From NCBI RefSeq assembly GCF_001625215.2, contig NC_030382.2:47395364-47459363 (forward strand): DNA of 64,000 nt, written 5' to 3'. The notes beneath the pieces were generated by a model. That model was given only the letters and a program-made list of their open reading frames with translations. It ran no database searches and was not told the DNA's origin. Below, in pieces: positions 1 through 64,000 of this stretch. A program made the position numbers and the translations under genes. The stretch is from Daucus carota subsp. sativus. Taxonomy: Eukaryota; Streptophyta; Magnoliopsida; Apiales; Apiaceae. Numbering within the stretch: position 1 is the first letter of the stretch; each line of letters opens with the position of its first letter.

Positions 1-244
1 ACAGTTCTCCCAGCAAACACTGCTTTTAGCTTGGAGAACTGTTTAAATCTTGGGAGAGCAATGTCTAACAGGCTTTTAGAGATCCTCTGTATCTTTTTAT
101 TTTTTTTATTCCTATAAATATAATAGGAAGAAGAGAAACTAAATCTGTTTATTGAGGAAAATAGAAATGTGATAGAATTTGCATAGTTGTAAATAGATTT
201 TGTATTAATATTTTCTTGTACAACTTTGTTGTTTGGCATATCAG
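1..244. other. Upstream part of the TAF1B-like gene, probably intron
   Basis: No coding exon could be assigned here. The stretch ends in a T-rich tract and a tcag 3' splice site just before the first recognisable exon at 245, so it is probably intron of the gene whose 5' half lies outside the window. Positions 1-10 and 33-42 form a perfect 10-bp inverted repeat (acagttctcc / ggagaactgt), which may be chance. Confidence 0.5.
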
Positions 245-2517
245 GACCGGTAGATGGTATTGTATCTAGTGGTAGTCACAGAGATGAACCTCACAATTTA
301 CTTGGTCAGCGGGCTGTAATGATTTGGTTTAGATCTTTAAGTAAGACTATACCATTATCGCATTCATTAGTGATTTCATTTTTGGCTTGTCATGTCTTGC
401 GGGAGGCGGTTCTGCCTACAGACATCTTAAAGTGGATATTTGAAGGGAAGCTTCCTTTTTTTGCTGCTTTTACTGATATTGAAAAAGAGATTGATCCTCC
501 TCCTAGAGGATGCCCTATCAGTTCGAGTCGTATGTTTAGACCTATCCATGCTCTTTCATCACAGAAGTTGGAATCAACAGCTGCTATTATTGCTGAAACA
601 GTGGGTTTAGAATTACCTCCTGTAAACTTTTATGCAATAGCTTCTCGCTATCTCAGACTTATGTCTCTTTCTGTGGATAAGATTCTTCCTCATGCATGTC
701 TCATATATGAATGGTCTATGCCTCCGGAGTGTCGGTTATCAGCCAATGAAGTGAGGCTTCCTACCCGTGCATCTGTAATGTCTATACTAATTGTTTCAAT
801 AAGAATCTTGTACAATTTGCATGGTTTTGGATACTGGGAAGCAAATTTTTCTGGTTCTGATTGTCCATCATCAACTGCTTGTGAGAAAACTGAGCTGGAA
901 TCCAAGTCTGATGCTGACCTGAATGATGTTGCCACACAACAGTCAACTGTACCTGATATTGATGCTAAGGAGCTGCTACTGAATCTGGATACCAAATATG
1001 TCGATCTTCTTGTCATGTTTGGTAATTTTTCAAACTTATGACCCACTTAAGCCTTTAAGGTCTTTTTCTTCTTTATTGCTGTAGGCTTTTCTACTTTCAC
1101 TTTGTGTCATAGTTTTCTCTGGCGATATATTTGCTAGCTAATGTTACTTTCATATAATTAGAGTATGTGAAAGACATGCCTGCGTATCTTCAATACTTTA
1201 GAGATGTTATTTTTGCTGGAGTTGGACCATCATTTGAGGACATCGAAGAATGTAAGATAATAAAGGAATTCTGGAGCTTGTATCAGAGAAAAGTGGTGAG
1301 TCTCTCTCTTTTGCTGAGATGTGCAGTATCTGATAAATTTATAAATGAACAGTGTGTAATTTGTTGTACAGTGTATATATTATTCAGCTTCTTGCAGACT
1401 ATGTTTCTTAGTGTCATATATGATATTTCTACAATATATTTAACATCATTTAACTGCTTACAATATATGTTTCGAGGTAATTGTGAATTCTATTTGTATT
1501 AACATCTGACATGTTGATGTGAAATGTCTTTACTGTTTTTTTGTTTTAATTGGAAGAGCGCGTACCAGCACCAGTTTTCAAAATTTATACCATTATTTCG
1601 CATAGGATGTTTAGAACTTCTTGTCACTTATAGTCTTCGTCAAAAAGAGAATTTCCTTTTCTAAACTAAGGTGAAGTATACTCTTCGCTTTATGACAATA
1701 TGAGTTACAGCATTGAGGACAATTGTGCAGTTTGTTTTGTATAAAGATGATTTACGAGGTCAGATGCAAACCCAGTATCCGAGTTGAATGTTTCCCATTT
1801 TGTTTGTTATTTCAGGGCCTGAGTTCATCTCTTGACCATAGAGAGATGTCCTTGGGAGATAATAGTGGTGATAACAAGAGACCAAGAGAAAATAGCAGAG
1901 ACACACCAATGTCGAGCAAGAAATTAAGAGACCATGATTTTAATTGCGATACAGTAGAAAGTGGCAAATCTCATAGTGACAAATCCGAAAGTAACATAAA
2001 CCAGGAACCTTCCTCTAATGGTGGTCCAAATTCTTTCTCCAGTAAACATTCTTGTGATGCATCAGACAGAGAGGAAGCAGTGAATCGAATAAAATTGAAT
2101 ATGGAAGCAAACAGATTTTGTTACATTCCACCCAGAGATAAATGCAACGAAAAGTGCTACATTCACTATTCTAGGAAGAAAGATGAAGGTGCTTATACCT
2201 ATGCCACCCATGCTGATTATTATATTCTGCTTCGCGCTTGTGCAAGAGTTGCCCATATAGATATTAGGTGCTTGCATACTGGAGTGCTGAGTTTTGAAAG
2301 AAGATTGGCTTGGATAGAAAAGAATGTTGATAGTTGCCTGCATGTAAAACTTCCTACAGACACTTGTGAGGTTTGTTGTGACGATGAGGTGGAAGTAAAT
2401 GCTGCTGATGAGATGGAAGTAAATGCTGCTGATGAAATGGAAGTAAATGCTGCTGATGGGTTAGAAGTAAATGATACTGATGATCCTGTTCTGCGGTTCT
2501 CAGAGTTAAATTTGTGA
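245..2517 (+). CDS. TAF1B/Rrn7-type RNA polymerase I core factor subunit, 3' part (MEE12-like)
   Basis: Three exons are readable: 245-1021, 1162-1295 and 1816-2517 (stop TGA). Junctions are tcag/G..TTTG|gtaatt, ttag|AGTATG..AAAGTG|gtgagt and ttcag|GGCCTG, and the frame stays open through all of them. The encoded sequence (SLSKTIPLSHSLVISFLACH, VLPTDILKWIFEGKLPFFAAF, then GFGYWEA and a 100-residue block after it) fits the cyclin-like core of plant TAF1B/Rrn7 proteins, which act with TBP in the nucleolus to place RNA polymerase I on rDNA promoters. The N-terminal zinc ribbon expected for the family would lie upstream of the window. The C-terminal exon is polar and low in complexity and ends in four copies of an acidic 8-residue repeat. 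The next gene converges on it. The assignment is by pattern recognition; exon structure is strong, family name fairly strong. Confidence 0.82.
2383..2478 (+). repeat. Coding 24-bp minisatellite, four copies
   Basis: Units start at 2383, 2407, 2431 and 2455. Each encodes an 8-residue acidic unit of the type DE(M/V)EVNAA. Copies 2 and 3 differ by one base; the fourth is more diverged. The array lies at the extreme C terminus of the TAF1B-like protein. Confidence 0.9.
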
Positions 2518-3958
2518 ACCAAATTGAAGTTGGGACTATCTTTCAAATTATAGCAGAATCCAGTTTCCAAAACCACTTTTTTCATATGTCTGGTACGTGT
2601 AATTAGAATTAGCATTGCCTTTTTTTTTCCCCTTCTCTCAATAGATCAAATATTCTGGCATCTTTTTGCTGTACTCCGGTATCTTTTTTTTAGTTCATCC
2701 ACTCATTTGTCTCCCCATCTTATTTTTGTTGTAAGTACCTGGACCTGGAAAAAATTGCTAACAAATCCATAGCTCTTAACTTTCACAGAACAATAGTTAC
2801 AACATAAACGGATGCAGTTTCAGTTCTGTTATTACTTAAAACCATATAGTGAGTGACACTATTGCAATATATATGTAATGTATGCACTCATTAATAAAGG
2901 CCATCCATATTTTGTGTGTTATTGTGTATAAGGAAACGATGTGAATACTGGAAATGCAGAAGTAGGCTATTCATGTTGCATGAGTTTCCCTTGGAGTGCA
3001 TAATTTATTAAGCGTTTTTCTAGATCCTTTTTAAGTCTAGGTAGTAATGCAAACAGATTGACAAATATAGGATAACAGTTGGCATGTGGACACATGAAAT
3101 AGGATTAACAGAAACAACTGTACTTCGGTTATGAGATTAAGCAACATGTTAAAATGTTGTATTTCTAATTTAAATATTGTGCACTTAATGTGGCTCACTA
3201 CTGCATGCCTTTGTAGGTCATTCTCCCAGGACTGTGACTATACACATCTCTGATGAAATCTATAACAGCAAGCCTATGAACCAAATCAGCAGATACCTCC
3301 ATGTAAGCAGGTGTTGTCCTTCTACCACCTTGTTTTGTAGTTGTAGTTTCAAAAGATATTGTGATTTTCATCTAAACTCCAATGATGATATCTCCATGTT
3401 GTAAGAAACAGCAAATATGTTATGACCCGTTGTGAATGAAATCTGATTCTCATTGGAGTGTTTTTTTGTTTTCTTGGTATGGATCAGTTTTTCTGTTTAT
3501 AGTAACTGGTTTATTTTCTGCATTTCGATTTCTTTATAACAAATTCCTCAAGCAGTCGCTAATTGATACCCGCTACCCCATGATGATACTTCATTTATCT
3601 AAGGGCACTGTCCATACCTCAAGCTAGTAATTTTAACAGGACGACCTGCTAGTGAACCAATACATATTAGAAGGATAAAAAAAACTATGACCACTAAACA
3701 CCATGTAATAAATGAGAAACTTTGCTAGTCCTAAAATGTATTCTTCTGATTTTCAGATTTTACGATTCACACAGTGTACATATAAGCTTCTGATATTTGC
3801 TTTAATAGAACTTGGAACTTTAAAGTGTTGAGCTGGGAGGGTCCTGTAAAATTAAGTAGTTTTAGATTTATACTGATGATAGGCCTGCATCGTAAGCAAA
3901 TTAAATTTGTGAACAAAAAAGGTTGATAGAAACAGAAATAGCACCCTTGGGAAGCTAG

Positions 3959-4143
3959 GTATCTTTTTCCATATGTTTAAAGTGTGTTTGGTATTGTTTC
4001 TTCTTTTTTTTTTTTCCTTTTTCTTTTTTGTTTGAATGTAAAAATATCAATGATGGCCTAGTATCTTTTCCCACATCTTTAAAGTGTGTATGGTATTGTT
4101 TCTTTTGCTGTTGTTGTTTGAATGTAAAAATATCAGTGATGGC
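3959..4143. repeat. Tandem duplication, units of about 102 and 83 bp
   Basis: Both units start with gtatcttttyccayat and share aaagtgtgt(t/a)tggtattgtttcttt, then tttgaatgtaaaaatatc and rtgatggcc. The first unit (3959-4060) carries a longer poly-T tract, which explains most of the length difference from the second (4061-4143). Confidence 0.85.
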
Positions 4144-5142
4144 CGATACAATGAATACCTCATGGCATATATATTCTTACTTAGCTAATTATGTGCCTTA
4201 TATTACTTAATTAAAGTTAAAGGAATGAACTGAACTGTTTTGCTATTTTTTCATCTTCATTCTTTAGTAATTTTTAATGCACTTGATACCTATGACCACT
4301 CCTTTATAAGATTGCATGTCTCCAATTTACTTGATTACCTTGAAGGATATGCTGCATTGGGAAAAACTTTTTTATCAAAACATTATCAGATACTTGAGTT
4401 CGAATTATGTTTTTTATATGGTCAATCACAGATATTTATATATTCAGATTTCAGAAATCACAATCCTCTCTCACTTTGCCTTGAATCATCAACCTCCCGT
4501 CATTGAGTGGAGAGGGGTATCTGCTAGATTCCAAGGGTAGAAGACATGGAAAATCAATTTTCAGCATAAATTGCTTGGACCAGACAAAAGCTTTTTCTGT
4601 AAGATTGTTGTGAGTGACGTTCAGAACTAGGTAGGCTTTTCTTCATGTACAGTTACATTAAGCTATGTACTCTTACATGCTTACTGTACTTGAGACTCTT
4701 GGCTATCTTTAAAGTTTGGCGATTGTGGTCTGGGTAAAATGATAAGATCCACTTTTATTACATGAAGTGCAGATTGTTGGTGGTAAAGAAGGTTTATTTT
4801 ATATATTTTTTAATCTAGCGCAATTTAAACTAGTTTTTGATTTTGTAGTTCAGTTTTAACTAATTAAAAATCCTTAATTATGCTATGTATTATGTTGTTT
4901 CAGCGTTGTAATCCTCGCAAGGATCCCTGAAATATGGGGCTAACATAATTACAGTCCTGGAATTCAAAAGTTCCAAAGAGAATATTTTATTTCACAGCCC
5001 CAACTTATACTTCAAAAATAGTAGAAATACTTTTTAGGACAAGACCCCGCATTCTCCGGTTATTACAAATTGTGGTTTCGTCATCTGGTTTCTGTTTTAT
5101 GTGTGCATTTGTATGGTTTCGTCATCTGGTTTGTGTTTACAG

Positions 5143-5353
5143 GTCGTTTGACTTTTTGACACACACTTCTAAGTCCTTTGACTGTATAGTTAAAATTATT
5201 ATTTTTAAAATTTTCTTATTTTGAATTATAATATATGATTAACATTATAATTCAGGAAAAAAAATTCAAAAATAATAATTTTAACTAAACGGTCAAATAA
5301 CTTAGAAGTGTGTGTTAAAAAGTTAAGTGACCTTTATTTGAAAACGGAGGGAG
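5143..5353. mobile_element. Stowaway-type MITE (Tc1/mariner-like), left end eroded
   Basis: The right end is aaaacggagggag followed by ta. The two arms form a long imperfect palindrome: gtcgtttgactttttgacac on the left, gtgttaaaaagttaagtgac on the right, with an AT-rich loop. The left terminal ctccctccg motif is missing. It belongs to the same family as the element at 20865-21098. Confidence 0.8.
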
Positions 5354-5707
5354 TAAAAAAAGAAAAATAAGATGCTCGTCTCCGAACAAGCCAGGACCTT
5401 TTGAATTCTAGAGAATGTGGGATTTCAAACTTTAGGGTTTTCGAAGCAATGTCTTCTGTCTGGCCATCAAGTTTTATATTGGGCCAGGACTTGGGGCAAT
5501 CAGGTTATCAACCATGATTCATTGTAATTTCCTGTTCCATAGGGTTGCAGTTGATGAACAAATTAGTTTAATATCTGTTTTGTTCAGAATTACATTTACA
5601 CTGGCTGCATATTGCAGCTCTCTTTGGCTAATGTTTATATTTACATTTTCTACGATGTTGTCTAATTAAATAAGACAATGTTAGATTGTGTTCGAATGGT
5701 ACTGATT

Positions 5708-5950
5708 AGACCGTGTTCTGATTGTATTGATGGTTATATTTTAAAAAAGAATAAAAAAAATATTTTTAAATTATTTTCAATTAATCCTGTCTTGATAAAA
5801 TGGAACAGCTTAAATTGTGTTCTGATGATATTTAATTACATGTTAAATCGTATTCTGATGATATTAAATTAGATTAGATTGTGCTCTGATTGTATTGATG
5901 GTTATATCTTATTAAAAAAGAATACTTTTAAATTATTTTCAATAAATTAT
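5708..5950. repeat. Diverged direct duplication in AT-rich DNA
   Basis: The block ttctgattgtattgatggtt, followed by tatatyttaaaaaagaata and ttttaaattattttcaat, occurs near 5715 and again near 5885. Shorter copies of the t(g/c)tgttctgatgatatt type lie between them. Confidence 0.7.
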
Positions 5951-6538
5951 TATTTTATAATGATAATAGATAATTACATATATAATCGATATTTGTATTG
6001 ACTATATTTATATGAACTCTGGCCTTCAATTCTAAAAGAAAGGCAACTAGTTTGCAAGATCCATGTCTCTTATGCCATGGTGCAACAGATGAAACTCACT
6101 CTCTGACCGTTTAACCTGTTTTTTGATACTTATGGAAGAATGGATGCATACCAAACCTCCTCTGAGTTTTGACAAATAAACTTATTTTACAATGACATGG
6201 ATCAAATTCACAAAAAGGGAAAAAAAAAAGGGCCGGTGAAGAAAGAAAGAGAAATTTTAGTTATGAAGCAAGCATAACAAATGGAAAACATACAAAATAC
6301 AGGTACATATGATTGATCTCGAAAACTTACAAAAACCATAAAGGAATTGAGAAAAAAGAGAAATCTTGAATCAACATCTTCCACCATGCAACGAATGCTC
6401 CGCAGGTGCCATCATATTTTATAGAGAGTATAGACAGAAACTGGAAAAATATATATCCTTTAATATATAACAGTTGCATTTCTACGAAAAAGGCTCTGCA
6501 ACCATCTGGGCAGAGCTACTGCACAAGTTTATTGCACA

Positions 6539-9500
6539 TTAGGTGTGTCGTGCTTGCTGCTGTGTGGTGACAGTGGGTGCTGAAGCCAGCGTAATATGTA
6601 GACCCCTGGGGGTTCTTGATTGTAGTACAAAGGCAAAGTGTGTTGCTGCCAGTGCTGCAGCCTCCTGTTTTCACCAGATACATTACTGTATGAGTCTTAA
6701 AGTTTAGAATATCATATGCAATTAATGCGCAGGGTTAAGGACATAATGGTTACGACTCTGATAAATTTTTAAATAAAATTTGTCACCTTGATCATATATT
6801 AGCGTGTATAAGAATGCTGTCTAACTGAATATATAAACCATCCTAAAATTACGTCTCAACCTGGACATGTCCAATGGTTTCCTCTCTCTGCATTACTTTG
6901 TAGTACACTTGTAATAGCTAAAACAGGGAGACTGACTACAAAACATCATAGGATGTCGGTTCATACTTCCTTGAAGTTCACTCTATCGTTTACAATTTAT
7001 ATAACATGTATTGAGAGAAGTCGATGATGTAATGTACAGAACCGATGGAATGGACTAGGATTGTAGGAGCTAGATGGATATACCTGTCTCTGTCTTCGAC
7101 GTTGCAAGATACTGATGGCCCAGGCCATGATGTAGCATGGCAACAGAAATCCAGTAGCTCGCAGTAAGAATAACTGTAAGCATCAAAATTTATGGGGGTC
7201 AACCTAAACGTAAAGCATTAAAATTTGTAGATATACTAGATTCTGGAATTTAAATGTGAAAAGTTCAAGCTCCGATTACAGTGAAGAAATTAGAGGGATC
7301 GCCGTCTTCATCTGCATCAGTCACAGTCACTGCATGCCTTAATAGCAAAAGAGCCATCAACTGCCAATAAGAAGATTACAAATTACAATATATAAGACAA
7401 TACAATTAAGGGAATACATGACTTTTTACGGCTGTTTTCCCAGGTAAGCTTTTAACATGCACGTTCTCACGGAAGTGCAGACAGTAATGCTTCATTAAGA
7501 CAAAACTGTAGTACAATTTAAGTTGTTGCACCAAATATTATATAGCACAATTTTAATCTTTATTTTTGAAGAAAACAATTTTTCAGCCACAAAAAGCAGC
7601 ATAAATGACAATGACTCATCTTTGTGCTAAAAATAAAAACGATTGCACACCAACCTACATTAAAGAACCATAGGATTATAGGAGTACAAATAACTCGAAA
7701 AATACAAACCACTCTTAGAGAGAGATATAGACAGGACCGGCAATTTCGGATATTGGGTCAGGTTGAAAGACGCAGGTCAGAAATTTGACCAAACCCGACC
7801 CCGACCCGAAATTCTAAAGGGTCAGAATACTCAACCGAACCCGGCCCGCACTACCCACGGGTAACCCGACCCCGACCCGACTCATAATAATTTATTAATA
7901 AGTATCATTTTAATAATAGGTAATACAAAAATAACATAAATATATGTATTTTTTTAGAGAGATATAACAATTTTATATTGTATATACATAATTTCAGGTA
8001 ATTTCGGGTAAGCCGAATTCGACCCAAAAATGAACCGTTTTTTCGGGTTGATTTTGGGTGAACCCGAATTCGACCCGAACCCGAAAAACTCCAACCCGAA
8101 TTCGTACTTTGCGGATCGAATTCGTGTCGGGTTGCCGGGTCGGGTATGATATTGCCACCCCGAGATATAGACAAATTTTGGAGGGGTTACTAAATGAACC
8201 TAGGCAATATATAGGATGGAGGAAGTATAAAAGAAAGTTTGAGGTAAAATTAAAACATTTCAATTAACCCTACTAAGTACTATCAAATGCTCATTACATT
8301 AGGTTTTATGTTTTGCAATTCATAAAGGCTTACAATTAGAGCAGCAGAGCGGAAAAACGAAGCTCCACTGGCATTTGTTGAAGTATATTCATCATACTCG
8401 GCCTCCAAAATTTGACGCTCTGCTTCTGTGATTGCCAAAATGCGAGGATCGTGCAGGTCCAAGGGTGTTCCAGAAATATGCCATCCTCCCCTGATAGGTA
8501 TAACAAAAGAAACAGATGTCATTATCATTAATCATATTAATCTGAACATCTTATCCCCCATCCTAGGGGGTTGATTACCACATATGTTCCAAATTGCTAC
8601 CAATTACTATGAAAACCAATATAAGGTTAGTGATGTAGCATACAATAAAACAAAAAGTTTACCCAATATCTATAGTCGCCTCCTCAAGCCGTGGTCGAGG
8701 GGGAGCAGTGTAGTCGGGCTGGTAAGACTGCGGCAAAAAAATTATCATTGGAAGGCAAAGTAAAATTATGTGACCACTGTACAGAAATAAGAAATAAGAA
8801 TCACATATTTCCAGAAAAAAAACTTCATTTGGACGGTCTAATTTTATTCGGAAAAAAAAACAAATAATCAGTTTTTGTTGGGTACAAATTTCTTGTAAAT
8901 AAACATAAAAAAGAATACAAACTGTCGAAATAACCTTTCGATAGCAGTACTGAAGAGATTAAAGCATCATCCTTTTTCAATGCAAGGCCACATGATGAGA
9001 AATACATGGACCACGCAAGAAGAGATTGGTGGTTACTGGTATGGCAGATCAACATGGCAATTTGGTAGGCCTAAGTAATAACTAATTAACTTTTGATGAT
9101 TTATTGTCTAAACTGAACAAGTGATTCAAACTTCAATAACATAATAGAGAGGGAATTAAGGACAGACTACATAAACTTTTTCCATGGTAATGCAATAATC
9201 AACTTTCCAAAACAACAGGGCATAATATAGATCATCCACAGATAGTACTATGCAATAGACAAGCACCAACAAATAACCATTTTGTGTGTGAAATTCAATT
9301 TCAGACACAAGCAGGAGCATCATGTCCTGTTCTTCTAGGACACAAAAAATCATATAGCAGAGAAATTAAATATCAGAGGCAGTAGATGTACCTGATGGCA
9401 GATTTCACAGTTGATGTCTCCTTTTTCATTGCACCAGTGTTGAACACACTTTCTGTGAGCATACTGCATATAAGAAATCATAGGAAAATTAGACAAAAGA

Positions 9501-10207
9501 GAACAAAAGATAAATGAAACCAAAGAAAAAATTCAGATTTTCACATGCCCACGGATATCAAGAGTTTGGCACTGGGCAGGGCAGATAAGAATTCAAATAG
9601 TGACAACTGAAGGATATAATCTATAAAGACATCAGATACAAACACGTTTTCCATTTCACTCGTTTGAATTACTAGATATGTTTTCCCTGAGGAAAGATCA
9701 ATACACAGCTAAACCTCGTTTTCGACCGGCAGAATTTATTCATTTATTGAGATTACTAGATATGTTTTTCCTGAGGAAAGATCAATACACAGCTAAACCT
9801 CGAAATATAAATACGTTTTGGACCGGCGGAATTTATTCATTTATTGAGGTTAAAAATACAATGTCCCCATTATTTTTGGACCGGAATCAAAATCTATAAT
9901 TAATGAAAAAACATAACAAAAACTTGTGAGTTACCTTGAGACTGCCGCTGCAAGCACAAGGTGATTCTAAATTGCTAATATCATCCTCATCCTGGCAAAT
10001 ACGGCACTCAGCAATGGTTATAAGGGGCGCTTCTTCATCATAAGCCCCGTCCATTCTCCCATCCAATGCCCCCACCGTAGACGATGAGGCATTGGATGAT
10101 TTAGCCACCGCCAAGATCTCAGGCGGCAGAGATCGCCTTTCATCTAACCCAGAATATATCTCAGGCTTCACAAGCCGGTCCACATCAAGAACCAAATGAT
10201 CACCCAT
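6539..10207 (-). CDS. RING-CH (MARCH-like) membrane E3 ubiquitin ligase with DUF3675
   Basis: Seven exons read on the minus strand: 10207-9935, 9463-9392, 8727-8663, 8490-8334, 7360-7280, 7173-7084, 6664-6539; 864 nt, 287 residues. All introns are GT-AG and phases agree. The RING-CH finger is complete and split by intron 1: C68-x2-C71-x12-C84-x-C86-x7-H94-x2-C97-x12-C110-x2-C113. It is followed by the SYQPDYTAPP block and, around residues 190-240, two hydrophobic stretches (LMALLLLRHAV; LFLLRATGFLLPCYIMAWAI), typical of the plant DUF3675 region, then ISILQRRRQRQEAAALAA. Such proteins recruit E2 enzymes at membranes and ubiquitinate membrane proteins. An additional 5' UTR intron (about 10802-10233) precedes the ATG. 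From memory the Arabidopsis counterparts are At2g02960 and At1g14260. Substrates are unknown. Confidence 0.92.
7732..8163. mobile_element. Non-autonomous hAT element, 432 bp, in intron 4 of the RING-CH gene
   Basis: The termini caggaccggcaat and attgccaccccga are imperfect inverted repeats of the well known cagggGTGGCAAT type. They are flanked by a perfect 8-bp duplication gatataga (7724-7731 and 8164-8171), the hAT signature. The subterminal DNA is packed with acccgacccgaa-type repeats on both sides of an AT-rich centre. There is no transposase ORF. Confidence 0.9.
9668..9850. repeat. Tandem duplication, about 84 bp, in intron 1 of the RING-CH gene
   Basis: Units start at 9668 and 9752 with attactagatatgtttt, then cctgaggaaagatcaataca and cagctaaacctcg, and both end in ggaatttattcatttattga or a close variant. 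The second unit has an extra 13 bp or so (aatataaatacg). Confidence 0.85.
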
Positions 10208-10228
10208 TTATTTATTTGTACAATTAGG

Positions 10229-10716
10229 GAGCCTGAGATAGCCCTATCAAACACAAACACAACAAAGATATAATCTTTCTCGAAATGCAAGAACCCAAAC
10301 AAGAAAAGCTCGAGACAGCTTATAAATCACAAAAACAGACAAAGATACAATCTTTTTCTCAAAATGCAAGTTCCCAAAACAACGAAAAGCCTGAGAAACC
10401 CTTCTGAATAAAACTCAACAAATATAAAACCTTTTTGTCAAAATACAAGAACCCAAAACATAGAAAAACCTGAGAAAGCCCTCTGAATCACAAACACAGC
10501 AAAGATACAATCTTTTTCTCTAAATTTCTCTAAATGCAAGTTCCCAAACAAAAAAAAGCCTGAGACACAGCTCTATTAATCACAAACACAACAAAGATAC
10601 AATCTTTTTCTCGAAATGCAAGTACCCAAACAAAGAAAAGCCTGAGATAAGCTCTACAAATCAAATGCACAGCAAAGCTATGATCTTTTTCTCAGAATGC
10701 TTGAACCCAGAACAAA
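10229..10716 (-). repeat. Six-unit ~80-bp tandem array in the 5' UTR intron of the RING-CH gene
   Basis: Units begin near 10229, 10306, 10385, 10463, 10551 and 10635, with a partial seventh. Each contains, read on the plus strand, a variant of cctgagac, then aatcacaaacacaacaaaga, tacaatctttttctc and gaaatgcaag(t/a)(t/a)ccca. Read on the gene strand, most units carry a form of tctcag|gct preceded by a pyrimidine-rich tract, the same sequence that forms the probable 3' splice site at 10233. The array fills most of the leader intron. Confidence 0.9.
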
Positions 10717-10802
10717 TAAAAAAGAAATAATTACACCCAAATAAAGAAAGAGGATAAAACAAGAAACAAGAAGGGAGATTAAATTTATAATCGATGAAAG
10801 TA

Positions 10803-10945
10803 CCTGGGAATGAATGAAAGAAACAGATAAACGGGGAAGGAGACAAGAAGCGCGTTGGGGCCCACGGAGAAAGGGTCTTTTTCTTCTTGTTAAAACGTAT
10901 TTTATCCTCCCTCTCTCTCTCTAAAAAAGAAGGAAGATCACTTCA
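10803..10945 (-). promoter_or_regulatory. Probable non-coding first exon and core promoter of the RING-CH gene
   Basis: On the minus strand a donor CCCAG|gtactt at 10803/10802 pairs with the acceptor at 10233 to remove the repeat array. A GA/CT tract (about 10905-10921) lies in the presumed leader, and a TATA-like tataaaag lies near 10973-10980, placing transcription start near 10945. Confidence 0.6.
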
Positions 10946-11054
10946 CCTTTTTGTCATTCCGCGTTTGTCATCCTTTTATATTCACCCTCTTGCCATGACC
11001 TCTAATTTTTCATATCTGAATGATCTTATATTTTATAAATATTGTAATTAAATA

Positions 11055-11465
11055 CTCCCTCCCTTCCGGCCATTTGTATACAAATGATTGGGATACGGAA
11101 ACCAAGAAATTGGGTAATAAATGAGTAAAGTTAGATGAAAAGTGGGTATAGTAGTGAGATCCATTTATATTTAATATAATAGATTTGAGATTGTGGAGGA
11201 AAGTAATGGGTGTAATAGTGTTTATATTATTACGGTTTTTCTGTGTTGTGCCCATGGGCACACACTAAGCACAAAATGTTAGTGCTTAGCATGTGCCCAT
11301 GGGCACACATTAGACAAACCCATATTATTATAGAATGGAGATAGTGGAAGAAAGTAGTTGGTGTAATGATGTTTTATATTAAAAAATTTACTACTTTTGG
11401 AATGTATACAATTGGTGGAACGTCCCAAAATGAAAACTGTATACAATTCATTGGGACGGAGGGAA
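11055..11465. mobile_element. Stowaway-type MITE carrying a nested hAT-like insertion
   Basis: The ends are ctccctcccttccgg and attgggacggaggga, flanked by TA. Internal sequence (gagtaaagttagatgaaaag, then tgggtatagtagtgagatcc) closely matches the element at 16084-16387, so they are one family. The copy is interrupted by the 90-bp element at 11233-11322. Confidence 0.85.
11233..11322. mobile_element. Small hAT-like MITE, copy 1 (90 bp), nested in a Stowaway element
   Basis: Begins cggtttttctgtg and ends ttagacaaaccca, flanked by the perfect 8-bp duplication tattatta (11225-11232 and 11323-11330). Both sides carry the self-complementary core gtgcccatgggcacac. Related copies are at 37756-37922 and 50550-50733. 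Confidence 0.85.
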
Positions 11466-11832
11466 TATGTTTTTTAGACGTTTCTTTCAATTATTTTTTA
11501 ACTTCGATGAACTTAAATATGAGATCGTGCAACATCACAAATAAAAAAATTGAAATAATCTGGGTGTGGGTATTTTTCTTAGAATCAGAGAGTAATATAT
11601 CTGTTCAGTGGCGAATAAATTATGATATATGCCAAAAGTGTGAGTATATAAATAGGAATGGTATGCAGATAAGAAATGCTGCAGGGCACTATGCCAGTGT
11701 ATCGATCATGACAGCCTCGGATTTACCGGCGTGGGCGATTCTTGACTAGGCGAGTCCTCATTTCTGCAATCTGAGACAATTATTTTGATTTCACTCGGGG
11801 GTTAGCTGCAATTCCTAAATTAAATATATTTA

Positions 11833-12511
11833 GGTCTCATTTGTTAGCACAGGAATGGTAACAAATGACACCTGCTATTCAGATCATTTGTCAAACTAAT
11901 GCTTAGCTGGACGAAACAAAAATTTTACTGGACAACACTAAAATTTAGCTGAATTGCAGGAGCATAAAAAGCAAACTGGATGATCCAGGACAGTCTAGAG
12001 TGATGCCCATCAGTTTTTCTTTCCTTGGGCTCAGTTTAGAGCTTGAGCATTATTTTACTTTTTTCACTATTTCATTGTTTTTACTATTATTGATTCCATA
12101 AATATTACCCAATATTCTTTTCAAGAAAACTCTTTAATTCGAAAAAATATAATTTCTTTAAAATTTCATTTTAAATTAAATATATAAATATGTGATTTAT
12201 TTTTTCATTTTTACAACAAGTAATTTTAATCAAAAGAACCTCATAAATATTATCATGGAACTGTGTTATTTAATTTCGTTAAATCTTCTTACGAGAAAAT
12301 AATTATAACAAAGAATTTTAATTACAACATTGCAGAACTATTTATTCAATTTCTTAAAAAACATAATAATAATTAAATATCACATAATATATCTACATTA
12401 TCATTCAGAAACTTTTTATCAAACAATATTTATTCATTCAGCATTCAGAAATTTTTATCATCCAGAAATTTAATCATTCAGAAACTATCGTTCAGATTTA
12501 ACAAATGAGCC
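11833..12511. mobile_element. Possible PIF/Harbinger (Tourist-like) non-autonomous element
   Basis: The ends are inverted repeats: ggtctcatttgtta at the left and taacaaatgagcc at the right, next to ttta-type flanks that could hide a 3-bp TTA duplication. The right half contains five imperfect copies of cattcagaaa. No transposase is present. The class is inferred from terminus style only. Confidence 0.55.
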
Positions 12512-13511
12512 TTTAGTCAATACATTTATTTGTAAGGATTTGTTAAAACTGATATTTTTTTTATAATCAAAACACCCTACAACATGTGTTAGGAATAAAA
12601 TTGAAAAGCTTACGAAAATTTGTCCTATCAATGTAGAAAATAAAACGCAAAGTGGAAGACTGGTGAAGTAAGTGAAGTCTTTGCCGTTAGAGTCGCGCTG
12701 TAGTGACTTTGACATTGCATCGAACTTGTTCACCAATTTTCCGCTGTGCTTCTTCTTTTCCACTTGGCAAAACTTACGAAATTTTTATTGTATTAACAAT
12801 TCTACTTCTACAGGCCCCTCGTGTAAAAGATACGCCCGGAGGCCCCGGACCATTAGTGCAGCTATTATTACACTCAAAATTCTATTTGCAACGTTAATAC
12901 TCCTCGTCCCAGTATATGTCAAATATTTATTCAAAAAGAAATTAAAAAATATAGCACTAGCCCAGCTAGACTGAACGTAACTAGTCAACCTCCTGGATTT
13001 TTTTTATGGATAGTATTTCTTTGTATTCAGAAGGTTGCAATGTTCTTGAAATTAGAGCACAACAGACCAATAATGACAACATATAGATGCCGTTTGGAAG
13101 CAAATGTAAAAGACAAAAGACAAATACTGTACCTCTAAAAAGCAACATAAATTTAACCTCAAAAGAATACAGTAACCCAACTACATCTTTTACAACCCCG
13201 TCTTTCTATATTCATCATAACCAATACAGTGAAAATTTTATAAATACATAAATATCTTGCATCGGTGGACAAAATGTCTCGCCCTTTCCTCTGGATGGTA
13301 AATTTCCCAGGTATAGAAGACCTCAACAATTGAATTAACATGCTATAGTCAAGACTTCGTATCTTGCCATAAAACAGAGGCACTGAGAGTAATATCCGAC
13401 AATGGACATTTTCTTTAGCTCACCCGGACATCTGAACCGAGGGTATTTCCTTCCTTCGTAATGAACTTCTGTACCAGTACTGCGGGCTTCATCTCCGTAA
13501 GAAAAAAAAAT

Positions 13512-16500
13512 CTATGAATACCTACCGACGCGTGTAACTATATACTTGCCTTTTTCAAGGTCATATATTGTCTTCAACTGAGGTTTCCTCCACCTTGTTA
13601 TATAGCAGGTAGTAAATATCAACACAAGGAAGAAGATTGAAAAAGTAAGCCAAGCAGAAGAATCACTACTAACAATGTTAGCGATCCAACTTGAGTCCTC
13701 TACTGCCGAGTTGGTTGTGGCCTGCAAGATAAAAGCTCCCAGCGCCCAATCAAGAGGAATGTCACCAACCTGACTAGCGTATTCAATACTGATAAAAATA
13801 AAATGCCAATTAATATTTATATAAAAATGAATTATAAATGATTAAACACAGAAAAAAAAAAACTCAAACTCATATTGAGCAGTGAATTTATGTTCAGGTT
13901 AGAAGATAGTTAACACCTGTGATCATCCATAGAGACCTCCAGACTATCATGAAGAAGGGCCACAATATATGCTGAAGAGAAGCAAAACCGAAGCAGATCC
14001 TCATCTTCCAGTGTGGGGTGTTTCTGCTTTAATATTGACCAATCCTCTTGACAATATTCTTTACCAGCCATTGGTAGGTCAGACAGAAATGCTCTAGGTG
14101 CCAGCCCAAAGAACTAGTGAAGGGTGAAAATGTAAAAAAGTTAGACATTATTTGACGACAGGTAGCAAATTGTAAAACAGAAAAGTTCTCCCCCGAAATA
14201 ACCATACAAGAACTGATAAATGAAAAGGAAAACAGGCATCACCTTAGATGTATGGAAGAAATTTTCTGTGGCCAAAAATTTCCCTTTGAGCTTCGGTATA
14301 TATGTTGATCCAATAGAGCAGTGCTTGTAGGAACATTTCTCTACAGTTCATGTAAAAAGAAACTCCATTTTATTTAACAATAATTTATGGTTTCCATCAG
14401 GCAAAGTTGGACAAATTGTATAACATACCCCTTCCTTTCTGCAGCAGCTTCAACGAAGCAGATCTGCATTCTGAGAAGTTACCACTTGGATGCAGATCAG
14501 ATGAATACCTTCTATTTTCCAACATGGAACTAGGAGAGAGGCCTTCCGATAGCTCATGTTTATATCCTCGAGGGGTGCAAGGATCGACTTGTTTCTCCAT
14601 TGGAACAGATTTAGCAGCTACAGTGATGAATGTATATTAAAGAATACAATTAAATAATCAGCTGCAGAAATTTAAATACTCACACACCCAAGCATGTGCT
14701 TAGAGACAAACTCTCAACTTCTTTATAAACCAAGAGAAGAAGTGATTCAGGACAGCCGTTTTAACAGCCCAGAGAAACAAGGGAGCGGTATTAAAACACA
14801 CGCTGTATTGACTTGTAAAAATTAGTTATACACGAACGACCATCCAGCTGCTTAAACTCTATGACAAGACAATTTTACTTCATAAAATTATTTAATTAGG
14901 TATTAAACCTTTGGTGGACTGGGTCAGGCAGCGGTGTTCCCTCCCCCGATCCCCAAATCTAAACTAATTTCTCAACATTCATCATCAGGAAAACAGGATT
15001 TTTTTTTTCATATTATAAATAATAAATACTTTAAAGAAACTATGGACAAATAACAAACATGCTATATTATTAACAATTACTTTAACCTATTTGAGCCAAC
15101 ATTTAATCTAGAGTCCGTTTATATGAGCTTGAAATTATGGCTTAGGACTTTACCTGACTTAATGTAATAAGTTGGCAGTTTAAAATGTCTGTTTGGTTAA
15201 TTTTAAATTATTAATGATATATGAATTATTAAAAATGTAATAATAAAAAAAGTGATTTATGGATAACTTATGACTTGGGGGTAACTTTTATCAAAACAAA
15301 GTTAAAAAATATTAAGTCTAAAAAAATTACCTCAAACTAACTTCTGACTTTAAGTCAGTTTTCGACATGTTTATGATTTTAAGTCATTTTTGGCTTATTA
15401 CACAAACAAACATTTTTCAACTTAAAGTGAGAAACGGCTTTAAGGGTAAAACCCCTTAAAGCTCAGACAAACATGCTCTTAAAGATAAGTTAGATTTTTT
15501 AATTAAATTTTATTTTAACATAAAAACATCTAATTTTACAAAAAGGTTATAAGCTTTAGGGGTAGATATAATTAGACATATTGTATATAATATATATCAT
15601 TTTTTGGCTATTTATATATAATAATATTTATTATAAAAATCGCTCTAACCTCGTTGGATATTGTAATCGGAAATTGATATATTATTTTAAGATCAGAGAA
15701 GCGAGGAACCAGAACTACTACCCGCCCTCAACACATATTCACCGACTTTTTTAAAATTAATATATCCATTCGTATCCATGAAAATACCCAAACACCACCA
15801 CCTCCTCTCAAGACAGGGGAGATGGACATCCATACTTGCTGTTTCTCAAACTTCTCTGTAATCTTCAATCATAAATCTAGTGCACATAATACAGAAAAGA
15901 AATTACTTCTACCTACCTACTCTTAATTCTTTTGTAAGGAGCGAATCCTTTAGCAGGTTGAATGCTACATTCTGCAAAAAACACAATAGATAAATTTCAA
16001 AACATTCAAGATTTTTGGTATAAGTTTGCAAAGCGAAGATAAAGCAGATATAGAATCAACAATCTAGTTTGTAGATAATAATACTCCCTCCGTCCCCCTC
16101 AATTGTTTACATTGGAGGGGGACACGGAGACCAAGACAATGTATGAAAAATGAGTAAAGTTAGATGAAAAGTGGGTAAAGTGGTGGGACCCATCAATATT
16201 TAATAATAGATTTGAGATAGTGGAGGAAAGTAGTGGGTGTAATAGTAGTTTTTATTGTTAAATATGAGATAGTGGGGGAGGATAGTGGGTGTAATGATGG
16301 AAAAAACTTACTATTTATGGTAATGTAAAGAAATGAGAGGGACATCCCAAAATAGTAACTGTAAAGAAATGAGAGGGACAGAGGGAGTACCTACACAAAT
16401 TTCAATACAGGCAGATATAAATAAATCAAATTTCTGATGCTACCTGGCCATAATGTAGCAAACTGTGGCTGTATAGATTGTAACTGGAATTCCCAAATTT

Positions 16501-18027
16501 AACTATGCGTGAGAACTCAGGAGGTACTGGATCACTCGAAACAAAGGTTACCTGCAATAGATACACTCATGGATTTATTCATAATCAGATAATGCATTCA
16601 GGGTATAGGCCTAATGACTTGCGCATGAAAGAATTAGTGGTCACCCTGGTATCTATTATTCAACATAGTTACTTGGGAAAAAGTCAAACTAGAAGGCACA
16701 AAATGAATTTGATGGCTTTTCAAGTTCAGTAAAAAAGAAACAGAGTTCCACAATACTGAGTTACTGACAGACCAATTCTTATGTTAATATATGATCATTG
16801 AAATATCTAATATATTAAAATGGAGAAATTAAGACCGACTAGCCAGACCAGAAATGCACCTGAGCAGAGGCACCACCAAGTTCGATGATTCCAGTTGTTT
16901 GCTCAGGATGACCACCAAGACTACCACGAGCATAATTAGCAACAACCCAAGCATATAGTCCCTCGTCAGAACCTAAAATGAAAGATTAGAATTTAGGCCT
17001 CGATCTTCAATTATTATCCCCATAATAGATGTGCATAATACGTCATATCTACCAGATGTACAAAATTGAGCTATAGGTATTTGGCAAACAAGTATACACT
17101 TAACAGTAGTAGCATTGCCCAATTCAGATTTTAAAAAAGTTGTGCTTTTGTATGGATTACCAATTTTTTTTTTTTTTTTGATTGCCATTAGCTTTTGTAA
17201 AATTTGGACAGAAAATATCACAAGATCAAGGGTGCTAGACACACTTCAAAACACCAATCTTTAACTCAAGCTTAGAAATTTATAGTTAGTGCACATAACA
17301 CTGTAAAATTACACAACATTTTAAATTCCTTCATTACGCAATAATTCCCAAGTTGTAACGCTAGCAAATCAATAAACGATAAAAAAAATATACCGACAAA
17401 TGCATAACCAACCCACATTACTATACCTGAAATGACAGAAGCCCAGTTATCACTAAATTTGAACCCTGAAAGCCTCAAAACCTTCCGACAAGCCTCCAAG
17501 ATCTCCTCCTGAACATGACCATCTACCAACCTCAATCCAGCAGTAGCCATCAACCGAATTTCAGTCTTCCCCCAGTATTCCTTGGGCACTCTCTTCCTGG
17601 CAAATTCCACCAGCTCATTCATCGACCCACCCACCTTCTCCGGATCATCAGCAAACGCAGACAACCCAGGCATTACACGCATCGAAACCAACCCATCATT
17701 CCCAAAATCAAACTCAGGAACCCCATTCTTGACCCAATACTCAAAAACATGAATCCGAGTCCCTGTACTTCCCCCATCAATCAAAACCCTAAAATTCTTT
17801 TGACCCGCAATTCTAGACCCAGAGAACAAGAAATACAACAATGTAAAACTAATCAAAACCACAGAAAACAAAAAAAGTTTGGATCTTGGGCCGTTCTTGT
17901 TATTGACTTGGGCTCGAGAAAACAGATTTGGGGATCGATTGATGGGACGGTACTTGAGAGAATCCATTGAGTCTTTTTCAGCGACAGGTGGATCATCGAC
18001 GACTGGCTTAGCATTCAATCGTCGCAT
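13512..18027 (-). CDS. Membrane apyrase (GDA1/CD39 nucleoside phosphatase), APY6-like
   Basis: Eight exons on the minus strand: 18027-17427, 16972-16860, 16551-16444, 15971-15917, 14617-14429, 14340-14243, 14113-13917, 13788-13512; 1638 nt, 545 residues, all GT-AG and in phase. Apyrase conserved regions are visible: ACR1 IDGGSTGTRIHVF (about 83-96), ACR2 MATAGLRL (160-167), ACR3 EGLYAWVVANYARG (204-217), ACR4 GIIELGGASAQ (228-238) and a late GDIPLDWALGAFI block near 462. A hydrophobic segment at 51-69 and another at about 499-520 predict a type with both termini anchored and the catalytic domain in the Golgi/ER lumen or outside the cell, as in plant APY6-like enzymes. The enzyme hydrolyses nucleoside tri- and/or diphosphates. 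Exon 5 encodes the VDPCTPRGY motif. The upstream TTG-in-frame codon was not used; the ATG at 18027 is the start. Two introns carry MITEs. Confidence 0.93.
15111..15480. mobile_element. MITE in intron 4 of the apyrase gene (hAT-like termini)
   Basis: Left end agagtccgtttatatgagct and right end (reverse complement) agagcatgtttgtctgagct are clear terminal inverted repeats. Flanks share only ttaa, so the target duplication is eroded and the superfamily is a guess from terminus style. Confidence 0.65.
16084..16387. mobile_element. Stowaway-type MITE in intron 3 of the apyrase gene
   Basis: Starts ctccctccgtccccctc, ends gagagggacagagggag, flanked by TA on both sides. Same family as 11055-11465. 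A sub-block (gatagtgg(a/g)gga(a/g)gatagtgggtgtaat type) is repeated inside. Confidence 0.9.
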
Positions 18028-19883
18028 CAAAAGAATTCAAACAATAAAGAACCATATGAAGAGATAGCAATAGATATAAGATATGTATGTATATGCGTAT
18101 ATATTATTAAAGCAGCAATTGAAAATTGAAAAAGATAGTATCTTTGAAATGGGTTTTGATCGGAGAACGAGAGGGCTGTCGGAGAAAGTTTTGCCCTCTC
18201 TTTCTCTTGATTTTCTTGCGGATGGTTTGGAGACAAGTGATGATGAAGATGATTATTAATTTTATTATTATTGTTTAATTGGTTTTTTTTTTTTAATTAT
18301 TTTCTTATTCTATTCGATGGTGTTCAATGCCGTTTTAACTTTTAATCGAGATCTTTAAAGAATTCATTTTTTCTCCGTATATTCAACTCAGACTTGAAAA
18401 CCGGTATTAGAAACTGGATAATTATTGAAAAATTAAACTATCATGAATAAAAAGGTGATATTTAATAAAAAATTAATTATATCTAAAAATTGATGATTTC
18501 ATTTGATATATTAAAATGCGATGATACTTTTAATAGCAATGAGTTATTTATATTTATAAAATAATGGATGTTGTGATTTGATTCGGTATATTTGAAATTT
18601 GACCATAATCTATAAAAGAAAAAACAAAGTCTTTATTTTATAATATAACTGATTCTTAAAAATTTTGAAAAATTATTTTTGCCATACATGATGAATCTCC
18701 TGGTGAAAGGGAGTCCACAACCGGGCAAAAAGGAAGTGATATACTCCCCAATCCTAACTTATGACCCTTTTGGAAATCATGATTTAATTATTTGATTAAA
18801 TAATTTGTTTAGAAAGTTAGATTTCAATTTTATGAAATCCAAACATTCAAATTTCAATATAAATCTGAGAATTTGAAATGACAACTCACATCCTGTCATT
18901 TAAACCTCCATCCTTTGAAATGAAATTCATATTTTTAAACGCCCCCTTGCAGATTTTCAACAAGATTTTCATCGGTATTTATTGGTAACAAATTCCAATT
19001 TCTTTTTTTTTTTTCTTCTCATTTTCTTGTTTGAAATCCTATTTTCCTTCAATAATTTTTTCAATTTATTTGGATTTTGTTAGTCTCTCGTTTTTGTGAG
19101 AGTTTGTTTTGCTTTGATTTAGTTTGAAATTCTCTGAAATTATAGATCGACATGATTTTCAAGAATTTGATTCAGATTTGAAAGTTATTATAAAATTGTA
19201 TTTACGATCAATTGTTCAAAACAGTTAAGTGAAAATTACTCGGATGAAATAAATATATAAATTCAAATCACCTTCAAATTATGATTGTTTTTTAAAGAAT
19301 GAAGAATTCAGTAGCAACATTTTTCTGTTTCGACCCTATTATTATATAGGAGAAAAATCAAACACGTATTCTTTTCCGTATCTTTTTCCAGTGTTAGTGG
19401 GCTGGTGGCTGCTTTAGCTTTTTTCACGGGCCATGACTTTGGTTCAGGTTTCTATGGGCTCAGGCTTTCAGCAGGCCTTAATCTGTTCCCTTGGGCGATC
19501 TAAAAGGGAGAATATGCCCAGTCGGCCTCAGTGCATAAAGTAACAGAGATGCGTCTACGGGCCCTTGGACTATCCTCCTACCGTCCGTATTAGCAAGTTG
19601 TAACAGCCTAACAGGAGATGATGCGACAATTTCGCCTTTCATTTTTCGAGGTTAAATACATTTTTATGCAATAAAAATTACATATATATTATTTTGTCAA
19701 AATATTATATATCTATTTTAAAATTAGTTTTAACGAACATATGTCCCCGAAAGTTTTTCGCATCCAAACAACAATATGGAAAACCAAAATGTCACTGTAG
19801 AGTCTAAATATTTTATCACCTTTAGGCTTTATGTTAACATAGAAAAGCAAAGCAATTGCTTCAAACAACTCACTCACAATTTT

Positions 19884-19953
19884 CCAAGATTGCGAATTTC
19901 AGCTACTTTATATTATTTCCAAGATTGCGAAATTCAGCTACTTTATATTATTT
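19884..19953. repeat. 35-bp tandem duplication
   Basis: Two units starting at 19884 and 19919, both ccaagattgcgaa(a/t)ttcag followed by ctactttatattattt, differing at a single position. Confidence 0.9.
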
Positions 19954-20864
19954 GGGGAGTTGCAATATAATAAAGTAATGCTACTTTTGAAAATTTGGAG
20001 TAGAAAGTGTGTGTTAGTGACTCTGCTTGCACCGGCACTCTCATCTTATTGTCTTATTGATCACATAATTTCTCATCTATCAAATTTTGCAAAAGTTGAA
20101 CCGCACTAATTTATTTATTTATTCATTCATGTTTTATTTTGATATGCACGAGAATTATTATTGCTCAAATCAGAACTAAAGTAGTACTGGTATTGTTTCT
20201 CAACTTGTGTGGAATGTGGATAGCATGAATTTTAATAATCCTCGCTTTACAACTTTAATGTTGTTTTCCATCTTTTGTGGATAATACAGGTAAAAGTTTT
20301 GGAATCAAAAATCTCCTTGGGAGACTCAGTTTGATATGTCATCCGTCACTCCATTCTCCCACTTACGAGAATTTCTGCAATTTTGGATTAGCAAAATGGA
20401 TGCAAGGGATGCATGCACCATATTTATGAACAAATTTCATGTTGAAATATATGTAAAAAATTCAATATTTCATCTTAACAAGAACTCCTACTATTTTCGG
20501 AAAAAAAACACGGGTTTTACTTTTACACAAATATAAAACTAGCTAGCTAGGGACGGCCAAGATAAATTATTGATATTATTCTTAGTATATTTAATATTTA
20601 TTTAAAATATAATTTATCTTATTAATTATATAATAGAGTTTATTAATATACTTTATATTGTTCATAATAATATTTATGAAGATTAATATTTAATTTAAAC
20701 AGAGAATCATTTTTAAATCATTATTATTATATTTATTGATTCTCTTCTAATTATTCTAAGATTCAAATTTATATGATTTAGATAACCAACCAACCAAGTA
20801 TAACTTATAATAAGTTAATATCATAATAATATAAATATTAATACAAATTTTCCATAACATAATA

Positions 20865-21098
20865 CTCCCTCTGTTTTTTTATATATGACGTTTGACTTTT
20901 TGGCACACACTTTTAAGTGCTTTGACCGGGTAGTTAAAAGTATTATTTTTGAATTTTTTTTTTCTGAATAAAAATATGTAATCAAAATTTTAATTCACAA
21001 AAAAAATCAGTTAAAAATAATAAGTTTTACTACCCGGTCAACCCACCTAAAGACACGTGCACAAGTCAAAAGTGTCATATAAAAAAAAACAGAGGGAG
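20865..21098. mobile_element. Stowaway-type MITE, palindromic
   Basis: Starts ctccctctgttttttt, ends aaaaaaacagagggag, with TA on each side. The arms (acgtttgactttttggcaca; agtgctttgaccgggtagtt) match each other in inverted order around an AT-rich loop. Related to 5143-5353. Confidence 0.88.
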
Positions 21099-21375
21099 TA
21101 ATATTTTCAATTAGCTAGTCCTTTTATATTCATGGTCAAACTAGTAATCATTTGAAATATTTTTAAGCGGCAGTTCAAACAAGCATAACACAGGTGCTGC
21201 GTGCATGTGTGGTCAATGTTTGCCACAATGTTATAGCACCTTCCTAAGTACTAGTAATTTACTTATGTAGTTTGTGAGAAAAGTTAGTGTTTGATGATGA
21301 ACTCAAGGCCTACAATAATTCAACAGAAACGTTTCTTCCAATAGTTGTTGCCTTCTCCCCTTGAATAAAAAACTA

Positions 21376-21610
21376 CTCCCTCCGTCCCACAATACATGTC
21401 GCTTTGACTTTTTTCACGTAATTTGAGGTGCAAATAAAACATATGTCTATATATTATTTTTCAAATTTTTTTTTTCTGAATAAAAATATGGATGTTATAC
21501 TTTTATTCAGAAAAAAAAAATTTGAAAAATAATGTATAGAAGTATGTTTTATTTGCACATCAAATTACGTGCAAAAAGTCAAAAGGACATGTATTGTGGG
21601 ACGGAGGGAG
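21376..21610. mobile_element. Stowaway-type MITE, near-perfect long hairpin
   Basis: Starts ctccctccgtcccacaatac, ends gtattgtgggacggagggag, TA on each side. The arms, about 105 bp each, are almost fully complementary around gaataaaaatatggatgtta, so the transcript could fold into one long hairpin. It is the best preserved element in the window and probably young. Confidence 0.92.
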
Positions 21611-22788
21611 TAATAAATAATTTTCCGAAACATTCAGCTGCGTACAAAAATTCTTCAACTCAACAAGATCGTCTAACCTTTTTCTTAATTACACGCCTAC
21701 AAATATATATTGTGTGCAGCCGTACGTATATATGTGAGTGTTAACTGTAAGCACTAAGCATTCTCCCGAAATTCACAAGTCACATGCATATGTAAACTTT
21801 CGGTTACGTGTTACAAATCTGGCTCCAACCAGAAAAACTGGGAAGTGGTTGTGTAGCTTTCATAGTTTTTTTACGTCTCGCAGACTCAAGGCTTGTCTTA
21901 AGTACTCGACAACAAGTTTTAGCTGCAAAAAGGATGTATTTGTGTCTGCAATACATTAAGATCTGCCTCTCTTTTTATTTCAGGAAGCTTAACCGCATAA
22001 AACTCAATATTTAGACACTCGTGTCTTTATATATTCCAAAAGTTTGAAATCTGGGATATGTCGATATTGACAGAATTAGGATGTTAAAAAATTCGGGCCA
22101 AAATGATTTAATTCATAAGCGTTTATGTTAATAAGGTTTTTTTTATTTAACATGGACTGAAAGTACTGATTTCTTAGAAATACGGTAATTGTATATAAGT
22201 TGTAATGTTGGTTGAAAACAATTGTTTTTCACGTATTGCACTGTATTTTTGAAAATAAATACATAACTCCGATATTTCTGAAGAAACGCACTTTTTAAAA
22301 CATAGAAGAATTCTTTAAGGCAAATGTTTAATACTTCTACAAAGAGAGTAGAGGACTTTATTGATGCTAGTATCGTAAACAATTGTAGTTATCATGTTAA
22401 TGGTGGATAAAATAAATGTTTGTAGGCTCGAAACCTAAAGTTAATGGTTCTTTTTTTTGTTCTTCTGTTGAGGGTTTGGTATTGTAAAGTTAGCACATTA
22501 AAAACTTTAACTTGCTCCAGAGCTTGTTTGAGTGGATTTGGACTTGAAACAAGATTTGCATTGTAATGTACATGTCAATCCATTAATCTAAAATTGACAA
22601 TTATATTTACTTCTGATCTTGTCTGTTAAACTTGAATGGTTATCTACTCATACTCACAATCTGCTTTCCAGAACCAAGAATACACATGACCTCAGTATTT
22701 TCATCCATTTTATCTCATGGAAAGTGATGAACATACGTGTATCAATTGTCCACTAAACCCATGTCCCATATATAAGTGCATGTCTCCC

Positions 22789-22796
22789 TATAAATA
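22789..22796 (+). promoter_or_regulatory. TATA box of the first AVT1 gene
   Basis: tataaata lies 42 bp before the ATG at 22838, inside ctccctataaataagcc. The second AVT1 copy does not share this upstream sequence. Confidence 0.7.
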
Positions 22797-22837
22797 AGCC
22801 AACATGCTGGTTCTATTCAGCAGTTGAAGTAAGAAAG

Positions 22838-24291
22838 ATGGAGGCTTTGAGTGTGGACACAGTAGAGAGCCAAAACAACATCTCAGCTGCAGAGGAAAAA
22901 TGCCAGGGCACTAGCTTCCCCAGGACTTGCTTCAATGGACTAAATGCTCTCTCAGGTTTTTTTCCCTGTCTTTATTTCGCCTCGTAAATATTCAAATTTC
23001 ATTCATGTGCATGATATACTGATATAGTTCTTGTTTCATCAGGTGTAGGGATATTATCAATTCCATATGCACTTTCTCAAGGAGGGTGGCTATCCTTAAT
23101 CATCCTTTTCGTCATAGCACTTCTGTGTTTTTATACCGGACTGCTTCTGCGTCGCTGTATGGATTCCAATCCTATCATCAAAACTTACCCTGATATTGGA
23201 GAAGTGGCCTTTGGAAGCACCGGAAGGGCTCTGATATCAACTTTTATGTATCTTGAATTGTACTTTGTTGCCGTAGAGTTTCTCATTTTAGAAGGTGATA
23301 ACTTACATAAGCTATTTCCGGATGTAAATTTTCACATTGCTGGAATAAGTATTCCAGGAAAGCAAGGCTTTGTTTTACTAACAGCTTTATTAGTATTGCC
23401 TACAACCTGGCTAAGGAGTCTGGGATTGTTGGCTTATATTTCTGCTGGGGGTGTGTTGGCTTCTATTGTTCTGGTTTTCTCTGTTTTCTGGGTGGGTGCA
23501 TTTGATGGCGTGGGATTCGACGAAAAAGGAAGCCTTTGGAATTGGAATGGCCTGGCTACTGCTATAAGCCTGTATACCTTTTGTTATTGTGGACATGCAG
23601 TGTTTCCCACCCTCTGCAATTCAATGAAAAATCGCGCTCAATTTCCCAAGGTAACGTACTTTTTTCTTTTTACCTGTTACATTAATTCGAATCATATGCA
23701 ACATCATTGGATGAGATGAACCATACACAACTTTAAATTTGACTTATGATTATGTGACTCCCACTGCAGGTGCTATTGGTCTGTTTTGTTCTAAGCACCA
23801 TTAGTTATGGTTCAATGGCAGTTCTAGGCTACTTGATGTATGATGGAAATTTGATGTCTCAAGTGACTCTGAATCTTCCCACTAAAAAAATAAGTACAAA
23901 AGTTGCAATATATACGACGCTCATCAACCCCATCACCAAGTACGCCATCATTGTGTCTCCGATTAACACAGCTATTGAGGCCACATTTCCTTTACAAAAA
24001 AGCCGTTCAATAAGCCTCATCATCAGGACAGTTGTGGTGTGCAGTACTGTTCTGGTGGCACTAGCCATACCATTTTTCGGGTATGTGATGGCGTTTACTG
24101 GTGCATTTTTAGGCACAAGTGTTTCGATGTTGTTCCCGTCCATCTTCTACCTGAAGATCAACAAAGCTGCTAGGAAGTTTGGGGTTGAGTTGGTGATCAT
24201 CATCTTGATATTAGTGGTGGGGGCATCAGTAGCTGTAGTGGGTACTTATACTTCTTTGTGTGATATTGCTAGGCATGCACATTCAAATTAA
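22838..24291 (+). CDS. AVT1-type vacuolar amino acid transporter, copy A
   Basis: Three exons: 22838-22955, 23043-23650, 23770-24291; 1248 nt, 415 residues, GT-AG introns in phase. The sequence SFPRTCFNGLNALSGVGILS at the exon 1/2 junction, GGWLSLIILF, LLLRRCMD, TYPDIGEVAFG and FYLKINKAARKFG are typical of the AAAP/APC superfamily AVT1 group (AVT1I/J-like, with a short N terminus). The family has about 11 membrane spans and exports or imports neutral amino acids across the vacuolar membrane using the proton gradient. Substrate cannot be read from sequence. It is one half of a tandem pair with the gene at 27621; I count roughly 30 residue differences by eye, so about 92 percent identity. Confidence 0.93.
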
Positions 24292-25558
24292 ATAATGTTG
24301 ATTGGTTTTACCTGATATTGTTGATTCTCAAAACTTTTGAAACTGATTAGTGGACTGGAGGCAGCTTATAAGAACAGTTGAAACTTTACAAGATCATAGC
24401 ATGGCTTCATATTTGTTTGAAAAAAAATCTTGAAACATGTACACAATCCGTATTATATTTAACCCCAAAAATGGATTTGATAGAGCTGATATTCCTGTCG
24501 AATCTGTATTCACTTTTGACCGTCCAGATAATTATGCTACCTGAAGCTGCAGCCTCAACTAGGATCACATCTCCTCTAAAATCTTCAATATCTAAATTAA
24601 TCTTCAATATCTTGTAACAATAAATCTCCGGTGTTTCTTTGTCATCTAGACTGTAAGGTCTGAATTGTGCAACGAATTTACGTTATGGAGTTGTTCCTGT
24701 TAGATTAAGCACCAAGTTGTGCAGTATGAGATTTACTGTACTAACTAAACTTAGAAGTACAAATATAAGTACTTCAGGAACAGACCATCACATTCATCAC
24801 TAGAAAGTCGATATGAATAATAATCAAGAAAGAAGTCCATATACAGTCAGTTACCTTCTGAATCATTAAATAGCTAGTTTAACTTGTGTTTAGTTGATTA
24901 AATACCATAAAAATTAAAATCACAAATCAAGCATAGGCATTAGGCATAATAACTACAGAAACAAACTCCCCTAGTCAAACGACAAAATCTGGAAAAGTGG
25001 TTAAAGTTTAAATTTTCTGAAATTGCAGCAGAGTATACAGGCAAAACCAATAAAGAAAAACAAAATCTTGAATTAAAAATTGGAGGGTTAAACTTCTCGA
25101 GAGCCAAGTCATGACTTAACAGCCTATGTGATTGAAGAGATGACGAGTGGCGTTGAGGTTGCTCTAAAAATACATTTCAAAAGTTGAGGTCCAAGGACAA
25201 ACCACAACTTAACAGCCTATGTGATGACTTTAGCCTTTAGTTCATGAAATTGTAGTGTTTCTGATCTTTTATGATTGTGAATTTATTTCAGAAACAGATC
25301 AAACATAGCCACGTGAACACAATTATTTCGAGTAGTAAATGTGGCGCAAGACTTATTGGTGAGAAACAGGACTTGATAAGATCTAGGGGATTGAGAAAAT
25401 ATCTCTGTAAAATAAAATACTTCTTCTATGTTCTAATTCTGAGAGCCCTGTCTGCAGATAAGTTACAAGCTATATACCCCTGCATTCATATAAAACCTGT
25501 AAAGGCTTCAACAGATCATTCAAAGATTAATACTACAAATCAAGTTCGAGACAGCGAT
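24292..25558. other. Intergenic region between AVT1 copy A and RNase copy A
   Basis: Contains the transporter 3' flank; the segment ccccaaaaatggatttgata at about 24463 reappears downstream of copy B. A promoter for the RNase lies at its end. No other gene is evident. Confidence 0.6.
25489..25495 (+). promoter_or_regulatory. TATA box of RNase copy A
   Basis: tataaaa, 64-70 bp before the ATG at 25559, a suitable distance for a short leader. Confidence 0.55.
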
Positions 25559-27001
25559 ATGAAAGCTAATAGATCAGTGTTTATTACACTATTGGCAATG
25601 CACTGTCTGTCAGCTGTAGGTGCTGCGCGAAATCCAGATTTCTTTTACTTCATCCAGCAGGTTGGTAATCTTCATGTATATGTGTACAAATCAACTAGCT
25701 CTGTAATTTCTTAGTTCGACAGTTACTTACTTTGTTGATGCTTCTTGATATGAAGTGGCCAGGATCTGTTTTCAACACCAATCGAAACTCTTGTTACCCA
25801 ACAACAGGAAAACCTGCAGCAGACTTTGTTATTGCTGGAGTCCAGCCTTATTATATTGATGGCTCTTTTCCATCGAACTGCACTACGAAGATCCCCTACA
25901 ATCACTCTAAGGTAAGCTTTATGTTATGTTTTACGTTTATCTTTTTAAATCTTTTAATGGGACATGAGCAAAATTGAGACGGACATTATTTGAAATCTGT
26001 TGCATATTGACTCAGTTGGATCCCAACTTGTCTATTAGTTGTAGTAACATTTAAATGTTACACTACTGCAACTTATGAACTTGTACTAGTCTGTTTCTTG
26101 GTTTACATCTGGCTTGTTCTTTCATAGGTTAGCCTTTAGTATTTTGTATGGTCATGTACTTGTACTACTGAATTTTCAAGATGCACGGCGAAAATTGCTG
26201 TGCTCAGATCTCTATAAAACAATAGGCAGGGATAACTGTAGTGTACAAGCGGGGGTCAATGTACTAGTCCAGAATGAGTGGATTGTAGATTCTACATCAC
26301 CGTTTGATAATTTGATTCCGTTTTTTTTTACTTGATACAAGTCCTTAATTAAATATGAATTTTGCAAATGAACAGATCAGGGACCTAATAAGCAGAATGC
26401 AGAAGAGTTGGCCATCACTATCTTGCCCAAGCAACAATGGCTTCTCACTATGGTCTCTTGAGTGGAAACAACATGGCACGTGCTCAGAGTCTGTTCTCGA
26501 CCAACATACTTACTTCCAATATGCTTTGAACCTCAAGGATAAAGTGAAGCTCCTCCAAAACCTTCGTAATGCAGGTAGCCTTCTAATAATATCAGCATCA
26601 ATTGAAAAACATCAAGTCATATAGGCATTTTAACAGTATCTTCTATTGGCAAGGATTCAATTATTTCAATAGCTACCTATACATATGCAACTAATTTGAG
26701 AGCACATCTTTCTTTGAACTTATTTTATGGTTGCTAAAAAAGAACAAGAACAATAATGAAGTAGAAATTTGTTACAGGGATCAAACCAGATGGGAAATTA
26801 TATAGCATTGATAGCGTGATGGAAGCTATAAGAGCAGAGATTGGATACTATCCTGGGGTGAAATGCAATTCTGATAAATCTGGACAGATGCAGCTTCATC
26901 AAATATATATTTGTGTGGACACTTCAGCAACAAGATTTATTGAATGTCCTGGACTACCAAATTTCAGATGCACTTCCACCATCAAGTTTGCAACCTTCTA
27001 G
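25559..27001 (+). CDS. RNase T2 family protein lacking catalytic residues (probable pseudoenzyme)
   Basis: Four exons: 25559-25660, 25756-25911, 26376-26574, 26778-27001; 681 nt, 226 residues, splice sites intact. A signal peptide (about residues 1-25, ending ...AVGAARN) directs it to the secretory pathway. It aligns residue for residue with the enzyme at 32846. In the CAS I region the family motif FGIHGLWP reads FVIAGVQP (residues 58-65), so the catalytic His is Ala and the base-contacting Trp is Gln. In CAS II, HEWTKHGTC reads LEWKQHGTC (114-122): the first His and the Lys are lost, Glu115 and His119 remain. Two N-terminal Cys are also replaced. Catalysis by the T2 mechanism is therefore not expected. 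Catalytically dead T2 homologues are known as plant storage or defence-related proteins; which role applies here is unknown. The acceptor of exon 2 has a weak pyrimidine tract. Confidence 0.9.
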
Positions 27002-27620
27002 GCTCTAGGCACGATGTTTATCTGTGCTTCTTGAGTATAAGATCCATTATCATTTATAAGACAAAACACGGGCACCTCTCACTTAGTTTTGTACTTATTC
27101 GCAGTCTTCATGCGAATGCTGCTATAACTCATAAAGAAAAATGGTAGATGCTATGAACTTCTATATGTTTTGCATCCGTAAATGTATTTTGGTTTCCATG
27201 TTCATCTTTTAAATTTTTGAATGTGTAAAGTGTATTAATAAACGAGCCGATTTGGAGTTTGAGTTTGAAAGGCAAAGGCTCCATGATTATTATTATTAAA
27301 TAAAAAATATTATATGATTACAAAATCCTAATCACTATATAAGTCTTTTCATATTATAATAATGATTATAAAAATTCTACTAATATTGAAGTTTTTAATT
27401 ATAAAATCCTAACCACTGTATAAAAATTATTTTAGCATGTTTTTAGGAGTATGAATAAATCAAGAGGCGGTAGAGTCAGTTTAGGAAACCACTTCAGTGC
27501 TAGTTTGTTGTGTTTCAGTTTCTTCTTCTTGATCTTGTTTTACCATTTATTGATGTAACGTTGATTATAATAAATTAGTGGTAGAGGCAAGAGTTCTTTT
27601 CAGCAGCTGAAGTAAGAAAG
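27002..27620. other. Junction of the tandem duplication and promoter of AVT1 copy B
   Basis: Up to about 27283 this is the 3' flank of RNase copy A, matched by 29801-30093 downstream. About 27284-27593 is unique, and homology to the copy A leader starts near 27594. A tataataa-like site near 27566 could serve as the TATA box of copy B. Confidence 0.65.
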
Positions 27621-29111
27621 ATGGAGGCTTTGAGTGTGGACTCGGTAGAGAGCCAAAACAATATCTCAGCTGCTGAAGAAAATTGCCAGGGCACTAGCTT
27701 CACCAGGACTTGCTTTAATGGACTAAATGCTCTCACAGGTTTCTTTTCGTGTCTTTAATTCGCCTCGTAAATTTTCAAATTTAATTCATGTGCATGATAT
27801 AGTTCTTGTTTCATCAGGTGTAGGGATATTATCAATTCCATATGCACTTTCTCAAGGAGGGTGGCTATCCTTAATCATCCTTTTCGTCATAGCACTTCTG
27901 TGTTTTTATACCGGACTGCTTCTGCGTCGCTGTATGGATTTAAATCCTACTATTAAAACTTACCCTGATATCGGACAAGTGGCCTTTGGAAGCACAGGAA
28001 GGGCTCTGATATCAACTTTTATGTATCTTGAATTGTACTTTGTTGCCGTAGAGTTTCTGATTTTAGAAGGTGATAACTTACATAAGCTATTTCCGGATGT
28101 AAATTTTCACATTGCTGGAATAAGTATTCCAGGAAAACAAGGCTTTGTTTTACTAGCAGCATTATTAGTATTGCCTACAACCTGGCTAAGGAATTTGGGA
28201 TTGTTGGCTTATATTTCTGCTAGTGGTGTATTGGCTTCTATTGTTCTGGTATGTTCTGTTTTCTGGGTTGGTGCATTTGATGGCGTGGGATTCGACGAAA
28301 AAGGAAGCCTTTGGAACTGGAATGGCCTGGCTACTGCTATAAGCCTGTATACCTTTTGTTATTGTGGACATGCAGTGTTTCCCACCCTCTGCAATTCAAT
28401 GAAAAATCGCGCTCAATTTCCCAAGGTAACATTTTTTTTTCTTTTTACCTGTTACATTAATTAGAATCATACGCGACATCATTGCATGAGATGAACCAGA
28501 TGCAGCTAAGTTATACATGAGCACTACAACTTTAAATTTGATTTGTGATAATGTCGTCGTTTTCTTCCTTTCCATGACTCCGGCTGCAGGTGCTGTTGGT
28601 CTGTTTTGTTCTAAGCACCATTTGTTATGGTTCAATGGCTGTTCTAGGCTACTTGATGTATGATGGAAGTTTGATGTCTCAAGTGACTCTGAATCTTCCC
28701 ACTAAAAAGTTAAGCTCAAAAGATGCAATATATATGACGCTCATGAACCCCATCACCAAGTATGCCATTATTGTGTCTCCGATTAACACAGCTATTGAAG
28801 CCACATTTCCTTTACTAAAAAGACGTTCAATAAGTCTCTTTATCAGGACAGTTATAGTGTGCAGCACTGTTCTAGTGGCACTAACCATACCATTTTTCGG
28901 GTTTGTCATGGCATTGATTGGTGCATTTACAGGTACAAGTGTTTCGATGTTGTTCCCGTCCATATTCTACCTGAAGATCAACAAAGCTGCTAGGAAGTTT
29001 GGGGTTGAGTTGGTGATCATTATCTTGATAGTAATGATGGGGGCATCAGTAGCTGTAGTGGGTACCTATACTTCTTTGCGTGATATTGCTAGACATGCAC
29101 ATTCAAATTAA
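27621..29111 (+). CDS. AVT1-type vacuolar amino acid transporter, copy B
   Basis: Three exons of exactly the same lengths as copy A: 27621-27738, 27818-28425, 28590-29111; 415 residues. Splice sites and reading frame are intact and substitutions relative to copy A are mostly conservative or in loops (for example KVAIYTTLIN versus KDAIYMTLMN), consistent with a working transporter. Intron 1 is slightly shorter and intron 2 slightly longer than in copy A. Homology upstream stops only about 27 bp before the ATG, so the promoter differs from that of copy A. Confidence 0.93.
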
Positions 29112-29529
29112 GTATTGTTGATTGGTTTGCCTGAAATTGTTGATTCAAAATCATTTGAGACTGATTAGTGGAGGCAGCATATAAGAACAGTTGAAACTTT
29201 ACAAGATCATAGCATGGCTTCTTATTTGTTTGAAAAAGAGTGTAGGAGGAAGTCAGAGGTTAAGTTCTCTGTGATGTGTGATAACGAGAATGATTGTAGT
29301 TAATCTATCTTTGAAGAAACAAGTTTCTCCAATTGAATTTTGTTTAAATTTAATCCAAGCTAAGTATAGCATACACAATACGAGATTGCATGAAGATTGT
29401 TCATCACAGAAGAGAGTACATAATACATGATCAAGATTCAAGCAACTAGAAATGAAACCTTCCATGCCCTTGGGGAGTGCTTTCTCGTGCTCAGTCAGTA
29501 ATCCCTTATTTGACCCAAAAATGGATTTG

Positions 29530-30093
29530 ATAGAGCTGAGCCTTCTAATAATATCAGCATCAATTGGAAACCTTCAAGTCGTCAAGGCATTTTAACAGTA
29601 TCTTCTATTGTCAAGGATTAAATTATTTCAGTCGCTACCTATACATATACAACTAATTTGATCTCTTCCTGAGAGCTCATCTTTCTTTGAACTTGTTTTA
29701 TGGTTGCTAAAAAAGAACAAGAACAATTATGAAGTAGAAATTTGTTAGAGGGATCAAACCAGATGGGAAATTATATAGCATTGATAGCGTGATGGAAGTT
29801 GTCAAGGCTCTAGGAATGTTTATCTGTGCTTCTTGAGTATAAGATCGATTGTCATTTATACGACAGAGCGAGGGAACCTCTCAGTTAGTTTTGTACTTAT
29901 TAGCAGTCTTCATGCGAATGCTGCTATAACTCAAAAAGAAAAATGGTAGATGCTATGTACTATATGTTGCAACTTGCATCCATAATGTATTTTGGTTTCC
30001 ATGTTCATCTTTTAAAATTTTAAAAATGTGAAGTGTATTAATAAAGAAGCCGATTTGGAGTTTGTGTTTTAAAGGCAAAGGATCCATGAATAC
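29530..30093 (+). pseudogene. Remnant of a duplicated RNase T2 gene
   Basis: From 29540 this matches intron 3, part of exon 4 and the 3' flank of the RNase at 25559. The junction at about 29538 joins sequence like 24491 (gatttgatagagctga) to intron 3 sequence like 26577 (gccttctaataatatcagca), so exons 1-3 were deleted. In exon 4 about 180 bp are missing after gatagcgtgatggaag, and the intron 3 acceptor reads gttagag instead of gttacag. The 3' flank is collinear to about 30093. It cannot encode an RNase. It is a host-gene relic that proves the transporter and RNase were duplicated together. Confidence 0.9.
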
Positions 30094-31468
30094 TGAGGGA
30101 GTGTAAAAATTGTTAAGAAGTTTAATGAAGATTGAGGGTCTCTGGTGCATGAAATTTGATACTGGACTTTGTATCAGGCCACAGGCTGGGAAATGCAACA
30201 GTTGAAAAGGTCCGGTCCTTGACATACGTATGTTAGTAGCATATGTTCAGCGGAAAAAAATATTGAACAATTTAATCTTAAATTTTTAATGTATATTCCA
30301 GGGGGCGTTACAGCGAAAAAAAGCATTGGACATGAAAGCGGCTAGTGAATCGGAGTGTACATTAATGGGTTTTTTGAATCTGGAGATGAGAAGAGAAGTC
30401 CAGGAATACACACTTGACTGGTTTGCGACCTTTCAATGATTGTGAAATTGTTTAGTTATCGAGTATCGACATGGCTACACCCGTGTGAACATCCAGACTC
30501 TGCAAATGACATCTGAAGATTGCAAAGTGGATATTCTGGCATCAGTTTCAGATATGCTCTGTTTTATTAACTATTTAAATTTGGTTTTATTTTTCTAATC
30601 AGGGTTGAAATGTGTTCATATCTGATGTCCTAGGTCGTAACTAATCAGATTCAATGGACAATAAATTACTAGTCTGAAGATATTAACCAAATTATTGTTG
30701 CGTGAGCCAGAATAACAGATCGATATAACAAATACTCTATCAATGTCATTTGTCCCTGAGTGCATTTGGTAAGGGTTTTTCACAAGAAGAATGGTCCCAT
30801 GCGGCTCTCTTCAAGTATGAACATTCATCTGTACAAGGAGAGTTAGGTTTTGCCTGCATAATAATGATCATAATTGAGTTGATTTTGTCCCTCAAGTGTG
30901 AATGTTTAAGCAGCAGCAAATATAATATGAAAGCATTTGCGTCGCCAAGTTATGTATAGTGTACTATATAACCTATAAGCCTATAGGTTGGTCCAACACA
31001 TATAATATTGTCGGCGTTGTTCTTCTCAGTTAAGAGGTGGTTGTTTTATGTTAATAAATCCGGTTAAGAGTAATCTCATACAATTTGATTAATTAATCAA
31101 ATAAAGGGTGGTTGTTTTACTTTCAAAAAAAAAAAAGGGTGTGGTTGTTTTATTTCAATAAATCCAGTTAACAACGATCTCAAATTTAAACCGGGTTAAG
31201 AATTGTCTGAATTTTTTTATTTTATGTGGTGATTTGGAATGGTTCACGTATTTATCGAAGGGCTATGCTACGTAATCCAACATCTGTTTCTAATTTATTT
31301 TTTTTAAATTACGTGATACCAATTTTTTTTAAAAAATTGCGTGATAGACATATGATTATTTTTAATGGGATGATTGATATAGATTTAGAAATCTCATTAT
31401 TATTAGTCTGATATAGAACCAATCACACGTTGCCCTGAAATTTGAGAATTTTTTTTTCAAAACAAAGA

Positions 31469-31917
31469 GGGGTGTATTGGATTGAGATTTTAAAGCATTT
31501 TTTTGCATTCTTGAAATCCGAGAGTATTCGATTGGGATTGTTTGAAATCCATTAAAATCTTGAGGTATTCAATTGGGATTTTAAATTATGCTACAAAATC
31601 TGGTGGTATTCAATTTGGATTTTAAATTATGCTTTAAAATTCGAGGGTATTCAATTGGGATTGTTTAAAATCTATTAAAATCTGATGGTATTCAAATGCT
31701 GATGGATTTTTTTTCATTTCATAAAATGATAGATTTTGTGGCATTTTTCAATGTATTTTAAGTTTTTTGAAATCACACCAAAATCAATGGGATTTTGAAG
31801 CATTGTACCTAAATCCGCGACATTTTATCAAGAATCCGCACAAAATCAAAATCTCATACAATCCATTAAAATTCATAAACTAAAAACAATCTATTAAAAT
31901 TCCAATCAAATACACTC
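31469..31917. mobile_element. MITE with subterminal repeats, about 450 bp
   Basis: Left end ggggtgtattggattgagat and right end, reverse complemented, gagtgtatttgattggaatt are inverted repeats. The left half contains four or five repeats of the type ggtattcaattgggatttta. A 57-bp piece of the same left end sits in intron 1 of the RNase gene at 32997-33053. Superfamily not determined. Confidence 0.75.
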
Positions 31918-32725
31918 GTGAGAGTATATTGGAGAGACCTGACATAATTGATGATTAGGCAACGAGGATATCGGGTTTAAGCTAAATGAGGGATCCTAGC
32001 ATAACGGCAACGCTAATAATTCAGATAGCGTCAGATACAGCTAATTATTGGAACATAACAACAGTTACTATACGGTTCGCTACGTTGACTGATTGAAAAA
32101 TGAAAACAAATGCATGTTTGTAACGGATACCCTGCTTTGTTCCTCGTACGTGTTAATCACAGCCTAATTGTCCCTATATATCGAATTGTTTTCAATTACA
32201 AATTATTTAAAATAAAATTATGAAGTAACCAAAAGTACATATAATGGAATGATATTTGATTGATATCTTTTTCAATACATAATTTCAAATACAGAAAGGA
32301 CAAATATATATACCTCTCAGATTTTCCGGACTAAAATTATCATATCTTCACAAATTTTAACGTATGATATCCTTATCTCCATTTTTTTTTGTATATTCCT
32401 AATATTAATATCCTTTAGAACTTTATACGTTTTAGTCAATAGGATAGATTTTGAACTGTATTTAATACTACCGTAATCCAAAGAGTATAATATTTACATA
32501 TTATCTCCTTAAAATTGTATAATAACAAAATCTGACGTTAAAAAGTTTGATGCATGATGGATACGCTGAGAAACACCCAAAAAGAGCCTCAATTGCATGA
32601 TGTTAATGTAACAACTATAGAACTACATAAATGTGTTCACATTTTCCCGTAAGGAATTTCAGACTAATTTAAGATGATGCAGATATCATTTTATTTATTA
32701 TCATTAAAATCTAATAATACTGGAA

Positions 32726-32733
32726 GCATATAC
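32726..32733 (+). promoter_or_regulatory. P1BS-like site (GNATATNC) upstream of the RNase gene
   Basis: gcatatac fits the palindromic-type consensus bound by PHR1 and related MYB-CC proteins in phosphate starvation, and lies about 30 bp upstream of the TATA box. A single match of this degeneracy is expected by chance several times in 64 kb. Confidence 0.3.
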
Positions 32734-32756
32734 TTGTATTATTCCGCATACAGGCC

Positions 32757-32764
32757 TATATAAA
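32757..32764 (+). promoter_or_regulatory. TATA box of the S-like RNase gene
   Basis: Within ggcctatataaagctcc, about 85 bp before the ATG. Confidence 0.75.
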
Positions 32765-32845
32765 GCTCCTAAATTGACACTATCGTTATAATCACCCTCA
32801 TTTCACTTACAAATCCTTTCTCTACACACATACAGAGTAAAGGAT

Positions 32846-34005
32846 ATGGGATCCAGTACTAGAAGCCTGGCAATCAAACTCCTTATGATACAATGCCTAA
32901 CTGTTGTGTGTTTCTCTCAGGATTTTGATTTCTTCTACTTCGTTCAGCAGGTAACCACTTTTTTTTCATCACCAACATGATTTTATTTACTTGTCTTACG
33001 GGGGTGTATTGGATTGGGATTTTAAAGCATTTTTTTGCATTCATAAAATCCGAACTTGTCTAATGTTTATAGCTGATGGTTTTGTTGGTGCAGTGGCCTG
33101 GATCGTACTGCGATTTGAAACAAAGTTGTTGTTATCCGAGCACAGGGAAGCCGGCTTCAGATTTCGGGATTCATGGATTGTGGCCTAATTATCAGGACGG
33201 CTCTTACCCTCAGAACTGTGATCCCGATGCCCCCTTGGATCCTTCCAAGGTATTCATCTCGATTTATTACACTCATCACCTTGTCTTATGCTGTTGTTTT
33301 TGTCTTGATGTTTTCTTCATATGCATGGCTGTTGAAAAAGTAAGATCCCGATATTTGTTCCTTAAATTTAGACTTAATTGTGTTATCGTTGCTATTACTG
33401 TATATTCTGTTTTAGAATCTTAACATTTGTTGCCAAATTGCATCATAATCGTTAATTGTTTTAATTTTATAATTTGGAGAATTCGCTGACTGTTATTTTG
33501 GAATTCTTTAATTTTTGTATTTTGAATAACACAATTTTTAACTTGTTTGTATAACGAATTCATTATGTTTTGATACGTAAAGATCTCGGATTTGAAAGGC
33601 AATATGCAAAAGGAGTGGCCAACGCTGGCCTGCCCGAGTGGCGATGGCTTGACGTTTTGGGGTCACGAATGGACTAAACACGGAACCTGCTCCGAGTCTG
33701 TTCTAGATCAGCACGACTACTTTGCGACGACACTCCACCTCAAGGATCAAGTGAACCTTCTGCAGAGCCTCGAAAGTGCAGGAATTCACCCAGATGGCGG
33801 ATCCTACAGCTTGGAAAGCATAAAGAGTGCTATCCAACAAGGAACTGGTTATACCCCTTTTATAGAGTGCAATGTCGATGCGTCTGGCAATAGTCAGTTG
33901 TACCAGGTTTATCTGTGTCTTGATAATTCTGCCTCCAAACTTATCGAGTGCCCTGTATTTCCTCATGGCAAATGTGGCGCCCAGATCCAGTTTCCAACTT
34001 TTTAA
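32846..34005 (+). CDS. S-like ribonuclease T2 (RNS1-type), catalytically complete
   Basis: Three exons: 32846-32950, 33094-33249, 33583-34005; 684 nt, 227 residues. An N-terminal signal peptide (about 1-24, ...LLMIQCLTVVCFS) is followed by the mature start QDFDFFYFVQQWPGSYC. CAS I is FGIHGLWPNY (His62) and CAS II is HEWTKHGTC (His115, Glu116, Lys119, His120); the Cys pattern is that of S-like RNases. The enzyme cleaves RNA through 2',3'-cyclic phosphates in the apoplast, ER or vacuole and in Arabidopsis its relatives are induced by phosphate limitation, senescence or wounding. Compared with the homologue at 25559, the third intron is absent (the GAAAGTGCAGGAATTC site reads through), so an intron was lost here or gained there. 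Two introns are short; the first contains a small transposon piece. Confidence 0.95.
32997..33053. mobile_element. 57-bp transposon fragment with 8-bp flanking repeats in RNase intron 1
   Basis: ggggtgtattggattgggat and the following 33 bp match the left end of the element at 31469. The insert is bracketed by acttgtct at 32989-32996 and 33054-33061, looking like a target-site duplication around a very short copy. Confidence 0.75.
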
Positions 34006-35068
34006 TCGTTACAACTCAGTTGTCATTGTTATTTGGGGATCTAAACTGATACAACTTTTAGTTCATGTCAATATCAAAGCTGATGATACCCTCATGTAAT
34101 TTGATTTTATAGTTAAAAGATCGGCCATGCTTCTGTTAAGTTTGCAGTCCATCATTTTGAATGGACGGTTGGGCACAAATCATATACTATATTTTACCAT
34201 CTTTCCTTCACTGTCTTTAATATAGAACAAAAAACAACAATCAGGGAGAAATGAAAGATTATGTGCACATAGTTACGGTAAAATGTCTGAATTTAGAATT
34301 TATCTTTCGATCAGGAATATAAGAAAGGGGTATCCATATAGAATTTATCATTCGATCAAGAAAAGAAATTAATAGAATTGAAAGTTGAAGTGCAAGACAA
34401 AAGGAGAAACACTGTCCCCGTGCTTTCCTCAGTAAGGTGCATACCACTCCAATGATGTTCTATATCTTGTGTTAAAATAGAACAATGTATAGATTATTCT
34501 AAATATAGAACAAAAGATAGATGGAGCTATAATTGCCAACACACCAAAAAGTGAATTAGTGAGGTCCTTAGTGAAAAGTTATCTTGAGAAATTAAATTAA
34601 TAGTTAAAAGAGTGGAGAACCTGGAGAATAAGTTAAATTTGGAACAAGATAGAGTACCAACCAATGGAGACATGTTATTTTAGCATCAAAAATCACTTTT
34701 TAACGCTAAATTATAGCAATAGCTCCATCTATTTTAGCACAAGCATTGGACTTGCTCTAACTTTGTACAACATTCATAATAGTGGATTTGTTGTTTTACT
34801 CTCTCTGGAGTAAAAGCCACAGATTATCAAGGACTTGATTGTAAAATGTAAAATCAGTCCTAGCAGTATAGACTCCTAGTATTAATTTATCGCATAAATT
34901 TTCTGATAAGGTACTGGAACGGGTATCGGTTGTGAATATGATTTAAAAGGCATAGGATACATATAGAGATTCCTGTGTTGACATTTTCAGATATTTCAGA
35001 TAATGTAACTTTTACATAAAGTTCTAAGCATGTTTGAATACAACAGGTTAGAAATACCAGCGACAGAC
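34006..35068. other. Intergenic region between RNase and uL18 genes (convergent)
   Basis: 3' flanks of both genes. An inverted pair agatagatggagctata (about 34516) and the reverse complement of tatagcaatagctccatcta (about 34714) may mark a decayed MITE; its outer ends are unclear. Confidence 0.5.
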
Positions 35069-36737
35069 CTATTCAGTTAGGAATCCATGATGTGAAATTG
35101 CAATCTCAAAGGCTTCCATCTTTGCACCGCGAACACATCCATTACGGTCATAAGAGGAAATTTCATTGATGTTCAGATCAATGCAAGCCTTGACAAGCTC
35201 TTCACCAACTAGTTTTGCAGCTTCCTGATCAAATGTGGAATATGTTAATCAGAACAGCACTTCAATCAAGGGCAGAGCATGGTTTGGTTCAGTCCGATTT
35301 TTGGATAAAACCACAAAACGGAACCATATACATTTGGTTTCTAAAATCGAAATCTGTGTTCAGGTTTCAATTTCAGATTGCCGGCAGATTGAATCTTCAG
35401 GATTCAAACATTAATATCTGTGTACTAACAGCCACTGGTCCGGCAAAATGAACAAAACACTGCAGATGCATTTTGATCTACAAGATGTACATAAAATATA
35501 CAATGTGCACCACGCAAGAGTGTAATTGCAGATCAATAGATCAGTCAAGAATGTTAGAGATAAGTATCGGACTTGTTTGAAGGGATTATAATTCCCAGAT
35601 TACTACCCTATTTATCTCAAATGTAAGGGATTATAATCCCATAAACTTATATTTTAATCATTGTTTTAGTTAATTTCCATGGGATTATAGTACCTTGTGA
35701 GGGACAATCTCATGGGATTATAATCCTATGAATTTAAAAAAAATACTGTAGTTGTCCGGGAATTATAATCCTTTCAAACAAACATGGCCAAAGGGTTCAT
35801 GAGTTCTGGATAACTCCGAAGTTCAGAGCATCAGGAATTCATAACTCATATAAATCTATATAAAACTAAATTAGATATTGTTTAGTATATTTAAATAATC
35901 ACTTTCAATTTTAACCTAAAACCGGAACTGAACCAGTCTTTGAATTTTTCGGTTTCCATTCAGCTTTTACTGTTCTTTATCAGTTTAGGTTCAGTTTTGA
36001 TTTTAAATCGGTTTTTTCCTCACCCTATATTGTTCAATGTTAAGAAACTCATCCAAGAGGATTTGTCCAAACGATAGCCGAAGTTTCTCTGTCCTCTCAA
36101 ACTAGCACTTGTCTACTTTTTTTGTCATTAAATTATGCAGAATGTGTAAAGTGTCTTATGTCAAAAAAAATAAAAAATTATACAGAATGTGTACTTACAA
36201 CAGTGCTACAGGAAGGATCATCCCGCATTGCTTTCTGCAGCGTACTGCCATAAAACAGATTCTTCTTGTTATGATCATCAACCAGCATAGCATATAACTG
36301 CTTATCGGAGCAGAATACTGAAAGCCTTGGTCTTGTAGGTGTACCATTAAACTGGTCAAGAGAACACAATCATCATCATTCAGAAATTAAGTTGTGGCAA
36401 GAATTTGCAGCCAGACTTCATCAGCAAATTAAACATTATAGTACCTTTTTTCTAATTCGTCTATTTCGAATTTTAGGACTTTCGGTTCGAGTATTGTTCC
36501 TCGCCTCGATCTTAGACTGCTTCAATTGTACATCTAAAAGCATCATATTAGTTCCAAGTTCAACGCATAGGTGATACATATACATTTTCCCCTTATATAA
36601 GAATGGAGATGAGGGGGTACTGAAACCATTTACTTACTAGTTGTGTGCAAAGAAAGAAACTTGGAAGGATATACTATACAAGTCCCAAAAACATTGCAAG
36701 TCTTGAACTGTAGAGCATGAAACGTCCCCAGAGCCAT
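35069..36737 (-). CDS. Organellar-type ribosomal protein uL18 (L18p/L5e family)
   Basis: Four exons on the minus strand: 36737-36638, 36533-36445, 36351-36199, 35224-35069; 498 nt, 165 residues, GT-AG and in phase. The core reads GTPTRPRLSVFCSDKQLYAM, then LVDDHNKKNLFYGSTLQKAM, EAAKLVGEELVKACIDLNI and a C-terminal AFEIAISHHGFLTE, the bacterial-type uL18 fold that binds 5S rRNA. A basic, Ser/Thr-rich N-terminal extension of about 60 residues suggests import into plastid or mitochondrion. From memory it resembles Arabidopsis At1g14205. A 5' UTR intron is likely (acceptor ttcag just before GGACTTG near 36747). An out-of-frame ATG sits 5 bp upstream of the chosen start. Intron 3 contains a MITE. 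Confidence 0.88.
35579..35789. mobile_element. Tourist/PIF-like MITE in uL18 intron 3
   Basis: Termini ggacttgtttgaagggatta and, reverse complemented, ggccatgtttgtttgaaagg followed by attataattcccgg are inverted repeats. The interior repeats gggattataatccc several times, itself a palindrome. Confidence 0.7.
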
Positions 36738-38314
36738 AACATCAAGTCCCTGAAACACCAAAGGAAGATACAAAGTTTATGTGAAATGTTTCTGTTAGGC
36801 GTTTCATCAAACAGTTGGTCGATGACAGTGTGCTACCTCACGTTCTAAGTATCGGCGGCGTCAAATGTTCTCTGCGTTTGTTCATATAATCTTTTCCTGT
36901 TCCCCTGCTGTGTTTGTCTGGTAAAATCACCACCAAGGTTATCACAATTTTGTTTGTTTGTTATTCCCTCTTCCCCGCTAGTTTACCTGTGACGGGCCTT
37001 CATATACCAAGTCTAACGGAAAATATAGTTTTATTATTATTATTTTTTTTGAGTAATATTATTATTTTTTCTTGATTAAAATTTAAATATTTATAAAGAA
37101 GAAAGAAAATTTAATATTATTTATTTACTATGTTTTGTTATACTGAACAATCAAATTGTTTGTTTTATATTATTATATAATAATAAAAAATATATAATTA
37201 TGTTAAGGAATAATGCTCCTTGTGTTCAGTGTTTTAAAAAATTGCAAATCGATTTAGTCTATGGACGTTAGAATTATTTAGACAACAAAATGTTTATTAT
37301 ATTATTAACTAAAATTAATTTAATACTATTTTTAAATTATTCATACAAACAGATTTTAGTATGGTAAAAAAAAATTCGATCTAAATGTATAGTAAATTAC
37401 ACTAATTAGCTGTGCTAGTATTTAGTTTGAAATAACTGCCAAGAATTTTTAGCCTTTTATATTCATAATCAAATAAAAACTATATACTTCGTATTATATT
37501 TATAAAAAATTAGAATTTTTTTTTGGTAAGAAAATATTTTTCCTAACCAAGTGATAAAAGGAAAATTTATAAAAATATTTATTTTCAGTTTTATTTTTAA
37601 AAACACAACTAAAATTATAATTGAAACTCTAGTTGAGAATATTTAATTAATTTTCAGGTTACGAGAATTGTTATTAAATTATATATGGCATAAAAATTAT
37701 TTACAATTTGAATGTTTTAAGAAAGTCCAATAATTATTTATAAATATTTCAAAAACGAATTTTCTGTGGTGTGCACAAGGACACACCATAATCACTAACA
37801 TGGTGGATGGATAATAAATGTAAATGACCCCTGCATTCACATCAATTCCATCAATCAAACCAAACCATTTTCATAAAAGTTGGTGCTTATTATGTGATTT
37901 TGGCACACATTAGAAAGACCGTTTCAAAAAATAAAAGTTGAAAATAAAATGACCATGTATCGGTCACGAAGGGACTACGCCAGCGCACACGCACACGCAC
38001 ATTCACATTCGGCTCACTGCCGCTGCTCAACAACCGAGTCCATCAGCTATAATGTACCTGCACTGCCGACATTAATATTTTCACCAGACTTATCCACTAC
38101 TCCCTATTCATTGTATTCAATATTCAAGAGTACTACTAATTAAAATACCTTTCCCAACCTCCTCATACAAGTTACTAAAATCACTACCAGATGCTTCCAG
38201 ACTCTTCTATAACCTCCTTCCTTCCTTCTCACCTCTTAAGAACCCCCTTCTCTCCCTTTTCCTCATCATATCTATACTATTTGTATCAATACATAGTTCT
38301 TTGGTCTCTCATCC
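36738..38314. other. Intergenic region between divergent uL18 and RING-H2 genes
   Basis: Contains the uL18 leader and promoter (to about 36960), AT-rich DNA, a hAT-like MITE at 37756-37922, a short cgcacacgcacacgcac tract near 37983, and the pyrimidine-rich RING-H2 leader (38180-38314). Confidence 0.6.
37756..37922. mobile_element. Small hAT-like MITE, copy 2 (167 bp)
   Basis: Begins cgaattttctgtggtgtgc and ends cacattagaaagaccgt, bracketed by the perfect 8-bp duplication ttcaaaaa (37748-37755 and 37923-37930). Same family as 11233 and 50550 but more diverged. Confidence 0.8.
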
Positions 38315-39088
38315 ATGGCTTCTGATGAAACTGAGATGACGCTTTATGACTTTCTCATCAATTTAAGCAACAGAGGTCTTTTTCAGTTCTCACCAAACTC
38401 ACGATTCAACCTCGACCCAGTTCAGGATTCATCGCAAAGATCCGACCCACCTGTTTCTGATCAAACGGAGATGCCCCAGGTGACACCAAATGACCAATTG
38501 AATAATTCAAGAACTACTGATCTTTCTCAGAACACACCCATCACAACCGACTCCACAGATTCGCAAACCAACACCGACCCAGATCAAGATTCATCAGAAA
38601 GATCCGACCCACGTGATCGGATCATCCTTTTGAACCCCTTGACACGGCGCGTGGTGGTGATCGAAGGCAGCGCGTCGAGAATTGATGCTCTGGTGCGTAA
38701 CCTAACGGGCCCCACTGGCCCACCACCAGCTTCAAAAGCATCAATCGAAGCTATGCGATCAGTGGAAACTAAAGAGGATGATGAGTGTGTGATATGTATG
38801 GATGAGTTTGTGGGTGGCTTGGCTAAAGAGATGCCTTGTAAGCATAAGTTCCATGGGGAGTGTGTTGAAAAGTGGCTTAAAATTAATGGGTCTTGTCCTG
38901 TTTGTAGATATAAGATGCCTGAGGAAGATGATAATGATTTTAATCACAAGAATCCTTTTGAGGGTGAAGAGGTGAGGAGAAGAGGAAGCTTTGTTACTAT
39001 TAGCGTTGGCACACTAAGGGTGGAACCAAATCAAATGGCTACACAAGGTTCTGATGGACAAGACAGTGAGATACAATCAATAGATTAG
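38315..39088 (+). CDS. Single-exon RING-H2 E3 ubiquitin ligase (SNIPER1/2-like position)
   Basis: 257 residues without introns. The C3H2C3 finger is complete: C158-x2-C161-x13-C175-x-H177-x2-H180-x2-C183-x10-C194-x2-C197. The N-terminal 150 residues are Ser/Thr/Asp-rich and contain a duplicated motif, DPVQDSSQRSDP (34-45) and DPDQDSSERSDP (88-99). There is no signal peptide or membrane span, so it is probably a soluble E3. From memory, the Arabidopsis genes at the matching positions are At1g14200 and At2g03000, small RING E3s of which At1g14200 (SNIPER1) limits NLR immune receptor levels; orthology here is inferred from gene order and finger similarity. Confidence 0.9.
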   Translation: MASDETEMTLYDFLINLSNRGLFQFSPNSRFNLDPVQDSSQRSDPPVSDQTEMPQVTPNDQLNNSRTTDLSQNTPITTDSTDSQTNTDPDQDSSERSDPRDRIILLNPLTRRVVVIEGSASRIDALVRNLTGPTGPPPASKASIEAMRSVETKEDDECVICMDEFVGGLAKEMPCKHKFHGECVEKWLKINGSCPVCRYKMPEEDDNDFNHKNPFEGEEVRRRGSFVTISVGTLRVEPNQMATQGSDGQDSEIQSID

Positions 39089-40043
39089 TTACAAGTTAGA
39101 ACACAAGATTTTATTTTTTCCTTGTTACAATTTTTATGGTTATGTCTTTCTCAGCACAATGCAGGAAAAACAAGATGTTTTCTACCGCATGTTTGAGTAA
39201 ATATTTGATTTTATATTGGTTAGATTGGTGCTTTGGACTGTTTAAAGTGCTATGAACTGTGGTGTGTGCCCTTTTTTTATTTACGTGCCAAACTGCACAT
39301 AATCTGAATACAGTGAGACATTGCATTAGTACATGATTGATTTTAGGGATTAAGAGCATCTCCAAGATTTGTTTTCTAGATATTAATATAAAACAATGAA
39401 CCCCTAGCAAATCATTACATTATTAGAAATGTAAAGGTTCAGAGTGTTTTTAGGAGTCAATAAAGTTTCTTAAAACTCTAAATTTTTTTCATGTCTCTTT
39501 ATTTTTGTACTCAAGACCTTATTTAAGAGTCTCTTGTATATATAGTTTAAGGATCAGGAAGTTTAGATGGACTCTAAGTGGCCTGCTTTAGGCAATGGTT
39601 GTGTCTCCACTTCAAGGCCAGAGTCCATGAGTTCTTGCTTCCACAATTATGTTTTGTACTTGTGGTGTCCTGGTGTAGAGATGTGCACTAATTTGTTTAA
39701 AGTAAAAATTATGGGTCCGGATGACCGGATCCCTAATACGTGAATGTTAGTATGTTACATCGTGCTGTTAGGTTTGATGTGATACATCATACTTTGTTAG
39801 GTTTGGATGTGAAGACAGGAGATTATGATAAAATTATATGTTACACGAAAATTGGCCTGGTGGGAGCACTTCACTGGTAGCTATCCCCTGAAATTGGCTT
39901 CATTGGTATAACGAACTCAGGCTACCCATGTAGAATTTAGATATACACATATATAAATTCTTTGAGGATGGTGGGTACATAGAGCAATATACATGTTTTG
40001 TATTAGAAGCATTCTCATTCCCATTATGATGCATAGAAGATAT
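39089..40043. other. Intergenic region between RING-H2 and MYB-CC genes (convergent)
   Basis: 3' flanks of both genes; no further gene or clear repeat. A gagcatctccaag motif near 39354 resembles one MITE terminus but no partner was found. Confidence 0.6.
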
Positions 40044-41528
40044 TCATATACCATCCGATTGCTCCACATCCTTCGAGTTCAAATCTATTTCCTTCCGACT
40101 GAACTCCAGATTACTCGAGTAATGGCTGTTCAAATCTAGCGTCTCCAGAAAATCAAACCTCGTCAACTGATCAGTCCTCTGAGCTTTTGGTCTTTTCCAT
40201 AATGGTTGATCCACAGAGTCCCCTTCAAAAAGACTGCACTCACTTCTTTTTCTTCCATTCCCTTGCTCTGCAGGAATACTGTTCTTGTGAGAATGCATTT
40301 CCATCAGAGAAAGCTCTGGGGAATTCGGGTTTATGTTTGTAATTTCCTCTGTTTCGTGTTCTTGAAAATGACCTTCCTTTCTCCCAGAGCTTTCTGATGA
40401 CGTTAAAGAACTTTCTAGAGAACTTCTAGTGCCCCTTGATGGCTTCTTCTCACTACTTCTTAAGATAGAGCCATGGATTTCTGTTAACATAGATAGTGAA
40501 GAACTAGGACAACCACTGTCCACCATGGACACTAATTGAGAAAGTTCAGTTTTAGCAAGTTCCACTTCTGCAGAAGATGCATTACATCCAGAAAGTGTGT
40601 CCTGTGCTTTCTTCAGCACAGAGTGCAAATACTTTCCTTGCGCCTCAATCCGCAATTGCAAATGTCTCTGCACCTAGATTATACTCCAAGATTTTATCAT
40701 TTTGATGATCATAAGAATGAAACTAAGAAGAGAATGCAATGATCACGAGAAGTTTCTTTCTTACTTCAATTTGCTCGTGAAGTTTACTCTGCACCTCGAT
40801 TTGCATATGTAGAGCCTGAGCTATTTTCAAGCTCCTGAATGAGACATAATCTCAATTAACAATGATCTTTTGTACTCAAATTAAAAAAAACAGAGAGAAT
40901 AATCTTTCAAGTATTATTACTCATTAATTTGGGTCGGCCTCCCATCGTGATACTCCCTGCTGAGGGGAGCTATCCGCCTCTCGTCATACTCTGCATAGGT
41001 GAATTGTCTATTAGTCCAAAATTCAATTGTTGTGGATAATTCTATTAGTTTGAGAATCAGTGTCACTATGTGATGGGTACTCACCTGCTTGATCATCGTC
41101 CAAGCTAGATTGTGATTGTTGACCTTTACCTAGTCTGTATTTCTGCAGCACAGAATATAAAAAATTAGAGTGATTCTTTTCCATTTGCTATAGCTGTATA
41201 TATGAGCTAAAGAAATGGAAAAATGCCTGCAAGTGACTCTTTAGATGGTACAATGTAAGCCCATGAATGCCCATCAGCCTCATCAAAGATTTCGGTGTTG
41301 CCTCTGGCCAATCATGATGGTAATTAGGAAAATGAATCAGTGACATAGGTGTAAAATTAACATGATTGCAGAATCTGAGAGAAAATACTTACTGTCTGCA
41401 CCACCGAGCTGCGCCACAGCATGGACAAACTTTTGGTGAAGTTGAGGATTCCATTTGAGCCTGGGCTTGGCATCACTTGACAGAACCAAGTTCATATTTT
41501 GATCTTGTTGCATATTCTGTAGAGCCAT
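40044..41528 (-). CDS. MYB-CC (GARP) transcription factor, PHL8/PHL11-like
   Basis: Six exons on the minus strand: 41528-41393, 41303-41227, 41142-41085, 40990-40921, 40834-40765, 40673-40044; 1041 nt, 346 residues. The GARP/MYB-like domain spans about 20-76 (AKPRLKWNPQLHQKFVHAV ... GLTLYHLKSHLQKYRLGK). The CC domain follows at about 115-160 with the LHEQIE motif and VQRHLQLRIEAQGKYL. The C-terminal part has SSLESSLTSSESS and DQPLWKRP, features I recall from PHL11/PHL8. Family members bind P1BS-like sites as dimers; PHR1 relatives control phosphate responses, but this subgroup's role is less clear. Intron 2 begins with GC rather than GT (CTTGCAG|gcattt). A TATA-like tataaag on the gene strand lies near 41629-41636. 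Confidence 0.9.
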
Positions 41529-42299
41529 TATGTTTGTTTTAAGTGGAAGATGAGAATGCAGGTGAAATCTTTTCTGAGCTAATGGGTCATAAAATGATGA
41601 GTGAGTTGGTGTTGGCAGCTGGAGTTCTCTTTATAAATGGGAGTTGTTGGAGGACACACCACCATATCTGGAAACATAAGTGGGGTTGTGTTTGGATGGG
41701 AATATATGCTATTAGCTGTGCCTAATATTATTAATTATCATTGTTAAATATAAATTTGTATGATCTTTGACTTAAGAGGGTGAGGGGAGAATCTGTGATG
41801 TAGCAAAAACAGTAAAAGCAAGACACTTGAAATGGAGTCTCAAAAGCAGAGAAATGAGGAAAAAAGTGTATGGTTTGTTTTTATCTTCCTGTTGTGCTAT
41901 CCCCACCCTCCTCTCTCTGAATGAACAAACATAAAGATATGTATATGAATGTATGCATATATGTGTTTGATTCCTGGTGAATAAGGCAGGCCTACCATGA
42001 TGTATAGTGGGATCAACTTTGTAAAACTGTGAGAAGCTTTGATTATTATAATAGTGGGGGGATGCTTTAGTGGATATATCTTTATAAAGATTGAAAGGGA
42101 TAATAACCAAACATGCATTATTCATTTTAGGTTTTGAAATGCCTTCTTTTTGAGTTTCTGTTTGAGCAGGGTGTGGTGGGATTGGCAGATTCTTTTTGTT
42201 CTTTGTAGGGATGGAGGAATCAAAGAATCCAACAATAGATTTTAGGACAAACTTGCCGTATTCATGTTATCTGCAACTACTTTACAGAAAGGAAAAGTA

Positions 42300-42470
42300 A
42301 ATGAATGAGCCAATTCATTGTAGCCTGATTTGCAACTTATGTTTCATAGATTAGACATTGTTAGCATAATATATGATCCTGACCAGCCCTCCTCCTAACA
42401 GGTTGAGGTTTTAGGAGAATTGGTTATTTAACATGGTATCAGAGCTAAGTCTCAAGACTCGAGTTCTGGG
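42300..42470 (+). mobile_element. Fossil LTR retrotransposon fragment (Ty1/copia-type LTR end and PBS)
   Basis: tggtatcagagc at 42434-42445 is the initiator-Met-tRNA primer binding site used by plant copia elements, preceded by a typical LTR end (ttggttatttaaca). Only the LTR tail, PBS and a little leader are recognisable; no coding domains are seen. It is a broken, old remnant; outer limits are approximate. Confidence 0.6.
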
Positions 42471-45400
42471 TTAATGCCTTTGCGTTTCACTGGAAGTATA
42501 CAGGCAGTGCACACACAAACAAAATGCCCAACACAACCTTGTGTTTCTACTTTCCTGATCTAAAAGGAATCATCCAAGAAAAAAGGGGTCCAAAATAAAA
42601 GATATAAGGAATATAAAGAAACCAATTAACATGAGCTACTCTTGTGTACAAGTCCTACGAAAAAATATATTCCAAAGATAGTGTTCTCTTTATATCCTTA
42701 TAGTTTACAGTCTTTATTTTACATCTCTTAGCTCAAGGATTCGGCCTTTTGATTTCTAGAATTGCAGTCAATTATTCCTAGTAGCTCAAATCACAACTCA
42801 ATGATTGATTCCAAAGCATTGCCGTCTCAGTGCCATACATTCAGTTGGTCTGCTGCAATTTTTAATTGTTCCAAAGTAAAAATGATCTGAACGTAGCATG
42901 CATAACAATGATCAGGATTCCAGAACTGTTATACCTAAAGGCCTTGCCTTTAATGTGAAAATCTAATGCAATTCCGTCTTCGTGTAATAACAGATCAGCA
43001 CTCAGTTTACTGGATCCAAGAGAATCAAGAGGTCCTGTAATAATCGATCCGTAGGATATGTTTTATGCATTGGTTTCTCCAATATCGCATCCAGCTGGAT
43101 ACTTTGGACTTTGAATCGGATATGGTATAACGAGAAGCAAATACCATTCACCTAGCTTATGCTTCTTGGCTGTACTAATATTCCCTTCTGTCGACTCACA
43201 CTTAAATTCAACAAGAATATAATTATAAACAAGTTCTACATTATATGTGGCCCAAATGTTTGAAAAACAAGAAAAGAATTGTTATTCATATATGCCTTTT
43301 TCTTTAAACAGCTGCTGTAAGCTCCTTTCTGACTTTAAATATTCTACTGAGGTAAAGGAGATTCCAGGATGATGCCAAGTGACCCCTTGGTATTTTTCGA
43401 TCAGTAGTATGAAGGTCCGGTGAATCGAAAGTCACAAAAATGAAGATGCCTAATCAATTATTATTCCATTAGGGACCCAAAGCAGGAGATCTATTAACAA
43501 ATCTGAAAGCATAGAAAGAAGATGAGAAGAATATGACCCGAGGAATCGAGTAAAGGGAAACAAAGGGAACTTGTCACCATCCCTCAGTGCATCATTTAGA
43601 CTTGCTTAGAAAACACAACTGCTGACTGAGAATGACGAGCGCATAATGTCATTTATCAATTTCTTCTTTTCTATTCTCACCAGTGAGTTTTTTGGGCTTT
43701 AAGAAAGAAGCATGTTTATCAAGAAAAGAATGATTTAACAGTAAAAGCTTGCAGATGCATGTTTCTGAATAATTACCTATGTTTCTTTGTCTACTAGCTT
43801 AAACCTGGCTTCCACATATGCGTTGCAAGCTGTTCTGTGCAAAACTAACTGGCATACAATCATAAAACAAAGTAATCTTACTTTTTCTTCTGCAGATTCA
43901 AGCGTAAATGATCACATAATTGTGTCTTCTTCGTCAAAAGTGATCAAACGAGCATACAAACTTTTATGTTGCCAATTTTTGATATTATAATCAGGATAAA
44001 CTGGAGTGACAATTTTAATCAAGTATCAAAAATGTACAATAAAGCTAAACAGCAGCACATTGTACGACAGAGAATTCGGTGATGCTATCTTTTCTGAACT
44101 ATCAATGTGGCTTAATTAATGTTTAATCAGAGGAAGGGTATATAATGTCAAATTGCTGAAACTGTATCTCATGGATAAAATGGCTAAAGTACCAAGGTCT
44201 TAGGATCTTTCTGAGGCTAGGGAGGGTAAAACTACAGTTGTGTGTTCATGTTATCTGTTTCCACAGCACTGCAGTCTGCAGAGGTGTGAAATATAAAGTA
44301 AATTCCTTTTGAGTGGGGATTATGATGGCTGTCTTCACAGATGCAATAGATGCTGCACTCACTTGTGCAGTGAGGTCCAATGACTATATTTCGTACCAGG
44401 GATCTTTTTATTTTGTCTTTCTGAATGCAGAGACAAAATTGTACTATAATTCAAAACTATTCACTTGAACAGTTTTGCAGATTTTCTATCATATTTTGTG
44501 TTTTTTAACGCTTTGGCCCTATTGATCACATAAGTGAACAGATCAAATCATTATATTTTAAAACCAATGTTTTATATCTTGAACTTTAAATATACTAATA
44601 ATTTGGGCCTCAATCGTTGCTATCAAGCGAGTATTGTATATTTTTAGACGATTTGTGTCTGTAATGTTATTATCAGTGTTGGAGGCTGCACTTCCCTCGA
44701 ACTGAAGGAGTACTATATGTTAATATATGTAACTCAACAGTCTAAACTGTATTTGAGCCTTATTTTGTTAATTTCCTTCTTCTAATAACGGAGAATTGCC
44801 TCTTATAAACTTATTAGACCACAGACATTGATAAAAAATTATGTCATTCTTATCTTTGACTCTTTGTAGTAATCACTCTGATGAGTGATGAGCATGGTCT
44901 AGAAAAGGCCTTGATGTATGCAAACATGAATGTAAGGCTTCAATCCAAACAGAATTCAGTGCCCAGGTATGTTAAGTCGCTGATCACTGTTGTAAACGAG
45001 GTAATATTTTCCACAAGTGATCGCCAACTTTAATTGTAAACATATATTATAGGGGAAAAATATCAAATTGGTCACTGAAGTGAGCTTGTAGTATCAAAAC
45101 TTATATCAAATTTAACGGGGTCTCATTCATACCACTTTAATAACGGATAATGACATGTCCGTTAGTTGACTGGTTGACCAAACAGAAAAATGACGTGGCG
45201 AACAGGGTAACTAATGGAGCGGCTGAGTGGCTTGTGTCTCAGATTACAACGGCCACAGTAGAAAAAAGAGAACAAAAATAAAATAAAATAAACAATAAAA
45301 ACAAAAACAATGGATTCTTCATTAATAGCCGAAACTCGCTGTTCACTAATCATTAAACTTCTAATTAATTAAGAAATTGAAAAAATCATAAATTTTGTAT

Positions 45401-46230
45401 TTTTATTTTATACTATTTATATTTCATTAGTAATTATAATATTTTTTGATTATATATTTAAAACAAATTTTTAACTTTATTTATCCACTTTTCAATTTTA
45501 CTAAGCAACTACCTTTTTCTATTTGACATTTTGATTTTCGAAGCACAATTTTAAATATTTTGTCGAAATAATAAAATTATAATTTGTGACCAATTTTTTT
45601 GTGAATTGAAATTTTTATTACGTATTTTTGTTTAGAGAAATAAAATTTTAAAATCAATATTTTTTTAATCAAAATGGAAAGCTCAAATAAAATTAAATAA
45701 TATTTTTAAAATTTTAAATTAATATATTTCAAATTTATTAAGTAACATGTATATTTTTTTTTTGATTGAATAATTTAAGATGACATAATTTTATAATAAA
45801 ATTTAAATATTTTAAATATTTTTATAAATCAATCAGTTAATTTAATACTTACAAATTTAGAGATAACTATAATTACATAATATCATAAGAAAATCTGAGT
45901 TTTAGAGAACCTTAACTAAGATTAAAAAATACTAACAAGTGATTAATATAAATAAAACACAAATTAGAATCTTTAGTTAAAATAAAATTTCCATACATAA
46001 TAGCCATGTGTATATTATATAATATGTGTAAGATGAATTACATAACAATCAGATAAAAAATTAGAAAACAAATTCGTCCGAAAAAGGAACATCCAGTAGA
46101 GGGATTGTACGGTGACTGGTGACTGTTTTTATTTCTTTAATAGTTTATTTTATTTGTCTTTTTATGGCTTATGACGGTTACAACCTGACTCACAAGTCAC
46201 GTAAGGCCACTCTGCCATTCTGTCACTTAT

Positions 46231-47395
46231 CTGTTTGGGATTGCTGTTGAAAATTGGTGTTGCTGTGAGTAAAAGTGCGGTTTACAAAAGTGCTGTTTAC
46301 AAAAGCGGAGACTGTTTGGTAAACTTGATTTCAAATGTGCTGTTTGAGTAAAAGCTGAAAACAAATTGTTTGGTAAATTTTTTGTTAAACTGCTGTTTAG
46401 AGTTATAATTATAAATAAAATAATATTTTATTAACATGTTTTGGGGTTCTATTGACAGCTGTAAAACTATAAAATACTGTTTTCTTTAAAATTTAATTGA
46501 TTATTTTGTATGATGTATGAGTTTTTTTTTAAAAAAATATGCTATTAATATATATAATTTTAAGTAATGATATAAAAATCATATTTAAAATAGAAAATCA
46601 TATTGGTATAACCAATAAAATTTATGGCTTTTTATAAAATTACGATATTCTATTTTCAAAACTACATAATTTCTGTAAGATTTTCAATAGTAACGCATCA
46701 TTTATATTTTACACACAAATATAAAAAAAAGCAATTCTTTATTAGTAACATACAATATTTTTTTATGTGATTTAGATTACTTCTATTTTATTTGGAACAC
46801 CAATATTAATTCTTATATTCATTTAAAAATTATATAAAAATCTATAACATTTACCAAATATACTACTTACGTTTATTTTATATATAAATATATAATTTTT
46901 TTCTTCTATTAATATATATTACTCAACAAATTTAATTTCTGTCTCTATATTATAATGAAATTTTTTTGGACAAAATTTAATAACACCAAAAAGATATAAC
47001 TTTAAAATTCATTTAAACAATATTTATTTCAAATATTTTCATTTAAATTTTTATTAGAAAAAATTCAACAACCATCATGTGTACCAACAATAATCCCAGA
47101 ATATAATAAAACATGTGTTATATATGTGTTTTGTTATTTTGTTTTAAGGGCTACAATATATTTTATAAAAAATAGTTGTTTGTGTCAGGGTTTGATGTTG
47201 GGGTCTGTAACAACTGCGCGCAACAGCTGCTTTTGTGAAAAGCAGGGTACACCAGCTTTCTGTAAAAGCTGCTTTTGGACAAAATTTGTGGTTAGAAAAA
47301 GCTCTTTCAGATTTTACCAAACACTTTTTTATAGCGGTTTGAGAAAAAGCTGCTGTTGTGGTTTGGAACCACAACCCCAAACAGGCACTAACACA
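46231..47395. mobile_element. Non-autonomous DNA transposon, about 1.16 kb (hAT-like termini)
   Basis: Left end ctgtttgggattgctgttg and right end, reverse complemented, cctgtttggggttgtggtt are inverted repeats. Both subterminal regions are rich in aaaagctgctttt-like motifs; the centre is very AT-rich. Flanks cactta and cactaa may be a decayed target duplication. No transposase. Confidence 0.7.
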
Positions 47396-48756
47396 AAATT
47401 GAATAAAGCTTAAGATAGCAAAATGCCCATATATAGCTGTAGACTGTAGTGAACCAAATGTTTCCAGACTAGCATTACACACATGTCAGTAAACCTAGTA
47501 TCCGCGTATGTGCTGTAGTGTGATGAAAACCTGGACCAAGGACAAGGTGTTTCCTTGTAGTTGTTGCTTAGAGGGATGGAGCTATGGGATTGCACTATAA
47601 GCGGTCTAAAGCAACACAGAGATGCAGATCCTTAAAATTTAGAATCAAGGGTGGGCTACATTGCAACTCTGATGCAATATGATCCAATAAGAATCCTGAA
47701 CGTCTGGATATGCATAACAGTATAAGGTCTAATTTTTGGTTAAAATTCAACAAACATTTCGTCAAAGACTATGCATAAGAACTGATGTGTAGGATATTTA
47801 ACAAAATTATATTTTTGTTTCAGTTTGAAACCAACTTGCTAGAATTCACCCTTTCATCTTCAAACATATCAGTTTTCACAGATCTTCGCAATTGTTGGCT
47901 AAACTAAATATTCTGCATTGAGCAAAGAGCACGACCCTGTGGCTCTTGACAAATTTTGAATATCTGATTCATGTATCCAAATAGTTTTTAGGTGGAATTG
48001 GTAATCTGTAATCCAGTTCTGCAAGCTGTCCAGTGTCATACAGGAGAAATAAAAATGAATTTACTTAATTCCATGCTCAAACAAATATATCTTTCAACAA
48101 ACATTCATCCTTAAGCTTAACAAGGAATGAGAGATATAGAGGAAATTCAACCCTCGGCTTATTGCATATTCCAGACTCTGAACTTGTTATGCCTTGGCAT
48201 TCAAACGGATTCATGGTTTAGAATGTGAAAACACTTGGCTGGTCCAAATGATTTACGAATTTTCTGCAAAAAAGTAGGCTGGTAAGCAGAAGGAAAGGTG
48301 TCGACCTAATCATCTCTTTATTTTCATCGAATAATACTCCCTTCCATGCTTTATCAATTGTTGCTATCATCAGCTCTTAGCCTCATAAATTTCCATGCGA
48401 AGAAAAAAGGAAAGGAAACGTGATTTCTCCTATTAGATAGCCCAACAGCATTACACCAAACAGATACATATCCACACACTTTTTTTTTTGTCCGTCAGGG
48501 TCTACATACACGTAGATGAATTGTATCGAATACAATAGCTGCCACAAGAGAATTCTTTCATTCAAGAAAGTTTATTTTCTAACTGAAGGTCATGCAAAAT
48601 GGCCCCAGAAGCTTAGAAAATAAGACTTAATGATTGAAAAGATAAACCCCTCTTCTATTCTTCCAAAGAATCCTGAAAAAGAAACAAAATAAAACAAAAC
48701 ATAAATCAATACAAGAAAATCATATATGTTTATATATATAGGCCAACATTCAAGAG

Positions 48757-49098
48757 AGGGACTCCTTATATGGAGTTATATAGCGCGCCACTATAAATCA
48801 TCAATTTTATTATAAATTCTGTTATAGAATACATATAAAACGTGATTCTAATATAAAATACTATAAAATAAATTTATTTTAAGTAATTTAACACTTAAAA
48901 TTTGATTAAAAAAATATATTTTCGAAACTGATTCTACAACAGAATAATTCTAGATGATTATTATTCTGTTATAGAATCATGTTGAGATATTGCATAATTT
49001 TAGATAATCTTTGGAATAAAAAAATTGTATAACTTCTAGAATATATATTATGTATATATTTATAATGGTGTGCTACGTAACTCTATATAAGAGGGTAT
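48757..49098. mobile_element. MITE of about 340 bp, class undetermined
   Basis: Left gggactccttatatggagtt, then atatagcgcgccactataaa, and right, reverse complemented, taccctcttatatagagtta, then cgtagcacaccattataaa, form inverted repeats of about 40 bp. Internal ttctgttatagaat occurs twice. Confidence 0.7.
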
Positions 49099-49326
49099 GC
49101 TGTGGAGTGATACCCATATATATATATATAAACTTAATTAATGTAAAAAGTAATAAATTTAATAAAGCCATAAAAGAAAAAAATGAATATAATAAAATAG
49201 AGGAAGTAAAATAATGAAAAATAATAATAAATAAAAAGAAAACTAACCAAAGGGGATTCCTTTGGTTAGATACATAAACCTTAATTATTTAATCGAGTAT
49301 TAAAATAATAGACATTAAAACATAAT

Positions 49327-49361
49327 CATATATCATATATATATATATATATATATATAAT
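49327..49361. repeat. (AT)n microsatellite
   Basis: An uninterrupted AT/TA run of about 30 bp within tatcatatatatat..., likely length-variable. Confidence 0.85.
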
Positions 49362-50549
49362 ATACCATCAAAATGGTAACATAAGCCATAAAAATGGCAC
49401 ACAATCAGGAAATTAAAAGCCATTAAAGGCACAATAATGTCATCAATAATGACCCCCAATAAATGGTACTAAATATTCATAAAAAATATTTATCCTGCAA
49501 GAAATTTGAAAGATCGGAGTTACCCATAAAATCAGCCCATTAGATATAAAACATCTAAAAAACGATAAATCATGAAATTTATTACCTAAACATACAAATT
49601 AGAATCCTACCAATTTAAACCAATTGATATTTAAAACATAACAAAACAATAAACTATTTGTACATTCAACTAAAAACAATTTTAAAAACTAAAATTTAAA
49701 ATGAAGAAGATCAAACACACACTAAACACATTCACTAATCAAAAATTACCAAGAACACAAAGAACACATAGTGGAAAATTAAAACAAAACCCCGTTCTCG
49801 ACTAATTTTGTGGTCGACCACAACAAATCCGGCCAAGATAAAACAAGTTAAAATATATAGGCCACTAAACTCAACAAAATTCATAACCTAATCCGAACAA
49901 ATTTCAACGAAATCATAAAAGAATCCGATCACCTAAAAAACCTTATACTATCGGAAGAGAAGAGAAACAAACATGCACTAATATAGATCTACTATCATAA
50001 AAAATACAAAAACCACCAAAACAAACGAAAACACACAACAAACATCGAAAAAAGACGTATCTTTTAAATAGACGGAGAAATGGATTACAAATAAAATAAA
50101 AGAATGATGTTACCGAATTATAAAATAAAATCCATAAATCATCATCAGATCGGAATTCTGACGAGAGTGGAGATCGGAGCCTGAAGACAAAACTCAACCT
50201 CCGTTTATTCTCGAACATAGAATATTGAGCGCAGGGTCCCGAGCATAACTTTCTCCTTGGAAAAAAGATCTGGACCAGAGGCAAATTCTACCCCAATTCC
50301 AGGACTCGAACGTAACACTCGTTTAGGAGATATATCCACACACTTTGATTGTATTAAAACATTGTACAGCAATCTCTGTGCCCCAACAGGTAATATCAAG
50401 GTACTGAATTAGTTACCAAAATATGTCTGTGTAATTTATCGAAGGGTTTGCTAGTGTGATGATGCTAAGCGATGTATTTAGCTTGTCTACACGACGTGTC
50501 CATTATTAGTAATAAGTACTTTATCGGTCCAAAGCACCCTTTAGTAAAA

Positions 50550-50733
50550 CGGTTTTTCTATGGTGTGCCTACATGAGTGCGGAAAATTTTATGCTTAGAT
50601 CATTTTGATTAGCTCCTTTCTCTTGATAATGATGGACCCCCTGCAAATACACCAACCACACCAATCAAAATCTTCCAATTACAAAAATTTCTGCGCTTAG
50701 CATGTGCCCATGAGCACACACTAGACAAACCGT
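50550..50733. mobile_element. Small hAT-like MITE, copy 3 (184 bp)
   Basis: Begins cggtttttctatggtgtgcc and ends cactagacaaaccgt, flanked by tagtaaaa (50542-50549) and taataaaa (50734-50741), an 8-bp duplication with one mismatch. Shares cttagcatgtgcccat with the copy at 11233. Confidence 0.85.
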
Positions 50734-51841
50734 TAATAAAATTAAGCATATTAAAAACAAAGGTTAAGTACTTGGTTTCTTTGTCCAGCCCGAATTAAAT
50801 TGATTTATTTGTATATATGTGGTGGTCAAATTGTATTCAAATGGTATTGTTTGGTGAAACATTCAAAATTTTGCTTTTGAAAAAGAGAAATGAGACACGT
50901 ATTTTAGATTATTTGTTTTTCTTCAATGGACATGTAAACGGGGACGGAGTAGTAGTCAATAATATATAGTGCTTAATGCTTAGCATGTGTACATAACACA
51001 TCATGCAAAAGTCGTTTCTCGCGATTAAGAGTACTAATTGTAAGGGGACAGGGGACCAACAATTATATATTCCTTTTATTTTATATGATATTTTATTTTT
51101 GATATGTGGATTTAGCTACTTTAATGACATAATTATAATTTTTATTTTTAAATAAAAATATATAATTAATACATTAATTTACAAATACTAACTTAAAAAT
51201 ATAAAATCAACGCAAATTAACAAAGTGTAGTATAGTAAACACAGGAAGGACAACAATTTGGTCTAATTTTGTATGGAAAAGCATATTTAATGGTGTTATC
51301 TAAAAAAATTGATATACATTATTTCAGGTTGTTATAAATAAATATAATTTTTTTATGATAATAAATAATTTGAAATTTTGTTATAGATTTTCAGATATTC
51401 GCCAAATAAAATTTTATAAAATTGATTAAACTTTTTTAGACAACGAGAATTTATAATTATAGTGGAGAATTTTTTTATTTTTTTTCAATTTCATCCGTTC
51501 TGGGCTGATGATGAATAATCATTGTGCAGATTTTGTTTGTCTCGTGGATTGAATTGCGACGTATTCTAATTTCAAGCTGCTTCATAGACTTTAACCAATA
51601 ACCAGCGCTCCGCGCACAGACTTTGATCATTTATTAATTGTTTTGTTGTTATTTGACAAATAAATTTAATAAATAACAGTATTTTAATTTTCAAATATAT
51701 CTAAGTTTAAATTTTCAAATAAAATGAAAAATTTATGTTAGATATAATTTTGCAATACTTAAGTTTATTATATATCAATGACACTAATGTGAAATTATAC
51801 ATAAAACTAAATATTATACGTCAAAACTGAACATCATATTA

Positions 51842-52294
51842 CTTCCTTCGTCTTTTTTAGATTTTCCATTCTTTACGGAAAAAAATAAAATAATTATAAT
51901 AGTTTATAATATTGGTCAACATGCATTTTAAATTTTAGATAAAAATTCTCAGATTTTTACATCTGTTATTTAAAAATATATATAAATAAAACATTATTTT
52001 ATCTAAATTTTAGTTTTTTTTTTGTATATTACTCCCTCCGTCTTTTTTTAATTGTCCACTTTTGATGAAAAAAATAAAATAATCATAATAATTTATAATA
52101 TTGGTCAACATGGATTTCAAATTTTAGATAAAAGATTCTCAGAAATTTACATCTGTTAACTAAAAATATATATAAATAAAACAATATTTTCTCTAAGTTG
52201 TATAGTTTAATAAAAAAAGTTAAATGTATGAAACAAATCTCTTTGGATCGATAGAATCTCATCACAACTCCTTGGATAAAGTGGGAGGAAGAAT
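51842..52294. mobile_element. Two Stowaway-like elements head to tail
   Basis: A diverged copy starts at 51842 (cttccttcgtc) and a better one at 52032 (ctccctccgtc); they match for about 170 bp (ataatttataatattggtca and onward). Only the second retains a right end (gtgggaggaag near 52281). Either the second inserted into or replaced the end of the first, or a partial tandem duplication occurred. Confidence 0.7.
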
Positions 52295-52333
52295 ATTGGT
52301 CCTAGTAAACTTATCTACAACCTAGTATAAGTA

Positions 52334-52453
52334 CACGTGTCCGAATATAATATTTCCTCCACTATATTTTCAGAATCTGTTCCCTTTTAGAAGTATTTTG
52401 TTTTAGATAAACACGCGGCCACCAGCCCACTAGCGTGTTTCGGCGGACACGTG
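52334..52453. promoter_or_regulatory. Pair of G-box/ABRE-like sites
   Basis: cacgtg occurs at 52334-52339 (tacacgtgtccg) and 52448-52453 (gacacgtgtcgg), the same acacgtgtc decamer-like core 114 bp apart, about 1.2 kb upstream of the CDF start. G-boxes bind bZIP and bHLH factors; target gene unproven. Confidence 0.4.
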
Positions 52454-53633
52454 TCGGCTCCAAGTGAGCTGGTTTGTAATGAACGCAGGTGAATTAGTGA
52501 GAACGCTTTTGTGCGTAGGACCCATATTATATTTGCTTATCTGGCAGCCGACATGTACTTGCAATGTCTCTCAGTTTAGACTTTAGTTATACGTATAATC
52601 CTGTTCAGCAGCCGCCTCTCTCGGCCTCTAATCAGTAATCACATCATATATCTGTGAGGTTTAGCTTGATGCTAAGCCTCATCATAAATACATGGTAAAG
52701 AAATTGTTTTCATGCAGACTCGGCCTAACATGTATTTCAAAGAAAAATAAAAATTCGTATTGAAATTACTAATAAAAATTACTAATAACAAATGAACATT
52801 GATAAAAAATTTAAATTTACTTGCATCCTAAGTATTGTTACGGTAATGTTCATCCAAGTCTTATAAAAAATATAAGGTGTGTGACGGTACTCTTTTTAAC
52901 ATATTTAACATATTTTTAGATATAATATAAAAATTAATATTTTTATTTAAGGTTGATATACAAAAAATATGTGACAGATTCTCATTAAAATCGAAAAATC
53001 TTAATATATTACTCAAAAAAGATCCTCATCATGATCACATCTAAAATGTTAGTAGTAAAATATTAAAGATCCTCATTATGTTATTTTTCTAACATTCATG
53101 GTTTTCTCAAAAGCAAAGCAACTGATTACAGTAAAAAGTAAGTGGTGAATATTCATACGCGCATCATAATCATTTATCATTTAAACCTATCATGTTTATG
53201 TATTCTTCTTTTTTTTGAGTAATGTTTATGTATTCTTCTTAAAAATTGATAAATCCTAACGAGAAGCCGATGGGATTAGCCTAACACGAAGTGTAGGAGC
53301 CTTTGGAAGTCGATAAAGTAAAAAAGAAGAAGAGAAAACAAGAGCCACTAGTAAGGAAAAGGGGAGAATCAAAAAATGAAAGCACAAAAACTGATAAAGA
53401 AAACAAGATTTGCAGAAAAGGAGCCAATACAGAGTTTTGTGGCTTAAAATCCCTCCACCTTTGCTGAGATGTCATGTCTCTCCCACCACTTCCTCCTATT
53501 TCTTTTGCCTACTACTACTGCTCTGTCGCAACTGCAAACCAAACTAACAATTACAAGAAGCTCCCCTGAGACAGAAAAAAAAAAAACAATCTTTTCTTCC
53601 TTTGATTTTCTTGACAAACAGATCAAGAAAGAC

Positions 53634-55979
53634 ATGTCAGAAGTTAAGGACCCTAGTATCAAGTTGTTTGGCAAAACCATTCAAAGGTTTGATGCTCTTC
53701 TGCATCATGATAAGCTCATCTCCTCTTCTAAGGTACTAATTGCTTTGTATTTCTTCATTCTTCACTCTGCAGTTACATGCAATTCACTCGCGGTAACAAA
53801 CTGTGCATTAGACCTCTCTTGAATTTCTGGTATCAGCCCAATTATCAGGGGCCGCAGCTTTTTAATGAGACATCTTTGTTGCATGATACCGCTGTTTTAT
53901 TTTGTTGGTGTGAAGGTTGGATTTGGGACCAGCTCATTTGCTTGTCATTCAGGACAGCCTCATGTTTTGTAGGGAAACATTGAATATATTCATGTCAAGT
54001 TCATGGTCATTTCTTACCATTAAAGAATAATCTTTTAACAAATTTAAGGGTCTTGCCATAAGATGCTAATTTTCTGATCATGTTGAAGATTCTGAGAATT
54101 ATACCAATATTCCTGATCCTGATCATCAATATTGATTGCTTTTAAGTTCTATTTTATGCATGAGCAATCTGATTTTAATACTAAAACTTTGTTTCCCCTT
54201 TCGAATCAGCACTTCTAGATATTCTGGTTTTAGTCTTTTCATAGATTAATTTTATCTGTCGCCTACTATCAAATATAATTTCAAGTCATGCTATGGTAGA
54301 TCTTAATGCTCCGTAGGTCATTTATAGACAACTCATAAGTTCAATTTGGCTTTTTACTATACCGATCCTTCTGACAATTCAATATCCCCCCAATTTCTAA
54401 TAAATATGACAGCTTAGCCACCAGGCTCTTGGAGGAATTGATATAGTATACATACATTAAAACATAAGAAGTCCTTGTAGAGTTGCCTTGGTTAGGATAT
54501 GAATATCTTACTTGTATCATTTCTGTTAATTACTATTGTGTTTTCTCCGAAAGTGTTAGTATTAAGCCATAATTCATTATACACTAATATATCAGATGTT
54601 TGCTTTAACACTGACTTACACACGTACTCATTCAGGATCCAATTCAAAATACTCCAATTCATTTAGACGGAAAGTTCATGAAAACTAAAGAACAAGGTGA
54701 ATGTATTGAATTGATAGACGAGGACCCCAGAACACCTGATAGTTCTGCAGAAGAGTTGATAGGCCAGGAAACATCATCAGGTATGACTGAAGATCCTAAA
54801 ATACCCAACGACAACAAAGAAACCGTTTCACTTGAAACAGATAATAAAGAAGATCAAAGTGACTTGAGCAACTCTGATGGAAAGACACTGAAAAAGCCTG
54901 ACAAATTACTCCCTTGTCCCCGATGCAACAGCATGGACACAAAATTCTGTTACTACAACAATTACAATATTAGCCAGCCTCGCCATTTCTGCAAAGGCTG
55001 TCACAGGTACTGGACAGCTGGAGGTACAATGAGAAACGTGCCTGTTGGTTCTGGTCGTCGCAAGAGCAAAAGCTCCACGGCTTCACTTTATCGTCATATA
55101 TTGACTTCAGATGCAGTCCAAGTAGCTAGGGCTGAAGCTGCAAATAGGATCAACCATCCCACTGCCAGCGTCCTAACGTTTGGCTCAGAACCGCCACTCT
55201 GTGAATCCATGGCCTCTTCATTGTTCCTTGCCAATAAATCACAAAACTGTGTCAAAATCGGATTTAACAGTGACAAGCAACAAACTCCAGTAACTTATAG
55301 AAATGGAGAAAATGCAGATGATTATTCCTGTGGATCTTCTAGCACAGTTCCCAATCCAATCGAGAAGGGATTTAGTGGTGGTCCGGAATCAGTACTACCA
55401 ACCACTGTGCAGGGATCACCTGTCCATGTACCTTGCTTTCCTATGCCTCCTTGGCCATATCCATGGAATAATGCTGTTCAATGGAGGCCTCAGACACCAC
55501 CTACTACTGGTCCTTCAGTATATCCTGTATCTTTCTATCCACCGCCGCCCTACTGGGGTTGCATGGTACCAAATTCTTGGAACATGCCATATCCATCTCA
55601 ACAACCATCATCACCAAACCACCCTGCCCTTAGGTCCAGTCCCAATTCGCTTACACTGGGAAAACATTCCAGGGATGGAGGCATGTTACGACCATCACAG
55701 CCAGGAATGGGAGATCCCTTGAACAAAAAGGATCCAATAAGACGCTTGCTGGTTCCCAAGACCTTAAGGATTAATCAATCAATTGGAGCTGCTCAAAGCT
55801 CTAAATGGCCAACCTTAGGAATCAAGACTGGAAATACTGATTCAGGCACTGGGGCTAGCCTGACTAATGCCTTCTTGCCTAGAGCCACCAAGAAGAATCA
55901 CATAATGGAAACATCTCAGGTATTGCAAGCAAACCCTGCAGCCATGACTCGGTCATCTAACTTCCATGAGACCACATAA
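53634..55979 (+). CDS. Cycling Dof factor (CDF) transcription factor
   Basis: Two exons, 53634-53732 and 54636-55979, with a 903-bp intron; 1443 nt, 480 residues. The N terminus [16 protein letters not shown] is the conserved CDF start. The Dof zinc finger is C127-x2-C130-x21-C152-x2-C155 ([19 protein letters not shown] ... [20 protein letters not shown]). Late motifs MPPWPYPWN and [13 protein letters not shown], then [10 protein letters not shown], match the C-terminal regions by which CDFs contact FKF1/GI. CDFs repress CONSTANS-type genes in the morning and influence flowering, nitrogen and stress responses. An in-frame ATG at 53469 would add 55 residues, but the conserved start is at 53634. 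Closest Arabidopsis relative by context may be CDF5 (At1g69570), which I recall next to PHL8; the pairing with the MYB-CC gene here supports this. Confidence 0.94.
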
Positions 55980-58683
55980 ACAAAACTGATTGTTCATGTA
56001 TGAGTTTTTCGACGACAACATTGATGGATCGTACTGGTGTTAGATATTTTTAAAGGCTTACCACCAAAGTGCTTTTTAACCCTTTTCTTTACTTGGTCAT
56101 AAATCACACTCAGATTAATATCTGGAGACGATCTGGCAGTGCTCTAATCTGGAGATAGTGCCATATCTGATATGTGAATTAGCTGCTCCTCTTGCATTAG
56201 ATTCTCAACTTGTATAAGTTACTTTTTCTCCTTAGTTGCCAGAAAAGGTTGATGCAGATAGATAGATAATGGAAGATAAAAGGAATAAAGGTAGGGAAGA
56301 AACAAAGAGATTCTTGTTGTACCACTGAGCAAATGCAGTTGAATAATTATAAATCGAATTTGGTTCTTCATATGATCTTATAGTAGATATGTCTGTCAAT
56401 GTTAAAACTTTTGAATTGCCGAGCTGGTGTTCACTTCTTGAACTTGACTTACGGTGCAAGGATGATGTTAGTCAAGCAGATCAAGTGCTGATGAATGATG
56501 AAGACTAACATATGAATTCACAAATCAGAAGCAACTAATTCTGTATGCTTATCTTTTTATAACTCCTTTAGTATGTCAACCAAGTTATATTCAACTCAGT
56601 GTGGCCAAAGTGTGATCTTTATATGTATGTTAGTATGTATACTGTTAAAAGTTAAGAACAAGTAAAAATGAGCATGAATAACACAAAACACTACAACCTC
56701 AAATTGCTTTAAAAGTGATCTGCAGTGGATGGTGATGAACAAGTGAATGTGAAGATGGACTATTGATAGAGTAGCTAAAAGTAATGTTCCAATGCTGGAA
56801 AATGAAACAAGGGAAAGGTTGCAAAATTGTAGTATGTCTTATCAAGAACTCAAATGAAACATCAGTGGTTGTCTATGAACAAATTATTTTTTTCATATGG
56901 ATAGGATAACATAATAATGGTTAGTCATGTCAATTGTCAAACCAGATTATCAATTTAGGGGTCTTCAATCTTTATTCTTTATTGTGGAGATTAGAATGTC
57001 ACAAAAGGCCAACCACCTTTCTCTTTTGGAAAGAAGGATCCATACTGCAAGTGCAAATTAAAAGTTGGAAGATAAAGACATGAGAATAAAGTATGATATT
57101 TCCCACTTTTTGCTTTCTATTTTTCATTGGTTGATTTTAGAATCTAGCTTATTAGAATCTTGAGATACAAACACCTCCACACAAGTTTTGGGTTTTAGGG
57201 AATAGTTGATGGTATCTTTTCTTGTATAAATACTTATGATTACAGACAAATCCTAGCTGATATAATCAGCCATTATCCTTATAATTCAGCTTGTCAAATA
57301 GAAAGGCCACTCAAACTTGAACAGAAGATGAGTTGGGATAGGACCCAGCCCATGTGATCACTTTGAAGGCTTTCTTTTTCTCATCTTTTTCTTGAATAGG
57401 ATTACTTGATCAAAATATTATGCATTAGGTTATTTGCCAGATTATTCCAAGGATGAGAATCAAGCGCCTCATGCTGTCTTGCATTTGTTGAGAACAGTCC
57501 CCCTCAGTCAAGAATGGATCATGGGCGCTCATTTTTGGAGCAATTTGTGCCTTTATGTCTATATTATATTATATTGTGAGAAAATTGGGGGTGGTGGAGA
57601 GTCGGACTTGAGACATTTGCCAAACTTGAGCTCTGATACCATATTGAGAACTCATCCATCTAAAATTTTAAAGTGTTAGAAGAAGTCCCCAATTAGATTT
57701 TATGTTATATTTTAACAGCATCAAGCAAATATGTTGGGGACACAGATGGTTGATGATGCCTCAAGTTCATCTCCGGTGCTTTATCCGAAGAACAAAGCAA
57801 CAACCATAAATTGTTAAGAAATATGATGACGTAATATGTAATATCGAGTTCCATTATTTTATTGCTTCGATATTTTTACAATTAATTTATGTTACATGAG
57901 ATAATCGCAAAATCGGACGCATGTAGTGAATCCATAAATGAGATAGAATTACCTAGCTAGTGTTCTTTACTTCCAAACACAAATAAATGGATTTTTTGAG
58001 TGAGAATGGATGTTATACATACTAGTATTTTTGCCCGCTTCGCATGGTTAATGTATGATAAATTTCTAATTTTAAATTTTATTTGTTTATAGAAATCAGT
58101 TATTTTTTAAACAAATTATAAATGATGTATTGATTGTTGTTTACGGGCACATTGATCATAGTTAAATCTTTTAAAAAAACTTTTTGGTGTAAATTTGCGA
58201 ATGTAATATTGAAAATATAATTATTTTTAAAATTTTATAATGGGAATTAAAGTTTGAAATAGGTCATCCAGAAAATATTGATATATAGATCGGGGGCAAT
58301 AATTTTCCACAGCACTATTATGTTATATGCCCAATTCATGTTTTTTAAAATATTTGAAAGCAATCACATTATTATCATCCATTTGAGCCCATAATTTATA
58401 CAGGTCCTTTTTATCTCATAATGGGCCTCTCATGTGAACATGGGCTTCTCAGTTGTTAACCCTTTCGAAGACCGAAGAACACAATATTCTTCGTCTACAT
58501 CATTCATTCTAGGGTTATCTCTAACAGTCGCTGAAGACAACATTCTCCTTCATTCTATCTATTTAAATTGCCTACAGGGAAATGAGGTTAGACTTGCTCT
58601 GTACTTTACTATACTATGTTCAATTTGTTATATCTTTTGCGGCTTGTAATTTGTTTCTTCGTTCTTCTGTTATGTGCAGATCT
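55980..58683. other. Intergenic region between CDF and the B3 cluster
   Basis: CDF 3' flank, then AT-rich DNA without a recognised gene. It includes an LTR fossil near 57580-57720. Around 58018-58045 actagtatttttgcccgctt, then cgcatgg, resembles a transposon terminus style but no second end was found. The leader of the first B3 gene, with a probable 5' UTR intron (donor near 58588, acceptor gtgcag at 58680), is at the end. Confidence 0.55.
57580..57720 (-). mobile_element. Fossil LTR retrotransposon fragment (PBS and LTR end)
   Basis: gctctgatacca at 57630-57641 is the reverse complement of the initiator-Met-tRNA primer binding site, so the LTR end lies to its right and the internal region to its left. 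Nothing coding is recognisable. Old and broken; limits approximate. Confidence 0.55.
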
Positions 58684-60158
58684 ATGGATTGTATCGGTCT
58701 TGTAGCTGATAAGTTCTGCATTCTACTAACGCGTGAAGACACTGTGGCTAATAAATTGGTAAAATATCACTATGACGGTATTAAAGCTTTTTAATTTTTG
58801 TTGGGTTTTGCTTTTTTATGATATTGAATGTATTGTTTATAATGTTACAGAATGTTCCCATTAAATTCTGCTCAAAGTACAGTAATTTGTTACATGATGA
58901 AATGGAACTCCAATTGCGTAATGGCTATATCTTACCTGTTCAAATTGATTTAGTGAGTTCAGAAATGATGGGCCTTCTCTGTTTTTTCAAGCATTTTGAC
59001 TTGAAAGGTGGGGAGTATATGATTTTTGAGTACTTTGGACGTTTTAAGTTCAATGTTTATATAATTGGTAGTGATGGTTCGGAGATTCGATACCCGGAAA
59101 TGAACAATTGTCTACCTGCAATAGGTTAGTATGTCATATGTATAAAGTTTTAGAATTCTGTTATTCCTATAATTATTACCTAGACTAACAATTAGAGGCT
59201 ATATTCATGTAATTTATAGTTACAATAGGCGATGGTGGTTGGCGTTTTGTCAAATTTCGTGTTGAGGGTGATGGGGTCATCGATGAAATTGTAAGTTACG
59301 TTCATTCATTAATGGACCTTTATTAGAAACTGTACTAATATATGTATGTTTTGTTGAATTTAGGATCCTCCTGTTGGGTTCATTGAGCGTTGTGGTTTTG
59401 CTTTGCCTGATCGTATAATATTTGTTTTGAGTAATGGAAAGAAGTTTGCTGGTTCATATAATCGTGAGTCTGGCTGTTTCAGTGGTTTGAGTTCTATGTT
59501 TCGTATATTAGGAATAGAGAATTTGAAAGGTGTGAGCAAGTTCTTATTTACTTATGATGGGACAGAAGTTGTTTCAATCTGTGCATTTGATTCAGAAAAC
59601 TATGAGATTGTGTTCCCAGGAACACCCCTTGATTTTGGTAATGAAAATCAGAATTTAGAGATGACCTCTTTTATAATAATTTTACTTTCAAATGACCACA
59701 GAATTTACATACCTTCAATTGTTGTTTTATGCAGATGCTGATGGTTATGATCCTATAATTGGCAAATTTTTCAGGGTGACGGCGGAAAGTAAGCATATGT
59801 TTGACGACTCCTTCCGAGTTGTAAGTAATAGCCGTCTTGTACAATGTTTAGTAACACAATTTACGGCAACCAATTTGGGAACTGATTGTTTTCTGTCCAG
59901 GACATTTCTAATGAGTTTGATGACCTGTGTTTGGAGTGGCCGGCCTGCCATTGTATTAATGTATATTCTGGTAGTGCATGTTGGAGGCTTCTAATACGCC
60001 GAAGGGAAGACTCCCATTGTTCCACAATTGTAGATGGTTGGCAAAAGTTTCGTGATGATCTGGGGCTGAAAATTGGCCATGTTTGTGTATTCCAATGCCC
60101 TTACAAATCTTATGACCAGTTTAGGATTCGAGTTTGGATGAATAATGAAGACTACTAA
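58684..60158 (+). CDS. REM-type B3 domain protein, tandem copy 1
   Basis: Six exons: 58684-58758, 58851-59124, 59220-59290, 59364-59637, 59735-59820, 59901-60158; 1038 nt, 345 residues, all GT-AG and in phase. Three B3-like regions are seen: one starting about residue 28 (FCSKYSNLLHDEMELQLRNG ... FNVYIIGSDGSEIRYP), a middle one (RCGFALPDRIIFVLSNGKKF ... DSENYEIVFPGTP) and a C-terminal one (WRLLIRRREDSH ... DGWQKFRDDLGLKIGHVCVF). This layout is that of the REM subfamily of plant B3 DNA-binding proteins, many of which act in reproductive meristems. Exon lengths and phases match the next gene nearly exactly. Confidence 0.88.
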
Positions 60159-60969
60159 ATATTGTAGTTGTTTTCTGTATTATGCCTTTATCAGAATTGT
60201 AGTATTTGTGTTGTTTTTTCTTTTGGAACGAATGACTTGTGTTGAGTGCGGATGTTTTGAGCTTGCTTTATTATGTATTTATTCTGAATTTGGGATTTAT
60301 GCTGAATGTATTGTGGTTGTTGATTAACAGACATTGATTATTTTTGTTTGGATTGTATGTTATGATCTGTGTTTTTGGGTGATGTTTCTTTTTATTCTTA
60401 AATTAATAACTTCAAGGTTTCTGTACAAAATGGTCAGAATTTATTTGCACTATTATTGATAATTTTTTTGCCAGAAATTTTTTTTTATGTTATAAGTTTT
60501 GAGTTCAATATTTCTTTAAATACGAAACTGAAAAAAAAATTAATTTGCAAAAAACAATTTTTTGTATTGTACCAATTTTTTTATTGTGTCGTAAACCTAT
60601 ATAATGTAATAATATTTAAAAAGTACAGGAGAGGGGCGTTAAAAATTTTACTAACTGTGCTATAATTCAGCTTGCTACCTAAATAAAGCTGAAATGTAAT
60701 TAATTAGGAGTTAATTCTTTGTTGGATGGTGTAATGGCAGAGGTATTAAAAGGTACTGAGGCTGCTATAATTCTGCTTGCTTCTTGATTGTTCTCTATCT
60801 GTTACATAAAAGTCCTTCTCTTTCTTCACGGTTCTGAGCTTCACTTAGGGTTTTTCAGTTTCTTGCTCTGAAGGTCTCATTAAAGCTGTAAACCCTTTGT
60901 TTGTTGGTTTACTTCTATTTTTTTTGCATCTCACTGAAACAATATTTTCATTATTAATCTTGTATAGGT
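60159..60969. other. Spacer between B3 copies 1 and 2
   Basis: 3' flank of copy 1 and leader of copy 2. The copy 2 start is preceded by ttgtatag|gt just before ATG, suggesting a 5' UTR intron as in copy 1. No other feature seen. Confidence 0.6.
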
Positions 60970-62536
60970 ATGGAGTCATCAGGTCTCATCTTGCCAAAGT
61001 TCATCAAGTTCCTCAGCAATGCTGAAACGAAGTTCGATTACCTGGTTAGTTTCAGTTTTATACATATTATTGTAGTTTCAGTTCTATTACCTTTGTTGGA
61101 TTTTTGTTATTAATGGTCATTTTTCAGGAATTGCCGTATGGAATAGTCGACCAATATGGTGGTCGCTTGCAAGAATGCTTCATGCTGAAGTTCCGCAATG
61201 GTTATGAAATTCCTGTTAACCTGAACGACGATGATTGGACCATCTATGGAGTTTCCAATTTGTATGAGGATTTTGGTTTGAATGGGGGTGAAATGCTGGT
61301 TTTTGAGTTCAACGGAAAATCTGATTTCAATGTGTACGTAATTGGTAGTGATCTTACCGAAATCCAATATCCTAACATAGTTCATCATATGCAGAAGAAT
61401 CGTCCTAAGCTTGGTAAGATTTAGTTTCTTTATTTACGTTTTTAATAACTCTGCTTTTAAGTTCAATATGTTCCTTTCTCTACATCAATGATAATCTTGA
61501 ATATATGTTACCATTCATTAAGTTTTACAATTTTTTCTTAGTGTCTGTTCGCAATGGTGGTTTGAAGTTTGTAACATTTGTGCATGAGGAGAATCCTATG
61601 TCAGATGAGATTGTAAGTCAACTGAAATAGGGTTTTTTTGAGAAGATTTTTTCAATACAAATATATTTGATTTAACTGTCTCTTTGAGACAATTTGGATA
61701 CTATATTTGTTAAGTTTATGTGGTGTAGGAGGCTCCTTCTTCCTTTAGAAGATCCACTCCAATGATTCGAGGTTATCAAAATTTCTTGTTCAGTAATGGG
61801 AAGAAGATTGAAGGGGGCTACCATCATAATACTGGAATGTTTCATGGTTTTAAGAAGTTCTGCCTGATATTGGGTATTGAAGATTTCAGGAACTATAATC
61901 TTGTTTTGTTTACTTATGAGCATGATAAGACAACCAAAGTCTCAGTTTTTGACGACGAATTTGTTGAGGTTATGTTCCCTGGAAGCCCCATATCAGCTGG
62001 TATATGCTGTACTGTGACCTGCATGATTTTGTACTTTTTGTCTTCTATATGTTTGAATTTCCCACTGATATTTAAATTTTTTTCCTTAGGCTTCAACTCT
62101 CATAACCCAACTGTTTTTGGAAGGATTGAGATTCTTGTGAAGCCTTTTCACATGTACAAATATTCTTATGGGGTGGTAGGTGTTTTTTATGACAGATTTT
62201 GATATAGCTTCCATTTTGTGTGGAATTTGGAGATGCTACTAAACTGTAATATAATGCATCTTGATAACCTTGATTCAGGACATTTCTACTGCCTATGAGA
62301 GAATAACTGCATACTGGACGCGTCGAGATCACATAACAGCTTATCTGGGTGACAGAGCTTGGAAGCTTGAAGTAAAAGCTCGAAAGCCCAATCGCCAGCG
62401 CAAAACCATTCTGGAAGGTTGGATACAATTGCGAGAAGATCTTGGCTTGGCTGTTGGGGATGTGTTGATTCTGGAATGTCCAACAAACTCTCGTCATCAT
62501 TTCTCTCTACAGGTTATCAAACAGGCAGTTGCATAG
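60970..62536 (+). CDS. REM-type B3 domain protein, tandem copy 2
   Basis: Six exons: 60970-61044, 61128-61413, 61542-61612, 61729-61999, 62090-62175, 62279-62536; 1047 nt, 348 residues. Exons 1, 3, 5 and 6 have the same lengths as in copy 1 (75, 71, 86, 258 nt). The start MESSGLILPKFIKFLSNAET and LKFRNGYEIPVNLNDDDWTI, FNVYVIGSDLTEIQYP, then RGYQNFLFSNGKKIEGGYHH and WKLEVKARKPN ... LREDLGLAVGDVLILECP mark the three B3-like regions. Sequence divergence from copy 1 is considerable, so the duplication is not recent. Confidence 0.9.
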
Positions 62537-63934
62537 TGAGTTTGTTGGTGGTGTGTTCTTGAAAAAACATATGTGACTTTGTTATTAACTTTTGTCGTTA
62601 TTTTGCTCAAACTTTTGGGATGCTTAAACAAAAGTCTGTGGTAATATTTAGAAAAGTATGTTTGGCTGATCTTTCGTGCTGTGGATATTATGAACTATTT
62701 GAACTTAACTTTATTCGTAATATAATCTGGTACTTCAATCTTTCTCATGTTAATGTATGATTTTGTTTTAGTCTATCACTTGTTTGGAGGTTTGATGTTA
62801 GCTAGCTTTGTTTGACTGCACTCCTTTGTGTTAAAGGGAATTTTGACATTAAGGTTTAATAGTTGCCATCCTGTTGTCCTGTATTTAGAGTTACAGGGTA
62901 ACCCACTAAGATATATGTCATATGTTGACATTTTCTTTTGTACTTATTTTGTCGAGATGAATTTTTTTTTATTTCAACTCATCAATCATCGATACATTGA
63001 CAAAAATGAAACAAAATTTAGAACCGACTTTGTATTTTTAAAATCTAAATTTCAAACTTGTTTCCTTTGAAAAAAGTATATATTATAAAATTCAAATTCC
63101 AATCATCACACCCCTTGAAATAACTTATTTGATCAAATTAATGCTACAAAAATTTAGAATTTGACTATTTTTTCTCTGAACATGGTGGACAAAAGTTTTT
63201 AAAAGTCTTATGGTTCTAAGTCGTATGGTTTATTTGCACATAATCATGAACTTATTTGATCAAATTAATGCCACAAAAATTTAATTTTTCTAAAATTCTT
63301 TATATTTGTCAATTTTTTCTATGACCATGGGAGAAATGATCTATTTTTTCAAAAATACCAAAAAGATTTCCAATCATCACATCCCTTGAAATAACTTATT
63401 TGATCAAATTAACCCCACAAACATTTAGATTTTTTCTCTAAACCAGGGAGACAAAAGTTTTTAAAAGTCGTATGATTCTAAGTCGTATGGTTTATTTGCA
63501 CATAATCATTAACTTATTTGATCAAATTAACGCCACAAAGATTTAATTTTTCTAAAATTCTTTAAATCTGACCATTTTTTCTATGACCAGAAAGATAAAA
63601 TCTCTTTGCATAAAAACCATTCAATTTTTATTATTATTTTTAAAGGAACATATTTTTCAAGTATAATTTTTTGGGATATATTAGTTTAAAGACTGAAAAA
63701 TTGTGAAAAGAACAGACTTATTTCAAATTTCATCGTTACTTTTAAAAAAATAAATGTAAATGTTTTTTTAAAAAATGAAGAGGTTTTGAAAATGTTCTTT
63801 TTAGGCAACCAACACATCGTTATATGTGTCAGTTACTTTTTGACAGCTATTTAGAGTAGGTTATTTCTTCAACTTCTATTAATTTCATCTGTATTTCATT
63901 TCTCTTTTTCCCTTGCAACTGTGTATGAAAAACA
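62537..63934. other. Spacer between B3 copies 2 and 3
   Basis: 3' flank of copy 2, a two-unit 271-bp tandem repeat (listed separately) and the leader of copy 3. Confidence 0.65.
63097..63600. repeat. Two-unit tandem repeat, period 271 bp, with internal half-repeats
   Basis: Units start at 63097 and 63368 with ttccaatcatcac(a)(c/t)cccttg. Within each unit aacttatttgatcaaattaa, followed by (t/c)gccacaaa and a ttta tract, occurs twice about 130 bp apart, so the present structure probably arose by successive duplications. It lies 330-840 bp upstream of the third B3 gene. Confidence 0.85.
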
Positions 63935-64000
63935 ATGGCGATGGAGTACCTTTTCTTTGTCCCAGATTTCTTCAAGTTCCTCACTTGTGAGGATATTTCT
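63935..64000 (+). CDS. REM-type B3 domain protein, tandem copy 3 (cut by window end)
   Basis: ATG at 63935 opens MAMEYLFFVPDFFKFLTCED, which matches in position and pattern the first exon of copy 2 (LILPKFIKFLSNAET). Only 22 codons are inside the window, so identity rests on this similarity and on the tandem context. Confidence 0.65.
   Translation, partial: MAMEYLFFVPDFFKFLTCEDIS

Follow-up and report, generated by a model that had tools for sequence, protein, structure and literature searches.

The gene at positions 25559–27001 of the 64,000-nucleotide stretch of DNA analysed here (the window) is probably a class I RNase T2 pseudoenzyme, a protein that does not cut RNA and has been kept for a role independent of catalysis. 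We infer that its product is a folded, secreted protein on which purifying selection has acted. In the history we propose, the gene would stem from an old duplication within class I that long predates the tandem duplication of a transporter and an RNase at this locus. It would have lost the residues for catalysis and phosphate binding, some of those in each base pocket, and one disulfide, and would have kept its reading frame, its splice sites, a signal-like N-terminus and the cysteines of four other disulfides. This T2 homologue is of interest because its catalytic site, residues of its base pockets and an entire disulfide have been lost together, and because an active-type paralogue lies about 6 kb away, the two forming a within-genome pair for testing the fold without catalysis.

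The T2 homologue lies on the forward strand in four exons that give 226 codons and a stop in an open frame, and all three introns (95, 464 and 203 bp) have GT-AG borders. Pfam assigns it to a single family, Ribonuclease_T2 (PF00445; 2.1e-49, 168.7 bits against a cut-off of 26), across profile positions 2–188 of 188. The exon structure and the family match together confirm an earlier reading of the sequence alone (hereafter the sequence-only reading) that the gene is full length with intact frame and splice sites. The signal peptide is putative, a judgement made by eye. Among solved structures, the nearest phmmer matches are 1iyb (E 4.6e-81), 1dix (1e-74) and 1vcz (7.7e-65), far ahead of MC1, CalsepRRP and the S-RNases. 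These are RNase NW, RNase LE and RNase NT/NGR3, which are counted as class I enzymes; the best solved matches of the T2 homologue are hence class I rather than class II or III. The mature protein is 56.4% identical to NW, 53.4% to LE, 50.0% to NT and 53.9% to the neighbouring gene product from 32846. Its alignment with NW is free of gaps, that with LE has a single gap of one residue, and that with NT has three gaps, one of two residues and two of one residue. Given 50%–56% identity to three solved enzymes and so few gaps, the fold is probably retained. Three introns are the commonest arrangement in class I according to the available text of PMC5598434, which calls it pattern I-D, and I-C where the third intron is absent, a loss that has occurred repeatedly. 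The T2 homologue fits pattern I-D, its introns being equated with positions 2, 5 and 9 of that study by their order. Class III S-RNases, in the same text, mostly have one intron, at position 5; the three introns of the T2 homologue and the far weaker matches of 1ioo and 1iqq place it outside that group. Pattern searches with the T2 homologue gave 126 matches in viral contigs and 70 in bacterial and archaeal genomes, with no relatives among either set. Weak phmmer matches of a helix region of the T2 fold (residues about 138–172) to designed PPR and alpha-solenoid proteins are probably due to chance, since no stretch passes by itself and ordinary T2 enzymes align over this segment.

Table 1. Positions in the window of the T2 homologue, its active-type paralogue and the duplicated transporter and RNase unit.
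Feature	Position	Strand	Remarks
Transporter copy 1, first unit, upstream half	22838..24291	+	Aa_trans family, 415 aa; exons 22838-22955, 23043-23650, 23770-24291
TATA-like site, T2 homologue	25489..25494	+	70 bp 5' of ATG; motif match only
Exon 1, T2 homologue	25559..25660	+	ATG, GT donor; signal-like N-terminus and first strand
Exon 2, T2 homologue	25756..25911	+	CAS I FVIAGVQP (active copy FGIHGLWP); lost Cys pair; sequons N75-C-T, N83-H-S
Exon 3, T2 homologue	26376..26574	+	CAS II WSLEWKQHGTC (active copy WGHEWTKHGTC)
Exon 4, T2 homologue	26778..27001	+	Stop TAG; four C-terminal Cys retained
AATAAA poly(A)-like signal, T2 homologue	27237..27242	+	Motif match only
Transporter copy 2, second unit	27621..29111	+	415 aa; exons 27621-27738, 27818-28425, 28590-29111
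Relic of second non-catalytic RNase copy, behind transporter copy 2	29540..30089	+	From blastn, tblastn and segment alignments
Exon 1, active-type class I RNase T2 paralogue	32846..32950	+	
Exon 2, active-type paralogue	33094..33249	+	FGIHGLWP
Exon 3, active-type paralogue	33583..34005	+	WGHEWTKHGTC; without the third intron of the non-catalytic copy

Alignment with the gene at 32846 bears out the active-site changes that had been read by eye, namely His62 to Ala61, Trp65 to Gln64, His115 to Leu114 and Lys119 to Gln118, the retention of Glu116/115 and His120/119, and the loss of two N-terminal cysteines (Cys41 to Phe40 and Cys47 to Ser46). In RNase LE numbering the changes are H39A, W42Q, H92L and K96Q, with E93 and H97 kept, and four more losses, absent from the sequence-only reading, fall on base-binding residues (Y17V, N44Y, F89L and Y172H). 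With residue roles taken from the sections of PMC9762611 at hand, pocket B1 has lost W42 and N44, has Phe for Y50 and keeps Y8 and Y175, and pocket B2 has lost Y17, F89 and Y172, has Ser for T78 and keeps Q12 and L79; His92 and Lys96 contact phosphate. Table 2 of the same paper gives Cys18-Cys24 as a disulfide in 1DIX, 1IYB and 1VD1. Compared with NW (1iyb), LE (1dix) and NT (1vcz), the T2 homologue therefore lacks H39, W42, H92, K96, several base-pocket residues and both partners of Cys18-Cys24, and it is basic rather than acidic; its other eight cysteines, the four disulfide pairs that it has in common with these enzymes, are all kept. The alteration thus extends well past the catalytic pair, and no cysteine is left without a partner. 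The CAS I and CAS II catalytic residues that mark a T2 enzyme are incomplete, and, judged from these residues, RNase activity is very unlikely. H39A, W42Q, H92L and K96Q, together with the base-pocket losses, support the earlier proposal of a non-catalytic protein.

Changes in the T2 homologue are numerous and unevenly placed. It differs at 29 of the 105 columns that are identical in the active paralogue, NW, LE and NT, and at 38 of the 97 variable columns it has a residue absent from all four enzymes. Catalytic and base-contact positions are changed at 8/14 fixed sites, versus 21/91 for other fixed sites (p = 0.020, Fisher test); the list holds 16 positions from the PMC9762611 sections, of which 14 are fixed in LE, NW, NT and the active paralogue and two vary, and it leaves out Pro43 and Leu90, which that paper describes as hydrogen-bond contacts. 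An alternative list of 14 positions gives 7/12 fixed sites changed versus 22/93 others (p = 0.018). As a control, NT compared with the active paralogue, NW and LE has changed at 2/16 such positions and at 27/118 others.

In neutral simulations started from the T2 homologue gene itself, 29 of the 105 fixed positions had changed once drift reached about 0.15 substitutions per site; at that point the frame had no stop in 1.9% of 3000 runs, and in none of them when indels at 0.1 per substitution were counted. Neutrality along the whole branch (0.5–0.8 substitutions per site) would change 66–81 of the 105 positions, against 29 observed. This pattern of change is incompatible with long neutral decay, and long frame-preserving evolution of the gene is well supported. 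Over 200 mature codons, pairwise dN/dS against the neighbour is 0.346/1.62 (ML), 0.328/1.46 (LWL85) and 0.354/2.58 (NG86), a mean ratio of 0.14–0.22 (LWL85 bootstrap 95% interval 0.13–0.34, from the 262 of 300 replicates that computed), which is a rough value because dS is near saturation and both lineages are averaged. The T2 homologue has also evolved faster than the active copy, with 47 versus 16 unique changes when NW is the outgroup, and 47/12, 41/18 and 20/9 with LE, NT and MC1, respectively; a fast lineage also fits relaxed constraint. The sequence-only reading had argued for retention rather than simple decay. The open frame despite 29/105 changes (about 2% of drift runs), the dN/dS of 0.14–0.22 and the loss of one whole disulfide support this view; a recent end of selection is an alternative weighed below.

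The active-type paralogue at 32846 encodes 227 aa, is 71.6% identical to NW, and has two introns, the last one being missing (pattern I-C). The absence of a third intron at 32846–34005 agrees with the repeated intron loss in class I described in PMC5598434, as far as its available text goes. When five fixed topologies for the placement of the T2 homologue within class I were compared, the AU test rejected none of the five (p 0.106–0.65); the arrangement that makes it the sister of the active neighbour scored lowest in the AU test and was left out of the bp-RELL set (0.030).

Comparison of the window with itself by blastn pairs 22810–24424 with 27593–29237 in two pieces (94% and 91% identity) and parts of 26577–27286 with 29539–30089. 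A unit made up of an amino-acid transporter and a non-catalytic RNase is present twice. Both transporter copies are intact, with dN 0.036–0.037 and dS 0.12–0.14 between them. Behind the second transporter, all that is left of the RNase is part of intron 3, the initial ~47 nt of exon 4 and the 3' region. Exons 1–3 and most of exon 4 are missing, which we interpret as sequence lost by deletion (some 2.1 kb and 0.17 kb). Relative to the intact copy, the relic differs by 7.5% in intron 3 (15/199) and 8.8% in the 3' region (25/283), and its exon-4 piece is identical over the 46 nt that align. In this short, post hoc comparison, the chance of no differences in 47 nt is 1%–3% at the intron 3 and 3' rates and 5% if the rate of the transporter 3' part (6.3%) is used. 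The sequence-only reading spoke of a duplicated unit with a transporter: the unit itself is real by blastn, but of its second RNase just a relic survives, and the active gene at 32846 stands apart from the unit. Judged from dS, the T2 homologue and the active gene separated long before the unit was duplicated, their split being some tenfold older or more, with the larger dS near saturation.

The T2 homologue fits a known kind of protein. Non-catalytic T2 proteins arise repeatedly in plants: in the accessible part of PMC5598434, plant T2 sequences without activity or without the His number 91, and 67 of these, spread over nine clades, are class I. Like the non-catalytic class I members, the T2 homologue has lost catalytic His in an intact gene and has moved from an acidic to a basic pI; other such clades, for instance one of 14 Caryophyllales sequences whose expression and function are virtually unknown according to that paper, share His loss and basic pI with it by description. 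Several losses combined had been put forward as its special trait, but this is not unique: in the excerpts of PMC5520845, rice OsRNS4 and OsRNS5, both represented by full-length cDNAs, likewise lack two catalytic His, and OsRNS5 also has its Glu replaced; OsRNS4 is strongly induced by zinc shortage. The T2 homologue therefore fits plant non-catalytic T2 proteins with several losses, as these two sources describe them. By the residue numbers of PMC5520845, the rice proteins, like the T2 homologue, are without the His of CAS I, but in CAS II the rice proteins lack the last His and the T2 homologue the first; unlike OsRNS5 the T2 homologue keeps the Glu, and unlike both it keeps the last His, going by their description. 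The two rice proteins would belong to the grass class I clade of PMC5598434. Eucommia, from the portion of PMC7994793 consulted, has T2 proteins without the CAS I or without the CAS II motif. CalsepRRP (1jy5), a storage protein of Calystegia sepium, is an inactive T2 protein with its CAS I His replaced (FTIKGLWP), as in the T2 homologue, but it has lost one His only, by a single His-to-Lys change with which it is reported to be inactive (PMC5520845 excerpts), keeps the CAS I Trp, is class II in the PMC5598434 text, and matches the T2 homologue at E 3e-23, far behind the class I enzymes. GMP of Panax ginseng, a T2 vegetative storage protein without RNase activity, is class III and keeps its catalytic His (same text). 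The exact set of losses seen here (the His of CAS I, the first His and the Lys of CAS II, residues in each of the two pockets, and one disulfide) is absent from the described cases compared, as these partial sources present them.

The mature T2 homologue has a pI of 8.87, versus 4.62 for the neighbour, 4.82 for NW, 4.57 for LE and 5.03 for NT, and it carries two sequons (N75 and N83), neither of which occurs in those four proteins. Within class I, seven of the nine shifts to basic pI coincide with loss of an active His (PMC5598434, available text). Under a drift null, the net charge of +6 is nonetheless reached in 10.2% of 3000 runs without constraint, and in 2.8% of 1500 runs that let only the changed sites vary. 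Since drift alone produces such a charge in 3%–10% of runs, we rejected the basic pI as proof of a new function and treat the shift as mild evidence for one. Nitrogen content, considered as a mark of storage, was uninformative (side-chain N per residue 0.358, equal to NT at 0.358 and below MC1 at 0.397).

Three other explanations have to be weighed against a retained pseudoenzyme. The gene might be a young pseudogene, in which catalysis was lost with other constraint still in force and selection ended only recently, with stops and frameshifts yet to appear. Both the fast protein evolution of the T2 homologue and the reduction of the sister RNase in the second unit to a relic point this way, and drift of 0.02–0.05 substitutions per site leaves the frame without a stop in 53%–22% of runs (18%–1.3% counting indels). 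However, so short a neutral time yields only about 5–11 of the 29 changes at fixed positions, so that a long frame-preserving phase is needed anyway, and the gene still has every splice site as well as a TATA-like and a poly(A)-like site. We regard this history as unlikely, though far from negligible. Quite improbable, in our view, is a protein that works through RNA, either binding it without cutting or acting as a decoy in competition with active T2 enzymes. The basic mature protein and the kept positions His97, Glu93, Gln12 and Leu79 would suit it, but residues of B1 (Trp42, Asn44) and B2 (Tyr17, Phe89, Tyr172) have been replaced, as have the phosphate-contacting His92 and Lys96 (roles as given in the PMC9762611 sections). 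The RNA-binding role offered by the sequence-only reading loses ground accordingly, because both base pockets are altered too. To residual or altered catalysis, with the retained Glu93 and His97 supporting slow cleavage or some other hydrolysis, we give almost no credence: the Lys has been replaced, as have the other two catalytic His, and CalsepRRP is reported to be inactive after one replacement.

If the T2 homologue is a retained pseudoenzyme, its role may be that of a secreted amino-acid store or bulk protective protein that accumulates under stress or in particular tissues, a tentative guess by analogy with the storage or protective role suggested for the inactive rice RNases and for CalsepRRP. 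Within the same reading, a defence protein, basic and located at the cell surface, is a rather more doubtful guess. More specific, and on balance unlikely, is a secreted T2 pseudoenzyme from which catalysis, both pockets and one disulfide have been removed with the rest under selection, leaving a basic scaffold, possibly N-glycosylated, whose new role in binding proteins or the cell wall would have arisen independently of the grass and Caryophyllales clades.

The window has a G+C content of 33.8% and contains plant-type genes. P1BS-like motifs (GNATATNC) number 20 in the window against 16.6 expected, which is no excess. Three near-palindromic stretches (21374–21612, 5138–5336 and 20856–21107) are 77%–91% identical to their own reverse complement, the latter two being related to each other, and are possibly fold-back or MITE-type elements. 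At 10230–10722 lies a diverged tandem repeat array with 76%–82% identity between shifted copies. Tandem ORFs at 58785–62202 look alike by eye, and one has a sub-threshold B3 match, so that this may be a B3/REM-like gene cluster.
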